Made by a program: the position numbers and the translations under genes. A stretch of DNA of 64,000 bases, taken from Deferrivibrio essentukiensis. Lineage in GTDB: Bacteria > Chrysiogenota > Deferribacteres > Deferribacterales > Deferrivibrionaceae. Of the stretch, positions 1-64,000 are shown piece after piece. Numbering within the stretch: the stretch's first letter is position 1; every line of letters starts with the position of its first letter. The notes under the pieces were generated by a model. That model had not been told where the DNA came from and ran no database searches. It saw only the letters and a list, made by a program, of their open reading frames with translations. The stretch spans positions 1-64,000 of the forward strand of contig NZ_JAJAFU010000007.1 in NCBI RefSeq assembly GCF_020480685.1. Reading direction: 5' to 3'.

Positions 1-19
1 TAAAATATGTTTTTAAAAC

Positions 20-48
20 TTGACAAATTATCTTTTTACTTGTATTGA
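20..48 (+). promoter_or_regulatory. Sigma70-type promoter of the fad operon
   Basis: A TTGACA -35 box at 20-25 is followed after 17 nt by TATTGA at 43-48. The start codon of fadD lies at 82 behind a GGGGG ribosome-binding run. The -35 is consensus and the -10 matches four of six positions. The -10 overlaps the FadR-like palindrome, which suggests repression by blocking RNA polymerase. Confidence 0.7.
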
Positions 49-63
49 ATGAATGCTCGTTCA
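46..63. promoter_or_regulatory. FadR-type (TetR family) operator candidate
   Basis: The 18-nt sequence TGAATGAATGCTCGTTCA is an imperfect palindrome. It resembles the Bacillus FadR box, which I recall as TGAATGANTANTCATTCA, with two mismatches at fixed positions. It overlaps the -10 element and start region of the fad promoter. In the known systems FadR is a TetR-family repressor released by long-chain acyl-CoA. No fadR gene is present in this window. Confidence 0.6.
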
Positions 64-81
64 TAAAAATAAGGGGGCTTT

Positions 82-1917
82 ATGTTGGAGTTTGAATTTA
101 AAACTTTACCGCAAATTATGAAAAAAAACTCTGAAATTTACCCTGATAAGCCTGCTTTCAGGTTTAAGAGAAAGGGGAAATGGGAAGATATTACCTTTAA
201 ACAGTTTTATATTAAAGTAATGATGGCTGCCAGAGGTTTAATGAGGCTTGGTGTCAAACAGGGTGATAAAATTGCGATTCTTTCTGAAAACAGACCATTT
301 TGGGCTGAGGCAGATTTTGCAATACTCTCTATTGGCGCAATAAATGTGCCTATTTACCCTACCAGTACACCGGAGCAGATTAAATACATTTTGAATCATT
401 CTGAAGCAAAGGTATTGTTTGTTTCTAATAGGACTCAGTATAATAAGATATTTCAGATCAAGGATGAATTAAAATACCTTGAGCGTGTTGTGACTTTTGA
501 CAGGTTTCTTACCCATAAAATTTTTCCGGCTGATTCTATGTTGCAACTAATGGAGATTTCTGAAGATCTTGACCCTGTTGATGAGGCGGCAATTGAAAAT
601 GTTTACAGCAATATGGATACAGAAGAGGTGGCGACAATTATTTATACTTCAGGGACTACTGGTACTCCAAAAGGGGTGTTGTTGACGCACTATAATTTTA
701 TATCTGAAATTATACTTGGCACCAAAAAAATCCCAGAAGTCAACAAGGATGATATCTTTTTAAGTTTTCTTCCTTTAAGCCATGTTTTAGAGCGGGCAGT
801 TGGTTATTATATACCGTTTTACAGAGGAGCAACAATTGCTTATGCAGAAAGCATTGAAAAGGTGCCGGATAACCTGGTTGAAATTAAACCGACTGCAATG
901 GTTAGCGTGCCAAGACTTTTCGAAAAGATGTATTCCAGGATATTTGAAAATATTCACTCAATGCCTTCATTCAAAAAAAACCTTATCCACTCAGGTATAA
1001 AGGTTTCCCAAGAGTATGTTCATAAGAAATATATTGAGGGTAAAAGAGATAACTTTCTTAGGATGAAAAGGAAGTTTTTTGACAGATTGATTTTTAGCAA
1101 GATAAGGGAAAGACTTGGTGGTAAAATAAGATATTGTGTTTCAGGTGGTGCTCCCCTTGATAAGACGATAAATGAGTTTTTTTGGGCGATAGGTGTTCCT
1201 ATTTTTGAAGGATATGGCCTTACAGAAACAAGCCCGGGAGTTTGTATCAATAATTTTACACACGTAAGATTTGGCTCAGTTGGGACGCTGTTTGAGGAAA
1301 CGTATGCAAAGTTGGGAGAACAGGATGAATTGCTACTAAAGGGGCCGATGGTGACAAAGCTTGGATACTTTAAGAATGAAGAGGCTACAAAAGAGGCGTT
1401 TACAGAGGATGGATGGTTTAAGACCGGGGATGTAGGAAGGATAGATGAAGATGGCTTTATTTATATTGTAGACAGGCTGAAGGAGCTGATAATTACATCA
1501 GGTGGCAAGAATATAGCACCTCAGCCGATAGAAAATGAACTAAAGCTGGATAAATATATAAGTAATGCATTTGTGTACGGTGACAAAAAGCCTTATCTGA
1601 CTGCAGTAATTGTACCTAACTTTGAGAGACTTTATGAATTTACAAGAGAGAATAAGTTAAACTATCTTGATGCATCAGATCTTGTCACCAAAGAAGAGAT
1701 ACTAAAATTATATCAAAGCAGGATAGATGAGGTGAATAAAAAACTTGCCAAATATGAAACAATCAAAAAATTTGTTCTTGTGCCAGTTGAGTTTACCATA
1801 GATGGTGGTGAGTTGACACCTACTTTGAAACTTAAGAGAAGGGTAATATATGAAAAATATAAAGATAAGATTGAGTGCCTTTATGATGAAAATGGTGATT
1901 GTTTTACTTGCACGTAA
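82..1917 (+). CDS. fadD: Long-chain fatty-acid--CoA ligase (AMP-forming)
   Basis: This 611-residue protein activates fatty acids to acyl-CoA with ATP, the entry step of beta-oxidation, probably at the inner face of the membrane. The AMP-binding loop YTSGTTGTPKG lies near residues 190-200, the adenylate motif EGYGLTETSPG near 377, and the motif GWFKTGDVG near 443-451, followed by the hinge DRLKELI. The C-terminal lysine region PTLKLKRR is present. Length fits the FAA1-type synthetases of about 600 residues. It is the first gene of the fad operon, with a strong RBS and promoter. It could be called lcfA by analogy with Bacillus. The chain-length range cannot be read from sequence. Confidence 0.9.
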   Translation: MLEFEFKTLPQIMKKNSEIYPDKPAFRFKRKGKWEDITFKQFYIKVMMAARGLMRLGVKQGDKIAILSENRPFWAEADFAILSIGAINVPIYPTSTPEQIKYILNHSEAKVLFVSNRTQYNKIFQIKDELKYLERVVTFDRFLTHKIFPADSMLQLMEISEDLDPVDEAAIENVYSNMDTEEVATIIYTSGTTGTPKGVLLTHYNFISEIILGTKKIPEVNKDDIFLSFLPLSHVLERAVGYYIPFYRGATIAYAESIEKVPDNLVEIKPTAMVSVPRLFEKMYSRIFENIHSMPSFKKNLIHSGIKVSQEYVHKKYIEGKRDNFLRMKRKFFDRLIFSKIRERLGGKIRYCVSGGAPLDKTINEFFWAIGVPIFEGYGLTETSPGVCINNFTHVRFGSVGTLFEETYAKLGEQDELLLKGPMVTKLGYFKNEEATKEAFTEDGWFKTGDVGRIDEDGFIYIVDRLKELIITSGGKNIAPQPIENELKLDKYISNAFVYGDKKPYLTAVIVPNFERLYEFTRENKLNYLDASDLVTKEEILKLYQSRIDEVNKKLAKYETIKKFVLVPVEFTIDGGELTPTLKLKRRVIYEKYKDKIECLYDENGDCFTCT

Positions 1918-1979
1918 AGATAAAGTGTGCTATAAGTAAGTGAATTGCTGTTCAGTATAATAAAATATGGAGGACTGTG

Positions 1980-4370
1980 ATGAAGCAAATTAAAAAGGCT
2001 GCAGTTTTGGGTGCCGGCGTAATGGGGGCAACTATTGCCGCACACCTTGCAAATGCCGGGCTTGATGTTGTAATGCTGGATATAGTTCCAAGAGAGCTTT
2101 CAGAAGAGGAAAAGGCTCAGGGGGTTACGGAAAGTGACAAAAGATTCAGAAACAGGATAGTCAACAATGCTTTGAATAACCTCATATCAATGAAGCCTGC
2201 TGCATTTTATCTTAAGGATTTTGCTAAAAATATAAAAGTAGGTAATTTCGAAGATGACATGCACCTTATTTCTGACTGTGATTGGATTGTAGAAGTAGTT
2301 GTAGAAAATATGGAAATCAAGAAAAAGCTTTTTGTGGAAAAGGTTGTTCCTAATCTCAAGAGGGATGATGTTATTATTTCAACAAATACAAGTGGCTTAT
2401 CTGTAAACACAATGGCAGAGTTTTTACCTGAAAAGATAAGGCCAAATTTTTTGGTGACTCACTTTTTCAATCCGCCAAGATATATGAGGTTGATGGAGAT
2501 AGTGCCATCCAGATACACTTCTGATGAAGTTGTTAATTTTATGTCCGAATTTATCAGTAAACGTTTAGGTAAAGGTATCGTATATGCCAAGGATACAGCC
2601 AATTTTATAGGTAACAGGATTGGCGTTTACGTTATCTACTCTGCGTTCAAACATCTCATGGATCTTGATATGACTGTTGAGGAAGCTGACCAGGCGGCAG
2701 GACCTGCAATAGGTATGCCAAGAACAGCCATTTTTAAATTGGCTGACCTTGTAGGTATTGATACTATTGTTCATATCGGTAAAAACTCTTACGAACTTTT
2801 AAAGGAAGATGATGAAAGAGATATCTATAAGATACCTGAATTTCTTCAGAAAATGGTTGATAGCGGACTTTGGGGGAATAAATCAAAACAGGGGTTTTAT
2901 AAAAAAGTCAAAAATGAGTCAGGAAGAGTTACTCTTTACTATGATCTCAAGGACGGACAATTTAAGGAATCTGTTAAACCTAAATTTGCATCGGTAGGCC
3001 AAACAAAACAGCTTGATGATGTAAGACAGAAGATAAAGGTAATGGTAAATGGGAATGATAAAGCTTCCCAGTTTGCATGGAGGCTTTTGAGAGATGGCCT
3101 TATCTACACGTTCAAAAGAATCCCTGAAATATCAGACGATATTGTAAATGTAGATAACGCGATGAAGTGGGGTTATAACTGGGAGCTTGGGCCATTTGAA
3201 ATATTTGATGCAATAGGTGTCAAAGAATTTGTTAAAAAATGTGAACAAGATGGTGTTGCTGTACCAGAGGCTCTTAAAAACATTGAGTCATTTTATAAAT
3301 TTGAAAATTCAAAGCAGTACTATTATGACATAATTGCAGGTGAGTACAAGGAACTTGAACAGAAAGAAACCACTATAAATCTTAATATTTTAAAAAGACA
3401 GGGTAAAGTTGTTGAGAGTAATAAAGGTGCTTCAATAATTGATCTTGGTGACGGCGTTTTCTGCCTTGAATTTCATTCCAAGATGAATTCTATAAGCGGT
3501 GATATTCTTTCAATGACTAAAAAAGCTGTTAAGCGTGCAGAAGAGGAAGGTGTTGGGTTGGTGATAGCTAATCAGGGGAAGGCATTTTCTGTAGGTGCAA
3601 ATCTGGCAATGCTTGCAGTTGCAATAGCTGAAGGCGCCTTTGATGATATCAATATGATGGTTAAGGCATTTCAAGATGCTGCAATGGCTATAAAATACTC
3701 ACACGTGCCTGTAGTTGCAGCGCCATTTAATATGACTCTTGGCGGAGGGTGTGAGTTTTGTCTTCATGCCGATGCTATAAATGCTCACGCAGAAACTTAT
3801 ATGGGGCTTGTCGAAATAGGTGTTGGTCTTCTTCCGGCAGGAGGAGGCACAAAGGAGATGGCAATTAGAGCAATTCAGGAAGCAGAAAAATTTAATACTG
3901 ACGTTTCCCCTTTTATATTTAAAAACTTTATGAATATAGCAATGGCTAAAGTATCAATGGGTGCTTACGAGCTCTATGATCTTGGGTATATGGATGATAA
4001 CGATACAGTTACTATGGATATTGACAGACTTATTTATGATGCAAAAATGAAAGTTATTGCTATGTCTAAAAATTATAGACCTAAAAAACCACTTACAGAG
4101 CTTAAGGCGCCTGGAAGAAGTGTGGCTGCAAGTATTAAGAGTCAGTTATGGAATATGAAGATGGGTGGATTTATAACTGAGTATGAAGAGTATTTGGGTT
4201 CGATGATTGCTGATGTAATTACCGGTGGTGATGTAAATGCCGGGACTTTGATATCTGAAGAGTACCTGCTTAAGCTTGAAAGAGAAACTTTTGTAAAACT
4301 GTGTACTCAGAAGAAAACAATAGAGCGTATTCAACATATGTTGAAGAAAAATAAACCTCTTAGAAACTAA
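1980..4370 (+). CDS. fadN: 3-hydroxyacyl-CoA dehydrogenase / enoyl-CoA hydratase fusion (FadN type)
   Basis: This 797-residue open frame (796 from the ATG chosen) carries out hydration of enoyl-CoA and NAD-dependent oxidation of the 3-hydroxyacyl-CoA. The dehydrogenase half is N-terminal, with the NAD-binding motif GAGVMGATIAAHLANAG at the start and NTSGLSV plus FFNPP downstream. The crotonase half is C-terminal, with LGGGCEF and the glutamate in GLVEIGVGLLP. This order is the reverse of E. coli FadB and matches Bacillus FadN (about 790 residues). A GTG at 1977 is possible, but GGAGG is spaced better for the ATG at 1980. It is followed by fadA and fadE in the same order as Bacillus fadNAE. 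Confidence 0.9.
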   Translation: MKQIKKAAVLGAGVMGATIAAHLANAGLDVVMLDIVPRELSEEEKAQGVTESDKRFRNRIVNNALNNLISMKPAAFYLKDFAKNIKVGNFEDDMHLISDCDWIVEVVVENMEIKKKLFVEKVVPNLKRDDVIISTNTSGLSVNTMAEFLPEKIRPNFLVTHFFNPPRYMRLMEIVPSRYTSDEVVNFMSEFISKRLGKGIVYAKDTANFIGNRIGVYVIYSAFKHLMDLDMTVEEADQAAGPAIGMPRTAIFKLADLVGIDTIVHIGKNSYELLKEDDERDIYKIPEFLQKMVDSGLWGNKSKQGFYKKVKNESGRVTLYYDLKDGQFKESVKPKFASVGQTKQLDDVRQKIKVMVNGNDKASQFAWRLLRDGLIYTFKRIPEISDDIVNVDNAMKWGYNWELGPFEIFDAIGVKEFVKKCEQDGVAVPEALKNIESFYKFENSKQYYYDIIAGEYKELEQKETTINLNILKRQGKVVESNKGASIIDLGDGVFCLEFHSKMNSISGDILSMTKKAVKRAEEEGVGLVIANQGKAFSVGANLAMLAVAIAEGAFDDINMMVKAFQDAAMAIKYSHVPVVAAPFNMTLGGGCEFCLHADAINAHAETYMGLVEIGVGLLPAGGGTKEMAIRAIQEAEKFNTDVSPFIFKNFMNIAMAKVSMGAYELYDLGYMDDNDTVTMDIDRLIYDAKMKVIAMSKNYRPKKPLTELKAPGRSVAASIKSQLWNMKMGGFITEYEEYLGSMIADVITGGDVNAGTLISEEYLLKLERETFVKLCTQKKTIERIQHMLKKNKPLRN

Positions 4371-4389
4371 TCAAGGTGGAGGAGATAAA

Positions 4390-5568
4390 ATGAGAAATGC
4401 ATATATTGTAAAAGCTTACAGGACTGCGGGCTGTAAAGCCAAAAAAGGGAAATTTAAAGATATGAGGCCGGATGATTTGGCAGGAGCTGCTATAAAATAT
4501 CTGGTTGAAAAAACAGAAATAGATCCAATGACAATTGATGATGTAATTATTGGATGCGCTTTTCCTGAAGCAGAGCAGGGGATGAATATGGCAAGAGTTG
4601 CTTCATTTAAAGCTGGTCTGCCAATTGAAGTTCCGGCTGTGACAGTAAACAGATTTTGCTCAAGTGGGCTGCAAACTATTGCAATGGCAGCTGAAAGAAT
4701 AATGGCTGGGTTTGCTGACTGCATTATCGCAGGTGGTGCAGAATCAATGACTATGGTGCCAATGGGTGGTAATAAATATAGTGCCAATCCATCACTTGTA
4801 GCTGAATGGCCTGAAACTTATGCGTCAATGGGGGTGACAGCTGAGCTTGTAGCTGCTAAATATAATATATCAAGACAAGAACAGGATGAATTTGCCTACA
4901 ATAGTCATATGAAAGCTATTAAGGCTATAAATGATGGAAAATTTGCTGAAGAAATTGTTCCTGTTGAAGTAGAATACACATCTGTTGACGAAAAGAATAA
5001 GGTAAGAAAAGTCAAAGAAGTAGTTACAATTGATGATGGAGCAAGAGCTGATACATCTATTGAAGGGCTTGTAAAACTAAAACCGGTTTTCAAGGTGGAC
5101 GGGAGTGTAACTGCCGGTAACTCTTCACAGATGACAGATGGAGCTGCAGCTGTGCTTGTGGTAAGTGAAGAATATTTAAAAAAGACAGGACTCAAACCTA
5201 TTGCGAAATTTATAAGTTTTGCTGCTAAAGGTGTGGCTCCGGAAATAATGGGGATTGGGCCTGTTGCTGCAATTCCTGCTGCCCTTAAAATGGCTGGCCT
5301 TGAGCTAAAAGATATTGGGCTTATTGAGCTAAATGAAGCATTTGCAGCACAATCACTTGCTGTATTGAATGAACTCAATATTAATCCTGATATAGTAAAT
5401 GTAAATGGTGGTGCAATTGCACTTGGTCACCCTCTTGGCTGTACTGGCTCAAAATTGACTGCAACTCTTCTAAGTGAAATGCAAAGAAGGGATGTAAAAT
5501 ATGGAATGGTTAGTATGTGTATCGGTGGCGGTATGGGTGCTGCAGGAATTTTTGAATTGTTAAAATAA
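4390..5568 (+). CDS. fadA: Acetyl-CoA acyltransferase (thiolase)
   Basis: This 392-residue thiolase cleaves 3-ketoacyl-CoA to acetyl-CoA and a shortened acyl-CoA. The nucleophilic cysteine sits in VNRFCSSGLQ near residue 91. The GHPLG histidine and the final CIGGGMGAAG cysteine loop are present, as is NEAFAAQ. Length equals typical thiolases of 390-395 residues. It starts 19 nt after fadN with a GGAGGAG ribosome-binding site. A biosynthetic role cannot be excluded from sequence alone, but the operon indicates the degradative one. Confidence 0.92.
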   Translation: MRNAYIVKAYRTAGCKAKKGKFKDMRPDDLAGAAIKYLVEKTEIDPMTIDDVIIGCAFPEAEQGMNMARVASFKAGLPIEVPAVTVNRFCSSGLQTIAMAAERIMAGFADCIIAGGAESMTMVPMGGNKYSANPSLVAEWPETYASMGVTAELVAAKYNISRQEQDEFAYNSHMKAIKAINDGKFAEEIVPVEVEYTSVDEKNKVRKVKEVVTIDDGARADTSIEGLVKLKPVFKVDGSVTAGNSSQMTDGAAAVLVVSEEYLKKTGLKPIAKFISFAAKGVAPEIMGIGPVAAIPAALKMAGLELKDIGLIELNEAFAAQSLAVLNELNINPDIVNVNGGAIALGHPLGCTGSKLTATLLSEMQRRDVKYGMVSMCIGGGMGAAGIFELLK

Positions 5569-5587
5569 TGATATAAAGGAGAATACT

Positions 5588-7366
5588 ATGGAAAAGAAAC
5601 TTTTAAAAGGTGCTGAATATTTACTGACTGAAGTTTCAAAAGATGATGTTTTTACCCCTGAGGATTTCAGCGACGAGCAAAAGCAGATTGCTGAAACTAC
5701 TGAAGAATTTGTGACAAATGAGGTAATGCCTGATATTGAAGCTATTGACCAGCAGGACTTTGACAAAGTTGTGGCTCATATGAAAAAAAGCGGTGAGCTT
5801 GGGCTTTTAATGATTGATGCGCCTGAAGAGTACGGCGGACTTGAGCTTGATAAAGCAACAAGTATGCTGGTTGCTGAAAAAATTGCACCAAGTGGTTCTT
5901 TTTCTGTAGCTTATGCTGCTCATACAGGTATTGGAACTTTGCCGCTTGTGTATTACGGTACAAAAGAGCAAAAAGATAAGTATCTTGAAAAAATTATTAC
6001 TGGAGAATGGATTGCTGCATACTGTTTGACTGAGCCCGGCTCAGGAAGTGATGCTCTTGGTGCAAAAGCCACTGCAACTTTAAGCGAAGATGGAAAATAC
6101 TATATTTTAAACGGTACAAAGCAGTTTATTACAAATGCGGGCTTTGCTGATCTTTTTACTGTTTTTGCTAAGATTGATAAAGAGCATTTTACGGCATTTC
6201 TTGTTGAAAGGACTTTTGAGGGCTTAGAGCTTGGTCCTGAAGAGAAAAAAATGGGTATCAAAGGCTCTTCAACTCGTCAGGTTATTTTAAATAACTGTAA
6301 AGTGCCTGTAGAAAATGTTCTTGGTGAAGTTGGAAAAGGGCATAAGATTGCTTTTAACGTTCTTAATGTTGGAAGGTTTAAGCTTGGTGCTGCTGTAAAT
6401 GGTGCTGCTAAATATGCACTTTCTGAAGGTATTAAATACGCTAACGAAAGAAAGCAGTTTAACCTTCCTATCAGTAAATTTGGAGCAATAAAAGAAAAAA
6501 TTGCTGATATGACTGCTTATGTTTACGCTTCAGAATCACTTATTTACAGACTTGCAGGTCTTTTGGACGACAAACTTGCAACAATAGACAAAAATATTGA
6601 TAACTATTATGAAGAATATCAGAAAGGGATTGAAGAGTATGCTATTGAATGTTCTATTTCAAAGGTATTCTGCTCTGATGTCCTTGCAAAAGTAGTAGAT
6701 GAAGTTGTTCAAATATTTGGTGGATATGGTTTTATCCAAGAGTATCCTGCTGAAAGATTTTACAGAGACGAAAGAATCAATAGAATTTTTGAAGGGACAA
6801 ATGAGGTTAACAGACTTCTAATTCCAGGAATGATGTTAAGACGTGCAATGAAAGGTGAATTGCCATTCCAGAAAGAGGCAATGAAGGCAATAGAAGCACT
6901 TATGACGCCGTCATTTGATGAAATTGATACAGATGCACCTTTTGCAGTTGAAAAAGAGTTACTGAAAAACTTAAAGACACTTTATCTTGTAGTTTCCGGA
7001 GCTGCAGCTCAAAAATTTATGGATAAAATTGTTAAAGAGCAGGAAACACTTTTGGCGTTAGCTGATATTGCTATTCAGATTTTTGCAATCGAAAGTGCTG
7101 TGCTTAGAGCTGAAAAGAATCTTGGCAAAGTAACTGAGAAGAAAGCTGCACTTATGGCTGATGCCGTTAAGGTGTTCACATTTGATGCAGTTGAAATTAT
7201 TGCTAAGGCTGCAAGAAAAGCTGCCTTTTTTGTGGAAGAAGGTGATAATCTGATGATGATTTTAAGTGGTATAAGAAGATTTACCAAATATGATGCAACA
7301 GGTCTTTTGCAGGCCAAGAGAAATTTAGCTGCTGCTGCAATTGAGGCAGAAAAATATATTTTCTAA
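5588..7366 (+). CDS. fadE: Acyl-CoA dehydrogenase (FadE, long form)
   Basis: This 592-residue flavoprotein introduces the trans-2 double bond in acyl-CoA. The signature AAYCLTEPGSGSDA lies near residue 145 and the C-terminal acyl-CoA dehydrogenase motif QIFGGYGFIQEYPAERFYRD near 377-396, followed by FEGTNEVNR with the catalytic glutamate position. An extra C-terminal helical domain of about 160 residues makes it match Bacillus FadE (about 594) and the VLCAD-like long form, not the 380-residue short form. Electrons would pass to ETF, whose genes are not in this window. It is the last gene before the hairpin at 7365. Confidence 0.9.
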   Translation: MEKKLLKGAEYLLTEVSKDDVFTPEDFSDEQKQIAETTEEFVTNEVMPDIEAIDQQDFDKVVAHMKKSGELGLLMIDAPEEYGGLELDKATSMLVAEKIAPSGSFSVAYAAHTGIGTLPLVYYGTKEQKDKYLEKIITGEWIAAYCLTEPGSGSDALGAKATATLSEDGKYYILNGTKQFITNAGFADLFTVFAKIDKEHFTAFLVERTFEGLELGPEEKKMGIKGSSTRQVILNNCKVPVENVLGEVGKGHKIAFNVLNVGRFKLGAAVNGAAKYALSEGIKYANERKQFNLPISKFGAIKEKIADMTAYVYASESLIYRLAGLLDDKLATIDKNIDNYYEEYQKGIEEYAIECSISKVFCSDVLAKVVDEVVQIFGGYGFIQEYPAERFYRDERINRIFEGTNEVNRLLIPGMMLRRAMKGELPFQKEAMKAIEALMTPSFDEIDTDAPFAVEKELLKNLKTLYLVVSGAAAQKFMDKIVKEQETLLALADIAIQIFAIESAVLRAEKNLGKVTEKKAALMADAVKVFTFDAVEIIAKAARKAAFFVEEGDNLMMILSGIRRFTKYDATGLLQAKRNLAAAAIEAEKYIF

Positions 7367-7389
7367 AAGGGGGAATCCCCCCTTTTTTT
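7365..7389 (+). terminator. Rho-independent terminator after fadE
   Basis: AAAAGGGGG (7365-7373), a three-base loop and CCCCCC followed by seven T residues form a short strong hairpin that starts inside the fadE stop codon. The next gene begins only 17 nt later, so some read-through is likely. Confidence 0.8.
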
Positions 7390-7405
7390 CTTGTTACGAG
7401 GAATT

Positions 7406-8359
7406 ATGATAGAGAAACATACGGTAAACACTCCTTATCCGGTTGGGCCTGTACATTTTTATGTAAAGAAGTATGATGATTTTGATGTGCTTTTTGACAC
7501 AGGACCCTTTACTGAAGAGGCGAATAAGTACCTGAAAGAAAATGTAAATCTTGGCAAATTAAAGTATACATTTGTTACCCATTGTCATGCTGACCATTAC
7601 GGGCTTATAGATTTTCTATCAAAAAATTCTGACAGCAAAATAATATTGTCCAGGCACGATTATTTAAGATTTTTAAGATTTGATGAGAGAAAAAATGGAT
7701 TTTTAAATATTATTAAAGATTTCGGTTTTTCTTCGGATGAAATTAATATTATTGAAAACGTTTTGGTAAGATTTAAAAACGAAGTTCCCATGCCTGAAAA
7801 TATCACTTTGCTTGAAGAATCAATGGATATACTTAAAAACCTTGAAATTAACTATATCCCCTGCCCAGGCCATTCTCAGAGTGATATTGTTTATCTTGTT
7901 GATAATTGTGCCATAACCGGTGATGTTGTGCTGAGAGATATATTTCAGACACCTCTTCTTGATGTGAATATTCAGGATTTTAAAAGTAGATTTTTAAATT
8001 ATGATGAATTTTGCAAGACTATATTAAAACTAAAAAATATTGAAGAAAGAGTTTTCTTGCCGGGACACCGGGATTATATAGATAGTGTAGATGAGAGAAT
8101 TTTGTTTTACTTGAATAAACTTATTGAAAGAACTGGATTTATAATGGAAGAACTGAAAAATGAGGGTGTTTATCCCGTATTGAAAAAGCTGACAGGAAGT
8201 ATTTACGAAAGCCCACTGAAATCTTACCTGAAACTCTCTGAGATAGTGTTTATAGATGACTTTATAACAAATCCGGAAAAAATTATAAAATCACTTGAAA
8301 ATATAAAAATTTACAATCAATTGGAAAGGCAATTTGATAAACTTTTCAGGAGGAAATAA
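7406..8359 (+). CDS. MBL-fold metallo-hydrolase
   Basis: This 317-residue protein has the metallo-beta-lactamase metal-binding motif THCHADHYG near residue 55, a second histidine in CPGHSQSD, an aspartate in ITGDVVL and a last histidine in LPGHRDY. These residues support a two-metal hydrolase. The C-terminal 100 residues form an extra helical region, as in the glyoxalase-II-like group. The ATG at 7406 is preferred over a TTG 15 nt upstream because GAGG lies just before it. Its place between fadE and two crotonase-fold genes suggests a thioester or lactone substrate, but this is inference. Confidence 0.8.
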   Translation: MIEKHTVNTPYPVGPVHFYVKKYDDFDVLFDTGPFTEEANKYLKENVNLGKLKYTFVTHCHADHYGLIDFLSKNSDSKIILSRHDYLRFLRFDERKNGFLNIIKDFGFSSDEINIIENVLVRFKNEVPMPENITLLEESMDILKNLEINYIPCPGHSQSDIVYLVDNCAITGDVVLRDIFQTPLLDVNIQDFKSRFLNYDEFCKTILKLKNIEERVFLPGHRDYIDSVDERILFYLNKLIERTGFIMEELKNEGVYPVLKKLTGSIYESPLKSYLKLSEIVFIDDFITNPEKIIKSLENIKIYNQLERQFDKLFRRK

Positions 8360-8360
8360 A

Positions 8361-9146
8361 ATGCCTTATAATTTTTTTGAAATAACCAAAGAAGGGAAGG
8401 TGGGGCTTGTAAAATTCAACAATGGAAAAAAGATGAATGCGTTAAACTGGTATTTTTGGGAAGAGCTTCCTGAGGTCTTAGATGAGATTGAAAATGACAA
8501 AGATATTAAGGTAGCTGTTTTTTATTCTGATGTTAAAGATTTTTCAATAGGGCTTGATATTTATGATTTTGGTGAAAGATTTCAGGATCTCATATTTACC
8601 AATGATAAACAAAAACTTTATGAGACAATAAAAATAATGCAGGAAGGGATGAACAGAATTGAAAAAGGGAAAAAGATTTATATATCGGCTGTCAATGGTT
8701 ATTGTATCGGGGGAGCATTGGATTTTATTGCTGCGTGTGATTTGAGGTTTTGCTCCAAAAACGCTGTCTTCTCACTCAGAGAGACAAAACTTGGAATTGT
8801 TGCCGATATGGGTTCTTTACAAAGGCTTCCATATATTATAGGTTTTGGCAATTTAAAATATCTGGCTTTCACCGGAAAGGACATTGATGCGAAAAAGGCC
8901 TATGAAATCTCATTGGTTTCGGAGGTTTTTGAAAATGAGTCATTGCTACAAAATACAATGGAAATAGCAAATGAGATTGCTGATAACCCATATGAAACCC
9001 TGGCAGGGTGCAAACAGATAATAAACAATATTATCAAAGAGGATGTTAGTAATTCTCTTGAAGATGTTGCAATGTATAATAAAGAAAATCTCAATTTTAT
9101 GAAAGTGATATCGAGGTTCAGTGAAAAATTGAAAGGGGGAAAGTAA
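8361..9146 (+). CDS. Enoyl-CoA hydratase family protein, dienoyl-CoA isomerase-like
   Basis: This 261-residue crotonase-fold protein has the oxyanion-hole region GYCIGGALD, then LRETKLGIVADMGSLQRLP. The aspartate after GGAL, the glutamate in RETK and the aspartate in VADMG line up with the three acidic residues of rat delta3,5-delta2,4-dienoyl-CoA isomerase (Asp176, Glu196, Asp204 from memory). This supports a role in unsaturated fatty-acid degradation over a plain hydratase. AGGAGG is well placed for the ATG at 8361. It starts one base after the previous stop and overlaps the next gene by one base. Confidence 0.75.
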   Translation: MPYNFFEITKEGKVGLVKFNNGKKMNALNWYFWEELPEVLDEIENDKDIKVAVFYSDVKDFSIGLDIYDFGERFQDLIFTNDKQKLYETIKIMQEGMNRIEKGKKIYISAVNGYCIGGALDFIAACDLRFCSKNAVFSLRETKLGIVADMGSLQRLPYIIGFGNLKYLAFTGKDIDAKKAYEISLVSEVFENESLLQNTMEIANEIADNPYETLAGCKQIINNIIKEDVSNSLEDVAMYNKENLNFMKVISRFSEKLKGGK

Positions 9147-9853
9147 TGATCAAAACGGAAATTAGAGATAATATTGCATATATTATTTTGGATAACGGAG
9201 AAAATAAACAAAATATTGAATTTGCGGTTAAATTGCTTGAAGCTCTTGATGAAGTAGAAAAAAATAGCGATGCCACTGCTTTGGTAATTACATCGAGCGA
9301 TGAAAAAAATTGGTCACAGGGCGTAGATTTGAATTTTATAATGAGCAGATTTGCATCAAAAGATTTTCAGAGTATAAAAGATTTTTTAAATAAAATGAAT
9401 GAAGTTTTCAAAAAAATCCTTTCATATCCTATACCTGTGATTGCAGAAATAACCGGTCATGCTTTTGGAAACGGTGCACTGCTTGCCTGTGCGTGCGATT
9501 TTAGGTTTATGAAAAATGATAAAGGATTTTTCTGTTTTCCGGAAGTGGACGTAAAAATACCCTTTTTACCTTCAATGGTGGAATATGCAAAAAAAGCTGT
9601 TGGGTTTAAAGTACTGCAGGATATGCTTTTGACCGGGAAAAGACTGACAGCCCGTCAGGCTGAAGAATATGGGATATTAAAGAGCTTTGACGATTTGCAG
9701 TCACTTAAAAACGGAGTTTTTGAATTTGCAAAAGGGATGAATAAAGGAAGAAATATTTATAAAGAGCTTAAACTAAGGATGTATAAAGATGTTTTGAAAA
9801 GCTTTGAAGAGGATAAAAATTATATTGAAAATCTGCTGATATATTATCCTTAA
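9146..9853 (+). CDS. Enoyl-CoA hydratase/isomerase family protein, delta3-delta2-enoyl-CoA isomerase-like
   Basis: This 235-residue crotonase-fold protein contains ITGHAFGNGALLACACDF and GFFCFPEVDVKIPF. The single conserved glutamate in FPEVD and the preceding GFF resemble plant peroxisomal delta3,delta2-enoyl-CoA isomerases more than hydratases, which need two glutamates. It is translationally coupled to the preceding gene (TAATG overlap). Paired with a dienoyl-CoA isomerase-like neighbour, it would let the fad pathway process unsaturated acyl chains. Function is inferred from motif pattern and context. Confidence 0.65.
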   Translation: MIKTEIRDNIAYIILDNGENKQNIEFAVKLLEALDEVEKNSDATALVITSSDEKNWSQGVDLNFIMSRFASKDFQSIKDFLNKMNEVFKKILSYPIPVIAEITGHAFGNGALLACACDFRFMKNDKGFFCFPEVDVKIPFLPSMVEYAKKAVGFKVLQDMLLTGKRLTARQAEEYGILKSFDDLQSLKNGVFEFAKGMNKGRNIYKELKLRMYKDVLKSFEEDKNYIENLLIYYP

Positions 9854-9864
9854 ATTTATATGTT

Positions 9865-9898
9865 AACTGCCGCAAAAAAATGCGGCAGTTTTTATTTT
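9865..9898 (+). terminator. Rho-independent terminator
   Basis: A perfect 10-bp stem (AACTGCCGCA at 9865-9874 and its complement at 9881-9890) with an A6 loop is followed by a T-rich tail. It ends the beta-oxidation block. Confidence 0.92.
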
Positions 9899-9935
9899 GA
9901 TTTGACACAGTCTAACATTAATTGTAAAATTGGCA

Positions 9936-12900
9936 ATGGTGAATGGGAAGAAAGTAAGCTTTATTTCTTATTTAATCAGATATTTTTTAATAGTTATATC
10001 TATTGTTGGCGTAATTGTTATATCAACTCTCGTATTTTTCTCGTATTATCAATATATTATAAATATTCAAAACACTAAAAATGAGTATCTTGAATACCAG
10101 AAAAAGTTAATCAAGAGTAAGGTGGATGATATCCTTGAATCCATTAACTTTTCCGTTTCAGAAAGTAAGAGAAAAGCAAGAGAAGTTGTAAAGTCAGAAG
10201 TTGAAACTGCTTCAAAAATAGCCTCAAATCTATACAAAAAGTACATAAACCTTATAGGAAAACAAGCTACTTTGACTATCGTTAAGGAATCTCTGAGAGA
10301 GATAAGATATAACAATGGTAGAGGGTATTTTTTTGCAATAGATATGGATGGAAATGAAATTTTAAATGCTGACAAGCCTGAATTGGAAGGGACAAATTTA
10401 AGTTTTATCAAGGATTCAGAAGGGCGTTTTGTCGTTAAAGATATGATTGATATAGCCAAAAATAAAAAAGAAGGTTTTTACGAGTATATATGGTCAAAGC
10501 CCGGCATGGAGGGGAATAAGTTTAAGAAGATATCCTATATCAAATATTTGCCCGAACTTGGATTAATAATTGGCACCGGAGAATATATTGAAGATATCAT
10601 CGAAGATGCAAAAAAAGATATTCTTGCTAAAGCTTCGAATGTCAGATTTGGTAAATCCGGCTATATTTTTATTTTTGACTTTGAAGGTACATATCTTGTC
10701 CACATAAAAAAGGAATTAATTGGCAAAACAAGATTCTGGTATGTGGATAAAGATGGTGTGCAGGTGGGGAATGAACTACTAAAACTCTCTTTACAGCCTG
10801 AAGGGGGATATTTAAGCTATTACTGGCTAAGAGGGCAAGATGAGTATGTAAAAAAAATTGCATATGCAAAGGCATTTCCGCAGTGGAAATGGGTAATTTG
10901 CTGTGGGCTTTTTGAGGATGAAGTAAATGAAATATTAATCGAAAAAGAAAAAGAGTTTTCTGCTGACCTCAAAAGGCAGTTGGTATTTATTTTGTTGATT
11001 CTTATTGGTGTTTTGACTTCATTTTATCTGTTTTCATTTTATTATACAAGGCTTCTTAGAAAAGACGAAGGTGGAATTCTTGATATTATAAAGGATAATT
11101 CAGATAATTTTGAAATAAAAAATTTTCCTTTTAAATTTTCAGAGTTTGAAAGAATAGGGGACAGTATTGTCAGATACAAAATTGAGATAGAAAAGTTTAA
11201 AAGTGAGTTGTTGGAAAAGAATGAAGAATATAAGCGTCTTATTGAATTTTTGCCGCTTCCTGTAACCATTATTTCAAATGATAAATATCTTTTTGCCAAC
11301 AATGAAGCCCTTGAAATGCTTAAAATTTCCCGGGGTGAAATTTATAAATATTCGCCATATGATTTTATTTACGGGGAAAAATCCTGTTTCTCTGATTTAT
11401 TGAAATCTGATAGCCATATTTTAAACAGATTACTCTTTTTAAAAGACACCACCGGGAGAATATTTGAAGTGGATGTGACATCAACTAAAATTTTATATGA
11501 AGGGAATCCGGCTGTATTGTGTGTCTATAAAGATTTAACAGAAATAAAATGCGCATATGAACAGATTGAAAGGGATAAAGAGCTTATTGAAAAGGTTCTT
11601 GAAAATATAGGCGATGCAGTGATTGTACTTGATGGGAATAAAAATATTGTAATGCTCAACAGCTTTGCTGAAAGTCTAAAGAGTTTTGGAAATTGCAAAT
11701 CTTTTTCAGAATGTTTTAAGATTTACAATGATGATGATTTGGTTACTGAAGATATATTATCAGGCATCTATGATAAATCTTCTGATGAACATCTTTTTAA
11801 AAAGGCTTTCAGATTGGAGAAAAATCACGAAAGTTTAATAGTTTCTATTTCAGTATCAAAAATTTATACCGATGATGGTGATATTGATTTAGCGATTGTT
11901 GTTATAAGGGATTTGACCAGTGTAATCAACAATGAAAGAAGTATAAACCAGATAGCAAGAATAGAGTCTCTTGGTCAACTTGCAGGTGGTATTGCACACA
12001 ACTTTAACAACGTGCTTGCAGCCGTGTTGAATTCGATCGAGATTATAAGACTTCATCTTATTGACAATCCTGAGATTAAATCCCTGACTGATGATGTAAA
12101 AGAAACTGTTAGAAAGGCAAAATCCATTACGGGACAATTGATAGCTTTTGCAAAAGGTGGAGAGCCAGTTAAGACTCACTTTAATCTCAACAAAACTGTA
12201 AGTGAGATAATGAAAGTTGTTTTATCAGGTGCTAATGTTATAACCAATATAAACCTTTACTTAAAGCCTTTAATCGTTTACGGAGATGAAGGTCAGATTA
12301 GTCAGGTAATACAGAATATGCTTATTAATGCTTTGCAGTCAATGGACAAAAAAACAAATATTTTGAGAGTCCACACGAGATATTGTGAAATGGATAAAGA
12401 CACTTTGGTCGGTGAATATGCTGTACCCAAAGGGCGATATGCTGAAGTTATAATAGAGGATAACGGTTGCGGTATTGATGAGAAAATTAAGAAAAAGATT
12501 TTTGACGCATATTTTACTACAAAGCAAGATGGTACTGGGCTTGGGCTTTCGTCATCTTTGAGTATTATAAATAAACATGGTGGTCACATAACCTTTAAAA
12601 GTGTTCCGGGTACAGGGACAACTTTTTTCATATATCTACCTCTTGCTGATAACAGTACTGTTTCAAACAATGAGGACGAACATATTGAAGATATAACTAC
12701 CAAATTTAATGGAATACTTGTGATGGATGATGATAGATTTGTGAGAAATAGCCTTGGTCTTATGTTGAAAAACTTTGCATTAAGAGTCTTTAAAAGCAGT
12801 CATGGCGAAGAGGCCATTAAAATCTTGAGGGAGAATATCAAGGATATACAGGTGGCAATTCTGGATTTGACTGTTCCCGGGAAAATGGGCGGACTTGAAT

Positions 12901-13088
12901 GTCTTAAATATCTTAAAGAAATAAAACCTGAGCTTGTTTGTGTGGTAAGTTCAGGTTATTTTGACGATCCTGTGCTTGGAAATTTTAAAGAATACGGTTT
13001 TGATGGAGTCTTAACAAAACCTTACACTATTGAATCATTAAAAAAAGTCTTATGTGAAATTTCTGGAAAGTGCAAAGACGTAGGTTAA
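9936..13088 (+). CDS. Hybrid sensor histidine kinase with Cache and PAS domains
   Basis: About 1050 residues. An N-terminal membrane helix (residues 10-35) precedes a periplasmic double-Cache region with two related halves ending near residue 330, then a second helix near 345-370. PAS-like segments follow near 430-540 and 545-660. The HisKA box GGIAHNFNNVL carries His688. The ATPase lobe has DNGCGID and GTGLGLS. A C-terminal receiver domain has the phosphoacceptor Asp977 in ILDLTVPGKMGG and a conserved lysine in LTKPY. It should sense a small extracellular ligand and phosphorylate its own receiver. No response-regulator gene with an output domain lies next to it. The start is uncertain; the ATG at 9936 has a weak RBS, and TTG 9930 or GTG 9939 are alternatives. 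Confidence 0.88.
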   Translation: MVNGKKVSFISYLIRYFLIVISIVGVIVISTLVFFSYYQYIINIQNTKNEYLEYQKKLIKSKVDDILESINFSVSESKRKAREVVKSEVETASKIASNLYKKYINLIGKQATLTIVKESLREIRYNNGRGYFFAIDMDGNEILNADKPELEGTNLSFIKDSEGRFVVKDMIDIAKNKKEGFYEYIWSKPGMEGNKFKKISYIKYLPELGLIIGTGEYIEDIIEDAKKDILAKASNVRFGKSGYIFIFDFEGTYLVHIKKELIGKTRFWYVDKDGVQVGNELLKLSLQPEGGYLSYYWLRGQDEYVKKIAYAKAFPQWKWVICCGLFEDEVNEILIEKEKEFSADLKRQLVFILLILIGVLTSFYLFSFYYTRLLRKDEGGILDIIKDNSDNFEIKNFPFKFSEFERIGDSIVRYKIEIEKFKSELLEKNEEYKRLIEFLPLPVTIISNDKYLFANNEALEMLKISRGEIYKYSPYDFIYGEKSCFSDLLKSDSHILNRLLFLKDTTGRIFEVDVTSTKILYEGNPAVLCVYKDLTEIKCAYEQIERDKELIEKVLENIGDAVIVLDGNKNIVMLNSFAESLKSFGNCKSFSECFKIYNDDDLVTEDILSGIYDKSSDEHLFKKAFRLEKNHESLIVSISVSKIYTDDGDIDLAIVVIRDLTSVINNERSINQIARIESLGQLAGGIAHNFNNVLAAVLNSIEIIRLHLIDNPEIKSLTDDVKETVRKAKSITGQLIAFAKGGEPVKTHFNLNKTVSEIMKVVLSGANVITNINLYLKPLIVYGDEGQISQVIQNMLINALQSMDKKTNILRVHTRYCEMDKDTLVGEYAVPKGRYAEVIIEDNGCGIDEKIKKKIFDAYFTTKQDGTGLGLSSSLSIINKHGGHITFKSVPGTGTTFFIYLPLADNSTVSNNEDEHIEDITTKFNGILVMDDDRFVRNSLGLMLKNFALRVFKSSHGEEAIKILRENIKDIQVAILDLTVPGKMGGLECLKYLKEIKPELVCVVSSGYFDDPVLGNFKEYGFDGVLTKPYTIESLKKVLCEISGKCKDVG

Positions 13089-13438
13089 ATTTTAACTGGT
13101 TTCCCAGATTTATCAAGATTTACAAAGGTGATTTCTGTAGAAAATGCATGAAATTCATCAGAGTCAGGCGAAGGTGGTTTGGCAAAAACATTGACTTCAT
13201 AGGTAACTGAAGTATTGCCTTTCTTTATATTTTTTATGTGAAATCTCAAGATACTTCCATTTTCCACCCTTTTTTTGAAATTTATATCATTCAAAGCGAC
13301 AGTTACAAATGTAGCGGCCGGGTACTCAAGGGTTGCTGCAAGCCATGCATACTCATCAATCCATTTTAATAAAACACCGCCAAACAGATAACCGTGATGA
13401 TTTAAATGTTCGGGTCTTACAAGAGCGTAAGTTTCCAT
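13085..13438 (-). CDS. Acyl-CoA thioesterase, hot-dog fold
   Basis: This 117-residue protein hydrolyses acyl-CoA thioesters. The motif VRPEHLNHHGYLFGGVLLKWIDE is typical of the YciA/BFIT acyl-CoA hydrolase family, with the catalytic aspartate in WIDE. Length is slightly short for the family (130-160). The ATG at 13438 follows GAGG. Its end overlaps the histidine-kinase gene tail to tail by four bases, and its start touches the stop of the upstream P-loop kinase gene. It may recycle CoA, which would fit the fatty-acid genes nearby. Confidence 0.82.
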   Translation of the reverse strand: METYALVRPEHLNHHGYLFGGVLLKWIDEYAWLAATLEYPAATFVTVALNDINFKKRVENGSILRFHIKNIKKGNTSVTYEVNVFAKPPSPDSDEFHAFSTEITFVNLDKSGKPVKI

Positions 13439-13440
13439 CA

Positions 13441-13932
13441 CTATGCCTCAAAATTATCAACAAAATATTTCAATTTATCAATAGAGTCATTATTTTCTAT
13501 AACAATATCACATTTGTCTCTCAACAATATGATTTCATTTTCCGCAGGGTGGTTTTCAATAAAATCAAGTCCTAACTTTTGTGCCCTCTGTTTTCTTATT
13601 TCCGGGTTTGCTTCTATATAAATCGTGTAAAATCCACTTTTTTTGGTTGCTTCAAATTCCAAAACTTTGCGCACGTCATCACAAAAAAGGTTGTCCTGAC
13701 AATTTGTTGCTCTTTTAATAAAATCTTTTACAAAATAATCCTGCCCGAAATATTTTCTGACAGCTTCTCCTAAATCCTGCATAAATCCCCTGTTTTTGCG
13801 GACACCCAGTAAATCGTTAATCTGATATAGTTTGTCGATAAACTTTATCTCTATTCCACCATATTTTTTTATAAATAGTTTTTTTAATGTTGTTTTACCT
13901 GCACATTGTTTACCTGTTATAGCAATTTTCAT
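13441..13932 (-). CDS. Small P-loop nucleotide kinase
   Basis: This 163-residue protein begins with the Walker A motif ITGKQCAGKTT and has a CDDVRKV segment in the Walker B region and a late RAQKLG stretch typical of the lid or sugar-binding part of nucleoside-monophosphate and dephospho-CoA kinases. The ATG at 13932 is chosen because AAAGGGGAT precedes it; a longer upstream reading lacks an RBS. The substrate is not identified. It is related in shape to dephospho-CoA kinase and deoxynucleotide monophosphate kinase families but is shorter than CoaE. Confidence 0.6.
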   Translation of the reverse strand: MKIAITGKQCAGKTTLKKLFIKKYGGIEIKFIDKLYQINDLLGVRKNRGFMQDLGEAVRKYFGQDYFVKDFIKRATNCQDNLFCDDVRKVLEFEATKKSGFYTIYIEANPEIRKQRAQKLGLDFIENHPAENEIILLRDKCDIVIENNDSIDKLKYFVDNFEA

Positions 13933-14060
13933 ATTATCCCCTTTACAAGTGAAATTATAATATAAAAGTATAAAAAATAAAATCAATTGTTGCAATTTAA
14001 TGTAATACTGCTAATGTATTTCAAAAGGGTTAGAAATGCCCAAAAATAATGAGGTGATGT

Positions 14061-14486
14061 ATGTCAGTACAAAAAGATTCAAAAATTAAATTTCACTATT
14101 CTGTGACAATTGAGGATGGAACTGTTGTTGATTCAACGATAGATGAAAATCCATTGGAAGTTCAGCTTGGTAACAATGAACTTTTACCAAAGCTTGAAGA
14201 AGGTCTGGTAGGTATGAACAAAGGGGATGAAAAAACAATTACCCTTGCACCTGAAGATGCATTTGGTCCCGTTATGGATGAGGCGATTACAGATATTCCA
14301 AGAGGTAATATTGAGCTTGACGAATCTGTTCAGGAAGGGATGTTTATTGACCTTAGCGATGAAAAGGATCAGATGTACAGAGGATTGGTTAAAGAATTAA
14401 ATGATGAGTTTGTAAAAATAGACTTTAACCATCCATTGGCAGGAAAAACACTTACTTTTAGTGTTAAAATTGAGGAAATTTTATAA
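14061..14486 (+). CDS. FKBP-type peptidyl-prolyl cis-trans isomerase, SlyD-like
   Basis: This 141-residue protein catalyses proline isomerisation and probably acts as a cytoplasmic chaperone. The N-terminal FKBP half has FHYSVTIEDGTVVDST and GLVGMNKGDEK; the insert-in-flap domain is between residues 70 and 120. It lacks the histidine-rich metal-binding tail of E. coli SlyD. There is no signal peptide. GAGGTGAT precedes the ATG. Its stop overlaps the converging nqrM-like gene by a few bases. Confidence 0.88.
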   Translation: MSVQKDSKIKFHYSVTIEDGTVVDSTIDENPLEVQLGNNELLPKLEEGLVGMNKGDEKTITLAPEDAFGPVMDEAITDIPRGNIELDESVQEGMFIDLSDEKDQMYRGLVKELNDEFVKIDFNHPLAGKTLTFSVKIEEIL

Positions 14487-14621
14487 TTTTTTAGGCTTGT
14501 TATTTGAACAGCTACAAGAGGCTCCGCATCCGCAGGAGCCTTTTTTTGTTTTATTAATCATTAAAATAAAGAATACAAACAACAAAAAGGTAACTGAAAA
14601 TATAAGGATAAAGTATTTCAT
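14481..14621 (-). CDS. nqrM: NqrM-like small Cys-rich membrane protein
   Basis: This 46-residue protein starts directly after the nqrF stop codon (TAA then ATG). Residues 3-22 form one hydrophobic helix. Next come KTKKGSCGCGASCSCS with cysteines at 30, 32, 36 and 38 and a lysine-rich tail. NqrM (DUF539), known to lie behind nqrF and to deliver iron to the Nqr complex, also has a single helix, a GSCG motif and four cysteines. This one is shorter than the usual 70 or so residues. FeoB-associated Cys-rich proteins are an alternative, but position favours NqrM. Confidence 0.7.
   Translation of the reverse strand: MKYFILIFSVTFLLFVFFILMINKTKKGSCGCGASCSCSNNKPKKL
14520..14547 (+). terminator. Terminator of the FKBP gene, inside nqrM coding sequence
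   Basis: GGCTCC (14520-14525), a nine-base loop, GGAGCC (14535-14540) and seven T residues form a plus-strand terminator 33 nt after the FKBP stop. On the other strand the same bases encode the cysteine-rich GSCGCGA segment of the NqrM-like protein. Confidence 0.75.
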
Positions 14622-15848
14622 TTAACTTCCGAAATCATCAAATCTTATATTTTCTTTTTCAACGCCAAGGCTATCAAGCATATTTAGTACCGAATCAAGC
14701 ATCATAGGTGGCCCGCAAAGATAATATTCCACATCCTCAGGAGCAGGGTGGTTTTTGAGGTAATTTTCATATACAACAGTATGTATAAAACCTGTATAAC
14801 CTGTCCAGTTGTCCTCAGGCAAAGGTTGGCTCAAAGCAACATTCCAGGTAAAGTTATCATACTTTTTGGCTAAATTATCAAAATCTTCCTTGTAAAATAT
14901 CTCTTTCAAACTTCTTGCCCCATACCAAAAGCTTATTTTTCGCTTGGAATTAAGTCTTAACAGTTGGTCAAAAATAATAGATCTTAGTGGTGCCATACCT
15001 GCTCCACCACCGATAAAAACCATTTCTGCATCTGTATCTGATGCTTTGAATTCACCAAATGGCCCCATTATCATAACCTTATCGCCGGGTTTTCTACTAA
15101 AGATATAAGATGAACCTTTTCCCGGAGGAATGGTGCAATCATAAAGGGGTGGAGTGGCAATTCTTACATTTAACTTAATAATACCTTTTTCAAGCGGATA
15201 GTTTGCCATTGAGTAGGCTCTGATTACTTCTTCATCTACCTTTGATTTAAGGCTCAAAAGGCCGGTATCCTGCCAGTCTTTGATATATTGCTCACCAATG
15301 TCAAAATCTTTAAAATCTACTTCATAAGGGGGAACTATAATTTGAATATACCCTCCTGCTTCAAAATCAAGGTCGATCCCTTCAGGGAGTTTTAAAGTGA
15401 ACTCTTTTATAAATGTAGCAACATTATCATTGGATATAACTTCACACTCCATCTTTTTTGCACTGAAAATTTCAGGCGGGAGTTCAATTCTCAAATCTTT
15501 TTTTACAGGGAGCTGACAAGAAAGCCTGTACCCTTCCTTTGCTTGTTTTTTATTGATATGAGATTTTTCTGTGGGTAAAAGTTTTTGCTCTTTATCCAAT
15601 ACTTTTACTTTACATTGGCCGCATGAGCCGCCGCCACCGCAAGCAGAAGAAACAAAAATCTGATTATTAGCCAGTGCATTAAGAAGTTTTTCCCCGGGAT
15701 TTACTATTATTGGATTTTCTTTATCGTTATTTACAATTATTTTCAACTTCCCCTGGGGAACAAGTCTTTTTTTGGATTCTATTATAAAGCCAACAAGGAT
15801 TAATATAATTAGCGTAAAAAATACTACACCTAAAACTATTACTGTCAT
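14622..15848 (-). CDS. nqrF: Na+-translocating NADH:quinone reductase subunit F
   Basis: This 408-residue subunit takes electrons from NADH. An N-terminal membrane helix spans about residues 3-25. A [2Fe-2S] ferredoxin domain has cysteines in [13 protein letters not shown] and a fourth in YRLSCQLP. The FAD-binding motif RAYSMANYP and the NADH-binding motif [11 protein letters not shown] follow. The C-terminal YYLCGPPMM is intact. Length matches the family (about 407). The ATG at 15848 with GGGAG is preferred over the TTG three bases upstream. It is the last large subunit of the operon, coupled to the NqrM-like gene. Confidence 0.96.
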
Positions 15849-15860
15849 CAAATCTCCCGA

Positions 15861-16472
15861 TTAAAGTTTAATTCCCGAAAATAGCATAAAAGCAATTGCC
15901 ATAATCCCGGCCATTATAAATGTGATTCCTATTCCATCTAATCCTTTTGGAACATCAGAATACTTCATTTTTTCCCTAATTCCCGCCAATGTTACAATAG
16001 CAAGTGCCCATCCAACACCTGACCCAAGACCATAAACAACACTTTCTCCAAAGTTATAGTTTCTTTGCACCATAAAGAGTGTGCCACCCAAAATAGCACA
16101 GTTTACGGTTATAAGTGGAAGAAATATCCCAAGTGCGTTGTATAAAGCAGGCATAAATTTATCAAGAAACATTTCAAGTACTTGTACCAATGCTGCAATA
16201 ACGCCTATATATGTAACAAGCCCGATAAATGTAAGGTCTACATTTTCAAACCCCAACCACGACAATGCGCCTTCTCTTAAAATGTGTTGATATATAAGGT
16301 TGTTAACAGGTACGGTTATTGTTTGTACAACTATTACTGCAATACCGAGTCCCTTAGCTGTCTCAATTTGTTTGGAAACAGCCAAAAAAGTACACATTCC
16401 CAAGAAAAAGGCTAATGCCATATTTTCTACGAATACAGATTTTACAAAGAGGCTTAAATAAGCTTCAAGCAT
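15861..16472 (-). CDS. nqrE: Na+-translocating NADH:quinone reductase subunit E
   Basis: This 203-residue integral membrane protein has six hydrophobic segments and the NqrE features [18 protein letters not shown] and VNCAILGG, each with a cysteine of the membrane-embedded iron site shared with NqrD. Length matches the family (about 198-203). Its start overlaps the nqrD stop. It helps form the sodium path in the inner membrane. Confidence 0.95.
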
Positions 16473-17080
16473 TATTTTTCTTCCTTAATAAGTAATTTTA
16501 CACCCCATATAATAAGGCCTATAAGAAAAAAAGCACTTGGGGCAAGTAAAAAAAGGCCATTTGGAGTGTACCAACCGCCATTATTAACGGTAGTTAATAC
16601 TTCAATGCCAAAAAGTTTTCCAGAGCCGATAATTTCTCTGAAAAAACCTACAATAATTAGAATAAGCCCATACCCTATACCGTTTCCAAGGCCGTCAAGA
16701 AGGCTGTCTATAGGTTTATTTTTCAATGCAAATGCTTCAGCCCTACCCATAAGGATACAGTTTGTGATTATAAGCCCCACAAAAACGGATAACTGCTTGC
16801 TAATATCGTACATAAAAGCCTTTATCACCTGATCTGCAACAATTACAAGTGATGCAATTACAGTCATTTCAACAATTATTCTAATGCTTGGCGGAATAAA
16901 GTTTCTGATTGCGCTTATAGCAAAGTTAGAAATACTTAATACAGCTGTAACCGATAAGGCCATTACTACAGAGGTTTTTAAGTTTGAGGTAACCGCAAGA
17001 GCTGAGCATATTCCTAAAATCTGAACAGCTATAGGGTTATTTTTAAAAATAGGGTCAAAAAATAGGTTAATTCTTTTCAA
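16472..17080 (-). CDS. nqrD: Na+-translocating NADH:quinone reductase subunit D
   Basis: This membrane subunit of about 202 residues has six hydrophobic segments and the motifs [10 protein letters not shown] and [13 protein letters not shown], whose cysteines contribute to the iron site shared with NqrE. An ATG at 17101 gives seven more residues, but AAGGAG lies seven bases before the TTG at 17080, and from there the protein begins KRINLFFDP like known NqrD proteins. It therefore probably starts at TTG and overlaps nqrC by 14 bases. Confidence 0.93.
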
Positions 17081-17849
17081 TTGGCAACTCCTTGTGTTCA
17101 TTTAGGTATTTTAAAAGATAGCCAAACCCTTTATCGCTAAGCCAGAATCTTACAAATGAGTTAACCCCATTAGTAGTCATTGTAGCCCCTGAGAGACCAT
17201 CGATTTGGTATTGCCAATTTTCGCTATTTTTATCAGGGTTTCCTTTTATAACCTCAATTTTCAGATTACCATTTTTATCAAATATTTTTTTGGATTTCCA
17301 GAGAGATTTCCATTTAGGATTATCCACTTCTCCACCAAGACCGGGTGTTTCTTTTTGATCATAAAAGGTTAACCCTTTTATGGTGTTTCCGTCTTTCTCT
17401 ATAGCTATAAAACCGTACATCGTTGACCATAAACCGTTACCGTAAATTGGCAGCACGATACAGTCTAAATTCCCATTCTCATAAAATGCGTAAAAAGGAA
17501 TTTTGGCAGGTATACTTTTGAATCCTTCAAGCCCTTCTTCAACTTTTATACTTGTTTGAGGGTTTTCAGATATTTTTTTGAAGTTTTTAAAATATTTACT
17601 AACATCATCAGCAATTTCTACTCTTTTTGATTTAAGATCGAAGTAAAATATTTTAATTTTTTTAAACTCTTCATCAAGATTATTAATATTTTTTCCCGCA
17701 GCAAGAAGGACGTTTTTGTTTCTCTCAAGCTCTTCATTTTTTTGCTGAATAGGTTTTAGCAACACAGCAGCCAGCGATACAACAAATGAGAAAAACAGTG
17801 CCAAAATAAGTGCCGTAAGAAATATTTTTTTGTTAGATTCTTGTTGCAT
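17067..17849 (-). CDS. nqrC: Na+-translocating NADH:quinone reductase subunit C
   Basis: This 260-residue subunit has one N-terminal membrane helix (residues 9-31) and a large periplasmic domain. The covalent FMN site is the threonine in [12 protein letters not shown] at about residue 223, which matches the NqrC flavinylation motif. The central ETPGLGG segment is typical of the FMN-binding domain. Its attachment would need an ApbE flavin transferase, not seen in this window. Its start overlaps nqrB. Confidence 0.95.
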
Positions 17850-19038
17850 ATCTTTTTTCTCTTCTTTTTATATTACTTTCTATTACAAAGTGGTCTATAA
17901 GTGGTGCCATAATATTGGCAAATAGTATTGCAAGCATAACTCCTTCAGGATACGCTGGGTTTACTATTCTTATGATTGCAGTTAATGCACCTATTAATAA
18001 ACCGTAATAGTATTTCCCCTTCTCCGTCATTGATGCAGATACAGGGTCAGTAGCCATGAAAACTACCCCAAATGCAAAGCCCCCAACGATAAGGTGTATC
18101 AGCGGGTTTAGTTGAAACATATGGTTTGTATCGCTTCCAATCATATAGAATATCGAAGATACGCCGAGCAGACCAATTACGGAACTTAATATAATTCTCC
18201 AGGAGCCAATTCCAGTATAGATTAATACAAATGCTCCAAACAAGCATGCAAGTGTTGATGTTTCACCCATTGAGCCGGGTATGAATCCTAAAAAAGCATC
18301 CGTTAAGCTGTAAGAAATTTTCCCTGCAGAAGCCATTTCGGCAAGAGGAGTGGCTTTTGATATTGAATCAAGACCAATCCATACTTTGTCACCCGACATT
18401 GAAGCAGGATAGGCAAAAAAGAGGATTGCTCTTGAAAAAAGTGCAGGGTTTACAATATTTCTTCCTGTACCTCCAAATACCTCTTTTCCTAAAACAAGAC
18501 CTATTGAAAGAGCCACACTTGCTTCCCATAAAGGTACTGTAGGTGGTAGAATGAGAGGGTAGAGCAGGGAAGTAACAAGAAAAGCTTCTCCTATTTCATG
18601 TTTTCTTATTACTGCAAACAATAACTCCCATGTGCCACCGACTATTAGAGTAATTATATAAAGAGGGAAGAAGTAAAGACTACCAAGAAAAAAATTGGAG
18701 CTAATACTTTTATAGTCATAAGGGATATTAAATAGTTCCATCAATGTATGTCTAAATCCTATGGCAGTTTTGCTGCTGTCAAGAGCATAAGCAAGGTTTG
18801 CCTGATAGCCTGTATTGTAAAGAGCCATAATAACACAGGGGATAAGAGCAATAACTACTGTTGTCATTACACGTTTGAGGTCTAAACCGTCCCTTATATG
18901 TGTTTTCCCTTTTGTCCTGTTAAGCGGGGTTAGAATAAAAGTGTCTATCATTTCAAAGACGGGAAAAAGGCTCTCAAATTTTCCACCTTTAACAAAATGT
19001 TTTTCAACCTTCGCAAAAAACTTGGTAAGTTTTTTCAT
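17833..19038 (-). CDS. nqrB: Na+-translocating NADH:quinone reductase subunit B
   Basis: This 401-residue membrane protein carries a covalent FMN and forms the main sodium channel. The flavinylation motif is DSISKATPL, placing the modified threonine at about residue 230; GSMGETSTLACL follows. About ten hydrophobic segments can be counted. AGGAG precedes the ATG. Length is close to the family norm (about 410). Confidence 0.95.
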   Translation of the reverse strand: MKKLTKFFAKVEKHFVKGGKFESLFPVFEMIDTFILTPLNRTKGKTHIRDGLDLKRVMTTVVIALIPCVIMALYNTGYQANLAYALDSSKTAIGFRHTLMELFNIPYDYKSISSNFFLGSLYFFPLYIITLIVGGTWELLFAVIRKHEIGEAFLVTSLLYPLILPPTVPLWEASVALSIGLVLGKEVFGGTGRNIVNPALFSRAILFFAYPASMSGDKVWIGLDSISKATPLAEMASAGKISYSLTDAFLGFIPGSMGETSTLACLFGAFVLIYTGIGSWRIILSSVIGLLGVSSIFYMIGSDTNHMFQLNPLIHLIVGGFAFGVVFMATDPVSASMTEKGKYYYGLLIGALTAIIRIVNPAYPEGVMLAILFANIMAPLIDHFVIESNIKRREKRYATRI

Positions 19039-19053
19039 CTATTCTCCTAACTA

Positions 19054-20379
19054 TCAAAAAGCTTCATTGTAAATTGAGTCCAATACTTCTCTAAGAAGTT
19101 TTGAATAATCATTTTTCCCTGGACATACAAAAGTGCAAAGTGCAAGGTCTTCTTCACCAAGCTCAAGACAGCCGAGTTTTTGCGCCATTTCTGTCTCACC
19201 AATAGAGAGATACCTTAAAAGGTGAGTAATCTCTATGTCGAAAGGGAAAACTTTTTCGTACGAGCCAACAGGGATTATAGGTCTTACGCTTCCATGCATA
19301 GATGTATCAAATGTGACATGTTTATTACCAAATAACTTTGATAAAAATACATTTTTGACAGAGAATACGTCAATACCTGGCAATGCCCATTCCATGAATT
19401 TTCTCTCGGTCATTTCATTTAAAATTGTAATTTGATAGTCATATCTACCTAAAAACGGTTCATCTTTTGTAACTTTCCTGCCATATAGTATGTTACCGGA
19501 AACGATTCTTACATTATCATCATAATCTTTATTAATAATATCAAAAACATTACTCCCTAAAGGAGCATTTACAATAGTTACTTTTTGATTGATAATATCC
19601 GAAACAGCTATATATCTATAAGCGGATAATATATTTTTACTAAAAAGTTTTCCTATTGCAGCTACTTCTTGAAAGTCGATATACCATACGCTTTTCTTCT
19701 CATTGACGGGGTATAGGTGATGAATATGTGTGCCCGTAAGTCCGGCTGGATGATTGCCTATAAATTTGACAATATTCAGCTTTTCTGTTTCCTTAACATC
19801 TAAGTTAAAATTCTTGTCGACACATACCAATATCTTCGATTTAGCAATATCACTAATAATCTGTAAGCCTTCTATAAATTCATCTTTTATTAAAGAGATT
19901 ATACTGCTTGCATTATATGCAAGAGGCCTTGTGTCCATTGCATTTACAAATATCACCTCAGGCAAGTTTTTCGGGTCGGGTAACATGTCAAAAGGACGCT
20001 GTCTAAATGCCGAAAATAAACCACTTTCAAGCAAAGTTTTTAATATATCTCTTTTGTCAGCCTTAAAATCAAATTCAAAGCAGTTATCTTCAACTTCAAC
20101 ACAGGCAGACAATATTTTCCTTTTTTCACCTCTGGTTACGTATTTAAATATGCCATTTGCCAAGACGTTTAGTTTTAAATCTTCATTCTTTTTGTGCTGA
20201 AGGAGAAAAACTGAAGGTGTAATTTTAGTATTATCCTCTACTAAAAGTCTTGGCTTAAACAACTTGTAGTCTTCAGTTGTAATGCCTACAGATTTAGGAA
20301 TAATATTTCCAATATTACTATCATCATATTTGCAGGATAAGGGTAAGGTTACCCCTTTTTTTATCTTAACTTCTTTCAT
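19054..20379 (-). CDS. nqrA: Na+-translocating NADH:quinone reductase subunit A
   Basis: This 441-residue hydrophilic subunit lacks membrane segments and has the NqrA landmarks VNAMDTRPLA, NHPAGLTGTHIHHL and PVGSYEKVFPFD near the middle and end. It sits on the cytoplasmic side of the complex. It is the first gene of nqrABCDEF, with AGGAC upstream of the ATG and a promoter about 80 bases upstream. Confidence 0.95.
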   Translation of the reverse strand: MKEVKIKKGVTLPLSCKYDDSNIGNIIPKSVGITTEDYKLFKPRLLVEDNTKITPSVFLLQHKKNEDLKLNVLANGIFKYVTRGEKRKILSACVEVEDNCFEFDFKADKRDILKTLLESGLFSAFRQRPFDMLPDPKNLPEVIFVNAMDTRPLAYNASSIISLIKDEFIEGLQIISDIAKSKILVCVDKNFNLDVKETEKLNIVKFIGNHPAGLTGTHIHHLYPVNEKKSVWYIDFQEVAAIGKLFSKNILSAYRYIAVSDIINQKVTIVNAPLGSNVFDIINKDYDDNVRIVSGNILYGRKVTKDEPFLGRYDYQITILNEMTERKFMEWALPGIDVFSVKNVFLSKLFGNKHVTFDTSMHGSVRPIIPVGSYEKVFPFDIEITHLLRYLSIGETEMAQKLGCLELGEEDLALCTFVCPGKNDYSKLLREVLDSIYNEAF

Positions 20380-20460
20380 TCTTTTGTCTGTCCTGATAAA
20401 ATTTTATCAACTTATTACTAATTTTAAAATTCAACTTATTCTCCGTTATGTCTATATACA

Positions 20461-20488
20461 ATTAAAACACAAAAAACAAAAAAGTCAA
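20461..20488 (-). promoter_or_regulatory. Putative promoter of the nqr operon
   Basis: Reading the minus strand, TTGACT (20483-20488) is followed after 16 nt by TTTAAT (20461-20466), with a TGT extended -10 element just before it. It lies about 80 bases upstream of nqrA. Confidence 0.55.
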
Positions 20489-20729
20489 CAAAGGGTTTTT
20501 TAGAAAAGTTTTAAATAAAAGGCAAGTAAAAATTTAAAGTTGATCAACTTTTGTTATATTTTGCCAAAAAGACATAATTATCAGGGAATTGTGTAGTAAA
20601 TAAGTTATTTGACAATAAGTTAGACTAATTCTAAAGAAGTTGTTTTTGACATATTTTCCACAAAAAAATACCTAAAGCAAAAAGAATTAAGGGTTTGTGA
20701 TTAAAATTTGTGCAAATTGAGATAGGAGA
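20489..20729. other. AT-rich intergenic stretch
   Basis: Between the nqrA promoter and the end of the ABC permease gene I see no open frame with an RBS, no strong hairpin and no RNA gene. A plus-strand TTGACA at 20609-20614 has only a weak -10 partner and no gene behind it. Confidence 0.5.
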
Positions 20730-21839
20730 TTAAATCCTTCTCTTTAGAAAATATGCTCCAAAAGCAAATACAGGGACGCCGAGTAAGAATGTGCCAAGAA
20801 AATATTTGTAGACATAATTAAGATTAAGCCCTTTTAATATAATACTGAAAGAGCCTTCAAGGTAATATTTTAACGGTGACAAATATGTTAATTTTTGAAA
20901 AACGTATGGCATACTTTCAACAGGTGCCCATGAGCCGGAAAGGTAAAGAATAGGCAGCAGCAGCATTATTGTGATTTGAGAAACCTGAAGCATGTTGTTG
21001 GCTACGGAAGCTATAAACATAGAAATCCCTGATGAAGTAAATACGTATAGTATTGTAAGGAGTGTAAAGAGCATAAAACTCCCTTGAAAAGGAATTTTTA
21101 AGAGACCTTTAATAATAAATATTGTGGAAATAATGACACCTAACACTATAATGACATTCATCGCAATAACCTTTGCTATCATAAATTCGGAGATTTTGAC
21201 GGGAGAAACAAGTAGCATTTCTATATTACCGTTTTCCTTTTCTTTTATTATCGCAGATGCAGGGAGTATAAGTATGAGAAGGGTTATAACGCTAAAAAGT
21301 TCCGTTATTGTCATGAATATGTGAGAATCCATATTTTGGTTATATAAAACCTTTTGCTGCAGATTTACGATAGGCAACTTTTTAATATTGATATGGAAAG
21401 ACTTTTCCAAGGAAAACTTGGATATTATATTTGCGGCATATCCTGCAAAAAGATAGCTTGAGGATGACTCTGTGCCGTTGACTATAATACCGACATAGTT
21501 TTCAGATTTTGAAAGTATCTTTTTTTCAAAATCTTTCGGGATTGTTATTATACCTACACATTTATCCTCAAACATATATTTTTCAGCTGTTTTTAATCCG
21601 GATATATAGCCCATAAATTCAAATGTAGGTTTTTGAAATTTTGAGACAAGCTCTCTTGATAGATAAGACATATCTTCATCTATTACATAAAACTTGGCAT
21701 TTTTTAGAGTCAAGTCTATCCCCCTTGCAGCAATATATAGGTCACCGGTGAATAGATAGAAGACAAATAAAAGTAGCCCTTTGTCACGAAAAAACTGTAT
21801 AAGCTCTTTGATTATTAAAACAATCAATCTGTATATCAT
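20730..21839 (-). CDS. ABC-2 type transporter permease (second of pair)
   Basis: This 369-residue inner-membrane protein has an N-terminal helix, a large extracytoplasmic domain (about residues 40-170) with the VIDEDMSYLSRELV segment, then five hydrophobic segments with an EKENGNIEMLLVSPV loop, as in the ABC-2 drug-export permeases YbhS/YbhR/YhhJ. It is the partner of the permease encoded upstream, which it overlaps by four bases. The substrate is not readable from sequence. Confidence 0.85.
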   Translation of the reverse strand: MIYRLIVLIIKELIQFFRDKGLLLFVFYLFTGDLYIAARGIDLTLKNAKFYVIDEDMSYLSRELVSKFQKPTFEFMGYISGLKTAEKYMFEDKCVGIITIPKDFEKKILSKSENYVGIIVNGTESSSSYLFAGYAANIISKFSLEKSFHINIKKLPIVNLQQKVLYNQNMDSHIFMTITELFSVITLLILILPASAIIKEKENGNIEMLLVSPVKISEFMIAKVIAMNVIIVLGVIISTIFIIKGLLKIPFQGSFMLFTLLTILYVFTSSGISMFIASVANNMLQVSQITIMLLLPILYLSGSWAPVESMPYVFQKLTYLSPLKYYLEGSFSIILKGLNLNYVYKYFLGTFLLGVPVFAFGAYFLKRRI

Positions 21840-22954
21840 TCGTATTTCCTAAATCTAAAAATAGATAAACTAAGGAGAATAAGATAAAAAATTGCTAATA
21901 TACCCATATTGCTTACATATTCATACAAGGAAAGCCCTTTAAGATAGCACATTTTTATAAGGTTGAAATAGTAATAGTTTGGAAAAATGTGGGCAATAAA
22001 GTATGCCTCATTTGCCATTGAGCTTACAGGTGTAATATAACCTGAATATAATATTGCAGGAATAATACATATAATTGCCGACCCTACAACTGCTGTTACC
22101 TGAGTCTTGACAAATGTTGATATGAGAATCCCAAGAGAGGTAGAAACCAAAAGATAAAGTACCGAAGAAAAGCTAAAGAGTAAAAAACTCCCCTTAAATG
22201 GAACATCAAACAGGAAGATAGTCATAGAATATAATATAAAGTAGTTGATAATAAAAATAGACATAACAAAAAGTTGTTTGGCAAGAATGAATTCAGTCTT
22301 CCTAATAGATGATGTATAAATATTGTAGATAGAACCGTACTCTTTTTCTTTAACAACCAAAAGGGATGAAACAATTGCCGGTCCGATAAAAAGGGCTATG
22401 AGGAGGACTCCTGAAGCAGTAACATTTTTTTGTCTCATATCTTCATTGAACCAGTATCTTGTTCTAATGTCAGTAATTTTACTATTTTGGCTATGTTTTG
22501 AGAGTAAATTTAAATTAAAATTGTTTGTAATGATAGTTGAATAACTTATTGATACCGAAGCTCTATATGGAAATATCCCATCCTCAAAAATTTGTATGTC
22601 CACAGGGAGATTTGCTTTTAATCTTTTTTCAAAATTTGAAGGGATTACAAGAAGCATTCTCGATTTTCCTTTGTCAATCAACTCTATACCTTCACTTTGA
22701 CTTTTTACCGTGCCAATAAATTTGTAATATCTGCTGTTTTGAATAAAGCTGTATGTTAATTCCCTGCTGAGATAAGAATTGTCTTCATCTAATACTACAA
22801 AAGGTATTTTCTCAACGTCCAAAGCCATTCCATAGCCAAAAACAAACATTATCATTATTGGCATCATAAATACCATTATCCTTGAAATTTTATCCCTTTT
22901 CAGCTCCTTTATTTCTTTTTTATAAATCGTTGATATCTTTTTAATATTCAACAT
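21836..22954 (-). CDS. ABC-2 type transporter permease (first of pair)
   Basis: This 372-residue protein is a paralogue of the next gene: N-terminal helix near residues 25-45, an extracytoplasmic domain with VVLDEDNSYLSRELT, then a membrane domain with VVKEKEYGSIYNIYTS. The ATG at 22954 follows GGGAG; the longer frame upstream lies inside the ATPase gene. It is co-transcribed with the fused ATPase and the membrane-fusion lipoprotein, forming a complete exporter. Confidence 0.85.
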   Translation of the reverse strand: MLNIKKISTIYKKEIKELKRDKISRIMVFMMPIMIMFVFGYGMALDVEKIPFVVLDEDNSYLSRELTYSFIQNSRYYKFIGTVKSQSEGIELIDKGKSRMLLVIPSNFEKRLKANLPVDIQIFEDGIFPYRASVSISYSTIITNNFNLNLLSKHSQNSKITDIRTRYWFNEDMRQKNVTASGVLLIALFIGPAIVSSLLVVKEKEYGSIYNIYTSSIRKTEFILAKQLFVMSIFIINYFILYSMTIFLFDVPFKGSFLLFSFSSVLYLLVSTSLGILISTFVKTQVTAVVGSAIICIIPAILYSGYITPVSSMANEAYFIAHIFPNYYYFNLIKMCYLKGLSLYEYVSNMGILAIFYLILLSLSIFRFRKYE

Positions 22955-24728
22955 TTTCTGTTGCTCCCACAAATATGTCTTCTATGGAGACTTCACCTGC
23001 CGAAAAAGTCATATTTAGAGATGATAAATCATCTAAATTTTTAGCAAAGACTTTGACTTTGTTACCAAAAATATCCGTATAAAATCCTGCTTTTCTCAAA
23101 GATTCTTCAAGTTTATAGGGATTTTTTGTTTTTATGGAATAAGGTTGACCGTATTTTCTCTTAAAATTTTCCCTTAAATTTTCAGGGGTATTATATTCTA
23201 CAACTTCTCCGTTATTCATAAGACATATTTTATCACAAAAATCTGCCTCTTTCATGAAGTGGGTTGAAACTATGAATGTGGTATTTTTATTATTTGAAAG
23301 GTATCTGATTATTTGCCAAAACACGTCCCTTTCACTTATATCGACTCCGGAAGTGGGTTCATCAAGGAAAACAAGTTTGGGCTCATGCACTATTGCGCAC
23401 ATCAGAGCTATTCTTTGTTTAATACCTAAAGGTAGTTTTTCTACAATTTCATTTTGGTACTTTTCAAGATTACCAATTGTATAGAGCTCATTGATTTTTT
23501 GGGCAAGTTTTGGATTTTTTATGTTTCGAATGGCAGCATTTAGCTTTAAATTTTCTTTCACAGTCAAGTCATTGTAAAGAGAAAATTTTTGGGACATATA
23601 GCCGATATTTTCTTTGATGTTGGTATTATCTATAAAAAAGTCGTATTTGCCGCTTGTTGGTTTATACAAACCCAATAAGATTTTCATTAAAGTAGTTTTC
23701 CCTGCACCGTTAGGTCCCAATAATCCAATAATTTCCCCTTTATAAACTTCAAAAGAAACATTTTTTACAGCATGAAAGTCACCAAATTTTTTAGTTACAC
23801 TTTCAAGACCGAGTATTTTTCCGCCAATACTTTTTGATGAATTTAAATTTAGGTTTAATTTCCTTGTCCCGATAATTTTTAATGTTTTTTCTTCAATACC
23901 GCACTCAACTTTTATACAATCCTCATAACCTATTGATTGCTTAGGTAAAAATTTTACGAAATTTCTACCTAATGTTGCAAAGTAGTGTTCGGAGTTGTTT
24001 AATGTGTTATAAAATTCTATAAAATCTGGTTTTTTATATATTAAACAATTTTCAGTTGAGTTTTCCTTACTACTAAATATTATCTTCCCATTATGCATAA
24101 AGAGAGTTGTATCCCCCCTTTCTGCTTCATCCATATATGAAGTGGAGACAACGGCTGTTACCCCTTCTTTGTCAATAAATTGGTAAATTAGTCTGTAAAG
24201 TTCTCGTCTTGAAATAGGGTCAACGCCGGTTGTAGGCTCATCCAATATTATTATCTTGGGAGAATGTATTAAGGAGCAACATATCCCAAGTTTTTGTTTC
24301 ATCCCCCCAGAAAGCTTGTTTACCTGCCTGTCTCTAAAGTTCAACAAGCCCGTTGCTTTTAATAATGTTACTTTCCTATCTTCCCTCGTTTTTTTATCTA
24401 TCCCATGCAGGTCTGCAAAAAAGTTAATGTTTTCTTCGATGCTTAATCTTTGATAAAGGTTTAGCCCCAAGCCTTGGGGCATAAAAGCTATGTTGTCTTT
24501 TAAATGTTCGATATCTTTCATTTTAATTATCTCTTTACCAAATATGGAAAAATACCCAGAGTCAAATTTCAAAACGCCAGCAAGTATTTTTAAAAGAGTA
24601 GATTTTCCAGCTCCATCAGGGCCGACTATGCAGGTCAAAGATTTTTTTGGTATCTTGACAGATACATTATCAAGAGCTACGGATTTTTTGTATCTTTTGG
24701 TAATATTTGTTGCTTCTATTATATTCAT
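22941..24728 (-). CDS. ABC exporter ATPase with two fused nucleotide-binding domains
   Basis: This 595-residue protein holds two complete ABC ATPase domains. The first has GPDGAGKST near residue 36, LSGGMKQKLG and LDEPTTGVDP. The second starts near residue 310 and has GPNGAGKTT, a modified signature LPLGIKQR and LDEPTSGVD. The altered second signature is also seen in the YhiH/RbbA type of exporter ATPases. It probably energises the two ABC-2 permeases downstream. No membrane segment is present. Confidence 0.88.
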   Translation of the reverse strand: MNIIEATNITKRYKKSVALDNVSVKIPKKSLTCIVGPDGAGKSTLLKILAGVLKFDSGYFSIFGKEIIKMKDIEHLKDNIAFMPQGLGLNLYQRLSIEENINFFADLHGIDKKTREDRKVTLLKATGLLNFRDRQVNKLSGGMKQKLGICCSLIHSPKIIILDEPTTGVDPISRRELYRLIYQFIDKEGVTAVVSTSYMDEAERGDTTLFMHNGKIIFSSKENSTENCLIYKKPDFIEFYNTLNNSEHYFATLGRNFVKFLPKQSIGYEDCIKVECGIEEKTLKIIGTRKLNLNLNSSKSIGGKILGLESVTKKFGDFHAVKNVSFEVYKGEIIGLLGPNGAGKTTLMKILLGLYKPTSGKYDFFIDNTNIKENIGYMSQKFSLYNDLTVKENLKLNAAIRNIKNPKLAQKINELYTIGNLEKYQNEIVEKLPLGIKQRIALMCAIVHEPKLVFLDEPTSGVDISERDVFWQIIRYLSNNKNTTFIVSTHFMKEADFCDKICLMNNGEVVEYNTPENLRENFKRKYGQPYSIKTKNPYKLEESLRKAGFYTDIFGNKVKVFAKNLDDLSSLNMTFSAGEVSIEDIFVGATENVEY

Positions 24729-25801
24729 TGAATGTTCAGTAAAAAGTCAGCCGGCATTCCGGGTTTTAAGATATTTTCAGTGTCGTTAACGAACACTTTG
24801 ATTAAAAATACTTGCTTAACCCTTTCCCCCTGAGTTTGCACCTCTTTCGGAGTAAACTCTGACTTGTCACTTATGTAAACAATCTTTCCTTTAAAGGCCT
24901 TATTTTCAAAGCTATCAATCGTTAATTCACCTTCTAACCCTATTTTGACTTTTCCAAGATATGGCTCGGGAAGATAACCTCTAAAATACATTTTTGACGG
25001 TTCATATGCCGTGATAATCGGTTGGCCAGCCGCTATTACTTCAGAAGGTTGGGAAAGTTTTTTTAATATCAAAAGATTTGAATGTGCGTATATTTTTGAG
25101 TCATTAAGGTACGTATTAAGTTCATTGATAAATTCTTTTATTTTCTGACTATTATTCTCAGCAATTTTTAAATCCAATTCCGCAATTTTTAGGCTCGATT
25201 CAAGAGATTTTATCTCTTCAAATATAATGTCTACTTCTTTTTTATTCTCAATGGCCACTTTAAGTGCATTTTCGGCATTTTGGAGGTCTTTAACCGATAA
25301 GTTGTAAGCAGTCTTTATCTCTTCGTATTTTTGTTCGGAAATCGCTTTTTCTTTAAATAGTTTTTCATATCTTTTGTAATCACTTTCAATTTTTTCTAAA
25401 TTTGCTTTAGCCTTTTCAAGATTATTTTCAGATATCAAAATATTACTGTTTAGATTTTTTTCTGTAATATTTTTTTTGATGATTAGTTGCTGTAACTTAT
25501 TCTTCAAAATGCCAATATTTGATTTTTTTACGTTTATATTACTTAGGCTTGATTTTTCATCTATTTTTGCTTGATTAATTTTAGACGTTATGTCTTCACT
25601 GTAAAGCTCGGCAATAAGCTCCCCGCTTTTTACATTGTCACCCTCTTCAATATAGATACCCTTTATTTTCCCGGGCATTTTAAATGCAAGGTTTATTTCA
25701 TCGGCTTCAATGCGCCCGCTTATTTTTAACCCTGAAGAGCTACTGTTAGTGCAGCCAAAAAGCATTAGTGCGGATAACAAAGAAAATATAATTTTATACA
25801 T
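24725..25801 (-). CDS. HlyD-family membrane-fusion lipoprotein
   Basis: This 358-residue periplasmic adaptor begins MYKIIFSLLSALMLFGC, a lipoprotein signal with cysteine 17. A biotinyl-lipoyl-like segment (GRIEADEINLAFKMPGKI and EGDNVKSGELIAEL) flanks a long coiled coil (about residues 70-215), followed by the beta-barrel part ending DTENILKPGMPADF. The ATG at 25801 has GGAG eight bases upstream and is chosen over a 15-residue longer frame. It is the first gene of the exporter operon and would link the ABC-2 pump to an outer-membrane factor not seen here. Confidence 0.88.
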   Translation of the reverse strand: MYKIIFSLLSALMLFGCTNSSSSGLKISGRIEADEINLAFKMPGKIKGIYIEEGDNVKSGELIAELYSEDITSKINQAKIDEKSSLSNINVKKSNIGILKNKLQQLIIKKNITEKNLNSNILISENNLEKAKANLEKIESDYKRYEKLFKEKAISEQKYEEIKTAYNLSVKDLQNAENALKVAIENKKEVDIIFEEIKSLESSLKIAELDLKIAENNSQKIKEFINELNTYLNDSKIYAHSNLLILKKLSQPSEVIAAGQPIITAYEPSKMYFRGYLPEPYLGKVKIGLEGELTIDSFENKAFKGKIVYISDKSEFTPKEVQTQGERVKQVFLIKVFVNDTENILKPGMPADFLLNIQ

Positions 25802-25817
25802 ATTATCTCCTTGCACT

Positions 25818-25846
25818 ATTTTATAAAAGAAATTTGTAAATGACAA
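25818..25846 (-). promoter_or_regulatory. Putative promoter of the ABC exporter operon
   Basis: On the minus strand TTGTCA (25841-25846) is followed after 17 nt by TAAAAT (25818-25823). The start codon lies 17 bases below the -10, giving a short leader that still holds the GGAG. Confidence 0.55.
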
Positions 25847-25885
25847 TTAAAGAATTGAAAATATAGATTAAAAATTTACCTTTGA

Positions 25886-25920
25886 ATAAACTAAGAGGGT
25901 TTCCCCTCTTAGTTTTTAAT
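25886..25920. terminator. Bidirectional-looking terminator after fprA
   Basis: AACTAAGAGGG and CCCTCTTAGTT form an 11-bp stem with a four-base loop, overlapping the fprA stop codon. T-rich sequence follows on both strands, better on the plus strand. Confidence 0.8.
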
Positions 25921-27124
25921 TTCCTTCTAAGACTTTTAAGGCAAACTCTCTGCCCCAATCGTAAGCTTTCTTTAGCTCTTCTTCACTCGGAGTCATTTGG
26001 ACTTTTAAGGATTCCAAAGGTAATTTCATTCTCATGGTTTTTAATATATCTTCACACATTTTGACACCTTCCCCACTCCAGCCGTATGAGCCGAAAGCAC
26101 CGGCTTTTCTGTTTGATACATTAAGGACAACGAGCTGAGCAAAAATGTTGAAAATTGGCTTTGGAGCTTTGGCGTTTATTGTAGCAGTCCCCATTAAAAG
26201 ACCATGAGAAATTTCTATTTCATCTATAATTGTTGATGCATTAGTTTCTGCAGCATCAAACATTTTGACAATTATTCCCGTTTCCTCGGCACCTTTTTTA
26301 ATTTGTTCGGCAAGTAATTTTGTATTTCCATATGCAGTGGCATAAACCACTGTTATCTGTCGGTTGTGATTATTTTGATAATATCTGTTTGCTTGCTCTT
26401 TGTAAAAATTGATATAAAAATCTATATTTTCACGTAAAATCGGTCCGTGCGACGGGCAAACCATTTTTATGGTAATATTTTCAATTTTTTTAAATGCCGT
26501 TAAAATGTGTTCTTTGTAGGGTCTCATGATAGCATTGTAATAAAACTTAAATGCTTCTTGTGTATCTTTTTTTTCTTTTATTTCATCGTTAAAAATACCT
26601 GTTTCAGGGCAATAATGCGCACCCAAAAAGTCACAAGGGAATAAGATTTCATCTTCTACCAAGTATGTAAACATTGTGTCAGGCCAGTGAAGAAAAGGGG
26701 TGTGAAAAAACCTTAATGTCTTACCACCTAAGTCTATCGTATCGGCATCTCCGACAGCCCTGCCGTTGAATTCTTTGTTTACAATATTTTGCACAAAATT
26801 TTTGCCTGTCTTTGAGTATATTACTTCAATATTAGGGTTTATTTCCAAAATTTTAGGAAGCGCACCTGAGTGGTCAGGTTCGTTATGATTTAATATAATG
26901 TAATCTATATCTTTGATGGGGCAAATCTCTTCAATAGTTTTAACATATTCGTCTGCAAAAATCATTTTATTTGCTTCAATAAGTGCCTTTTTTTCTGATC
27001 CTATAACAAGATAACTGTTGTAAGTAGTACCATGCTTAGTGGGAATAACAATATCAAATACTTCAAGCTTCGGGTCTCTGACACCTACCCAAAAAATATT
27101 TTCCTTTATCTGAATCGCTTTCAT
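25916..27124 (-). CDS. fprA: Flavodiiron protein (A-type flavoprotein)
   Basis: This 402-residue protein reduces oxygen to water or NO to nitrous oxide. The N-terminal lactamase-like domain has the diiron ligand motif HNEPDHSGA, then HTPFLHWPDTM and CPSHGPI. A C-terminal flavodoxin domain (about residues 255-400) starts VVYATAYGNTK with the FMN phosphate loop. GGAGG favours the ATG at 27124 over the TTG before it. Its electron donor is probably the rubredoxin encoded just upstream. Confidence 0.93.
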   Translation of the reverse strand: MKAIQIKENIFWVGVRDPKLEVFDIVIPTKHGTTYNSYLVIGSEKKALIEANKMIFADEYVKTIEEICPIKDIDYIILNHNEPDHSGALPKILEINPNIEVIYSKTGKNFVQNIVNKEFNGRAVGDADTIDLGGKTLRFFHTPFLHWPDTMFTYLVEDEILFPCDFLGAHYCPETGIFNDEIKEKKDTQEAFKFYYNAIMRPYKEHILTAFKKIENITIKMVCPSHGPILRENIDFYINFYKEQANRYYQNNHNRQITVVYATAYGNTKLLAEQIKKGAEETGIIVKMFDAAETNASTIIDEIEISHGLLMGTATINAKAPKPIFNIFAQLVVLNVSNRKAGAFGSYGWSGEGVKMCEDILKTMRMKLPLESLKVQMTPSEEELKKAYDWGREFALKVLEGN

Positions 27125-27129
27125 CAACT

Positions 27130-27163
27130 ACCTCCATTAAAAAACCACCCCTTGGGGTGGTTT
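27130..27163 (-). terminator. Terminator or attenuator between rubredoxin gene and fprA
   Basis: On the minus strand a 10-bp perfect stem (27163-27154 with 27151-27142) with a two-base loop is followed by a run of six T and then immediately by the GGAGG of fprA. It would limit read-through from the rubredoxin gene into fprA. No separate fprA promoter is visible in the 40-base gap. Confidence 0.75.
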
Positions 27164-27168
27164 AGATG

Positions 27169-27327
27169 TTATTCGTATTCTTCAAAGCTTTCTTTTGGTG
27201 CGCCACACTCCGGGCAAAGCCAGTCAGAAGGAACATCTTCCCAAGCAGTACCAGGATTAACACCGTTATCAGGGTCTCCTGCAGCCGGATCATAAATGTA
27301 ACCACAAATTGTGCAAATATACTTCAT
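27169..27327 (-). CDS. Rubredoxin
   Basis: This 52-residue protein carries one iron bound by four cysteines in the pairs CTICGY (residues 5 and 8) and CPECGAP (residues 38 and 41), with the family segment [12 protein letters not shown] between. GGAGG precedes the ATG. It lies directly upstream of fprA, the arrangement in which rubredoxin passes electrons to the flavodiiron protein. A consensus promoter lies just before it. Confidence 0.97.
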
Positions 27328-27350
27328 AGTAACCTCCTTTATTTAGAACA

Positions 27351-27379
27351 ATTATAAATATAAAAACCCGAATTGTCAA
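27351..27379 (-). promoter_or_regulatory. Consensus sigma70 promoter of the rubredoxin gene
   Basis: On the minus strand TTGACA (27374-27379), a 17-nt spacer and TATAAT (27351-27356) give a perfect match to the sigma70 consensus. The -35 box contains the nrnA stop codon, and the spacer contains the 3' arm of the nrnA terminator. Confidence 0.88.
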
Positions 27380-27402
27380 ATAGATTTTTCTTCCGGGTTT
27401 TT
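27362..27402 (-). terminator. Terminator of the accD-nrnA operon
   Basis: AAAAACCCG and CGGGTTTTT form a 9-bp stem with a 23-base loop. The 5' arm codes for the last residues of NrnA and the stop codon lies in the loop. The loop is long for an intrinsic terminator, so efficiency is uncertain. Confidence 0.55.
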
Positions 27403-28365
27403 AATTCCAATTTTCTTTAATAATCTCTTCTTAATTGTATCACAAATTTCTGAATATGTCTTTCCATTTAATGGAATTTGTCCACCTGCGGATTTCATAT
27501 GACCGCCACCGGTACCCAAATTTTTTACGATTGAAAGGGCGATACTCCCCACTTTTTTCTTGCTGGACTTGCATCTTAGTGAGAAATAGGCCATATTTTC
27601 AACCCTACCGATTACAAAAGTCCATTTGATATCCCTTATTTTAAGTAAAACGTCAGCAGTTTCTGCAATTAGGTCAGTATTTCTTACTTCGTCCAGATTA
27701 CAAAAAACTAAATCTTCAATTACAACGGAATTTTCAATGGCCTTTTTTATGTTTTTAAAATGGTAGCGGGGAAGGTCGGGTGTTTCAATTTTTGCTAATT
27801 TGTTCAAGTTAATAAATGGTAATATATACCCCATCATTTCCAAATCAATTTTGCTATTGCTTCTGCCATAGCCAATAGTGTCTGTTTTTATTCCATAATA
27901 GAGTGCAGTAGCGGTGAATTTATCAAGCTCCATACCTAATATTTTGTAATATTCGCCAATGATTGTGCTGGTGCTTCCGTATTTAGGCCTTACATCATAT
28001 ATTTTTGCATTTTTAGTTTGTATTCTGAAATTATGGTGGTCAATTACAATATCAGGGAAAAATTTATCCGGGATATAGACATTTCCGGCAGTAGGTTGAG
28101 TATCTACTAATATGATACAGTCATATCTTGAAAATGTCAGCTTTCTTGATGCATGAAGTTCAATTTTGCACTGTTTGACCATTTCACGGTTTTCAGCTCT
28201 GCCAATAACCCCGTCATAGGCGATTGTGCATCTTTTTTTAAATGTTTTAACTAAAATATTTTTAATACCGGCGGCAGCTCCGAGGGTATCAGGGTCGGGG
28301 TTGTTGTGCGTAAGTATCAGAATCTTTCTTTTAGGTTTAACAAAATTTAATATTTCGTTTATCAT
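27376..28365 (-). CDS. nrnA: DHH-family phosphoesterase (NrnA-like)
   Basis: This 329-residue protein has the DHH-domain motifs THNNPDPDTLGAA, DTQP and IDHHNF that bind two manganese ions, and a C-terminal DHHA1 domain with GTGGGHMKSAGGQ. The family removes nucleotides from nano-RNA and dephosphorylates pAp. Length fits NrnA (about 315-330). It is the last gene of the minus-strand accD-folC-lptD block. The RBS is weak. RecJ is excluded by length. Confidence 0.85.
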   Translation of the reverse strand: MINEILNFVKPKRKILILTHNNPDPDTLGAAAGIKNILVKTFKKRCTIAYDGVIGRAENREMVKQCKIELHASRKLTFSRYDCIILVDTQPTAGNVYIPDKFFPDIVIDHHNFRIQTKNAKIYDVRPKYGSTSTIIGEYYKILGMELDKFTATALYYGIKTDTIGYGRSNSKIDLEMMGYILPFINLNKLAKIETPDLPRYHFKNIKKAIENSVVIEDLVFCNLDEVRNTDLIAETADVLLKIRDIKWTFVIGRVENMAYFSLRCKSSKKKVGSIALSIVKNLGTGGGHMKSAGGQIPLNGKTYSEICDTIKKRLLKKIGIKNPEEKSI

Positions 28366-28397
28366 TTGTCTTTATCATACCATATAAAGTATTATTT

Positions 28398-29426
28398 TTA
28401 CAAGAAAGTAATAATAATCTCATCATTTTCTGTTTCTATGGATATTTTATTGTCATAAGTTACAATTTTTTCGGACAATTTTTCCTGTGAAAATTTAGTC
28501 GTCACTTCAAATGTCGCTTGGCTCATAGAATATGACTTTAAAGTGTAATTGCTTATAAACCCTTTTTCTTTTAAGAAGTTTAGCAATTTATTTAAGTTGG
28601 AGATAGTTTTAAAATTGATAAATGTGGCATTATACGACTTTTCAGTAGCCTTATTTGCTTCCGATTTAATGATATTTGCCGTGATATACTTGAGAATATT
28701 TTCAGAGGCCTTTTTGAAAGCATCTAAAGCTGCATCTAATTCTGTTTTACCAAGAGAAGATGTTACTGTTTTGATTGTAGGTAAAGTTTCTTTTTTAGTA
28801 TAAATTTTTACCGTAGTGGTGAGCCTGCAAAAATAATCTTTATCTATCGGAGAGCATTCTGGGGAAACGTTAAAAATAAAGAAATATTTTGCTTTGCTGT
28901 TTCCAAAATTGGAAAGTTTGTCTTCGAAGTTTGAATTATCCGGTGTGAGTATTTCAAAGTCTTCTTGATATTTGATAGAAAAGTTATATTGGGGTAATAT
29001 TTGGTTAATTTGCTCTTTTATTTTTGTTTTTAAGTTGGAGTCTAAATCTTCATTTTCAAAAATGTAGATAACGGAATGCGTGATATTGTTAATAAGGTAG
29101 TTAGCGTCAGTAATTGCAACCTCATCAATAGTTGCATTTATTTCATAGTATACAGTAAAATTATCTACTTTTCTGCTAAGGACAGTGTATTTTTTTATAA
29201 ACTTAAAAAATTCTTCATTGATATCAGGTATATCCTCTTCGGAGTGATTTAAAACAAAGTAGTTGTATAAGGCATCAATTAATGCGGAGTTTTTGGCGGA
29301 TATTTCAGCAGTTTTAAGGTCATCATTTACGATTACTGCTCTGCCGACCCCCTTCATATCATATGCGAATATAGTTGTTGAATAAAATATAATAAAAGCT
29401 ATTAAAAAAAATATTTTATATCTCAT
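28398..29426 (-). CDS. Secreted protein of unknown function
   Basis: About 342 residues with a signal peptide ending near FAYDMKG (residue 23). The next part, GVGRAVIVNDDLKTAEISAKNSALIDAL, resembles the N-terminal repeat of FlgT-like and LPP20-like envelope proteins, in which a surface-exposed domain begins in the same way. The rest has mixed alpha/beta character with two CSP-like cysteines near residue 185 and no clear enzyme motif. The ATG at 29426 is chosen over TTG 29432 because of AAGG spacing. It overlaps the epimerase gene by 11 bases. Gene order with lptD suggests an envelope role. Confidence 0.6.
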   Translation of the reverse strand: MRYKIFFLIAFIIFYSTTIFAYDMKGVGRAVIVNDDLKTAEISAKNSALIDALYNYFVLNHSEEDIPDINEEFFKFIKKYTVLSRKVDNFTVYYEINATIDEVAITDANYLINNITHSVIYIFENEDLDSNLKTKIKEQINQILPQYNFSIKYQEDFEILTPDNSNFEDKLSNFGNSKAKYFFIFNVSPECSPIDKDYFCRLTTTVKIYTKKETLPTIKTVTSSLGKTELDAALDAFKKASENILKYITANIIKSEANKATEKSYNATFINFKTISNLNKLLNFLKEKGFISNYTLKSYSMSQATFEVTTKFSQEKLSEKIVTYDNKISIETENDEIIITFL

Positions 29427-30387
29427 CGGCAACCTTTTTTAAAGTAATTTCTAAATCCGTAAAATGTTTCCATCCCAAATTATTATAAATTTTATCAGGC
29501 ATTACGCACAAGTTTAGCTTGTTTTTACCTTCATATATTACTTTTGAGCTATCAGTCTTTACAAATTCTGCGAATGTGTCAACTATTTTTTTGATACTAA
29601 CATTATGGCCACAAGCATTATATATCGTAAAGTTGGTTTTATCTTTAAACGTAGATTCAATTGCGATAAGTATATCTTCTATATGCCCTATGTTTATTGT
29701 TGTTTCAGGGTGAAAATCTATTACGACTTTTTTGTTGTTTTTCAAATCTGAGAAGATATTTGGCAATATCGGATAAATACCGTTATGTCCGCCTACTAAA
29801 AAAGGGGTGCGTATTATTGTTATCGGGATGCCAAATCTTTCATTCAGTGTTTTTAAGATTGCTTCAACGGAGAGTTTTATACTGCCGCTTATTGTATCCG
29901 GGTTTGGGTGACTGTTTTCGTCATAACATTTTTCCTCTTCAGTAAATCTAAATACGTCTAAAGCGCTAATATATATAAGTCTCTTACCGGTGTAGTTACC
30001 ATCCCAATGTTTTAAGGCTTCAATTGCAATGTTTAAAACACCTGAAATATTATCCCTAATGTATGAGATTCCAAGATTTTTTTTGTCTGCAATAAAGCTG
30101 TTAAAAGCAAAATTGAAAATATAATCTACCCCTTTGTTTGTGTAATATGTGGAAAGGGAGCTTTTTCTCTCAGTAAGAATATTTGAAATTAATTCCGTGT
30201 TGGTAATATCACCTTTGATATAATCGAACTTATCGTAACTGTTAAACAACTCTTTATTATTAATGTATTTTTTATCAGCTTCGTTATCTATACCAAATAC
30301 ATTATACATTGGAAAATTATCAAGTAAAAGTTTCGCAAATTTAGAGCCCAAATGCCCTAATACACCTGTTATTAGTATATTTTTCAC
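29416..30387 (-). CDS. NAD-dependent epimerase/dehydratase
   Basis: This 323-residue short-chain dehydrogenase of the extended type has the Rossmann motif TGVLGHLGS at residue 7 and an SALDVF stretch near 140 in place of the usual serine region. The expected YxxxK is not clear: no YGxSK follows, and SGSIKLSVE lies where it should be, so tyrosine seems replaced by serine. It starts with GTG behind GGAG and overlaps lptD by four bases. Substrate is probably a nucleotide sugar; activity is uncertain because of the missing tyrosine. Confidence 0.7.
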   Translation of the reverse strand: MKNILITGVLGHLGSKFAKLLLDNFPMYNVFGIDNEADKKYINNKELFNSYDKFDYIKGDITNTELISNILTERKSSLSTYYTNKGVDYIFNFAFNSFIADKKNLGISYIRDNISGVLNIAIEALKHWDGNYTGKRLIYISALDVFRFTEEEKCYDENSHPNPDTISGSIKLSVEAILKTLNERFGIPITIIRTPFLVGGHNGIYPILPNIFSDLKNNKKVVIDFHPETTINIGHIEDILIAIESTFKDKTNFTIYNACGHNVSIKKIVDTFAEFVKTDSSKVIYEGKNKLNLCVMPDKIYNNLGWKHFTDLEITLKKVADEI

Positions 30388-32510
30388 TTCTTCTCCAAAA
30401 TCTTTCTTTCCGCCCCTCCGAGCCCTTTAAATTCAAATATTAGATATACTGTCCTTTCTGTTTTTGTATTTATTGAGCTTTCTTCAATTATATCATAATA
30501 ATTTTCTTTCAACAAAAGTCCAAAGCTCCAACAATCAGATTTATAAACACCTTTTAGCCCAAGCTCCTGCCTTTTTAGGTTTGAAAGTTTGATATTTTCT
30601 TCATCCGAAGCAAATTTTTCATAAACATTTAAATCGAATTTATTGGCACTATAAGTTACGTTATATTTGAGTGTGGTATTGTAGTCAGTAATGGTATCAT
30701 CGAAAACATATTCCGTATAAAAGTAAAATTTACTTAATTTTAGTCTGTAACTATTTTTAAAATATGTGGATTGTTTTTCATAATAATCATAGCTATTCTC
30801 AAAATTGATACTGAACAAATCTTTATAATTGAAACTTGACTTTACATACAACGGTTCAAATTTTTCATCAGACTTTGATAGATTGTATTTTTGATTGATT
30901 TCAAGCTTCATGTCCCAAATATTGCCTTTAAAATAGTTGGTCATGGTGTATCCGTAATAATTTTCAGCACTAATCACATCATTTTCAATCAAGTTTGGCA
31001 AGCCTGACTGCTCTAAATATGGGGTTACCTTGTACTCAAAAGTATTAAAAATAGAATGTTTGAAACTTTGATAATTCTTATAAAGTTCGTTAAAAGACAG
31101 CTTAGCCCCGTATGAATAGATTGTCCTATTGATACTGTCACCGTTATATTTTACTTTCAAAAAGCTTTTTTCAAAGTCATTATCCTGCAATGTATTTATA
31201 TTATTCAGGTTGCTCCAATAAGTGGCAGTTTGTGTGAAATGAGGGGTAAGGGTGGCGATTTTTATGTCAAATGGTTTATACAGTTTTATTTTTGCAAAGT
31301 ATCTGTCATATTCGATTTTGCTGGAATTCTCGCTTCCGTCAACATTGTAAATATAGTTTGTATAGAGAATTTTATTAAAATCTGCAAAATAGTCTGCTTT
31401 GATTTCAGATAATCTCAGCCCATATTTTTCAACAATAATATTCGGCTTTCGGATTATATGATTTTTAGTAAACCCATCATCGTTTTTATAATAGTGCATG
31501 TTATCAAGGTATCTTAAAGATATGTTAGAATATTTAAGATTGTAGTTTAGTCTTATCTCATTTACCGAGTAGTTTTCATCATTTTCCAATTCGAATTTGT
31601 CGCTCTTTATAGCAAACTCGTCAAAATCTTCTTTATATTTAAAATCGCTTACATAATCTGTGTTGAATTTCAATTCCAAATTTTTTGCCAAATAAATATT
31701 TGATTTGTTAACAAATCTCCACCTTGTGGTTTTGTTTGATTTTGAGTTTTGATCATCCAGAAATTCGCCATACATGTAAATTGATTCGCTGGAAGATTTT
31801 TCATATCTGAACTCAGTGTTAAGCATTGGACCTTTTAAGCTAAAGAGGTTTACTCCGAAGGTAAAGTCTTTATTAAGACCCAAATCCAGAAAATATTTTG
31901 GTGTTACAAAAAAACCGGCATCTGTTTTAAATCCGATATCAGGAATTAAAAAGCCGCTTTCCCGTTTTTTCTTTATTGGCCAAACAAAATAAGGGGTGTA
32001 AAGTACCGGTATATCATTTATATTGAATGTAGTATGTTTTGATTTAAAATATTCGCCGTAATCAATTTCAGCTGTTCTTGAGTAAAAATACCAGTCAGGA
32101 TTTTCTTGATTGCAAGAGGTTATTACTGCATTTTGAAGTAGAAAACTATTTTCCCCTGTTTTCTCAATTTTTTTCGCATTGAAGTAGGTATGCGGAGCGT
32201 AAAACCCCTTACCGTTGTTTATTAAACCTTTTTTAGTGGTTAGATTAATTTTTAGGTAACTTGCTGTCAAATAGTTGTAATCATCTTGAAATACTACATT
32301 TCCGCTTGCTTCTGCAACATTTGTATCCTTGTGGTAGGTGAGATTATCGGATGTAAGTATAATATTTTTATATGTGACCAGCACGCTTCCTACTGCAAAT
32401 ACAGTATTGTTATCAATGGATGTTACTTTATCTGCTTCTAAGTTTACTTTATCCTCTGCAAAGGAGATTGAAACAGCTAGTAAAACAATTATTAATATAT
32501 ATTTAGACAA
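30384..32510 (-). CDS. lptD: LPS-assembly protein LptD
   Basis: This 708-residue outer-membrane protein has a signal peptide (cleavage near SFAEDK), an OstA/LptA-like N-terminal jellyroll (residues 20-170, with repeated GxVxxx and LTAS patterns) and a long C-terminal beta-barrel rich in alternating aromatic residues. The segment TSCNQENPDWYF and the RESGFLIPDIG junction are typical of LptD. It starts with TTG behind AAGGG and overlaps folC by eight bases. It inserts lipopolysaccharide in the outer leaflet and shows that the organism is diderm. Confidence 0.9.
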   Translation of the reverse strand: MSKYILIIVLLAVSISFAEDKVNLEADKVTSIDNNTVFAVGSVLVTYKNIILTSDNLTYHKDTNVAEASGNVVFQDDYNYLTASYLKINLTTKKGLINNGKGFYAPHTYFNAKKIEKTGENSFLLQNAVITSCNQENPDWYFYSRTAEIDYGEYFKSKHTTFNINDIPVLYTPYFVWPIKKKRESGFLIPDIGFKTDAGFFVTPKYFLDLGLNKDFTFGVNLFSLKGPMLNTEFRYEKSSSESIYMYGEFLDDQNSKSNKTTRWRFVNKSNIYLAKNLELKFNTDYVSDFKYKEDFDEFAIKSDKFELENDENYSVNEIRLNYNLKYSNISLRYLDNMHYYKNDDGFTKNHIIRKPNIIVEKYGLRLSEIKADYFADFNKILYTNYIYNVDGSENSSKIEYDRYFAKIKLYKPFDIKIATLTPHFTQTATYWSNLNNINTLQDNDFEKSFLKVKYNGDSINRTIYSYGAKLSFNELYKNYQSFKHSIFNTFEYKVTPYLEQSGLPNLIENDVISAENYYGYTMTNYFKGNIWDMKLEINQKYNLSKSDEKFEPLYVKSSFNYKDLFSINFENSYDYYEKQSTYFKNSYRLKLSKFYFYTEYVFDDTITDYNTTLKYNVTYSANKFDLNVYEKFASDEENIKLSNLKRQELGLKGVYKSDCWSFGLLLKENYYDIIEESSINTKTERTVYLIFEFKGLGGAERKILEKK

Positions 32511-33639
32511 ATTTATCCCTTATTACCTTTTTTAAATGCCCACAAAGGTAAAGTGAGCCGCAAATCAGTATATCACTTTTTCCGTTTAACTCAAGTGCTT
32601 TATAAACTGCCAGGGTTGGGTCACTTATTTTGTAGATACCAGGTATATTTATCTCTTTTACCTTTATGCTTCTTTCATTATTCGGAATTTCGGTAATGAT
32701 TACTTTTTTGATTTTTTTTCTTATTATTTCAATTGTCTTAATTATATCTCTATCAAGTGTGCCTGATATTATTGCTGTATCAATATTATCGATGTTATTA
32801 ATGAGATTTATTATCCCGCTTGGATTATGTGCTCCGTCAAAGAGGAAGTTTTTTATTTTTTCTAACCTGCAGGGTGGAAGTTTTAGTAAATCTGCAGGAG
32901 GTATATCTATTTGAAATTCATTTTTTAGTATTAACCTTGCAAGCTCGTAATTGTGATTAAAAGGTGGAGGGAAGCTTTTTAAATATTTATTACACTGGGA
33001 AAAGAATATGCTTTTGCCTATTAATTTATTCTTTATATAATTTACTATAAAATTTTCATTCTTCCCAATGTAAACTTTTTGGTTACTTTTAATAATGTTT
33101 AATTTTTCATCAATAATTTGATATATCGATTTGCCTAAAAAATTTATGTGATCTTGTGATATTGTTGTTATAACGGGAATTTTATCAACCAAAACGTTAG
33201 TTGCGTCATAAGTACCACCCAGGCCGGTTTCGATGATACTTATGTCGGGACTTAAATCTTGAAATATATAAAATGCTATAAGTGTAATAGCTTCAAAATA
33301 TGAAAGCTTAAACTTTTCAATGGCCTGTTTCGTCGCATCAAAAGCGTCATTAAATGTATTAATTTCTACTTGAGAATTATTTATAACAATTCTTTCGGTA
33401 ATACTTTCCAAATGAGGAGAGGTATAAAGAACACAGTTAAAATTAGCTTTTATGAAAGATTGATGCAGGAAATATGCTGTAGAGCCTTTTCCGTTTGTCC
33501 CTGCAATGTGTATGATTTTACCGAGTCTTTTTTCGTCAAAGTCTATAAAATCAAGTGCAGAGGAGATTCTATCAAGGGTAAGCTCAATACTTTTGAACTC
33601 ACCCTTTTTTGCAAAATAGCTTTCAAATTTGTTTTGCAT
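32503..33639 (-). CDS. folC: Folylpolyglutamate/dihydrofolate synthase
   Basis: This 378-residue Mur-ligase-family enzyme adds glutamate to dihydropteroate or folates. The ATP loop GTNGKGSTA lies at residue 47, ETGLGGTYDATNV near 138 and the FDGAHNPSG motif near 268. It is shorter than the usual 420 residues, with a compact C-terminal domain. It starts directly after the accD stop (TAAATG), a gene order common in bacteria. Confidence 0.9.
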   Translation of the reverse strand: MQNKFESYFAKKGEFKSIELTLDRISSALDFIDFDEKRLGKIIHIAGTNGKGSTAYFLHQSFIKANFNCVLYTSPHLESITERIVINNSQVEINTFNDAFDATKQAIEKFKLSYFEAITLIAFYIFQDLSPDISIIETGLGGTYDATNVLVDKIPVITTISQDHINFLGKSIYQIIDEKLNIIKSNQKVYIGKNENFIVNYIKNKLIGKSIFFSQCNKYLKSFPPPFNHNYELARLILKNEFQIDIPPADLLKLPPCRLEKIKNFLFDGAHNPSGIINLINNIDNIDTAIISGTLDRDIIKTIEIIRKKIKKVIITEIPNNERSIKVKEINIPGIYKISDPTLAVYKALELNGKSDILICGSLYLCGHLKKVIRDKFV

Positions 33640-34488
33640 TTAGCCAAAAAAATCTAAAAGATTACTTATGAAAGGCTTCCACTCTCTTCTATGAAGTACG
33701 GTATCTACCATCCCATGTTCCAGCAAAAATTCAGCTCTTTGGAAACCTTCGGGAAGTTTCTGTCTGATAGTTTGTTCAATAACTCTTGGACCGGCAAAAC
33801 CTATAAGTGCACCTGGTTCGGCGATGATTACATCCCCTAACATTGCAAAGCTCGCTGTAACACCGCCTGTTGTAGGGTCAGTCAGAATTGATATGTGGGC
33901 AAGATTTGCAATCGCCAATTTCTTCAAAGCAGCAGAAGTCTTGGCCATTTGCATCAAGGAAAGAATACTCTCCTGCATTCTTGCGCCACCTGAACAACTT
34001 ATGGTTACTACATGATTTTTGTTGACAATAGCTGACTCTACGAGTCTGGTAATTTTTTCTCCTACTACACTACCCATGCTACCGCCTAAAAAGGAGAATT
34101 CAAATGCTCCAATATGAATATTTTTTCCGTTTACTGCACCTATGCCTGATATAAAAGCATCTTTGTATCCTGTTTTCTTCATCGTATCTTTTATTCTGTC
34201 TGAATATTTCTTTGTATCTTTGAACTTTAGTGGGTCAAGGGATGTTATATCTTTATCAAGTTCGATAAAACTCCCTTTATCAATTATAAAATTTATCTTT
34301 TCCATTCCACTTGCTTTAAAGTGAAAACCGCAATTAGGACAAGTTTGAAAGTTTTTTTCAATGTCTGCTTTATAACTTATTTCACCACAAGAACTGCATT
34401 TTGCCCAAAGATTATCTTTAGTTTCAGTTTTTCTTTTTATCACTGAAACCTTCTTCACCTGCTCTTTTATAAAATCTCTAAGTCCCAT
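33640..34488 (-). CDS. accD: Acetyl-CoA carboxylase carboxyltransferase subunit beta
   Basis: This 282-residue subunit transfers carboxyl from biotin to acetyl-CoA to start fatty-acid synthesis. A four-cysteine zinc finger CSSC and CPNC lies at residues 31-55, and the crotonase-like core has ISCSGGARMQE and DPTTGGVTASFA. GGAGGAG precedes the ATG. AccA is not in the window. It heads a minus-strand operon with folC, lptD and nrnA. Confidence 0.95.
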   Translation of the reverse strand: MGLRDFIKEQVKKVSVIKRKTETKDNLWAKCSSCGEISYKADIEKNFQTCPNCGFHFKASGMEKINFIIDKGSFIELDKDITSLDPLKFKDTKKYSDRIKDTMKKTGYKDAFISGIGAVNGKNIHIGAFEFSFLGGSMGSVVGEKITRLVESAIVNKNHVVTISCSGGARMQESILSLMQMAKTSAALKKLAIANLAHISILTDPTTGGVTASFAMLGDVIIAEPGALIGFAGPRVIEQTIRQKLPEGFQRAEFLLEHGMVDTVLHRREWKPFISNLLDFFG

Positions 34489-34583
34489 ATCTCACATCTC
34501 CTCCGGACGCTTTTGTAAAAAAACATTATGAACTGATTTTTTTTTACTTGCAAGAAAAAGCTTTGAGAAGCTATTCATGTTTT

Positions 34584-34592
34584 ATTATACCA
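34584..34592 (-). promoter_or_regulatory. Possible extended -10 promoter of accD
   Basis: On the minus strand TGG followed by TATAAT forms an extended -10 element about 95 bases upstream of accD. The matching -35 position is poor. Confidence 0.4.
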
Positions 34593-34653
34593 TATAAAAA
34601 ATAGGATAAAAGAAGGTTTGTCAATTAAAGTATACTTTTTTGGTATATTTTAG

Positions 34654-34681
34654 TTGATTTTTAAAAAATTATTGCTATTAT
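34654..34681 (+). promoter_or_regulatory. Promoter of the DUF134 gene, predicting a leaderless mRNA
   Basis: TTGATT (34654-34659), a 16-nt spacer and TATTAT (34676-34681) precede the ATG at 34688 by only six bases, so the expected transcription start falls on or beside the start codon. A perfect 12-bp palindrome, AAAGTATACTTT at 34627-34638, lies just upstream. Confidence 0.6.
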
Positions 34682-34687
34682 GGTGTT

Positions 34688-34966
34688 ATGGGAAGGCCGA
34701 AAAAGCACAGACACATAAATTGCAGCATTGAAGGACATTATTTCAAGCCCCAAGGGATACCTCTTAGTGAGCTTAAAGAGGTAGAGCTTGCTGCTGATGA
34801 GATTGAAGCCATCAGGTTGAAGTATGTAGAGGGCTTAGAGCAGATAGCAGGTGCCGAAAGAATGGGTATTTCTCAAAGTACTTTCCAGCGTATATTAAAC
34901 TCAGCCCTTACAAAAGTGTCTACTGCCTTAGTTGAAGGCTCCGCTATTAAATTGAATACAAAATAA
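34688..34966 (+). CDS. DUF134 family predicted DNA-binding protein
   Basis: This 92-residue protein has the DUF134 layout: basic start MGRPKKHRHI, then LAADEIEAIRLKYVEGL and a helix-turn-helix GAERMGISQSTFQRILNSA. Family members are often linked to iron-molybdenum-cofactor-type proteins, but none is adjacent here. No Shine-Dalgarno sequence is visible, and the promoter position suggests leaderless translation. It is probably a transcription regulator; its target may be the palindrome in its own promoter region. Confidence 0.8.
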   Translation: MGRPKKHRHINCSIEGHYFKPQGIPLSELKEVELAADEIEAIRLKYVEGLEQIAGAERMGISQSTFQRILNSALTKVSTALVEGSAIKLNTK

Positions 34967-34982
34967 TCATAATATTTTTCTT

Positions 34983-35315
34983 ATGAAAGTATTTAGTCTT
35001 TTTGAATATATTATTGTTGAAAAAGATGAGTCTTTTACTTGGCTTTTGCCTGCTGAAAATTTATGGTTTCAAGGGGAAGCTTTTTTACTTGAAAAAGCAG
35101 ACTGCTTGTTACTATCCCCTTATGAAGATATAGTCGCTTTGGAGGATAGCTACAGCCCAAAGCAAAAGTGGGACAAAACAAAATATTATTGTTTTTTGTC
35201 AGATTCTGGAAGTTTGAGTTATTATTATACTTCTAATAATATTAAATTGCAGCCTGATGAAGAAAAACTGGTCAGTAACCTTATAGGTTGTACTTCCCAC
35301 TATCAAAAAAAATAA
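34983..35315 (+). CDS. Hypothetical protein
   Basis: This 110-residue protein is not recognised. It is mixed, mildly acidic, aromatic-rich (several Tyr, Trp, Phe) and has no signal peptide or membrane segment. Three cysteines are spread through it without a motif. It starts 16 bases after the DUF134 stop without a clear RBS, so translation from the same transcript is plausible but unproven. The open frame, close spacing and lack of a competing frame support it as a gene. Confidence 0.55.
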   Translation: MKVFSLFEYIIVEKDESFTWLLPAENLWFQGEAFLLEKADCLLLSPYEDIVALEDSYSPKQKWDKTKYYCFLSDSGSLSYYYTSNNIKLQPDEEKLVSNLIGCTSHYQKK

Positions 35316-35369
35316 TAAGCATTTTAATAAAACTTTTTATAAATTGTAGTCACGCAAGTTGTTTAATAG

Positions 35370-35397
35370 TTGAGTTTTTTAGTAAAATGGTTATATT
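35370..35397 (+). promoter_or_regulatory. Putative promoter of hemE
   Basis: TTGAGT (35370-35375), a 16-nt spacer and TATATT (35392-35397) precede the hemE start at 35435. The leader contains GGAG at a good distance from the ATG. Confidence 0.6.
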
Positions 35398-35434
35398 CTG
35401 TAAATCAACACTATATTAAATAGGAGATATATAT

Positions 35435-36448
35435 ATGGGATTTAATACTTTGATTTTAGATGTGTTAGAAGGGAAAAAGGTTAGCAAAAAACCTGTTTGG
35501 CTTATGAGGCAAGCCGGAAGATATATGCCTGAATATATGGCTGTCAGAAAGAAAGTAAGTTTTTTGGAGTTGTGTAAAACTCCTGAGCTTGCATGTGAAG
35601 TTACGTTGCAGCCTATTGATATTTTGGGGGTTGATTCAGCGATATTGTTTTCTGATATCTTGATTCCAATAGAGCCTATGGGTGTAAATTTGGATTTTAA
35701 TCCTGCACCATACATAAGTAATCCTATTGAAAAATTAAGTGATGTAAAAAAGCTTAGAGTTATAGAGCCTGAAAATGATGTTCCATTTGTTATAGATACA
35801 GTAAAGCTTCTTGTGAAAGAGTTGAATGTGCCTTTGATCGGTTTTTCAGGGGCCCCATTTACGCTGGCATGTTATATGGTTGAGGGTGGAGGTTCTAAGA
35901 ATTTTGTAAAAATCAAGACATTAATGCATACTGAAAGGGAAGCATATAATCTTTTAATGGATAAAATTACGGAATCAACTGTTGAATATTTACAGGCACA
36001 GATTGATAACGGGTGTAAAATTGTTCAAGTTTTTGATACCTGGGCAGGAATAGTTTCACCTAAAGATTACAGTGAATTGGTATTTCCTTATGTTAAAAAG
36101 ATTGTTGATTCATTAAAGGGTGCTCATGTCATATATTTTGCAAAGGATTCTGCAACATTTTACAGTAAAATTAAAGAGCTGGGCTGTGCCGGAATTGGTG
36201 TGGACTGGAAGATTGAGCTTGATGAGGCTGCAAAACTGTTAGACAATAAGTTTGTTCTTCAGGGCAATCTTGATCCGGTATTGCTTTTTACGGATAAAGC
36301 AACTTTAAAAGAAAATATTGATTTAATATTTGATAAGACAAAAAATGTAAAAGGGCATATTTTTAACTTGGGGCATGGTATTTTACCTGAAACTCCGGTA
36401 GAAAACGTCAAATTTTTAGTGGATTATGTTCATAGCAAGGAAATTTAA
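35435..36448 (+). CDS. hemE: Uroporphyrinogen decarboxylase
   Basis: This 337-residue enzyme decarboxylates uroporphyrinogen III to coproporphyrinogen III in haem synthesis. The signature PVWLMRQAGRYMPEY lies at residue 21 and GFSGAPFTLACYMVEG near 142. The catalytic aspartate is in ILFSDIL near 71. GNLDP and GHGILPETP near the end are intact. Length fits the family (about 340). It is coupled to hemH by a one-base overlap. Confidence 0.95.
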   Translation: MGFNTLILDVLEGKKVSKKPVWLMRQAGRYMPEYMAVRKKVSFLELCKTPELACEVTLQPIDILGVDSAILFSDILIPIEPMGVNLDFNPAPYISNPIEKLSDVKKLRVIEPENDVPFVIDTVKLLVKELNVPLIGFSGAPFTLACYMVEGGGSKNFVKIKTLMHTEREAYNLLMDKITESTVEYLQAQIDNGCKIVQVFDTWAGIVSPKDYSELVFPYVKKIVDSLKGAHVIYFAKDSATFYSKIKELGCAGIGVDWKIELDEAAKLLDNKFVLQGNLDPVLLFTDKATLKENIDLIFDKTKNVKGHIFNLGHGILPETPVENVKFLVDYVHSKEI

Positions 36449-37401
36449 TGGCTGATGCTGTTTATGTTATGTATATGGGGGGGCCTGATAGTATAGAGGC
36501 TATCGAGCCCTTTTTGTATAATCTTTTTACCGACAGAGATATTATTGATTTTAAAATAGGTAGCTTTCTTCAATCCAAATTGGCGCGATTTATTGCTTCA
36601 AGAAGAAGTAAAAAGGTCGCTGTTGAATATGAGAAAATGGGGGGCGCATCCCCTCAACTTAAGATTGCCGAAAGCCTCTTTTTAAAAGTTTCTGAAATTT
36701 ATAAATCTCAATATGGAAAAGAGTTAAAAGTTATTTTTGGTATGACCTATTATAAGCCTTATATAGAAGAAACTTACAAGGAGCTTGTTCTTGAGGAGTT
36801 TGAAAAAGTAACTGTTATGACTCTGTATCCTCAATACTCCTACACTACGAGCGGTGTATGTTTTAAAAGGTTTTATGCTCAAACCTTTATAAACCCTCCA
36901 AAGTCAAATTTTAATATTATCCCTTTTTGGCACATGAATATTGGTTACAATAATTGTATTATAAATGCTATTAATTCAGCCGCAAATAGATTAAATATTG
37001 CAACGAAAGAGTCAATTTTATTTTTTTCGGCGCATTCTTTACCTGAGTACACATTAGAAAAGGGTGACCTGTATCTTAATCAGCTAAAGGAGCAGACAAA
37101 ATATATAGAATCTATTGTCAAGCCATACAAATCAATACTTGCATTTCAAAGTAAGACAGGGCCTATGAAATGGTTGGGACCGGCGGCGGATGAAACATTG
37201 TATTCCCTTATGGATGAAAGAAGACCTGTAATTGTTGTGCCTATATCTTTTGTCTCTGACCATATAGAAACATTAATTGAGCTTGATGAACAGTATATTA
37301 AAAATGCGAGAGAGTTGGGAATGACTGTGGAAAGGGTTGAAAGTTTGAATGATAACGAAGATTTTGCCAAGGTTATGGCAGAAATAATCTTTGAGAGCTA
37401 A
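36448..37401 (+). CDS. hemH: Ferrochelatase
   Basis: This 317-residue enzyme inserts iron into a porphyrin (protoporphyrin or coproporphyrin). The motif FFSAHSLPE near residue 191 carries the catalytic histidine, and ISFVSDHIETLIELDEQY near 266 the catalytic glutamate. It starts MADAVYVMYMGGPDS in place of the usual MNxGGP. No membrane anchor is present. Which haem branch is used cannot be decided here because no oxidase gene is present. Confidence 0.92.
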   Translation: MADAVYVMYMGGPDSIEAIEPFLYNLFTDRDIIDFKIGSFLQSKLARFIASRRSKKVAVEYEKMGGASPQLKIAESLFLKVSEIYKSQYGKELKVIFGMTYYKPYIEETYKELVLEEFEKVTVMTLYPQYSYTTSGVCFKRFYAQTFINPPKSNFNIIPFWHMNIGYNNCIINAINSAANRLNIATKESILFFSAHSLPEYTLEKGDLYLNQLKEQTKYIESIVKPYKSILAFQSKTGPMKWLGPAADETLYSLMDERRPVIVVPISFVSDHIETLIELDEQYIKNARELGMTVERVESLNDNEDFAKVMAEIIFES

Positions 37402-37402
37402 A

Positions 37403-38260
37403 ATGAAAAAGTTTATAGATTTTTTAAAGATGATAAAAATAGAGCATTCTGTTTTTGCACTCCCTTTTGCATTTACTGCAGCGGTGATTGCCGCAAATGG
37501 TCTGCCTGCTTTAGATAAAGTGATTTGGATAATAGTTGCTATGGTTGGTGCAAGAACCGGAGCAATGGGGCTAAATAGGGTTATAGATGCGGAAATAGAC
37601 CGTAAAAATCCGAGAACTGCAAACAGAGAGATCCCCGCAGGAAAGATTAAAAAAAGTGAAGCGACTTTATATATAATAATAAGTTTTGTAGTTTACGAAT
37701 TTGCAACATTTATGCTTAACAACCTTTGTTTTATACTTTCTCCGATACCTCTTTTGATATTTATTTTATATTCATACACAAAAAGGTTTACAGCCTTGTG
37801 TCACATAATCCTCGGTATAGCTTTGGGACTTGCCCCTATAGGTGCATGGGTTGCGATAAGTGGAGATTTAAACTTTGGGATAGTTTTGATGGGGATTGCC
37901 GTACTTTTTTGGGTTGCAGGCTTTGACATTATTTATGCCTTACAGGATATCGATTTTGATAGACAGGAAAACCTTCATTCCATTCCTCGTTATTTGGGTA
38001 TTGAGTATTCACTAATATTGTCAAGAGTATTTCATTTGGTTGCATTTTTTGTTTTTATCTATCTATATAAATATTTCAATATGGGTTATCTATATTTGTT
38101 AGGTATAATTATTTGTGGAATATTTATGTTTTATCAGCATAGACTTATTAGTAAAGATGATTTGTCCCGAGTAAATATTGCTTTTTTCAACTTAAATGCC
38201 TACATTAGCCTTACGGTTTTTGTTTTTACCTTTTTGGATGTTATTTTAATAAGAGGATAA
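37403..38260 (+). CDS. UbiA-family prenyltransferase
   Basis: This 285-residue integral membrane enzyme has eight or nine hydrophobic segments. The first aspartate-rich motif is NRVIDAEIDRKNPRTANRE near residue 65 and the second is YALQDIDFDRQE near 183. These bind the prenyl diphosphate through magnesium. The ATG at 37403 is chosen over TTG 37391 inside hemH. Next to ubiX and with no ubiquinone genes, it probably belongs to menaquinone synthesis, perhaps the futalosine branch (MqnP), which is inference. Confidence 0.88.
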   Translation: MKKFIDFLKMIKIEHSVFALPFAFTAAVIAANGLPALDKVIWIIVAMVGARTGAMGLNRVIDAEIDRKNPRTANREIPAGKIKKSEATLYIIISFVVYEFATFMLNNLCFILSPIPLLIFILYSYTKRFTALCHIILGIALGLAPIGAWVAISGDLNFGIVLMGIAVLFWVAGFDIIYALQDIDFDRQENLHSIPRYLGIEYSLILSRVFHLVAFFVFIYLYKYFNMGYLYLLGIIICGIFMFYQHRLISKDDLSRVNIAFFNLNAYISLTVFVFTFLDVILIRG

Positions 38261-38836
38261 ATGAGAAGATTTTTTGTAGGGATTACGGGAGCAAGTGGCT
38301 CCCTTTACGGTCTTAGGTTAATTAGTGAACTTGCTTCTTACGAAAATAATGAGGTTTACGTAAGTATTACTCCGGACGGAGAGACAAATTTAAAGATTGA
38401 AACAGGTATTGAAGACCTTGATGAAATTAAAAGTAAAATAACAGCAAAATCAAATGTCGAGTTTGTTGATTATAGAGATTTTGCAGCTCCTGTTTCCAGT
38501 GGGAGTTTTAAAGTAGATTCTTACATAATTATTCCTGCTTCAATGGGTTGCATAGGAAGGATAGCATCCGGCGTGAGTTCTAATCTTATAGAAAGATGTG
38601 CTGATGTGGCTTTAAAAGAGAGGCGAAAGCTTGTAATAGTATTCAGAGAAGCTCCACTTAATACTATTCATTTGAAAAATCTTTTGGAATTATCAAGAGC
38701 TGGTGCAATTATTTTACCTGCTGCACCCGCATTTTATCATGAACCTAAATCGATTGATGATTTAATTGACTTTATTGTTGGGAAAATATTTGATATAATA
38801 AATATAGAGCACTCTTTATTTAAAAGATGGAACTAA
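38261..38836 (+). CDS. ubiX: Flavin prenyltransferase UbiX
   Basis: This 191-residue flavoprotein makes the prenylated FMN cofactor used by UbiD-type decarboxylases. The FMN loop GITGASGSLYG lies at residue 8, PASMGCIGRIASG near 92, and the C-terminal REAPLN and PAFYHEP motifs are intact. Length is typical. The partner UbiD or MqnL is not in the window. It begins directly after the ubiA-like stop codon. Confidence 0.93.
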   Translation: MRRFFVGITGASGSLYGLRLISELASYENNEVYVSITPDGETNLKIETGIEDLDEIKSKITAKSNVEFVDYRDFAAPVSSGSFKVDSYIIIPASMGCIGRIASGVSSNLIERCADVALKERRKLVIVFREAPLNTIHLKNLLELSRAGAIILPAAPAFYHEPKSIDDLIDFIVGKIFDIINIEHSLFKRWN

Positions 38837-38852
38837 TACTAAAGGGGGTAAG

Positions 38853-39263
38853 ATGAAAGTTATTTGTTCAAAGTGTGGGGTTGATTTCTTTGTAAAGGAT
38901 AAAAAGCGCTTTTCATGTCCGTCCTGTTCTCAGGAATTTGACTTGAAATCTAAAGACGATCAGTTTGAGGTTAAAACATTAAATGGGATAATTTTCCCCG
39001 AATTAAATTATGAAGATATCAAACGTGGTATATTAGATGGAAAATTTCTGTCGGTTGATTTTGTAAAATCAAATTTTAAGCCTTGGATGAAATTGAAAGA
39101 TTCCGAATTTGGTTCATTATTTAAGAGTGGAGCTGAAAAGGTGAGCTCAGGTAAAAGTAGTGCATGGCTTTGGTTTTTTCTACTTTCGCTTGGGGTAAAT
39201 ATGCTGTTGTTATTTTTTATATATCTTCAGAAACTAAAAATAGACTCATTACTTGGAAATTAG
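38853..39263 (+). CDS. Zinc-ribbon membrane protein
   Basis: This 136-residue protein starts with an MJ0042-like zinc ribbon, CSKC at residues 4-7 and CPSC at 22-25. A middle part ILDGKFLSVDFVKSNFKPWMKL resembles the GYF_2-like domain often paired with such ribbons. One membrane helix follows near residues 108-128 (WLWFFLLSLGVNMLLLFFIY). AAGGGGG precedes the ATG. Function is unknown; it may be a membrane-tethered adaptor. It leads a four-gene run with the coiled-coil, HDOD and lipoprotein genes. Confidence 0.65.
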   Translation: MKVICSKCGVDFFVKDKKRFSCPSCSQEFDLKSKDDQFEVKTLNGIIFPELNYEDIKRGILDGKFLSVDFVKSNFKPWMKLKDSEFGSLFKSGAEKVSSGKSSAWLWFFLLSLGVNMLLLFFIYLQKLKIDSLLGN

Positions 39264-39272
39264 GAGGATACT

Positions 39273-39719
39273 ATGGAAAAAGATAAGAATTTTGAATGGA
39301 TTAAGGAGAAATTAAATAAGGGGAAAGAAGAGTTAGTTAAATTTACTAAAATTAGCAAAGTCAAGATAGAAATTGCCTCTACAAAAAAGAAAATGGATGA
39401 AAAATTTAAAAACTTAGGACTTAAAGTTTATCAAATGAGCAAAGAAGGGGAAATTTTACCGGAAACCCTTGAATTAGATTTTGAAAAGATAAAAGAGCTT
39501 GAAAATTCTATTGCAGAACTTGAAGAGTTTATTAATGAGTTGAGAGAAAAAGGTTTTAAAGAGGATGATGATTTGGATGCTGATGATAAAAGTGAAGATA
39601 TAGTTGAGCCTGATGAAGTTATTTTGGAGCAAACTGAAGAAATTGTAGAAGTAAATGTGAACGAAGAAGCTACAATTGATGCAGAGGAAGCCAAAGAAGA
39701 TGGGGAGAAAAATAAATAA
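39273..39719 (+). CDS. Acidic coiled-coil protein
   Basis: This 148-residue protein has no cysteine, signal peptide or membrane segment. Residues 1-55 are lysine-rich, residues 55-100 form a likely coiled coil (KIKELENSIAELEEFINELREKG) and the last 45 residues are strongly acidic and probably disordered. AGGAGG gives a strong start. I do not recognise a family. It sits between the zinc-ribbon and HDOD genes and overlaps the latter by one base, which implies coupled expression. Confidence 0.6.
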   Translation: MEKDKNFEWIKEKLNKGKEELVKFTKISKVKIEIASTKKKMDEKFKNLGLKVYQMSKEGEILPETLELDFEKIKELENSIAELEEFINELREKGFKEDDDLDADDKSEDIVEPDEVILEQTEEIVEVNVNEEATIDAEEAKEDGEKNK

Positions 39720-40537
39720 TGGGTCATATTAGTTACGAAAAGATAAAAGAACTTCCGCCAATGCCTCAAATTGCAAAAAAGGTAATTGATCTGCTGGAAG
39801 ACCCGGATTTTAGTTTTGCGGAGCTTGTAAGGATAATATCAAAGGACGCCAATATAACTGTTGCAATTTTAAAGCTGGCAAATTCAGCCTTTTATTCTCC
39901 CAAAAATGAGATTGTAAACCTTACTCAGGCGATGTCATATTTAGGAGTAAAGGCGATAAAAAGCCTTGTTATCTCTCTGTCCACAAAATCTCTCTTTAAT
40001 CATGGCAGAGTTAACTTGATTGACCAGAAATTATGGGAACATTCCGTTGCTACTGCGATTATGTCAAGGTTGATAATGTTGAAAGTGGATAAAAAATTGG
40101 TGGAAGAGGCTTTCTTACTTGGGCTTATCCATGATTTGGGTGTTTCCGTAATGAAGATGAATATTGATAATTACGATGATATTCTTCAGGAAGTTTTTAA
40201 TGAAAAGTTAAACTTATTGGATTTGGAAAATGATAGGGTAGGGTTTAATCATGCTCAGGTTGGCTCTGAAGTTATGAAATATTGGAACATGCCAGAGCTT
40301 TATCAGGATGTAGTTTTAAACCACCACACTCCGGAAAATTCTGAAAATACATCTTTAGTATATGTTTTATATATAGCTAATAATGTATTAAAAGAGCTTG
40401 GAATCGGAATAGGTGGATATAATGAAAATTTTACAGAGTGTCTTGAAAAAATTGGACTTGACTTGGAAAACTTTGAAGAGATAAAAGTAATGTTTACAGA
40501 AGTTTATAAATCTGAGAAGGAGCTATTTGCTATATGA
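39719..40537 (+). CDS. HDOD-domain protein
   Basis: This 272-residue protein has an HDOD domain over residues 10-205: LPPMPQIAKKVIDLL, then ISKDANITVAILKLANSAFY and LIHDLGV. The metal-binding pattern of true HD hydrolases is only partly kept (HDLG and later NHH), as is usual for HDOD proteins, which signal without clear hydrolase activity. No GGDEF or EAL domain is attached. Role in signalling or stress is assumed from the family. Confidence 0.85.
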   Translation: MGHISYEKIKELPPMPQIAKKVIDLLEDPDFSFAELVRIISKDANITVAILKLANSAFYSPKNEIVNLTQAMSYLGVKAIKSLVISLSTKSLFNHGRVNLIDQKLWEHSVATAIMSRLIMLKVDKKLVEEAFLLGLIHDLGVSVMKMNIDNYDDILQEVFNEKLNLLDLENDRVGFNHAQVGSEVMKYWNMPELYQDVVLNHHTPENSENTSLVYVLYIANNVLKELGIGIGGYNENFTECLEKIGLDLENFEEIKVMFTEVYKSEKELFAI

Positions 40538-40977
40538 GACTACTAAGATTGTTTTTGTATTTTACGCTAACACTTTTTATGTTGTCCTGTAGTCTCACAT
40601 TTCCTTATAAAACATCGAAGTCACTCAGGGAAACTTATGCGCATGTGGTTTCAGGAGATGGTATCAAGTTTTATTACAATATAGGTAAAAATGGAAATTT
40701 AGATATATCAATTAAGAATGTTTCAGGTTTGATGTATAAAACCCTGGATCTTGACGTTAGTGATAATACGGGGAAATTGAATGTATATAAGAGTTATGTC
40801 AATGTTAAAAATTTGGGAGTAAGAAATCTGAATATAACGCTTAATGACAATACTAAATTTGTCAGAATTAAATATACATATTTACCCGTCAAGGAAGACT
40901 CATTTTTAAATCCAAACTATGGGTTTGAAGATTTGCCTGACATAAGTGGAAATGCAACATTACTTATAAAATATTAA
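40534..40977 (+). CDS. Predicted lipoprotein
   Basis: This 147-residue protein has a lipoprotein signal with the lipobox LFMLSC, cysteine at residue 19. The mature part is a beta-rich domain with the repeated pattern of a fibronectin or immunoglobulin-like fold (VKNLGVRNLNITLND). I do not recognise a family. It overlaps the HDOD gene by four bases and ends at a strong terminator, so it is the last gene of the cluster. Confidence 0.65.
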   Translation: MRLLRLFLYFTLTLFMLSCSLTFPYKTSKSLRETYAHVVSGDGIKFYYNIGKNGNLDISIKNVSGLMYKTLDLDVSDNTGKLNVYKSYVNVKNLGVRNLNITLNDNTKFVRIKYTYLPVKEDSFLNPNYGFEDLPDISGNATLLIKY

Positions 40978-41002
40978 AAGGCGGTTAAAACCGCCTTTTT
41001 TT
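40976..41002. terminator. Bidirectional terminator
   Basis: AAAAGGCGG and CCGCCTTTTTTT form a strong stem whose left flank is the end of the lipoprotein gene and whose right end touches the stop codon of the convergent cytochrome-like gene. Confidence 0.88.
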
Positions 41003-41342
41003 ATCCGCATGTTTCAGGTGTGTCTGAATCAAGTCCGTGATCTTTCAAATACACTCTGATATTTTCATAAACTTTATCGCTTAAGTTAATTTTTTCAAGC
41101 TCACCATTTTTATGATACCTTTTGAGCCCGGCCATATCGTTATTAAACATTGATAGCCATTGAGCACCTGTATAAGACATAGGTGTAATGACCTTTACCC
41201 CCTCAATGTTACCTTTGTGACACTCTTTGTAACAATACTTTTTAAACTTTCTTCTACCATCCTTTGAGTTTGCCGCAAAAGCACTAGTAACCATAAGAGC
41301 AACCATTACCAAAACAAAAAAAAGTGTGATGCTTCTTTTCAT
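41001..41342 (-). CDS. Small secreted protein, cytochrome c-like with CX3CH motif
   Basis: This 113-residue protein has a signal peptide (cleavage near SAFAANS, residue 23). The mature part begins KDGRRKFKKYCYKECHKGN, the layout of a monohaem cytochrome c except that the cysteines are separated by three residues, not two. Methionines follow at MSYT, SMFNNDM as possible axial ligands. One more cysteine is next to last. It may be a periplasmic c-type cytochrome with an atypical attachment site or a derived non-haem protein. Its monocistronic position gives no further hint. Confidence 0.6.
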   Translation of the reverse strand: MKRSITLFFVLVMVALMVTSAFAANSKDGRRKFKKYCYKECHKGNIEGVKVITPMSYTGAQWLSMFNNDMAGLKRYHKNGELEKINLSDKVYENIRVYLKDHGLDSDTPETCG

Positions 41343-41378
41343 AAAAGCCTCCTTTAATAAATTTATTGCAAATGCAAG

Positions 41379-41993
41379 TTATTTTTCATAAATGTGCATA
41401 AAGACAGGGTATTTCCTTTCATTGCCATTTACCAACTTATTTATTATATAAGGTACTGTTGCCGAGATGAGCGTTAGTTTCAAGTCACTTACATATTCCT
41501 TTAATTCTTTCTGATTTATTCCGTTGTGAATTGCTGATTTATCAGGGTGATAACTTCCATCCTCCTCATCAAGGTCACAAATTATCAATTTGCCTGATTT
41601 TTTTAACAGAGAGGTTAGTTTGAAAAGTGCATCTTTTATGTTTTCAATATGGTGAAAAGTCATAAGGGTCATAATTGCATTATATTTTTCTTTAAGTAAC
41701 TCTTCAGTGTTCGTTATATCAAGGTGAATTGCGTTAATGTTAGGTATGTTGTGATCTAAAATTTTCTTTTTAAGTATTTCTATCATTTTGGCTGAATTGT
41801 CATACATATCTATCTGTTTTACATCGTTAACAAAATTTAGGCCCAAAAGCCCTGTCCCACAACCAAAATCGGCAATTACATGATCTTTATTCAGTTTACA
41901 AAGTCGTCTTATATTGTCTGCAATTATTTTTGCACGTTCAATGTGCATAGGATTTTCATCATATGTAACTGCTTTATAATCAAAGTTGTTCAT
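41379..41993 (-). CDS. Class I SAM-dependent methyltransferase
   Basis: This 204-residue methyltransferase has the SAM-binding motif IADFGCGTGLLGL near residue 41, an acidic loop in IDMYDNSAKM and a TFHHIEN segment near 110. The ATG at 41993 has GGGAG six bases upstream and is preferred to an upstream reading. The small-molecule substrate is not evident. No operon partner is next to it. Confidence 0.82.
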   Translation of the reverse strand: MNNFDYKAVTYDENPMHIERAKIIADNIRRLCKLNKDHVIADFGCGTGLLGLNFVNDVKQIDMYDNSAKMIEILKKKILDHNIPNINAIHLDITNTEELLKEKYNAIMTLMTFHHIENIKDALFKLTSLLKKSGKLIICDLDEEDGSYHPDKSAIHNGINQKELKEYVSDLKLTLISATVPYIINKLVNGNERKYPVFMHIYEK

Positions 41994-42052
41994 CCTTATC
42001 TCCCAATAAACATTCAAATTCTATACCATCTAAAAAAATTGTAAAGTAAAAC

Positions 42053-42081
42053 TTGAAGTTTTTGTGAAAATAATTTATAAG
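42053..42081 (+). promoter_or_regulatory. Promoter of tRNA-Val
   Basis: TTGAAG (42053-42058), a 17-nt spacer and TATAAG (42076-42081) end 13 bases before the mature tRNA. Confidence 0.75.
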
Positions 42082-42094
42082 CTAAACTCATGAT

Positions 42095-42166
42095 AGGAAC
42101 GTAGCTCAGTGGGAGAGCATTGCCTTGACGTGGCAAGGGTCAGGGGTTCGACCCCCCTCGTTCCTA
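42095..42166 (+). tRNA. tRNA-Val (anticodon GAC)
   Basis: A complete cloverleaf can be drawn: acceptor AGGAACG with CGTTCCT, D stem GCTC/GAGC, anticodon stem TTGCC/GGCAA around loop TTGACGT with anticodon GAC, five-base variable loop and T stem AGGGG/CCCCT around TTCGACC. The CCA end is not encoded; discriminator A is followed by a run of eight T. It stands alone. Confidence 0.95.
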
Positions 42167-42237
42167 TTTTTTTTGTATTATCATTTTTGTCACTTTTTGG
42201 GCAAAGGTGCTTTAAATTAATAAAACGGACAGATATG

Positions 42238-42264
42238 AAAAATGGGGGCAAAGCCCCCTTTTTT
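42238..42264. terminator. Bidirectional terminator after ugpC
   Basis: GGGGGC and GCCCCC with a three-base loop are flanked by T runs on both strands. It ends ugpC and would also stop transcription arriving from the tRNA side. Confidence 0.88.
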
Positions 42265-42268
42265 GATG

Positions 42269-43372
42269 TTAATAGATAGATTTCTCTGTTTCGGTATCAA
42301 ATATATGCAAGTGATCCAAATTGAAAGTCATTTGAAGTTTTTCATCTACAGAAAAGATTCTTCTTCCTTCTGACTTGGCAATTAAATTTGTTCCGTAAAA
42401 ATCCATATGGAGGCTTGTTTCGTTGCCGAGAGGTTCAACAATTTGAATAACCCCCTCAGTATTGTATAAAAATTTTCCTTTAGACTGTTCATGATCGTTT
42501 GATAAAAAGATATCTTCAGTTCTTAATCCCATGATAATTTTTTGCCCTTCTCTAATTTGGGCATCCTTTTTTTCAGGGATAGGTATTAATAATTTATCAT
42601 TAAGTCTTATTTTGAGAGCACCGTTTTCATTTATTATTACCCCTTGACGAAGATTCATCGGAGGCGAGCCTATAAATCCTGCCACAAAAACATTTGCAGG
42701 GTTTTGGAAAATATCAAGGGGCGTACCTACCTGTTCAATGTATCCGTTTCTCATTATCACTATTCTGTCGGCAAGTGTCATAGCTTCTATTTGATCGTGC
42801 GTAACGTAAATTATTGTGTTTTGAACTTTTTGATGGAGTTGCTTTATTTCAAGCCTCATCTGAGTTCTGAGTTTTGCATCAAGATTAGATAAGGGCTCGT
42901 CAAAAAGATAAACTGCAGGTCTTCTGACAATTGCTCGTCCCATTGCAACTCTTTGACGCTGACCACCTGAAAGCTCATGAGGTTTTCTGTGGAGTAATTC
43001 TTTTAATTCTAATATTTCTGCTGCTTCGTTGACACGCTTGTCGATTTCATCCTTAGGCATCTTTCTTAATTTTAATCCAAATGCCATATTTTTGTAAACA
43101 TTCATATGGGGATAAAGAGCGTAGTTTTGAAATACCATAGCCACATCTCTGTCTTTTGGAGCCAAATTATTTACTACTTTATTGTTAATTTCAATCGTAC
43201 CACTTGATATTTCTTCGAGTCCTGCAATCATTCTTAGTACGGTTGACTTGCCACAGCCCGATGGCCCGACTAAAACGACAAATTCTTTGTCTTTGACTTC
43301 CAGGTTTATCCCGTGTACAACCTCAAGATTGCCGTATTTTTTTACGACATCTTTTAATATTACATTTGCCAT
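42269..43372 (-). CDS. ugpC: ABC transporter ATP-binding protein, UgpC/MalK type
   Basis: This 367-residue ATPase drives glycerol-3-phosphate uptake. It has Walker [10 protein letters not shown] near residue 36, signature LSGGQRQRVAMGRA, Walker B VYLFDEPLSNLDAK and H-loop YVTHDQ. The last 130 residues form the TOBE-like regulatory domain. Length is typical (about 360). It is divergent from ugpBAE across a 188-base gap. MalK-like ATPases may also serve several sugar transporters. Confidence 0.9.
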   Translation of the reverse strand: MANVILKDVVKKYGNLEVVHGINLEVKDKEFVVLVGPSGCGKSTVLRMIAGLEEISSGTIEINNKVVNNLAPKDRDVAMVFQNYALYPHMNVYKNMAFGLKLRKMPKDEIDKRVNEAAEILELKELLHRKPHELSGGQRQRVAMGRAIVRRPAVYLFDEPLSNLDAKLRTQMRLEIKQLHQKVQNTIIYVTHDQIEAMTLADRIVIMRNGYIEQVGTPLDIFQNPANVFVAGFIGSPPMNLRQGVIINENGALKIRLNDKLLIPIPEKKDAQIREGQKIIMGLRTEDIFLSNDHEQSKGKFLYNTEGVIQIVEPLGNETSLHMDFYGTNLIAKSEGRRIFSVDEKLQMTFNLDHLHIFDTETEKSIY

Positions 43373-43515
43373 AAATAAAAACTCCGTAAATTTTTATATA
43401 ATGTTTAATATAATCTAACAGTTGAGGACTATAAAACAAAAAAATATTCTTATCCAGATTTTTTTTTAAAATGTTTAAAAAAAGTTTGTATTTTGAAAAA
43501 AATATGATTAAGTAG

Positions 43516-43528
43516 CCCTGTTACAGGG
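43516..43528. promoter_or_regulatory. Perfect 13-bp palindrome upstream of ugpB
   Basis: CCCTGT, one T and ACAGGG lie in the ugpC-ugpB gap, 33 bases before ugpB. It may be an operator shared by both genes. No clear -35 or -10 pair flanks it. Confidence 0.4.
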
Positions 43529-43560
43529 TAAGTTTGTAATAAAATATCTTGGAGGAATGT

Positions 43561-44889
43561 ATGTCGTTTAAAAGAATTAGTTTAATTCTGACACTTGTTT
43601 TTGTGTTTAGTTTTATTGAAAGCGCTTTTGCAAAGCCTATTGAAATTCATTGGTGGCATGCAATGCGTGGGTCTCGTGGAGAAGTAGTTCAGAAGATAGT
43701 TGACGATTTTAATAAGTCTCAATCTGACTACAAAGTTATTGCAACTTATAAAGGTGAATATGATGAAGTTCTCAATGCTGCAATAGCCGCGGTGCGTGCA
43801 GGGAAACAGCCTCATATTATTCAAGTGTTTGAAGTTGGGACACAGACTATGATGATGTCAGGCATGGTTTATCCTGTATATAAGCTTATGGATGACTACG
43901 GATACAAAATAGACTGGTCAAGATACCTTCAGCCTGTTCTTTCATATTATGTAAATGAAGATAATAAGCTTATGTCTATGCCTTTTAACTCTTCTACGCC
44001 TGTTATGTATTATAATGTAGATATGTTTAAAAAGGCAGGCATTGGCAGATTATCCAAAGAGAAGCCTATCACTTGGGACGAGCTTGGAGAGATTACTGAA
44101 AAGATAGCTAAGTTAGGTGTTAAGGGTGGACTTGTAACTGCATGGCAGTCATGGACACAAATTGAAAACTACAGTGCTATACATGATTTACCTTTTGCTA
44201 CAAAGGCTAACGGATACGAAGGGCTTGATGTTCAGCTTACAATAAATAATGACAAAGTAGTTAATCATATCGCAAGATTAAAGAAATGGATGGACGACGG
44301 CAATCGTTTCTTTTACGGCGGTCAAAAGTATCAAGGGCCAAAATCTGAATTTATTGCTCAGAATGCAGGTGTATACATAGACTCTATTAGTGCTATTGCT
44401 AAACTTCAGAGCTCAGTAAAAGATTTTGAATGGGATATTGCTCCTCTTCCTGTCGAGTCATGGATGGCAGAGCCTCAAAATAGTATTATTGGTGGAGCTT
44501 CACTTTGGGTATTCAAGGGTAAAAAGAAAAATGAATACAAAGGTGTAGCAGCTTTTATGAAATATCTTGCTAATACTGACGTCCAGATTTTATGGCATAA
44601 AGAGACTGGTTATTTCCCAATTACTCTTGATGCGTATGAGAAGTTGAAGTCTGAAGGATACTATGAGAAGTATCCTTATCAGGAAGTAGGTATCAAACAG
44701 CTTACTCGTCGTAATCCTACAAAATCCTCAAGAGGTATTCGTTTGGGTTACTTTGTCCAAATTCGTAATATAATTAACGAAGAGTTAGAATTAGTGTGGA
44801 ATGGCAAAAAAACTGCGAAAGAAGCTCTTGATTCTGCTGTTGAAAGAAGTAATATCAAATTAAGCGAATTTGCTAAGACATATAAGTAA
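43561..44889 (+). CDS. ugpB: sn-Glycerol-3-phosphate ABC transporter substrate-binding protein
   Basis: This 442-residue periplasmic protein has a signal peptide ending near SAFAKP. The mature start IEIHWWHAMRGSRGEVVQKI and the segments YKGEYDEVLNAAIAAVRAG and QVFEVGTQTMMMS closely resemble E. coli UgpB, including its ligand-binding region. GGAGG favours the ATG at 43561. It is followed by a stable hairpin before ugpA, a usual device for making more binding protein than permease. Confidence 0.9.
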   Translation: MSFKRISLILTLVFVFSFIESAFAKPIEIHWWHAMRGSRGEVVQKIVDDFNKSQSDYKVIATYKGEYDEVLNAAIAAVRAGKQPHIIQVFEVGTQTMMMSGMVYPVYKLMDDYGYKIDWSRYLQPVLSYYVNEDNKLMSMPFNSSTPVMYYNVDMFKKAGIGRLSKEKPITWDELGEITEKIAKLGVKGGLVTAWQSWTQIENYSAIHDLPFATKANGYEGLDVQLTINNDKVVNHIARLKKWMDDGNRFFYGGQKYQGPKSEFIAQNAGVYIDSISAIAKLQSSVKDFEWDIAPLPVESWMAEPQNSIIGGASLWVFKGKKKNEYKGVAAFMKYLANTDVQILWHKETGYFPITLDAYEKLKSEGYYEKYPYQEVGIKQLTRRNPTKSSRGIRLGYFVQIRNIINEELELVWNGKKTAKEALDSAVERSNIKLSEFAKTYK

Positions 44890-44918
44890 TTAATTTAAAA
44901 TATTAAATATGAAATATA

Positions 44919-44950
44919 TGAGGGCGCCATTTGAAAAATAGGCGCCCTCA
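44919..44950 (+). other. Stable intercistronic hairpin between ugpB and ugpA
   Basis: TGAGGGCGCC (44919-44928) and its perfect complement (44941-44950) form a 10-bp GC-rich stem with a 12-base loop. No T run follows, so it is more likely an mRNA-stabilising element at the ugpB 3' end than a terminator. Confidence 0.7.
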
Positions 44951-44968
44951 TAATTGGGAAAGGTTGCT

Positions 44969-45862
44969 ATGTTAAGAAAACGCTCATATTTTAAGTCAAA
45001 AGGGTTAGCTTACTTATTAGTGCTGCCTCAAATAATTATTACTGCAACATTTTTTTATTGGCCTGCTATACGCGGTATTGTTTCCTCTTTTATGAGGTCA
45101 GATCCTTTTGGATTAAAAAGCACTTTTATATGGTTTGATAATTATATCAATCTTTTTAAAGACCCTTTATATTTAAAATCTATAGTTATAACTCTGATTT
45201 TTAGCGGCTCTGTTGCGCTGCTTTCCATATCTTGCGGTCTGTTTTTGGCCTCTATGGCAAATAGGGCCTTACGCTTTACCGCACTTACCAGGACTTTGTT
45301 AATATGGCCTTATGCTGTTGCGCCTGCTATTTCAGGTATATTATGGCTTTTTTTGTTGCACCCATCATATGGTGTTGTTGCAATCTGGTTAAACAGAGTA
45401 TTCGGGCTAAATTGGAACCCTCTGCTTTCAAGTAGGGATGCTATGTTAATGGTTGTATTAGCAAGTTCTTGGAAAAATATTAGCTATAACTTTGTATTTT
45501 TTCTTGCAGGGTTACAAGCAATACCAAAATCGCTTATTGAGGCAGCTGCTATGGATGGTGCTAGCCCTTTCAGACGATTTTGGAGTATTACTTTTCCATT
45601 ATTGTCACCAACAATGTTTTTTGTTACGGTTATGACTATTATTTTTTCTTTCTTTGAATCATTTGGTGTTATTCATGCTGTTACTCAAGGTGGTCCTGGT
45701 GGTTCTACAAACATTTTGGTATATAAAGTTTATCAAGATGGTTTTATAGGGCTAAACCTTGGTTCATCTTCCGCACAATCGGTTGTATTGATGCTGCTAA
45801 TAGTTTTCATTACAATATTACAATTTAAATTTGTTGAACGTAAAGTTCAATACACAGGGTAA
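44969..45862 (+). CDS. ugpA: Glycerol-3-phosphate ABC transporter permease UgpA
   Basis: This 297-residue inner-membrane protein has six hydrophobic segments and the EAA loop EAAAMDGASPFRRFWSITFP near residue 190 that contacts the ATPase. The ATG at 44969 follows AAAGG. It pairs with UgpE. Length matches UgpA (about 295). Confidence 0.9.
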   Translation: MLRKRSYFKSKGLAYLLVLPQIIITATFFYWPAIRGIVSSFMRSDPFGLKSTFIWFDNYINLFKDPLYLKSIVITLIFSGSVALLSISCGLFLASMANRALRFTALTRTLLIWPYAVAPAISGILWLFLLHPSYGVVAIWLNRVFGLNWNPLLSSRDAMLMVVLASSWKNISYNFVFFLAGLQAIPKSLIEAAAMDGASPFRRFWSITFPLLSPTMFFVTVMTIIFSFFESFGVIHAVTQGGPGGSTNILVYKVYQDGFIGLNLGSSSAQSVVLMLLIVFITILQFKFVERKVQYTG

Positions 45863-45866
45863 AATT

Positions 45867-46790
45867 ATGATGGTAGAAAAGACTCCCAAACTTGATTTTT
45901 TTACATATGTGGCTTTAATAGTAGGTATTGTGGTAGTTGGGTTTCCTATATTGTATGCCATTATTGCAGCTACTTTGCCTTTGGAGGAAGTTTCAAAAGT
46001 TCCTATGCCTATGATTCCGGGTGACCAACTATTGGTAAACATAAAGGAAGCCTGGGTAAGAGGGGATTTGGGAACGCAACTTTTTAATTCTTTTATTATG
46101 GCATCGGGGATTACAATTGGTAAAATAGTGGTTTCTCTATTTGGTGCATTTTCAATTGTGTATTTTGATTATCGTTTTAGGACATTAGTATTTGCTACAG
46201 TATTTTGTACGTTGATGTTACCTGTGGAGGTAAGGATAGTGCCAACTTATGAAATGGCAGCAAATCTATTTGGACCTTTACAGGGTGTTTGGAATGCATT
46301 GGGTTTGGATTCGATTATAAGCTGGTTTGCTGGTCACGATATTGAAGTTAGCTTTGAGCTTAGTCTCCTTGATAGTTATGCCGGGCTGATATTACCACTG
46401 ACGGCTTCAGCAACATGTACATTCTTGTTTAGACAGTTTTTCCTTACAATTCCTGAAGAGTTGTGTGAAGCGGCTAAAATGGACGGTGCTTCCCCTATGA
46501 CCTTTTTCTGGAAGATTCTTGTTCCTCTCTCAAAAACAAATATTGCAGCATTAGTAGTTATCGAATTTGTTTATGGTTGGAATCAGTATCTTTGGCCTCT
46601 TTTAATTACCACTAATCAAAAGATGACTACAGCTGTAATAGGTCTGCAGCACTTAATACCGTCTCCTGAAGATCCACCTGATTGGCATATAGCAATGGCA
46701 GGTACCTTGCTTGTTGTACTTCCGCCTGTACTTGTGGTTCTTTTTATGCAAAGATGGTTTGTAAAAGGGCTGGTAGAAAGAGAAAAATAA
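45867..46790 (+). CDS. ugpE: Glycerol-3-phosphate ABC transporter permease UgpE
   Basis: This 307-residue permease has six hydrophobic segments and the EAA loop CEAAKMDGASPMTFFWKILV near residue 215. It is slightly longer than E. coli UgpE (281) because of an extra periplasmic stretch near residues 125-160 between the second and third helices. The ATG at 45867 has AGGG upstream; a TTG 36 bases earlier lies within ugpA. Confidence 0.88.
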   Translation: MMVEKTPKLDFFTYVALIVGIVVVGFPILYAIIAATLPLEEVSKVPMPMIPGDQLLVNIKEAWVRGDLGTQLFNSFIMASGITIGKIVVSLFGAFSIVYFDYRFRTLVFATVFCTLMLPVEVRIVPTYEMAANLFGPLQGVWNALGLDSIISWFAGHDIEVSFELSLLDSYAGLILPLTASATCTFLFRQFFLTIPEELCEAAKMDGASPMTFFWKILVPLSKTNIAALVVIEFVYGWNQYLWPLLITTNQKMTTAVIGLQHLIPSPEDPPDWHIAMAGTLLVVLPPVLVVLFMQRWFVKGLVEREK

Positions 46791-46835
46791 TTTATTTTTT
46801 GTTTTTGTAAATTTATAGTTGATTGCGAGGTTTGG

Positions 46836-48449
46836 ATGAACAGACGAGAACATGTAAAAAAACTAAATGAAAAAGATACGTTTGACTTATTGGTAATAGG
46901 TGGTGGAGCTACTGGAGGTGGTATCGCGGTTGATGCAGCATCAAGAGGGCTAAGTGTGCTGCTTGTGGAAAAGAATGATTTTGCAGAAGGGACGAGCAGT
47001 CGCAGCACCAAGTTAGTGCATGGAGGGGTTAGATATCTTGAAAAGGCAGTTAAACATTTGGATAAGGAGCAGTACTCGTTTGTCAAAGAAGGGCTTTATG
47101 AAAGAGGCGTAATTTTAAAAAATGCTCCTCATTTGACTAATAAAATACAGTTTGTTACGCCGTTATATAAGTGGTATGAGCTTCCATATATATTTGCCGG
47201 ATTAAAACTTTACGATATCCTTTCAGGCAAGATGAGGCTTGGTAAAAGTCGCTTATTATTTAGAAAGGAAACCCTTGAAAAACTTCCTACATTGAATGAC
47301 CAAAACTTAAAGGGCGGTGTTTTATATTTTGATGGACAGTTTAATGATGCCAGGATGGCTGTTATGCTTGTTAAAACAGCAGTAAACCAAGGTGCTGTTG
47401 CTGTCAATTATATGGAAGTAACTGATTTGATAAAAGAAAATAACATGGTAGTAGGTGCACATTTAAAAGATAATATTACAGGGGATACATATACCGTTAA
47501 TGCTAAGGCTGTAGTCAATGCAACAGGTGCATATGCGGATTCAATTAGAAAAATGGACGATGAAAATGTTGAACCTGTATTAAAAGTAAGCTCAGGTATT
47601 CATATAATTTTAGATAAAAAATTTACTCCTACTGATTATGGAATGATGATTCCTCAAACAGAGGATGGAAGAGTTATTTTTGTTTTACCGTGGGAAGGGC
47701 ATGCATTGGTGGGGACTACTGATGATCCATCTGTTGTTCGTGATCACCCGGAAGTTACTAATAATGAAATTGAGTATGTTCTTAAGCAAATTGCCAGATA
47801 CTTTAAAACACCTCCGACAAAGGATGATATTTTATCTGCATGGTCAGGAATCAGGCCCCTTGTTAAAGATCCTGATGCTACTTCAACTGAGGAAATATTG
47901 CGAAATCACTACATTGAAGTGAGTAAGTCAAAGCTTGTAACCATTACCGGTGGAAAGTGGACAAGCTATCGTCATATGGCCGAAGATGTCGTAGATAGAG
48001 TAATAAAAGAGTTTTCATTTAATGCAAAACCATGCATTACTTCAGACTTAAAAATAGCAGGTGGGGAAAATTTTAACCCGGAAGGGAATAAGTTACTTCA
48101 GAAAAAATATAATATTGACCATGATATTGCTCTTCATTTGCATAAGTCATACGGCTCTTTAGCAGAAGAGGTTATTAATTCATGTGAAAAAGAGAAGGCT
48201 TTTGTTAGACTTGAGACTGGTCATCCTTACGTTGAGTCTGAAGTTTATTACTGTGTTAGAAATGAGATGGTAGTGCATGTAGTTGATTTTTTAATTAGAA
48301 GAATTCCTCTCGGTTTGGTTGATATTAAGGCTGCTAAACATGCTTCTTCAAAAGTATTGGAAATTATGGCAGAAGAATTAGGGTGGGACAAATCAAGAGT
48401 TGATGAAGAATTAAAATTGATTAGTGACAGATTTGATAAGGCAATATGA
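46836..48449 (+). CDS. glpD: Glycerol-3-phosphate dehydrogenase (FAD, quinone-linked)
   Basis: This 537-residue flavoprotein oxidises glycerol 3-phosphate to dihydroxyacetone phosphate and passes electrons to quinone at the membrane. The FAD loop LLVIGGGATGGGIAVDAASRG lies at residue 17; TSSRSTKLVHGGVRYLE, VPWEGHALVGTTD-like and GKWTSYRHMAED motifs are present. Length fits GlpD (about 500-560). It follows ugpE by 46 bases, so imported glycerol phosphate feeds directly into respiration. Confidence 0.94.
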   Translation: MNRREHVKKLNEKDTFDLLVIGGGATGGGIAVDAASRGLSVLLVEKNDFAEGTSSRSTKLVHGGVRYLEKAVKHLDKEQYSFVKEGLYERGVILKNAPHLTNKIQFVTPLYKWYELPYIFAGLKLYDILSGKMRLGKSRLLFRKETLEKLPTLNDQNLKGGVLYFDGQFNDARMAVMLVKTAVNQGAVAVNYMEVTDLIKENNMVVGAHLKDNITGDTYTVNAKAVVNATGAYADSIRKMDDENVEPVLKVSSGIHIILDKKFTPTDYGMMIPQTEDGRVIFVLPWEGHALVGTTDDPSVVRDHPEVTNNEIEYVLKQIARYFKTPPTKDDILSAWSGIRPLVKDPDATSTEEILRNHYIEVSKSKLVTITGGKWTSYRHMAEDVVDRVIKEFSFNAKPCITSDLKIAGGENFNPEGNKLLQKKYNIDHDIALHLHKSYGSLAEEVINSCEKEKAFVRLETGHPYVESEVYYCVRNEMVVHVVDFLIRRIPLGLVDIKAAKHASSKVLEIMAEELGWDKSRVDEELKLISDRFDKAI

Positions 48450-49792
48450 GGTATGCTTTGAAAGTGAAAGTAATTTATATCTTAACTGACTCAAATGCGG
48501 GTTTGACTTCTATTTTAAAGGGTAAGCCTAAGTCGTTATTGCGTGTTAATGGTAAATTTTTGATTCAAAGGCAGATAGAAGAGTATTTGAAGCTTGGAAT
48601 ACCTGAACAGGATATTACCGTTTTGACTTCATCAGGGATAGAAATTATTAAAGATGCTGTTAGTAATACTCTAAATATAAATATCAAAGATTCAAAGTTG
48701 AAAGATTGCCTTAAAGATATTCATGATGATTTTGTAATAATTCAAAATGATAGGCACTTAATTACCTCTGATGATTTAAAAAATATTTTTGATGCAAAAA
48801 CTTCTGTTTACTCAAAAAACATTGACTTTTATTACTTTTATAAAGAGGATGTGTTCAAATTAGAGGCACAGGACATTGACGATATCTTTAATATGTTGTC
48901 AAAAGAGAGGATATCTGGGTGGTGCAATATACAGTTAGTTAATGTAAACGGTCATCCAATAGAAAATGAGGAAGACCTTTATGAGCTGGAAAAGTCATTA
49001 TCTGAATTTACCCTTAAGGGTAAAAAAGCCTTTATTTTTGATCTTGACGGGACTGTATATTTAGGGGATTTGCCGATAGAAAATACCATAAATTTTATTG
49101 TGTCCAATTATCAAAAATTTAAGTTTTACTTTATGACTAATAATACCTCAAAAAATTTGACGGAATACATAAAACGTTTAAATAATTTTGGTATCCCCGC
49201 TACTATTGACAGGATAATTTCCCCTTTGATTCCATTGATAGATTATCTCAAGGAGAAAAATATTACAAAAATTTATCCTGTTGCCAATACAAGCATGAAA
49301 AATTACCTGAAAGAGCGGATGCCTGAAATTATTTTTACTGATGATGAGAAAGAGTGCGAAGCTGTTGTTTTGGGATTCGATACTGAGCTTACTTATGAAA
49401 AAATGAAAACCGCTGCGCTTCTTCTAAAAGATAGAAAAATTAGATATTTAGCTACTCATAGTGATAATGTTTGTCCTACCGATAAAGGGGATATCCCTGA
49501 TGTCGGCTCTTTTATTGCACTTTTTGAAAAGACTGTTAATCGAACTCCTGAGATAGTTTTTGGTAAACCAAATAAGATATTGTTAGAGCCTATTTTGAGA
49601 TTGTACAAGGAGAATGAGCTTGCTGTTTTCGGGGACAGAGTTTATACGGATAAAGTTTTGGCAAATAATGCAGGAATAGATTTTGTCCTTGTATTAAGCG
49701 GAGAAGCCACCAGAGCTGATGTGGAAGGTTTGGAAAGGTTTCCGGAATTGATAATAAAAGATTGTGGTGAGTTAAAATACTTTGGTAATTAA
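48446..49792 (+). CDS. Nucleotidyltransferase-like / NagD-like HAD phosphatase fusion
   Basis: This 448-residue protein has two parts. Residues 1-165 resemble a sugar-phosphate nucleotidyltransferase fold (GKPKSLLRVNGKFLIQRQIE, then IIQNDRHLIT) but with a degenerate glycine-rich loop. Residues 190-448 are a NagD-type HAD phosphatase: FDLDGTVYLGD nucleophile at about 199, TNNTSKN, FGKPNK and GDRVYTD. It overlaps glpD by four bases. The HAD part could be a glycerol-phosphate phosphatase; the N-terminal part may add or sense a nucleotide. I know of no characterised protein with this exact layout. Confidence 0.75.
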   Translation: MRYALKVKVIYILTDSNAGLTSILKGKPKSLLRVNGKFLIQRQIEEYLKLGIPEQDITVLTSSGIEIIKDAVSNTLNINIKDSKLKDCLKDIHDDFVIIQNDRHLITSDDLKNIFDAKTSVYSKNIDFYYFYKEDVFKLEAQDIDDIFNMLSKERISGWCNIQLVNVNGHPIENEEDLYELEKSLSEFTLKGKKAFIFDLDGTVYLGDLPIENTINFIVSNYQKFKFYFMTNNTSKNLTEYIKRLNNFGIPATIDRIISPLIPLIDYLKEKNITKIYPVANTSMKNYLKERMPEIIFTDDEKECEAVVLGFDTELTYEKMKTAALLLKDRKIRYLATHSDNVCPTDKGDIPDVGSFIALFEKTVNRTPEIVFGKPNKILLEPILRLYKENELAVFGDRVYTDKVLANNAGIDFVLVLSGEATRADVEGLERFPELIIKDCGELKYFGN

Positions 49793-49799
49793 AAGCTGT

Positions 49800-50576
49800 T
49801 TATTTATCTTTAAATCTATATCTTCTTACAATATTTTCTTTTCGTTTTACTTCTTCTATGACTGCAATTTTTTCTTCAACAGTTAAGAGTTTGTGATACC
49901 TTTTTAGAAAACTGATTAATGATTTAAGCCTGATACTTTCCATATATGGCGTATTTAGACTTAATTGGTCATTTGTTATGGCTCTTTTTACAATGGTTTT
50001 AGTTGGAATATATAAAATTTCATAAAAAAGAGCAATTCTTAACCATAAGTCATAATCTTCACAAACTTTTAGATATTGATTAAATAATCCTGTTGTGGAG
50101 AAAATACTTTTATGAAATAAAATAGAGGAAGGGCTGATTCGACAGATGTCCAATATTTTTGTTAGTATTTTCCCTCCATATTTTTTATGTTTTTCCCCTT
50201 GATTTACAAATTTACCCTGTCTGTACCAAAATTCATCGGTATGGCAAACTAAGCTGTTAGCCTTAACCATATTTTTTAATTGAAATTCAAGTTTAAAATT
50301 TAACCAAATATCATCTGAGTCAAGAAGTGCAATATATTCTCCACTACTAATTTTTATCCCAAGATTTCTTGAAAAACTTACCCCTCTATTTATGTTGTTT
50401 TTAATAAGCACAATTCTTGATAAATACGGCTTTAAATAATGTTCTATATCTGTTTTTGAGCCATCATCGATGACTATTATTTCTATATTCTTATAGGTTT
50501 GCTGAAAAACGCTTTCAATAGCATCCTTTAATGTTTGTATTCTATTACAAACCGGTATAATTACAGATATTTTCAT
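49800..50576 (-). CDS. Family 2 glycosyltransferase
   Basis: This 258-residue GT-A enzyme begins ISVIIPVCNRIQTLKDAIESV and has the nucleotide-binding VIDDGS and LDSDDIW (DxD) motifs and an EDYDLWLRIA acceptor-side segment with the likely base. No membrane helix is present. It probably adds a sugar to a cell-envelope glycan. It overlaps the lrp-like gene by four bases but a functional link is not obvious. Confidence 0.88.
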   Translation of the reverse strand: MKISVIIPVCNRIQTLKDAIESVFQQTYKNIEIIVIDDGSKTDIEHYLKPYLSRIVLIKNNINRGVSFSRNLGIKISSGEYIALLDSDDIWLNFKLEFQLKNMVKANSLVCHTDEFWYRQGKFVNQGEKHKKYGGKILTKILDICRISPSSILFHKSIFSTTGLFNQYLKVCEDYDLWLRIALFYEILYIPTKTIVKRAITNDQLSLNTPYMESIRLKSLISFLKRYHKLLTVEEKIAVIEEVKRKENIVRRYRFKDK

Positions 50577-51043
50577 TCAAAAAAGTCTTCTGTCAACCTC
50601 TTCTTATTCATAATAGTAGAAAATACCAGTATTGTATTAGTCCGCTGTACTCCACTTATGTTTCTCAACTTTTTTATTAATCTTGAAAGTGTGGACGTAT
50701 TTTTTGTAACAACTTTTAAAATCATTGTGAAATCTCCAGTGACATGATGGCATTCTACTATGTCTTGAGAAATTTCACTCAGCGACTGTTCAAAATCGAT
50801 AATATGTTGTGTATTGTCAATGCTTATTCCGATAAATGCGGTGATATCGTAACCAAGTGCTTTATAATTTACTTCTGTTGTGTATTGTTTTATAATGCCA
50901 TCAGACTCAAGCTTTTTTACCCGTTCAATAACGGATGGGGATTTCATACCTACCTTTTTGGCAATATCCGCATAAGGAATCCTACCATTTTTAATCATCA
51001 GATTGATAATTTGGATATCTATTTCGTCAAGATTATGTTTCAT
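50573..51043 (-). CDS. Lrp/AsnC-family transcription regulator
   Basis: This 156-residue protein has an N-terminal helix-turn-helix (IPYADIAKKVGMKSPSVIERVKKL) and a C-terminal RAM ligand-binding domain (residues 65-140, with VTGDFTMILKV). Such proteins sense amino acids and form octamers. GAGG seven bases upstream favours the ATG at 51043. It starts inside the end of nth, so it is co-transcribed with it. Confidence 0.9.
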   Translation of the reverse strand: MKHNLDEIDIQIINLMIKNGRIPYADIAKKVGMKSPSVIERVKKLESDGIIKQYTTEVNYKALGYDITAFIGISIDNTQHIIDFEQSLSEISQDIVECHHVTGDFTMILKVVTKNTSTLSRLIKKLRNISGVQRTNTILVFSTIMNKKRLTEDFFE

Positions 51044-51047
51044 ATAA

Positions 51048-51704
51048 TTACCTCTCATTTTTTATGTTAATTTTATCACAATACTTATCAATAAAGCAAC
51101 TTGAACATAAGGGTGAAATTGGTTTGCATATTTTTTGACCGTATACGACAAGTATTTTATTTAATTTTATCCAATATTTATCAGGAATAATTTTTTTTAG
51201 CTCTATTTCTGTTTCGTTAGGAGATTTTGTTTTTACAAGTCCCATTCTGTTTGATATCCTGTGAACATGCGTATCAACACAGACCTCTTTTTTTCCAAAT
51301 CCTTCTATCATTACAAGTGTAGCTGTTTTTCTCCCTATACCTTTAAATTTCAGTAATTCATCGATATTATCAGGTACTAATGAATCGTATTCGTCAACTA
51401 ACTTTTTAGATATTTCTTTAATTGTCACAGCTTTTTTTCTATAGAATCCGGCTGGGAAAATAAGTTTTTCAATTTCTTCAACAGATATCTGTATTATCTT
51501 TTCAGGTGTGTCAGCACGATTAAAAAGATTTAGAGAAGACTTTAATGTTACTTCATCTTTAGTCCTGAGGGATATTATAGTACTAATCAGTACTTTGAAA
51601 GGGTCGTTATTACACATTTTAGCTATTTTTGTGACAGATGGCTCATTTTCATTCTTGTAAAATATTTCAAGTTGTTTAAATATTGCTTGGATATCTTTAG
51701 ACAT
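51048..51704 (-). CDS. nth: Endonuclease III
   Basis: This 218-residue base-excision-repair glycosylase has the helix-hairpin-helix LLKFKGIGRKTA with the catalytic lysine, the aspartate in CVDTHVHR, and the [4Fe-4S] cysteine pattern C-x6-C-x2-C-x5-C at the C terminus. It removes oxidised pyrimidines. It overlaps the upstream small gene by eight bases. RBS is weak, so translational coupling is likely. Confidence 0.94.
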   Translation of the reverse strand: MSKDIQAIFKQLEIFYKNENEPSVTKIAKMCNNDPFKVLISTIISLRTKDEVTLKSSLNLFNRADTPEKIIQISVEEIEKLIFPAGFYRKKAVTIKEISKKLVDEYDSLVPDNIDELLKFKGIGRKTATLVMIEGFGKKEVCVDTHVHRISNRMGLVKTKSPNETEIELKKIIPDKYWIKLNKILVVYGQKICKPISPLCSSCFIDKYCDKINIKNER

Positions 51705-51945
51705 TATCTATAAAGTCGCGAATTTTTGGTTTCAAGTGTAGGGTATCAAGGTTAAATTTTTTAAGCGAACTTGCGATAACATTTGCCTTGTACTCATCGG
51801 TAGCTTTTCTGTCAATGATAATCATATACTTATCATTGACTTTACAAAGCCCACCTTTGGCACTTGTTTTTTCAAATCTTACTTTAATATCCAGTTTATC
51901 GCAAATTTCGGTTAGCTCAGATACTATCTTTTTTATATTGCTCAT
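51697..51945 (-). CDS. Conserved-looking small hypothetical protein
   Basis: This 82-residue protein starts MSNIKKIVSELTEICDKLDIKVRFEK and includes GGLCKVNDKYMIIIDRKATDEYKANV. It has alpha/beta character, no signal peptide and no motif that I know. It is tightly packed between the MFS transporter gene (four-base overlap) and nth (eight-base overlap), which supports that it is real. Confidence 0.6.
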   Translation of the reverse strand: MSNIKKIVSELTEICDKLDIKVRFEKTSAKGGLCKVNDKYMIIIDRKATDEYKANVIASSLKKFNLDTLHLKPKIRDFIDNV

Positions 51946-53087
51946 AGCTGATATTTTAGCAAAAATTTTTTTCTATACAATAACAAAATTATTGTAGCAA
52001 AAAAACTAAATATACTGCCAATCATAAACATATGGTTTACTCCAACAAAGTCAAAAAGATATCCGGAAAGAATTGAACCGAATATCGCTCCAAGACCGTA
52101 AATTAATGAAGAGTAAAAGCTTTGTGCTTTGAGTCTACTTTCTGCAGCAATATAATCTTTTATATATCTTATTATTGATAAGTGAAATGTGCCAAATGCA
52201 AACCCGTGAATTGTATTTATGAAAAGTAGCACCATAGCAGATTCTGCATATCCAATAACAAGTGATCTCACACCACCTAAAAACATTGAAAAAATTAAGA
52301 GTGTAAAGGGGGAAATTTTTTTAAAAAGTTTATTGGAGAAAAACATGAGCAATATTTCCGCAAAAATTCCGATAGACCATATTGTCCCGGCAATAGTTTG
52401 GGATTCATTTAGGTATTCAACCTTAATGTTTAAAAAGTTATGAAAAAAGGTTAATGAAATGTAGTGTAATATACTTGCAATTAAGATGATTTTGAAATCA
52501 AAACTTAATTTATTACTATCTTGTTTGTACTTAGCTCTCTCAATATTTTCAAGCTTAATAAAAAGTATGGTTATGGCTGATAAAAAACCTGTTAATATTG
52601 TCATGGTAATGAAAACATTGATGCTGAAATAATCTACAAGTAGCCCTGTAAAGGTAGTAAAGCAAATAAATCCTATAGAGCCATACATTCTAATTTTGCC
52701 ATACTCTATCCCTGATTCTCTTGAAAACTCATTAGAAATATGGTCCATTACAGGTAAAATACCTACTCTTGTAACGGCATAGATTATAAAAGTTAAAAAT
52801 GTAAGAAGATAATTTTTTGAGAGTAAAAGTATGACACTGACATTAGAAACCAGTATTGCTGTTATAACGAATACTGTTTTTGACTTTATTTTATTATATG
52901 TTTTAGTCCATGTGTTGGTTAATAAAAATTTAATAATGGATATGACTGTTATAAAAAGACCTATATCTTTTCCTGAAAATCCGTTGTGTTTGAGATATAA
53001 AGCTACAAAGGGGATAAATATCCCAAGTGTCCCGAAATGAAAAAAGTAAAAAAAAGATAAAAAGGCGGCTTTTTTTGTATGTGACAC
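51942..53087 (-). CDS. Major facilitator superfamily transporter
   Basis: This 381-residue protein has about 12 hydrophobic segments and the MFS_1-like start FFYFFHFGTLGIFIPFVALYLKHNG with GKDIGLF. It belongs to the nucleoside/phenylpropionate-permease-like group by appearance; substrate is unknown. The start is GTG at 53087, with AAAAGG upstream. Both lie within a hairpin formed with the end of the nifS transcript. Confidence 0.78.
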   Translation of the reverse strand: MSHTKKAAFLSFFYFFHFGTLGIFIPFVALYLKHNGFSGKDIGLFITVISIIKFLLTNTWTKTYNKIKSKTVFVITAILVSNVSVILLLSKNYLLTFLTFIIYAVTRVGILPVMDHISNEFSRESGIEYGKIRMYGSIGFICFTTFTGLLVDYFSINVFITMTILTGFLSAITILFIKLENIERAKYKQDSNKLSFDFKIILIASILHYISLTFFHNFLNIKVEYLNESQTIAGTIWSIGIFAEILLMFFSNKLFKKISPFTLLIFSMFLGGVRSLVIGYAESAMVLLFINTIHGFAFGTFHLSIIRYIKDYIAAESRLKAQSFYSSLIYGLGAIFGSILSGYLFDFVGVNHMFMIGSIFSFFATIILLLYRKKFLLKYQL

Positions 53088-53101
53088 TATTGCCGCCTTT
53101 T
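53060..53101 (-). terminator. nifS terminator overlapping the MFS gene start
   Basis: On the minus strand AAAAGGCGGC and GCCGCCTTTT form a 10-bp stem with a 22-base loop and a T-rich tail, right after nifS. The MFS start codon GTG lies in the loop and the RBS in the 5' arm. Confidence 0.6.
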
Positions 53102-53104
53102 ACA

Positions 53105-54271
53105 CTAAGAATTTTGAATTTGTTGGTAGAGTGGTGAAATAGCTCTGAGCTTTGCTACATTTTCTTTTAAAATTTCAACGGCCTTATCTACTTCCTCTAA
53201 TGTATTAAATCTCCCTAAGCTAAATCTAAGTGCTCCATGAGCATCTACAGGGTTTATATTTATAGCTTTGAGCACATGTGAAGCATCCATACTGTCAGAT
53301 GAGCAAGCTGAGCCCGTAGAGCAGCATATTTCTCCTGCATAGACCATAAGCGCTTCACCCTCAATATATTTAAATGTGATATTCGAAACACTGCAAATTC
53401 TTGGCTCACCACCATTTACATAGCAATGTGGGATTTCTGTGACTACCCTTTGCTCAAATCTGTCCCTCAATGTTTTTATATGAGCTATGTCCTTGTCAAG
53501 TTCGTTTGAAATTATTTCACAGGCTTCCCCTATGCCTACAATATAAGGGACATTTTCCGTGCCGGCTCTAAGCCCAAACTCATGATGACCACCGTAAATA
53601 ATAGGTTTTAGAATATCTTTCAACTCTCTATCAACATAAAGCACCCCTATCCCTTTTGGTGCATAAATTTTGTGACCGGAAAAGCTTAAAAGATGAACAC
53701 CCAATTCAGATACATCTACCTTCATTTTTCCTACAGCTTGAACTGCATCTGAATGGAATATAATATTTTTTTCTCTGGCATAAGTTGCAAGTTCTTTAAT
53801 GGGCTGAATTGTTCCAATTTCATTGTTAGCAAGCATAATACTTGCCAGTATTGTTTTATCTGTTATAGCCTTTTTGAAATCTTCAATTTCTATATGACCT
53901 GAACTGTTTACAGGAAGATAGGTTATTTCAAAGCCTTCTTTTTCAAGCTCTTCACAAGCCTCAGTGATAGCTTTATGTTCAATGTTTGAGGTGATAATGT
54001 GATTCCCTTTATCTTTTAAAGCTCTGGCAATTCCAAAAAGGGCAAGGTTATCCGATTCGGAGCCACTTGCCGTAAATATTATTTCTTCAGGCTCAGCAGA
54101 TATTAGGTTTGCTACTTTTTCCCTTGCACTTTCAAGATGTTCTCTTGCAGTCCTTCCGAGAGAATGCAGGCTTGAAGGGTTTCCATAGATATCCTCAAAA
54201 TAAGGAAGCATAGCCTCTACAACTCTTTTATCTACTCTTGTGGTTGCACTATTATCAAAGTATATAGCCAT
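53105..54271 (-). CDS. nifS: Cysteine desulfurase
   Basis: This 388-residue pyridoxal-phosphate enzyme moves sulfur from cysteine to Fe-S scaffold proteins. The PLP lysine is in SFSGHKIYAPKGIG near residue 203 and the sulfur-accepting cysteine in CCSTGSACSSDS near 325. Start MAIYFDNSATTRVDKRV is typical for the NifS/IscS group. A scaffold gene (nifU/iscU) is not adjacent. It is preceded by an IscR-like regulator and cysE. Confidence 0.94.
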   Translation of the reverse strand: MAIYFDNSATTRVDKRVVEAMLPYFEDIYGNPSSLHSLGRTAREHLESAREKVANLISAEPEEIIFTASGSESDNLALFGIARALKDKGNHIITSNIEHKAITEACEELEKEGFEITYLPVNSSGHIEIEDFKKAITDKTILASIMLANNEIGTIQPIKELATYAREKNIIFHSDAVQAVGKMKVDVSELGVHLLSFSGHKIYAPKGIGVLYVDRELKDILKPIIYGGHHEFGLRAGTENVPYIVGIGEACEIISNELDKDIAHIKTLRDRFEQRVVTEIPHCYVNGGEPRICSVSNITFKYIEGEALMVYAGEICCSTGSACSSDSMDASHVLKAININPVDAHGALRFSLGRFNTLEEVDKAVEILKENVAKLRAISPLYQQIQNS

Positions 54272-54283
54272 ATTTACTTACCT

Positions 54284-54697
54284 CTATAAACAATTATTTT
54301 TATTTTTTAAGTCAGCGAGAGTAACTTTTTCAAAGAAAATATCAATATCTTTTTTTAATTCAAACCACAACCAATTTACCGCACATTCGGATGATTTTGT
54401 ACAGCCGTCATTGTCAATACAATCAACAGGTTTTATTGGTCCATCCATTGCATAAATAACTTGTCTGATGGTTATTTCTGATGGCTTTTTTGCTAACATA
54501 TATCCACCGCTTATCCCTCTTGTAGACATTACGACACCGGCTTTTTTTAATTTTGAGAAAATTTGCTCAAGATATTTTAAGGAAATATCCTCGTATTCTG
54601 AAATCTTTTTTAAAGATACAGGTTCACTTTCCCCATTAAGTACCAAAAGAGCGTAAATTGCCCTAATTGCATATCTACTCTTTGTTGTTATTTTCAT
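54284..54697 (-). CDS. Rrf2-family regulator, IscR-like
   Basis: This 137-residue regulator starts [17 protein letters not shown] with a winged helix-turn-helix. Three cysteines in [15 protein letters not shown] follow the C-x5-C-x5-C spacing of IscR that binds a [2Fe-2S] cluster. The ATG at 54697 follows GGGGG; it starts inside cysE. Between cysE and nifS it may sense Fe-S status or, like CymR, cysteine supply. Confidence 0.88.
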
Positions 54698-55337
54698 TTT
54701 GGGTATCCCCCTTAGCATTCAAAAGCTCTTTTTCTATACTTACAACTCTATCAATTATACATTCTATAGCCTTTGCAACCGGGTCAGGAAGATTGCTATG
54801 ATCAAAATCAACCTTTTTATCTCCTGAGACTATTCTTCCTGGAATTCCTACAACTGTAGAGTTTGGCGGAACTTCTTTAACTACTACTGAGTTTGAGCCT
54901 ATCTTTGAGTTATCACCCACTTTAAAAGGTCCAAGTATTTTAGCCCCTGAGCCGATTACCACATTATTCCCTATAGTGGGGTGTCTTTTCCCCTTATTAA
55001 GACTTACTCCGCCAAGTGTTACTCCGTGATATATTGTAACGTTATCACCTATTTCCGCAGTTTCCCCTATAACAACTCCCATACCGTGATCAATAAAGAA
55101 ATTTTTACCTATTTTTGCTCCCGGGTGGATTTCAATACCTGTAAAAAATCTACCTAAATGGGATACAAATCTTCCCAAAAAGTAAAATTCTTTTCTCCAA
55201 AGCCAGTTTGCTACTCTGTGAAAAAGTATTGCGTGAAAACCAGGATAACAAAATATTACTTCCAATACGCTTCTGGCCGCGGGGTCCCTTTCAAAAATTG
55301 TATCAATTTCTTCTCTAAGTGTCTTTAAAATTTTCAC
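54675..55337 (-). CDS. cysE: Serine acetyltransferase
   Basis: This 220-residue enzyme makes O-acetylserine for cysteine synthesis. It starts near [22 protein letters not shown], and the left-handed beta-helix has [21 protein letters not shown] with catalytic His and Asp. The GTG at 55337 behind AGGGTAGGA is preferred; a TTG at 55370 lies in the T run of the ferredoxin terminator. CysK is not in the window. Confidence 0.93.
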
Positions 55338-55367
55338 AAATCCTACCCTGGTAGTAGTAAATGTATT

Positions 55368-55405
55368 CAAAAAAATACCTGTATTGCCAAGACAATACAG
55401 GTATT
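55368..55405 (-). terminator. Terminator of the ferredoxin gene
   Basis: A perfect 13-bp inverted repeat (55374-55386 and 55393-55405) with a six-base loop is followed on the minus strand by seven T residues. It separates the ferredoxin gene from cysE. Confidence 0.9.
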
Positions 55406-55418
55406 CTATAAAGATTAA

Positions 55419-55601
<183 letters not shown>

Positions 55602-55617
55602 TTAGATTGTATATAGA

Positions 55618-55646
55618 TTAATAGTTACCAACTCGTGTATTGTCAA
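55618..55646 (-). promoter_or_regulatory. Promoter of the ferredoxin gene
   Basis: On the minus strand TTGACA (55641-55646) is followed after 17 nt by TATTAA (55618-55623), 29 bases before the start codon. Confidence 0.75.
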
Positions 55647-55746
55647 CAAAAATTTTATTAAAATTCAAGTTTGATTTATCTCCATTTGGGGTTGCATTTT
55701 AATAAAATAGAATATATTAACCCTAAAAATAAATTTGGAGGACTTT

Positions 55747-56085
55747 ATGGTTGATGGAAATATTAAGTTTGTTAAGCTTGTTTCAGGTGACTCAGTTATG
55801 GGAAAATTAGAGGATGGGAAATTAAAAGATGTTGTCCAAATTCAGGCAATCCCTGCTGGCGGTGGGGTTCAGCTTGCAATTCTTCCTTTTGGGTTTCCAT
55901 TTGAAGAGGAGGTAGGCGGAGAAATAAAAGAAGAACATATTTTGTATGAATACCAAAAAGTTCCGGAGGAACTTGTTAATAAATATCTGGAAACTAAAAG
56001 CAATATCAAGATTGCAAGCAGTATTCCTGATGTAGGACCACTTGGAGGTGGCAAAAGTTCAGGTGGCAGCGGAATTATACTCTAA
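55747..56085 (+). CDS. Small protein of unknown function, possibly Sm-like
   Basis: This 112-residue protein starts VDGNIKFVKLVSGDSVMGKLEDGKL, which has the look of an Sm-fold strand pair (KLVSGDxVxGKLxDG). A proline- and glycine-rich middle and a glycine/serine tail (GGGKSSGGSG) follow. GGAGG favours the ATG at 55747. It has no cysteines or membrane segment. An RNA-binding Sm-like role is only a guess. Confidence 0.55.
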   Translation: MVDGNIKFVKLVSGDSVMGKLEDGKLKDVVQIQAIPAGGGVQLAILPFGFPFEEEVGGEIKEEHILYEYQKVPEELVNKYLETKSNIKIASSIPDVGPLGGGKSSGGSGIIL

Positions 56086-56094
56086 TGGTCTACA

Positions 56095-56637
56095 ATGGAT
56101 AGTCACTGGAAAAAATTAAATACACACAGAGAGTATCTTGATAGGGTACTCTCTGTGGAACATCGTGAGTTTTATTTTGCCAAAGAAAATGCCTCAATGA
56201 ACTTTACTGTGGTAAATACTAATGATTGGGTTACCATTATTCCCATAACACTTGATGATAAATTTGTTTTGGTGAAGCAGTTTAGAGTAGGCACTGAAGA
56301 AACTACATATGAATTTCCTGGCGGTGCCGTTAATAAAGGTGAAGATAAATTAAAAGCGGCTCTCAGAGAATTGAGAGAGGAGACCGGCATTGAACCAATA
56401 GAGATAAAACTATTAGGTGAGATTCATCCTAACCCTGCCTTTATGAGTAACAAAGCTTATGTCTATCTTGCAAAGGGGTGTGAGTTTAAATATGATTTGA
56501 ATTTGGATATGTTTGAGGATATTGAATTGATAACACTGACTAAAAATGAATTGGAAGATTATATAAGAAGTGGTATGATAAAGCATAGCATAGTATTGGC
56601 TGCTTATTCTTTATTTTTGGTTGATAACAAAGTTTGA
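56095..56637 (+). CDS. Nudix hydrolase, ADP-ribose pyrophosphatase-like
   Basis: This 180-residue protein has a complete Nudix box: GGAVNKGEDKLKAAL followed by RELREETGI, near residues 77-101. The N-terminal FTVVNTNDWVTIIPIT and the QFRVGTEETTYEFPGG segment are like ADP-ribose pyrophosphatases. RBS is weak. It ends nine bases before the permease gene. Confidence 0.9.
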   Translation: MDSHWKKLNTHREYLDRVLSVEHREFYFAKENASMNFTVVNTNDWVTIIPITLDDKFVLVKQFRVGTEETTYEFPGGAVNKGEDKLKAALRELREETGIEPIEIKLLGEIHPNPAFMSNKAYVYLAKGCEFKYDLNLDMFEDIELITLTKNELEDYIRSGMIKHSIVLAAYSLFLVDNKV

Positions 56638-56645
56638 GGTAGTTT

Positions 56646-57443
56646 ATTTACCGAGAAATTAAAAAATATAAAATTTACTTTATAGATTTCTTCCTTATAG
56701 GATTTATAATAGTATCATCATTTTTACTGTTAAGGAATCTATCTGAAAACCTCGGATATAACTGGCAATTTTATCGTATTTGGGAATATTTAATAAAAGA
56801 AACCGAAAATGGATATGAATTTGGTATTTTAATAAAAGGTCTCTTTATTACATTGGAAGTATCTGCTATTAGTCTGATTTTATCTTTTATATTTGGACTT
56901 TTCAGTGCACTTTTCAGCATATCAAACTCTTTTATGTTGAAATTTTTATCTACTTTCTATGTGGAGACTATAAGAAATACTCCGTTATTGATTCAAATAT
57001 TTTTTAATTACTTTGTAATTTCACCTATTTTTGATATATCGCCGTTTGTGACAGCAATACTTACACTAAGCCTATTTGAGGGGGCGTATGCATCTGAAAT
57101 TATAAGAGGCGGGATAAACTCTATCCCTTTGGGACAGTATGAAGCAGCGAGAAGTCTGGGGTTAACTGAATATCAAATGTACCGGTTTATTGTTTTGCCC
57201 CAGGCATTAAAAAATGTGGCACCCCCCCTTGCAAGTCAAGGTATCTCTCTTATTAAAGATTCATCTCTTATAAGTACGATTTCTGTTTATGAGTTGACAC
57301 TTTATGGGCAAGCAATAGTTAGTGAGACATTCTTGAGCTTTGAAGTATGGTTTACAATTGCTTTGATATATCTTATAATAAATGTGATATTGTCGGCTGG
57401 GATTAAAATATTTTCAAAAAAAGTCGCAAGGAGTGCAATATGA
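56646..57443 (+). CDS. Polar amino-acid ABC transporter permease with probable ATT start
   Basis: This about 265-residue inner-membrane protein has the ABC permease EAA loop EAARSLGLTEYQMYRF and SLIKDSSLISTISVYELT. The frame is open back to 56643 without any ATG, GTG or TTG until 56853, which would cut away the first helix. GAGG at 56636-56639 lies six bases before an ATT at 56646. The upstream residues (GYNWQFYRIWEYLI and GILIKGLFITLE) align with the start of the paralogous permease at 58259, so translation almost surely begins near 56646. Confidence 0.8.
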   Translation: MYREIKKYKIYFIDFFLIGFIIVSSFLLLRNLSENLGYNWQFYRIWEYLIKETENGYEFGILIKGLFITLEVSAISLILSFIFGLFSALFSISNSFMLKFLSTFYVETIRNTPLLIQIFFNYFVISPIFDISPFVTAILTLSLFEGAYASEIIRGGINSIPLGQYEAARSLGLTEYQMYRFIVLPQALKNVAPPLASQGISLIKDSSLISTISVYELTLYGQAIVSETFLSFEVWFTIALIYLIINVILSAGIKIFSKKVARSAI

Positions 57444-58258
57444 AAAAACTGTTAAGCATTATTATTGTATTACTAATTATGTTTGGAGCAAGTGCTTATG
57501 CTGACTCTGTAAGAGAAAATCTTACAAAAGAGAGCACAGTAGAGAAGATTTTAAAAAGAGGGTATATTAAGGTAGGGATGTCTACTTTTGTACCATGGGC
57601 GATGCAGGATAAAAATGGAAATCTAATCGGCTTTGAAATTGATGTGGCCAAAAGACTGGCTCAGGACATGGGGGTAAAAGTTGAATTTATTCCTACTAAA
57701 TGGTCAGGAATTATTCCTGCTCTTTTGACAGGTAAGTATGATGTGATTATCGGAGGTATGGGAATTACGCCTGAAAGGAATAAAAAAGTCAATTTTACTA
57801 TCCCTTACGATTACTCAGGTATGTCTATCGTAGCACATAAGAAAAAGGCTGAGGGCTTTAATAAATTGGAAGATTTTAATAAAAATGATGTTGTTATTGC
57901 TGTGAGAATCGGCACTACTGCTGAAAGCGCAGTCAAAAAATATTTGCCTAATGCCAAGCTTAAACTTTTTGACGATGAATCACAAGCAATTCAAGAGCTT
58001 TTGACAGGTCGCGTGCATGCTGTAGTTGCTTCTGCTCCAATGCCTGCATTTCAAGCGATAGAGCATAGTGATAAACTTTTTCTCCCGTTTAAGGAAACAT
58101 TTACAAAAGAGCCTATTGCATTTGCAATAAGAAAGGGTGATGTGGATACTTTAAATTATTTCAACAGCTGGATTACAATTGTAGAGTCCGAAGGTTGGCT
58201 TAAAGAGCGAAAAGATTATTGGTTTAACTCAAAAGATTGGGAGAAACTTTTGAAATAA
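57440..58258 (+). CDS. Amino-acid ABC transporter substrate-binding protein
   Basis: This 272-residue periplasmic protein has a signal peptide ending near SAYADS (residue 22). The family-3 solute-binding features GYIKVGMSTFVPWAMQDKNG, GFEIDVAKRLA and GKYDVIIGGMGITPER are present. It overlaps the first permease gene by four bases. Ligand is probably a polar amino acid such as glutamine or glutamate. Confidence 0.9.
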   Translation: MKKLLSIIIVLLIMFGASAYADSVRENLTKESTVEKILKRGYIKVGMSTFVPWAMQDKNGNLIGFEIDVAKRLAQDMGVKVEFIPTKWSGIIPALLTGKYDVIIGGMGITPERNKKVNFTIPYDYSGMSIVAHKKKAEGFNKLEDFNKNDVVIAVRIGTTAESAVKKYLPNAKLKLFDDESQAIQELLTGRVHAVVASAPMPAFQAIEHSDKLFLPFKETFTKEPIAFAIRKGDVDTLNYFNSWITIVESEGWLKERKDYWFNSKDWEKLLK

Positions 58259-59128
58259 ATGAAAAAAGTTAGCTTTAAAAGGATAGACATATTGGTATTG
58301 TCTATCCTTATACTTATTGTTTTTTATATTTTTTATAGAATTAATATCTATATAGACTACCACTGGCAATGGCATAGGGTAGTCGATTATATAATTAATA
58401 AAGATGAAAAAGGATACCATTTTGGTCTTTTGTCTAAGGGGTTATTTTATACTCTAAAACTAAGTATGTGGTCTATTATTTTTAGTATTATTTTAGGATT
58501 TATATTTGGTACTTTCAGGTCATTTAAACGACCTTTTTTCAGGTTTGGTTCTTTGATATATGTTGAGTTAAATAGAAATATCCCACCTTTAATTCTGATT
58601 TTTATATTTTATTTTTTTATAAGTGATCAAATTTTCACACTGTTTGAAGTTGAGTATTTCATAAGAAATTTGGGAAAAACAGCTCGTGAAATAATAACAA
58701 TATTTTTTGCTCCGCCAAATTTGATATCATCCTTTTTTGCCGGGGTATTGGCACTTTCAGTATTTGAAAGTGCTTATATAGCTGAAATTGTTAAGGCAGG
58801 TATTGAATCTGTTGATGTAGGACAAAAGGAGGCTGCCAAAGCATTGGGTTTATCAAAATATCAAATTTTAAGATATGTAACTATTCCGCAGGCATCCAAG
58901 GTAATAATTCCTCCCCTTAGTAACCAGTGTATTTCAACAATAAAAGATTCTTCAATTGTCTCTGTAATAGCTATCCCTGAGCTTACATTTCAGGGCATGG
59001 AGATGATGTCAGCAACCTATTTGTCATACGAGACTTGGATTACTGTGACTTTTTTTTATTTTATTCTTACCTTTTCCCTTTCTATGCTGAATAAGAAAAT
59101 TGAAAGGACTTATACTCTTAATTTCTGA
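58259..59128 (+). CDS. Polar amino-acid ABC transporter permease
   Basis: This 289-residue membrane protein has an N-terminal helix, a loop DYHWQWHRVVDYII, then five helices with EAAKALGLSKYQILRY and STIKDSSIVSVIAIPEL. It is the partner of the permease at 56646. It begins right after the binding-protein stop. No ATPase gene follows; pstS is next. Confidence 0.9.
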   Translation: MKKVSFKRIDILVLSILILIVFYIFYRINIYIDYHWQWHRVVDYIINKDEKGYHFGLLSKGLFYTLKLSMWSIIFSIILGFIFGTFRSFKRPFFRFGSLIYVELNRNIPPLILIFIFYFFISDQIFTLFEVEYFIRNLGKTAREIITIFFAPPNLISSFFAGVLALSVFESAYIAEIVKAGIESVDVGQKEAAKALGLSKYQILRYVTIPQASKVIIPPLSNQCISTIKDSSIVSVIAIPELTFQGMEMMSATYLSYETWITVTFFYFILTFSLSMLNKKIERTYTLNF

Positions 59129-59129
59129 T

Positions 59130-59168
59130 TTTACATTTATTTTACATCAAGGTTACACTTTTCTGACA
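59130..59168 (+). promoter_or_regulatory. Pho box upstream of pstS
   Basis: Four repeats TTTACA, TTTACA, GTTACA and CTGACA start at 59130, 59141, 59152 and 59163, exactly 11 bases apart, as in PhoB/PhoP binding sites. A -10-like TATTCT follows at 59178. No good -35 is present, as expected for an activated promoter. Confidence 0.8.
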
Positions 59169-59221
59169 ATTTAATATTATTCTTCCTTATCCTAAAAAGG
59201 ATAAAAAAAGGAGGAAAATGT

Positions 59222-60229
59222 ATGAAAAAAAGCTTGTTAATAGCTCTTGTATTTATGGCTTGCTTGACAGTGATAGGTGTGGCTTCTGCAAGGGATCAGA
59301 TTAGGATAGTTGGCTCCAGTACGGTATACCCTTTTTCGAGTTATGTTGCTGAAGAATTTGGAGCAACAACTAATTTTAAAACCCCTGTGGTTGAATCAAC
59401 AGGTTCAGGTGGCGGTCATAAATTATTTAGTGAAGGGGTAGGGGAGAAAACTCCTGATATAACCAATTCATCAAGAAGAATCAAAGAGAAAGAGTTGAAA
59501 AATAATATTGAAAAAGGGATTGAAACCATTGAAGTTAAAATAGGTTTTGATGGGATAGTTTTGGCTCAAAATAAAGATTCAAGTGATTTAAAACTTTCTA
59601 GAAAAGATATTTTGCTTGCTGTTGCAGAAGAAGTGCCGGCAAATGGTAAGCTTGTAAAAAACCCTTATAAGTATTGGAATGAAATTAATCCAAATTTGCC
59701 TAAAAGAAAAATTTTGATTTATGGTCCACCTACATCTTCAGGTACAAGAGATGCTTTTGAAGAGTTGGCGCTGGAAGAAGCTTCTAAAAAGATAAAAGAA
59801 TATGGTGGAAAGTATTCAAAAATTAGGACTGATGGAGTCTATGTCCCAGCAGGTGAAAATGATAACTTAATTGTTCAAAGGCTTGTTAAAGATAAAGAAG
59901 CTGTCGGTATATTTGGATACAGTTTCCTTGAAGAAAACAGTGACAGACTAAAAGGTGCTACAGTGGACGGGTATGAGCCAACTTTTGAAAATATATCTTC
60001 CGGAAAATACCCCATATCAAGAAGCCTATATTTTTATGTCAAAAAGAACCACTTAGGCAAAATACCTGGTATTGAGGAGTATGTTGACCTTTTTGTAAGT
60101 GAGAAAATTATTGGCGGTAGGGGAGTTTTAAAAAGGATAGGTCTTATCCCGTTGCCAAAGGCTGACAGGGAAAAAATAAGAGCAGAGTGGAAAAGTAGAA
60201 AAGTATTGACTATAAGTGATATAAAATAA
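59222..60229 (+). CDS. pstS: Phosphate ABC transporter substrate-binding protein
   Basis: This 335-residue periplasmic protein has a signal peptide ending near GVASARDQ. The mature start IRIVGSSTVYPFSSYVAEEF and the phosphate-binding segments ESTGSGGGHKLF and GPPTSSGTRDAFE are typical of the PstS/SphX group. GGAGG precedes the ATG. It is the first gene of pstSCAB. Confidence 0.93.
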   Translation: MKKSLLIALVFMACLTVIGVASARDQIRIVGSSTVYPFSSYVAEEFGATTNFKTPVVESTGSGGGHKLFSEGVGEKTPDITNSSRRIKEKELKNNIEKGIETIEVKIGFDGIVLAQNKDSSDLKLSRKDILLAVAEEVPANGKLVKNPYKYWNEINPNLPKRKILIYGPPTSSGTRDAFEELALEEASKKIKEYGGKYSKIRTDGVYVPAGENDNLIVQRLVKDKEAVGIFGYSFLEENSDRLKGATVDGYEPTFENISSGKYPISRSLYFYVKKNHLGKIPGIEEYVDLFVSEKIIGGRGVLKRIGLIPLPKADREKIRAEWKSRKVLTISDIK

Positions 60230-60239
60230 AATGACTAAC

Positions 60240-60259
60240 TGGGCTGGTTAAACAGCCCA
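60240..60259 (+). other. Intercistronic hairpin between pstS and pstC
   Basis: TGGGCTG and CAGCCCA form a 7-bp stem with a six-base loop. No T run follows, so it is probably a 3'-end stabiliser or weak attenuator after pstS. Confidence 0.55.
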
Positions 60260-60281
60260 ATCTTAAGTTTAATGGGGTAAT

Positions 60282-61520
60282 ATGACTGAGATATTTTTTT
60301 ATATATTTTTGATATGTATATTTTTGATACTTTTTGTAGGGCACTATTTGGGCATAAAAAAAGCTTTACTTTTGGAATCAGTAAATGAATTAAAATCAAG
60401 ACCTTATTATTATGGCTGGTATTGCCTATTGTGGATGAGTGTACCGGCCTTTTTGTTTTATGTAATTTTATCAATTTTGTCATTTTATAAGTTACTATAT
60501 TTTCCTCCTTTTTTAACATATATTTTTACCTTTTTGTTTGTGATTGTAGGTCTTTTATTAAGTCTTATAAATATTAGTCCTAAATTAAATGCAAGAGCTA
60601 AAGTGGAAAAGTTTATAGATATAATTCTTCTTATATGCGCTGTTATTACAATATTGGTTACGATAGGGATTGTGCTTTCAATATTTTTTGAGTCCCTGAA
60701 ATTTTTTAGAAACGTAAACATATTTGACTTTATTTTTGGCACAAAATGGGAGCCTGATACAGCATTTTTAGGTGGTGCAGGTAGGGGTGATGAAATGGTT
60801 GCTGAACCAAAATTTGGTTCTGTTCCACTTTTTGCCGGTACTGCAATGATTACTTTGATAGCAATGCTCGTAGCTGTGCCTTCGGGACTTTTTAGTGCAA
60901 TATATCTTTCCGAGTATGCATCTAAAAATGTTAGAAAAAGGGTTAAGCCTTTACTTGAAATTTTGGCTGGGATACCTACCGTTGTTTACGGTTTTTTCGC
61001 AGCAATAACCGTAAGCCCTATGGTGGTCAAAATAGCAGAATCATTAGGTCTTAAGGCAGAATACACAAATGCACTTTCCCCGGGGATTGTTATGGGGATA
61101 ATGATAATTCCGTATATCTCCTCTTTGTCTGATGATGTCATAAATGCAGTACCAAAAAGCTTAAGAGAGGGGTCATTGGCACTTGGAACAACTAAGTCTG
61201 AAACAATAAAGCATGTAGTTTTGCCCGCTGCATTGCCCGGCATTTTTTCAGCTGTTATACTGGCGGTTTCAAGGGCAATAGGGGAAACAATGATAGTAGT
61301 GATGGCTGCAGGACTTAGACCTAATCTTACATTGAATCCTTTGGAAGGGATGACAACGGTAACAGTCAGAATTGTAGATGCACTGGTAGGTGATCAAGAG
61401 TTTGGCAGTCTCGAAACTTTATCGGCATTTGGTTTGGGATTTGTCTTGTTGTTAATAACTCTGATTTTAAATATATTTTCTATGAAAATCGTTAGGCGTT
61501 TCAGAGAAAAGTACGATTAA
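60282..61520 (+). CDS. pstC: Phosphate ABC transporter permease PstC
   Basis: This 412-residue membrane protein is longer than E. coli PstC (319) because of two or three extra N-terminal helices. The core has ILAGIPTVVYGFFA and the EAA-type loop REGSLALGTTKSETIKHVVL near residue 295, and AVSRAIGETMIV. It forms the channel with PstA. Confidence 0.93.
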   Translation: MTEIFFYIFLICIFLILFVGHYLGIKKALLLESVNELKSRPYYYGWYCLLWMSVPAFLFYVILSILSFYKLLYFPPFLTYIFTFLFVIVGLLLSLINISPKLNARAKVEKFIDIILLICAVITILVTIGIVLSIFFESLKFFRNVNIFDFIFGTKWEPDTAFLGGAGRGDEMVAEPKFGSVPLFAGTAMITLIAMLVAVPSGLFSAIYLSEYASKNVRKRVKPLLEILAGIPTVVYGFFAAITVSPMVVKIAESLGLKAEYTNALSPGIVMGIMIIPYISSLSDDVINAVPKSLREGSLALGTTKSETIKHVVLPAALPGIFSAVILAVSRAIGETMIVVMAAGLRPNLTLNPLEGMTTVTVRIVDALVGDQEFGSLETLSAFGLGFVLLLITLILNIFSMKIVRRFREKYD

Positions 61521-61531
61521 GGTGGTTATTA

Positions 61532-62695
61532 ATGTCCGTTAAAAATATTCAAAGTAAGTTAAATAGGAAAAGATATTTTAAGGAAAAGGTTTTTAGGTTT
61601 TATGGAATAATTGCCCTTGTGATTTCATTTCTATTTTTGCTTACATTTTTTGGTAATATGATTGGCAAAGGTTATTCTGCATTAAGACAAGCTAAAATTT
61701 ATACTACAATAACTATTACTCCTGAAGTCTTGGAAGACCCTTCCTATGCATTTCCTGAGAACGAATACTATTTTGTTAGTCGGGATGAAATAAGAAGATT
61801 GCCGCTAATGATTCAAAATTCTAGCGGTATGATGAATAAAACCTTCAAAAAATGGGTTACAGCTGACTCCGAGGTGGATCAATATTTAAAGGGGAAGCCC
61901 TCAAGACTAAAGAATATGGATAAAAAGTATATTGATAAGCTAAAAGAGGAGGGGAGAGTCAGACTATTTTTCAACTGGGGATTTTTCACAAACGGTGACT
62001 CTAATCTTCCTGAAATAGCTGGTATCAAAGCCGCCGTGTTTGGAACTATTTATGTGGTAATTATTACAATTTTGGTAAGTGTCCCTATCGGTATTGCCAC
62101 TGCAATTTATTTAGAAGAGTATGCAAAAGATAATTTCCTGACAAGGATAATAGAGGTTAATATTAACAATTTGGCAGCCATCCCTTCAATTATTTACGGT
62201 CTTTTGGGACTTGCTATATTTATAAATTTTTTACATGTACCAAGGTCTTCAGCTCTTGCAGGCGGGCTTACTTTGGGTATCATGAATTTGCCCGTGATAG
62301 TTATTAGTGCCAGGGCAGCAATAAAATCAGTTCCACCTTCAATAAGGGAAGCAGCATATGGTGTAGGTGCATCAAAGCTACAGGTCATATGGCATCACAT
62401 TCTTCCCCTTGCTATCCCAGGAATTTTGACTGGTTTTATTATAGGTCTTGCCAGATCAATCGGCGAGACAGCTCCACTTCTTATTGTAGGGATGGTTGCA
62501 TATATCCCTGATGCACCATCAAGCTTTACTCAGTCCACAACTGTATTGCCGGCACAGATTTATAATTGGTCTACGGCATCTTTGAGGGCATTTACGGAAA
62601 AGACCGCACTTGCCATTTTAGTTTTGCTAACGGTAATGTTGTTTTTAAATGCCATTGCTATTTGGCTTAGAAATAAATATGAAAAACAGTGGTAA
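61532..62695 (+). CDS. pstA: Phosphate ABC transporter permease PstA
   Basis: This 387-residue membrane protein has a large extracytoplasmic domain (residues 45-150) after the first helix, then the PstA core with NLAAIPSIIYGLLGL and REAAYGVGASKLQVIWHHIL and ARSIGETAPLL. Its stop is two bases from the first possible pstB start. Confidence 0.93.
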   Translation: MSVKNIQSKLNRKRYFKEKVFRFYGIIALVISFLFLLTFFGNMIGKGYSALRQAKIYTTITITPEVLEDPSYAFPENEYYFVSRDEIRRLPLMIQNSSGMMNKTFKKWVTADSEVDQYLKGKPSRLKNMDKKYIDKLKEEGRVRLFFNWGFFTNGDSNLPEIAGIKAAVFGTIYVVIITILVSVPIGIATAIYLEEYAKDNFLTRIIEVNINNLAAIPSIIYGLLGLAIFINFLHVPRSSALAGGLTLGIMNLPVIVISARAAIKSVPPSIREAAYGVGASKLQVIWHHILPLAIPGILTGFIIGLARSIGETAPLLIVGMVAYIPDAPSSFTQSTTVLPAQIYNWSTASLRAFTEKTALAILVLLTVMLFLNAIAIWLRNKYEKQW

Positions 62696-62710
62696 ATGGA
62701 GATGAATAAT

Positions 62711-63469
62711 ATGAATATTAAGATGTCAGCAACAAATGTAAATTTTTATTATGGTGAGTTTAAGGCACTTAAAAATATAAATATTAATTTTTACGAAAAT
62801 AATGTTACAGCACTTATTGGGCCTTCCGGCTGCGGCAAAAGTACATTTCTAAGGTGTCTTAACAGGATGAATGATCTGATTGATGATACAAAAGTAGAAG
62901 GTGAAATTTTGTTGGACAATGAAAATATTTATGATGCTGATGTAGATGTAGTAGAGCTGAGAAAAAAGATAGGGATGGTGTTTCAAAAGCCGAACCCTTT
63001 TCCTAAATCGATTTATGATAATATTGCTTATGGACCAAAAATACACGGTATGGCAAATAAAGGTGCTGAAATGGATGAACTTGTTGAAAGTTCTCTAAAA
63101 AAAGCCTTCTTATGGGATGAGGTAAAGGACAGATTACATGCTCCTGCCACGGCACTTTCAGGTGGACAACAGCAGCGACTTTGTATTGCAAGAGCAATAG
63201 CTATGAGACCTGATATAATCCTTATGGATGAGCCTGCATCAGCACTTGATCCTATTGCTACTCAGAAAATAGAGGATTTGATTTTTGAGCTTAAAAATAA
63301 TTTTACAATCATTATTGTGACGCACAGTATGCAGCAAGCTGCAAGAGTCTCCGATTTTACTGCATTTTTTTATATGGGTAATTTAATAGAATTTGGTAAA
63401 ACAGATGAAATTTTTACAAAACCTAAATTAAAACAGACGGAAGATTATATAACCGGTAGATTTGGATAA
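62711..63469 (+). CDS. pstB: Phosphate ABC transporter ATP-binding protein
   Basis: This ATPase of about 252 residues powers phosphate import. It has Walker [24 protein letters not shown], Walker [14 protein letters not shown] and [12 protein letters not shown], all typical of PstB. ATG codons at 62696 and 62702 are also possible; GGAG at 62698-62701 suits the one at 62711. No phoU follows on this strand. Confidence 0.94.
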
Positions 63470-63494
63470 AATTTATTTTGCAATTTAAAAGAGG

Positions 63495-64000
63495 TTAATT
63501 GTGTTTTTCGTACAATGTAATTTCAAATGTATTACCAAGGAATTTGTTTTTATCAACTTTGATTTTTCCGTGGTATAGTTCTGTAATATGTTTTACGATA
63601 GAAAGACCAAGCCCTGTACCTGCATTGGCTTTATTTCTCGATTTTGAGCCGGTGTAAAATCGCTCAAAAATTCGCTCCTTTTCACTTTCAGGAATAATAG
63701 GCCCAAAATCAGAAACTTTGATCAATATTTTCCTGTCAAGTTTAGATATTTCAGCAATCACTTTATTACCGGTTGAATATTTAATAGCATTATCCAGTAA
63801 ATTTTTAAGAAGACTTTGCAAGTGTTCATATTCTATATAAACTGATTCATTATCAAAATTTAATTCAATATCTTTGCCTGAATCTGCGTAATATTCACTT
63901 ATATCGTGTTTAAAAATTGTAAGGTTTACCGGCTCACTTACGGCAAAGTTTTCGCCTATTGTTTCTAATTTGTGCACTTTTAATATATCATCAATCAGGT
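63495..64000 (-). CDS. Sensor histidine kinase, PhoR-like, partial
   Basis: The window shows only the C-terminal 167 residues or so; the frame is open to the window edge. The end of the dimerisation helix (LIDDILKVHKLE) is followed by the ATPase lobe with NLLDNAIKYS (N box), SDFGPIIPESEKERIFERFY and GTGLGLSIVKHITELYHGKI. The G1 box reads SDFGPII where DxGxGI is usual. Convergent next to pstSCAB, so probably the phosphate sensor PhoR. Confidence 0.8.
   Translation of the reverse strand, partial: LIDDILKVHKLETIGENFAVSEPVNLTIFKHDISEYYADSGKDIELNFDNESVYIEYEHLQSLLKNLLDNAIKYSTGNKVIAEISKLDRKILIKVSDFGPIIPESEKERIFERFYTGSKSRNKANAGTGLGLSIVKHITELYHGKIKVDKNKFLGNTFEITLYEKHN

Follow-up and report, generated by a model that had tools for sequence, protein, structure and literature searches.

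A probable AUU start codon in an amino-acid permease gene of Deferrivibrio essentukiensis, with near-cognate starts in homologues from two phyla

The DNA analysed here (the window) is the 64,000-nucleotide stretch at positions 1 to 64,000 of contig NZ_JAJAFU010000007.1 of Deferrivibrio essentukiensis. It contains a cassette of ABC importer genes, lying behind a Nudix hydrolase gene on the forward strand. The features of the locus are as follows.

56095–56637 (+): upstream Nudix hydrolase gene (PF00293, 57 bits)
56636–56639 (+): Shine-Dalgarno element GAGG (GAGGT counting the next base), 6 bases 5' of the ATT
56640–56642 (+): in-frame stop TAG, two codons 5' of the permease ATT
56646–56648 (+): ATT, probable start codon of the permease, kept at the Shine-Dalgarno element in the related genomes G001, G002, G004, G011 and G018
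56646–57443 (+): permease subunit 1 of an amino-acid type ABC importer, 265 residues from the ATT (TIGR01726, PF00528)
56853–56855 (+): TTG, the first canonical codon in the permease frame, at residue 70 within the TIGR01726 core; internal, not a start
57440–58258 (+): substrate-binding protein (PF00497, 127.9 bits)
58259–59128 (+): permease subunit 2, ATG start (PF00528, 69 bits; TIGR01726, 55.9 bits)

A preliminary description of this DNA had called the first of the cassette genes an amino-acid permease, and family profiles agree. Subunit 1 scores 87.0 bits against TIGR01726 (cut-off 42.2) and 73.9 bits against PF00528 (cut-off 26.4), which makes it an ABC permease of the His/Glu/Gln/Arg/opine (polar amino-acid) type. 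Among the equivalog profiles that would name a substrate (e.g. GlnP, cystine, EhuC), every match fell below its cut-off. The ATG of the binding-protein gene overlaps the permease stop (ATGA) and has a GGAG upstream. From 56095 to 59128 we saw no ATP-binding subunit for an amino-acid importer. The gene after the cassette, at 59222–60229 (+), resembles a phosphate-binding protein (PstS-like) on inspection of its sequence.

The permease frame (56643–57443, +) begins, from the stop onwards, TAG (56640) TTT ATT (56646) TAC CGA GAA ATT AAA, and the TAG rules out a start further upstream in this frame. The two observations that had first drawn attention to the site both hold: GAGG stands six bases before the ATT, at 56636–56639, and there is no ATG, GTG or TTG in the 207 bases from ATT 56646 to TTG 56853. 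The frame thus combines the absence of a usable canonical codon with an AUH codon (AUU, AUC or AUA) at Shine-Dalgarno distance, as expected of a near-cognate start, and the position is conserved in relatives.

Within the order Deferribacterales, G001 is a single-contig genome of the same genus whose permease shares 95% protein identity with that of the window; it has the same GAGGTAGTTTATTTACC site. G002, also of the genus (74% protein identity), reads GGGGTAGTATATT, with a GGGG element at the same spacing, and an in-frame GTG four codons past its ATT has no Shine-Dalgarno element in range. In three genomes of family f3 (G004, G011 and G018; about 50% identity) the site is GGAGTAACAGATT or GGAGTAATAGATT, with a GGAG element at the same spacing to the ATT and no ATG, GTG or TTG nearby; their leaders and upstream gene differ from those of the window. 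Since G004 and G011 hardly differ, the f3 evidence amounts to about two cases. In f3 the permease lacks five residues at its N-terminus, and the position of the ATT accordingly follows the Shine-Dalgarno element instead of the alignment of the proteins. ATG stands close to this end of the protein in four genomes of f2 and two of f8. The comparison with close relatives proposed in the preliminary description therefore finds either a conserved ATT or an ATG at about the same place.

These relatives bear on the possibility of an internal start, with the conserved upstream part left untranslated. The next formal candidates are TTG 56853 and ATA 56709, the latter behind an AGGA. As had been anticipated, the TTG would truncate the protein: since it is residue 70, a start there cuts into the TIGR01726 core, which begins at residue 60 (ATT numbering), and a membrane-helix-like stretch at residues 8–26 would be lost. 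The ATA falls inside this first membrane helix, and G001 has AGGT in place of the AGGA. Comparison of the window with G001 shows changes at 12 third, 5 first and no second positions of the 69 codons that precede the TTG, a pattern that makes them look coding, and the ATG-bearing relatives begin near the ATT position. We rejected both codons as starts and consider an internal start very improbable.

The window's genome is a 64-contig draft, in which an error of sequencing or assembly might have turned ATG into ATT; a sequencing error had been named as something that would undo the AUU reading. G001, assembled as a single contig, has the same ATT and leader, and AUH starts are also present in the isolate genomes of Pelovirga terrestris and Desulfuromusa kysingii described below. 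The relatives refute such an error, to which we give a vanishingly small probability.

The Nudix gene lies close enough to raise another question. Its stop (TGA 56635–56637) is just eight bases before the ATT, in a different frame from the permease, and its 3' end overlaps the GAGG; the permease might accordingly be made as a fusion with the upstream gene, through a frameshift or read-through. However, an in-frame stop stands one or two codons 5' of the ATT in all six Deferribacterales that have it (the window, G001, G002, G004, G011 and G018). The upstream gene itself varies by lineage, being Nudix in the window, MurB in f3 and MsrA in Desulfuromonadales. The upstream ORFs of G004 and G011 end about 150 bases off. 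Relatives with a normal start joined to the Nudix frame had been listed as a second possible refutation; relatives with ATG exist, but none is joined to Nudix. We therefore rejected a fusion, which is extremely improbable. Most of the relatives read share the gene order permease, binding protein, permease, while the upstream gene changes, so the weak-start feature belongs to the permease.

The leader also offered a candidate RNA structure. A GGUAG/UUACC hairpin enclosing the AUU shows no folding advantage over shuffled sequences (z = 0.41), and G002 does not conserve its sequence, so we rejected hairpin control; folding of the leader gave no indication of a structured regulator.

Beyond the order, the nearest named homologues of the permease are mostly from Desulfobacterota. 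Outside Desulfuromonadales these mostly start with ATG, whereas many from Desulfuromonadales are without one. Of 136 genomes from the order to which Pelovirga terrestris belongs, 37 had the permease gene; we read the loci of 30 and pooled the named loci with them. One Desulfuromonadales clade comprises 25 distinct permeases, and 22 of these have an AUH codon (ATT 13, ATC 8, ATA 1) at one place, 39–40 codons before a conserved Tyr; the exceptions have ATG (2) or TTG (1). At positions 40 to 36 before this Tyr, ATG, GTG and TTG are absent from all 25. Pelovirga, for instance, has AAGGAGGTTAGCC-ATC and Desulfuromusa kysingii has TTGGAGATAATCCG-ATT; the two isolate genomes among the 22 cases are those of Pelovirga terrestris and Desulfuromusa kysingii. 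Many of the clade's permeases have an in-frame stop just a few codons further upstream. As a point against the AUH reading, several Desulfuromonadales have NTG codons that a gene caller would pick. A quickly built, long-branched tree of 104 permeases places AUH in families f1 and f3 and in the Desulfuromonadales clade, and implies at least four changes between ATG and AUH. The AUH start of the permease is thus conserved across two bacterial phyla, and it is the depth of this conservation that is new.

Chance placement of an AUH codon is a poor match for the site. In G001, an in-frame ATT, ATC or ATA with a Shine-Dalgarno match of at least 4 at 5–8 nt accounts for 0.6% of internal codons, and the permease is the sole ORF, among 63 picked in the window, to have an AUH codon with a Shine-Dalgarno site ahead of its first NTG. 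Together with the recurrence in relatives, this makes the permease site, judged from its sequence, more than chance.

Near-cognate starts are also in use elsewhere in the order. In 28 of its genomes (L032–L059), infC starts mostly with ATA and in a few cases with ATC, at a GGAGG and with no ATG, GTG or TTG at the site, the start being clear outside a few loci of family f7, where the frames are longer. In G000 the infC site is GGAGGTGAGTT-ATA, with the six-base spacing seen at the permease, whose own Shine-Dalgarno match of 4–5 bases is weaker than that of infC. The stretches of G001 that we examined did not contain its 16S 3' end, which carries the anti-Shine-Dalgarno sequence. Deferribacterales thus use near-cognate starts, and a non-canonical start of infC, the mark to be expected where genes are under IF3 control, is present in the lineage. 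Autocontrol of infC by IF3 of the E. coli type is plausible in this order. Given the conserved site in relatives and the use of near-cognate starts in infC, translation of the permease very likely starts at AUU 56646. The start proposed from the window alone is now joined by the identical ATT site in G001, ATT in a second family, ATG in sister lineages and AUH in the Desulfuromonadales clade.

How might such a start act? The GAGG element would place the 30S subunit, and initiator fMet-tRNA would read the AUU with a third-position mismatch. Judging from other genes, IF3 would reject a codon of this kind; the AUU would consequently initiate weakly and little permease subunit 1 would be made, with the yield expected to rise when IF3 is limiting. 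Non-canonical starts are repressed by IF3 (PMC5472188), AUU and AUA starts run at about 10% of the AUG level in S. aureus in poor medium (PMC13009471), and translation in Listeria follows the order ATG > ATA > ATT (PMC13068326). From the layout of the cassette, the AUU would limit the membrane subunit and not the binding protein: the latter is served by an ATG and a GGAG of its own, and may escape this limit. A likely benefit, speculatively, would be control over the amount of the membrane subunit. We infer that discrimination by IF3, limiting permease synthesis, is the best-supported mechanism, and we regard the full account, a start at AUU 56646 with IF3-limited and therefore low permease synthesis, as probable.

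The main rival to dosage control is drift. The AUU would then be the start, but a tolerated one, an ATG decayed to ATT in a gene that requires little expression, and with no regulatory value. A single-base change suffices for this, several relatives have ATG, and start codons vary along lineages in published work (PMC13068326). Under drift, however, a return to ATG or fixation on one codon would be expected, whereas 22 of the 25 permeases of the Desulfuromonadales clade keep AUH, shifting among ATT, ATC and ATA and rarely to ATG, and AUH is found in f1 and f3 as well. We therefore consider drift possible but rather unlikely. That a weak start is kept in relatives of two phyla suggests instead, as far as sequence comparison can tell, that cells may make this permease slowly on purpose.

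The best-known starts of this type are those of infC: AUU in E. coli, with autocontrol by IF3, AUC in Streptomyces and AUA in S. aureus. The permease resembles infC in having a near-cognate AUH start at a Shine-Dalgarno element, and differs in the shorter match of that element; since its product is not IF3, it would have no self-feedback. Among genes other than infC, Streptomyces sigR also has a non-canonical start, which sets stoichiometry in its operon; there the codon is GTC, the product is a sigma factor and repression by IF3 is experimental, whereas for the permease we would transfer it from other genes (PMC5472188). Two S. aureus genes outside infC, cvfC1 with AUU and ccpN with an AUA that B. 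subtilis shares, resemble the permease in having conserved AUH starts found with the help of relatives; these starts were shown by ribosome profiling and have extended Shine-Dalgarno motifs, and the genes encode a small protein and a repressor and not a transporter (PMC13009471). E. coli pcnB and Borrelia burgdorferi bbe22, the latter truncated in its database annotation, are further protein-coding genes with AUU starts, though they are different genes from the permease (PMC13398362). AUU, AUC and AUA starts are thus already known from infC, pcnB, ccpN, cvfC1, Borrelia bbe22 and Listeria rnhC, and the earlier statement that AUU is known mainly from infC has become too narrow now that these further conserved cases are published. 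In a partial literature search we found no report that fliP or a transporter permease starts with AUU.

To our knowledge, few near-cognate starts have been experimentally characterised in bacteria. Across two phyla, 28 of the loci read keep AUU, AUC or AUA for the permease, and sister cases have an ATG in roughly that position. Such AUH/ATG sister pairs are natural test material for two questions: whether weak starts are selected for dosage, and whether IF3 governs genes beyond its own. There is also a practical side, as callers that seek only ATG, GTG and TTG will truncate or miss genes with near-cognate starts, and the database N-termini of the permease and fliP proteins may need correction.

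When G001 was surveyed for AUH codons not preceded by a usable start, about five of roughly 2,000 ORFs were credible cases; the survey used a home-made coding model that misses cases and placed the permease itself below its first threshold. Among the cases are infC (ATA), the permease (ATT), fliP (ATT) and a response regulator (ATT); a DUF1786 or DUF2062 gene is a less certain addition. At fliP, the start is ATT or ATC in families f1, f2, f3, f6 and f8 of the order (e.g. GGTGGAAAAATTAAAAAG, GGAGAAACTGAAATCAATAAA), and ATG, GTG and TTG are absent at the Shine-Dalgarno site; the loci are C1:1289149–1289889 in G001 (L178), L179 in G000, and L180–L193. Conceivably, though we think it doubtful, the two phyla keep a small set of genes other than infC (the permease, and in Deferribacterales fliP) on AUH for IF3-responsive translation. 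If true, these membrane parts for import and export would form a set tuned by IF3.

The response-regulator gene has its ATT start in G001 (C1:748275–748910, −; L213) and in G000 (L214), and ATG stands at the same codon in two f8 relatives (L215, L216). Two further genes of G001 lack a canonical start near the N-terminus and have an uncertain ATA candidate, namely the DUF1786 gene (C1:1116167–1117186, −; L204) and the DUF2062 gene (C1:1574701–1575135, +); an AUA start is uncertain for DUF1786, as its f3 relatives begin with ATG a few residues further in. Two other ORFs of G001, C1:596381–597358 (−) and 913592–914581 (+), carry a strong coding signal but have no start codon at their beginning, and are possible frameshifts or pseudogenes. 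Finally, a peroxiredoxin-like ORF of G001 (C1:2215381–2216022, −; L170) has an in-frame TGA at the FVxATEL active-site position, comparable to selenocysteine peroxiredoxins.
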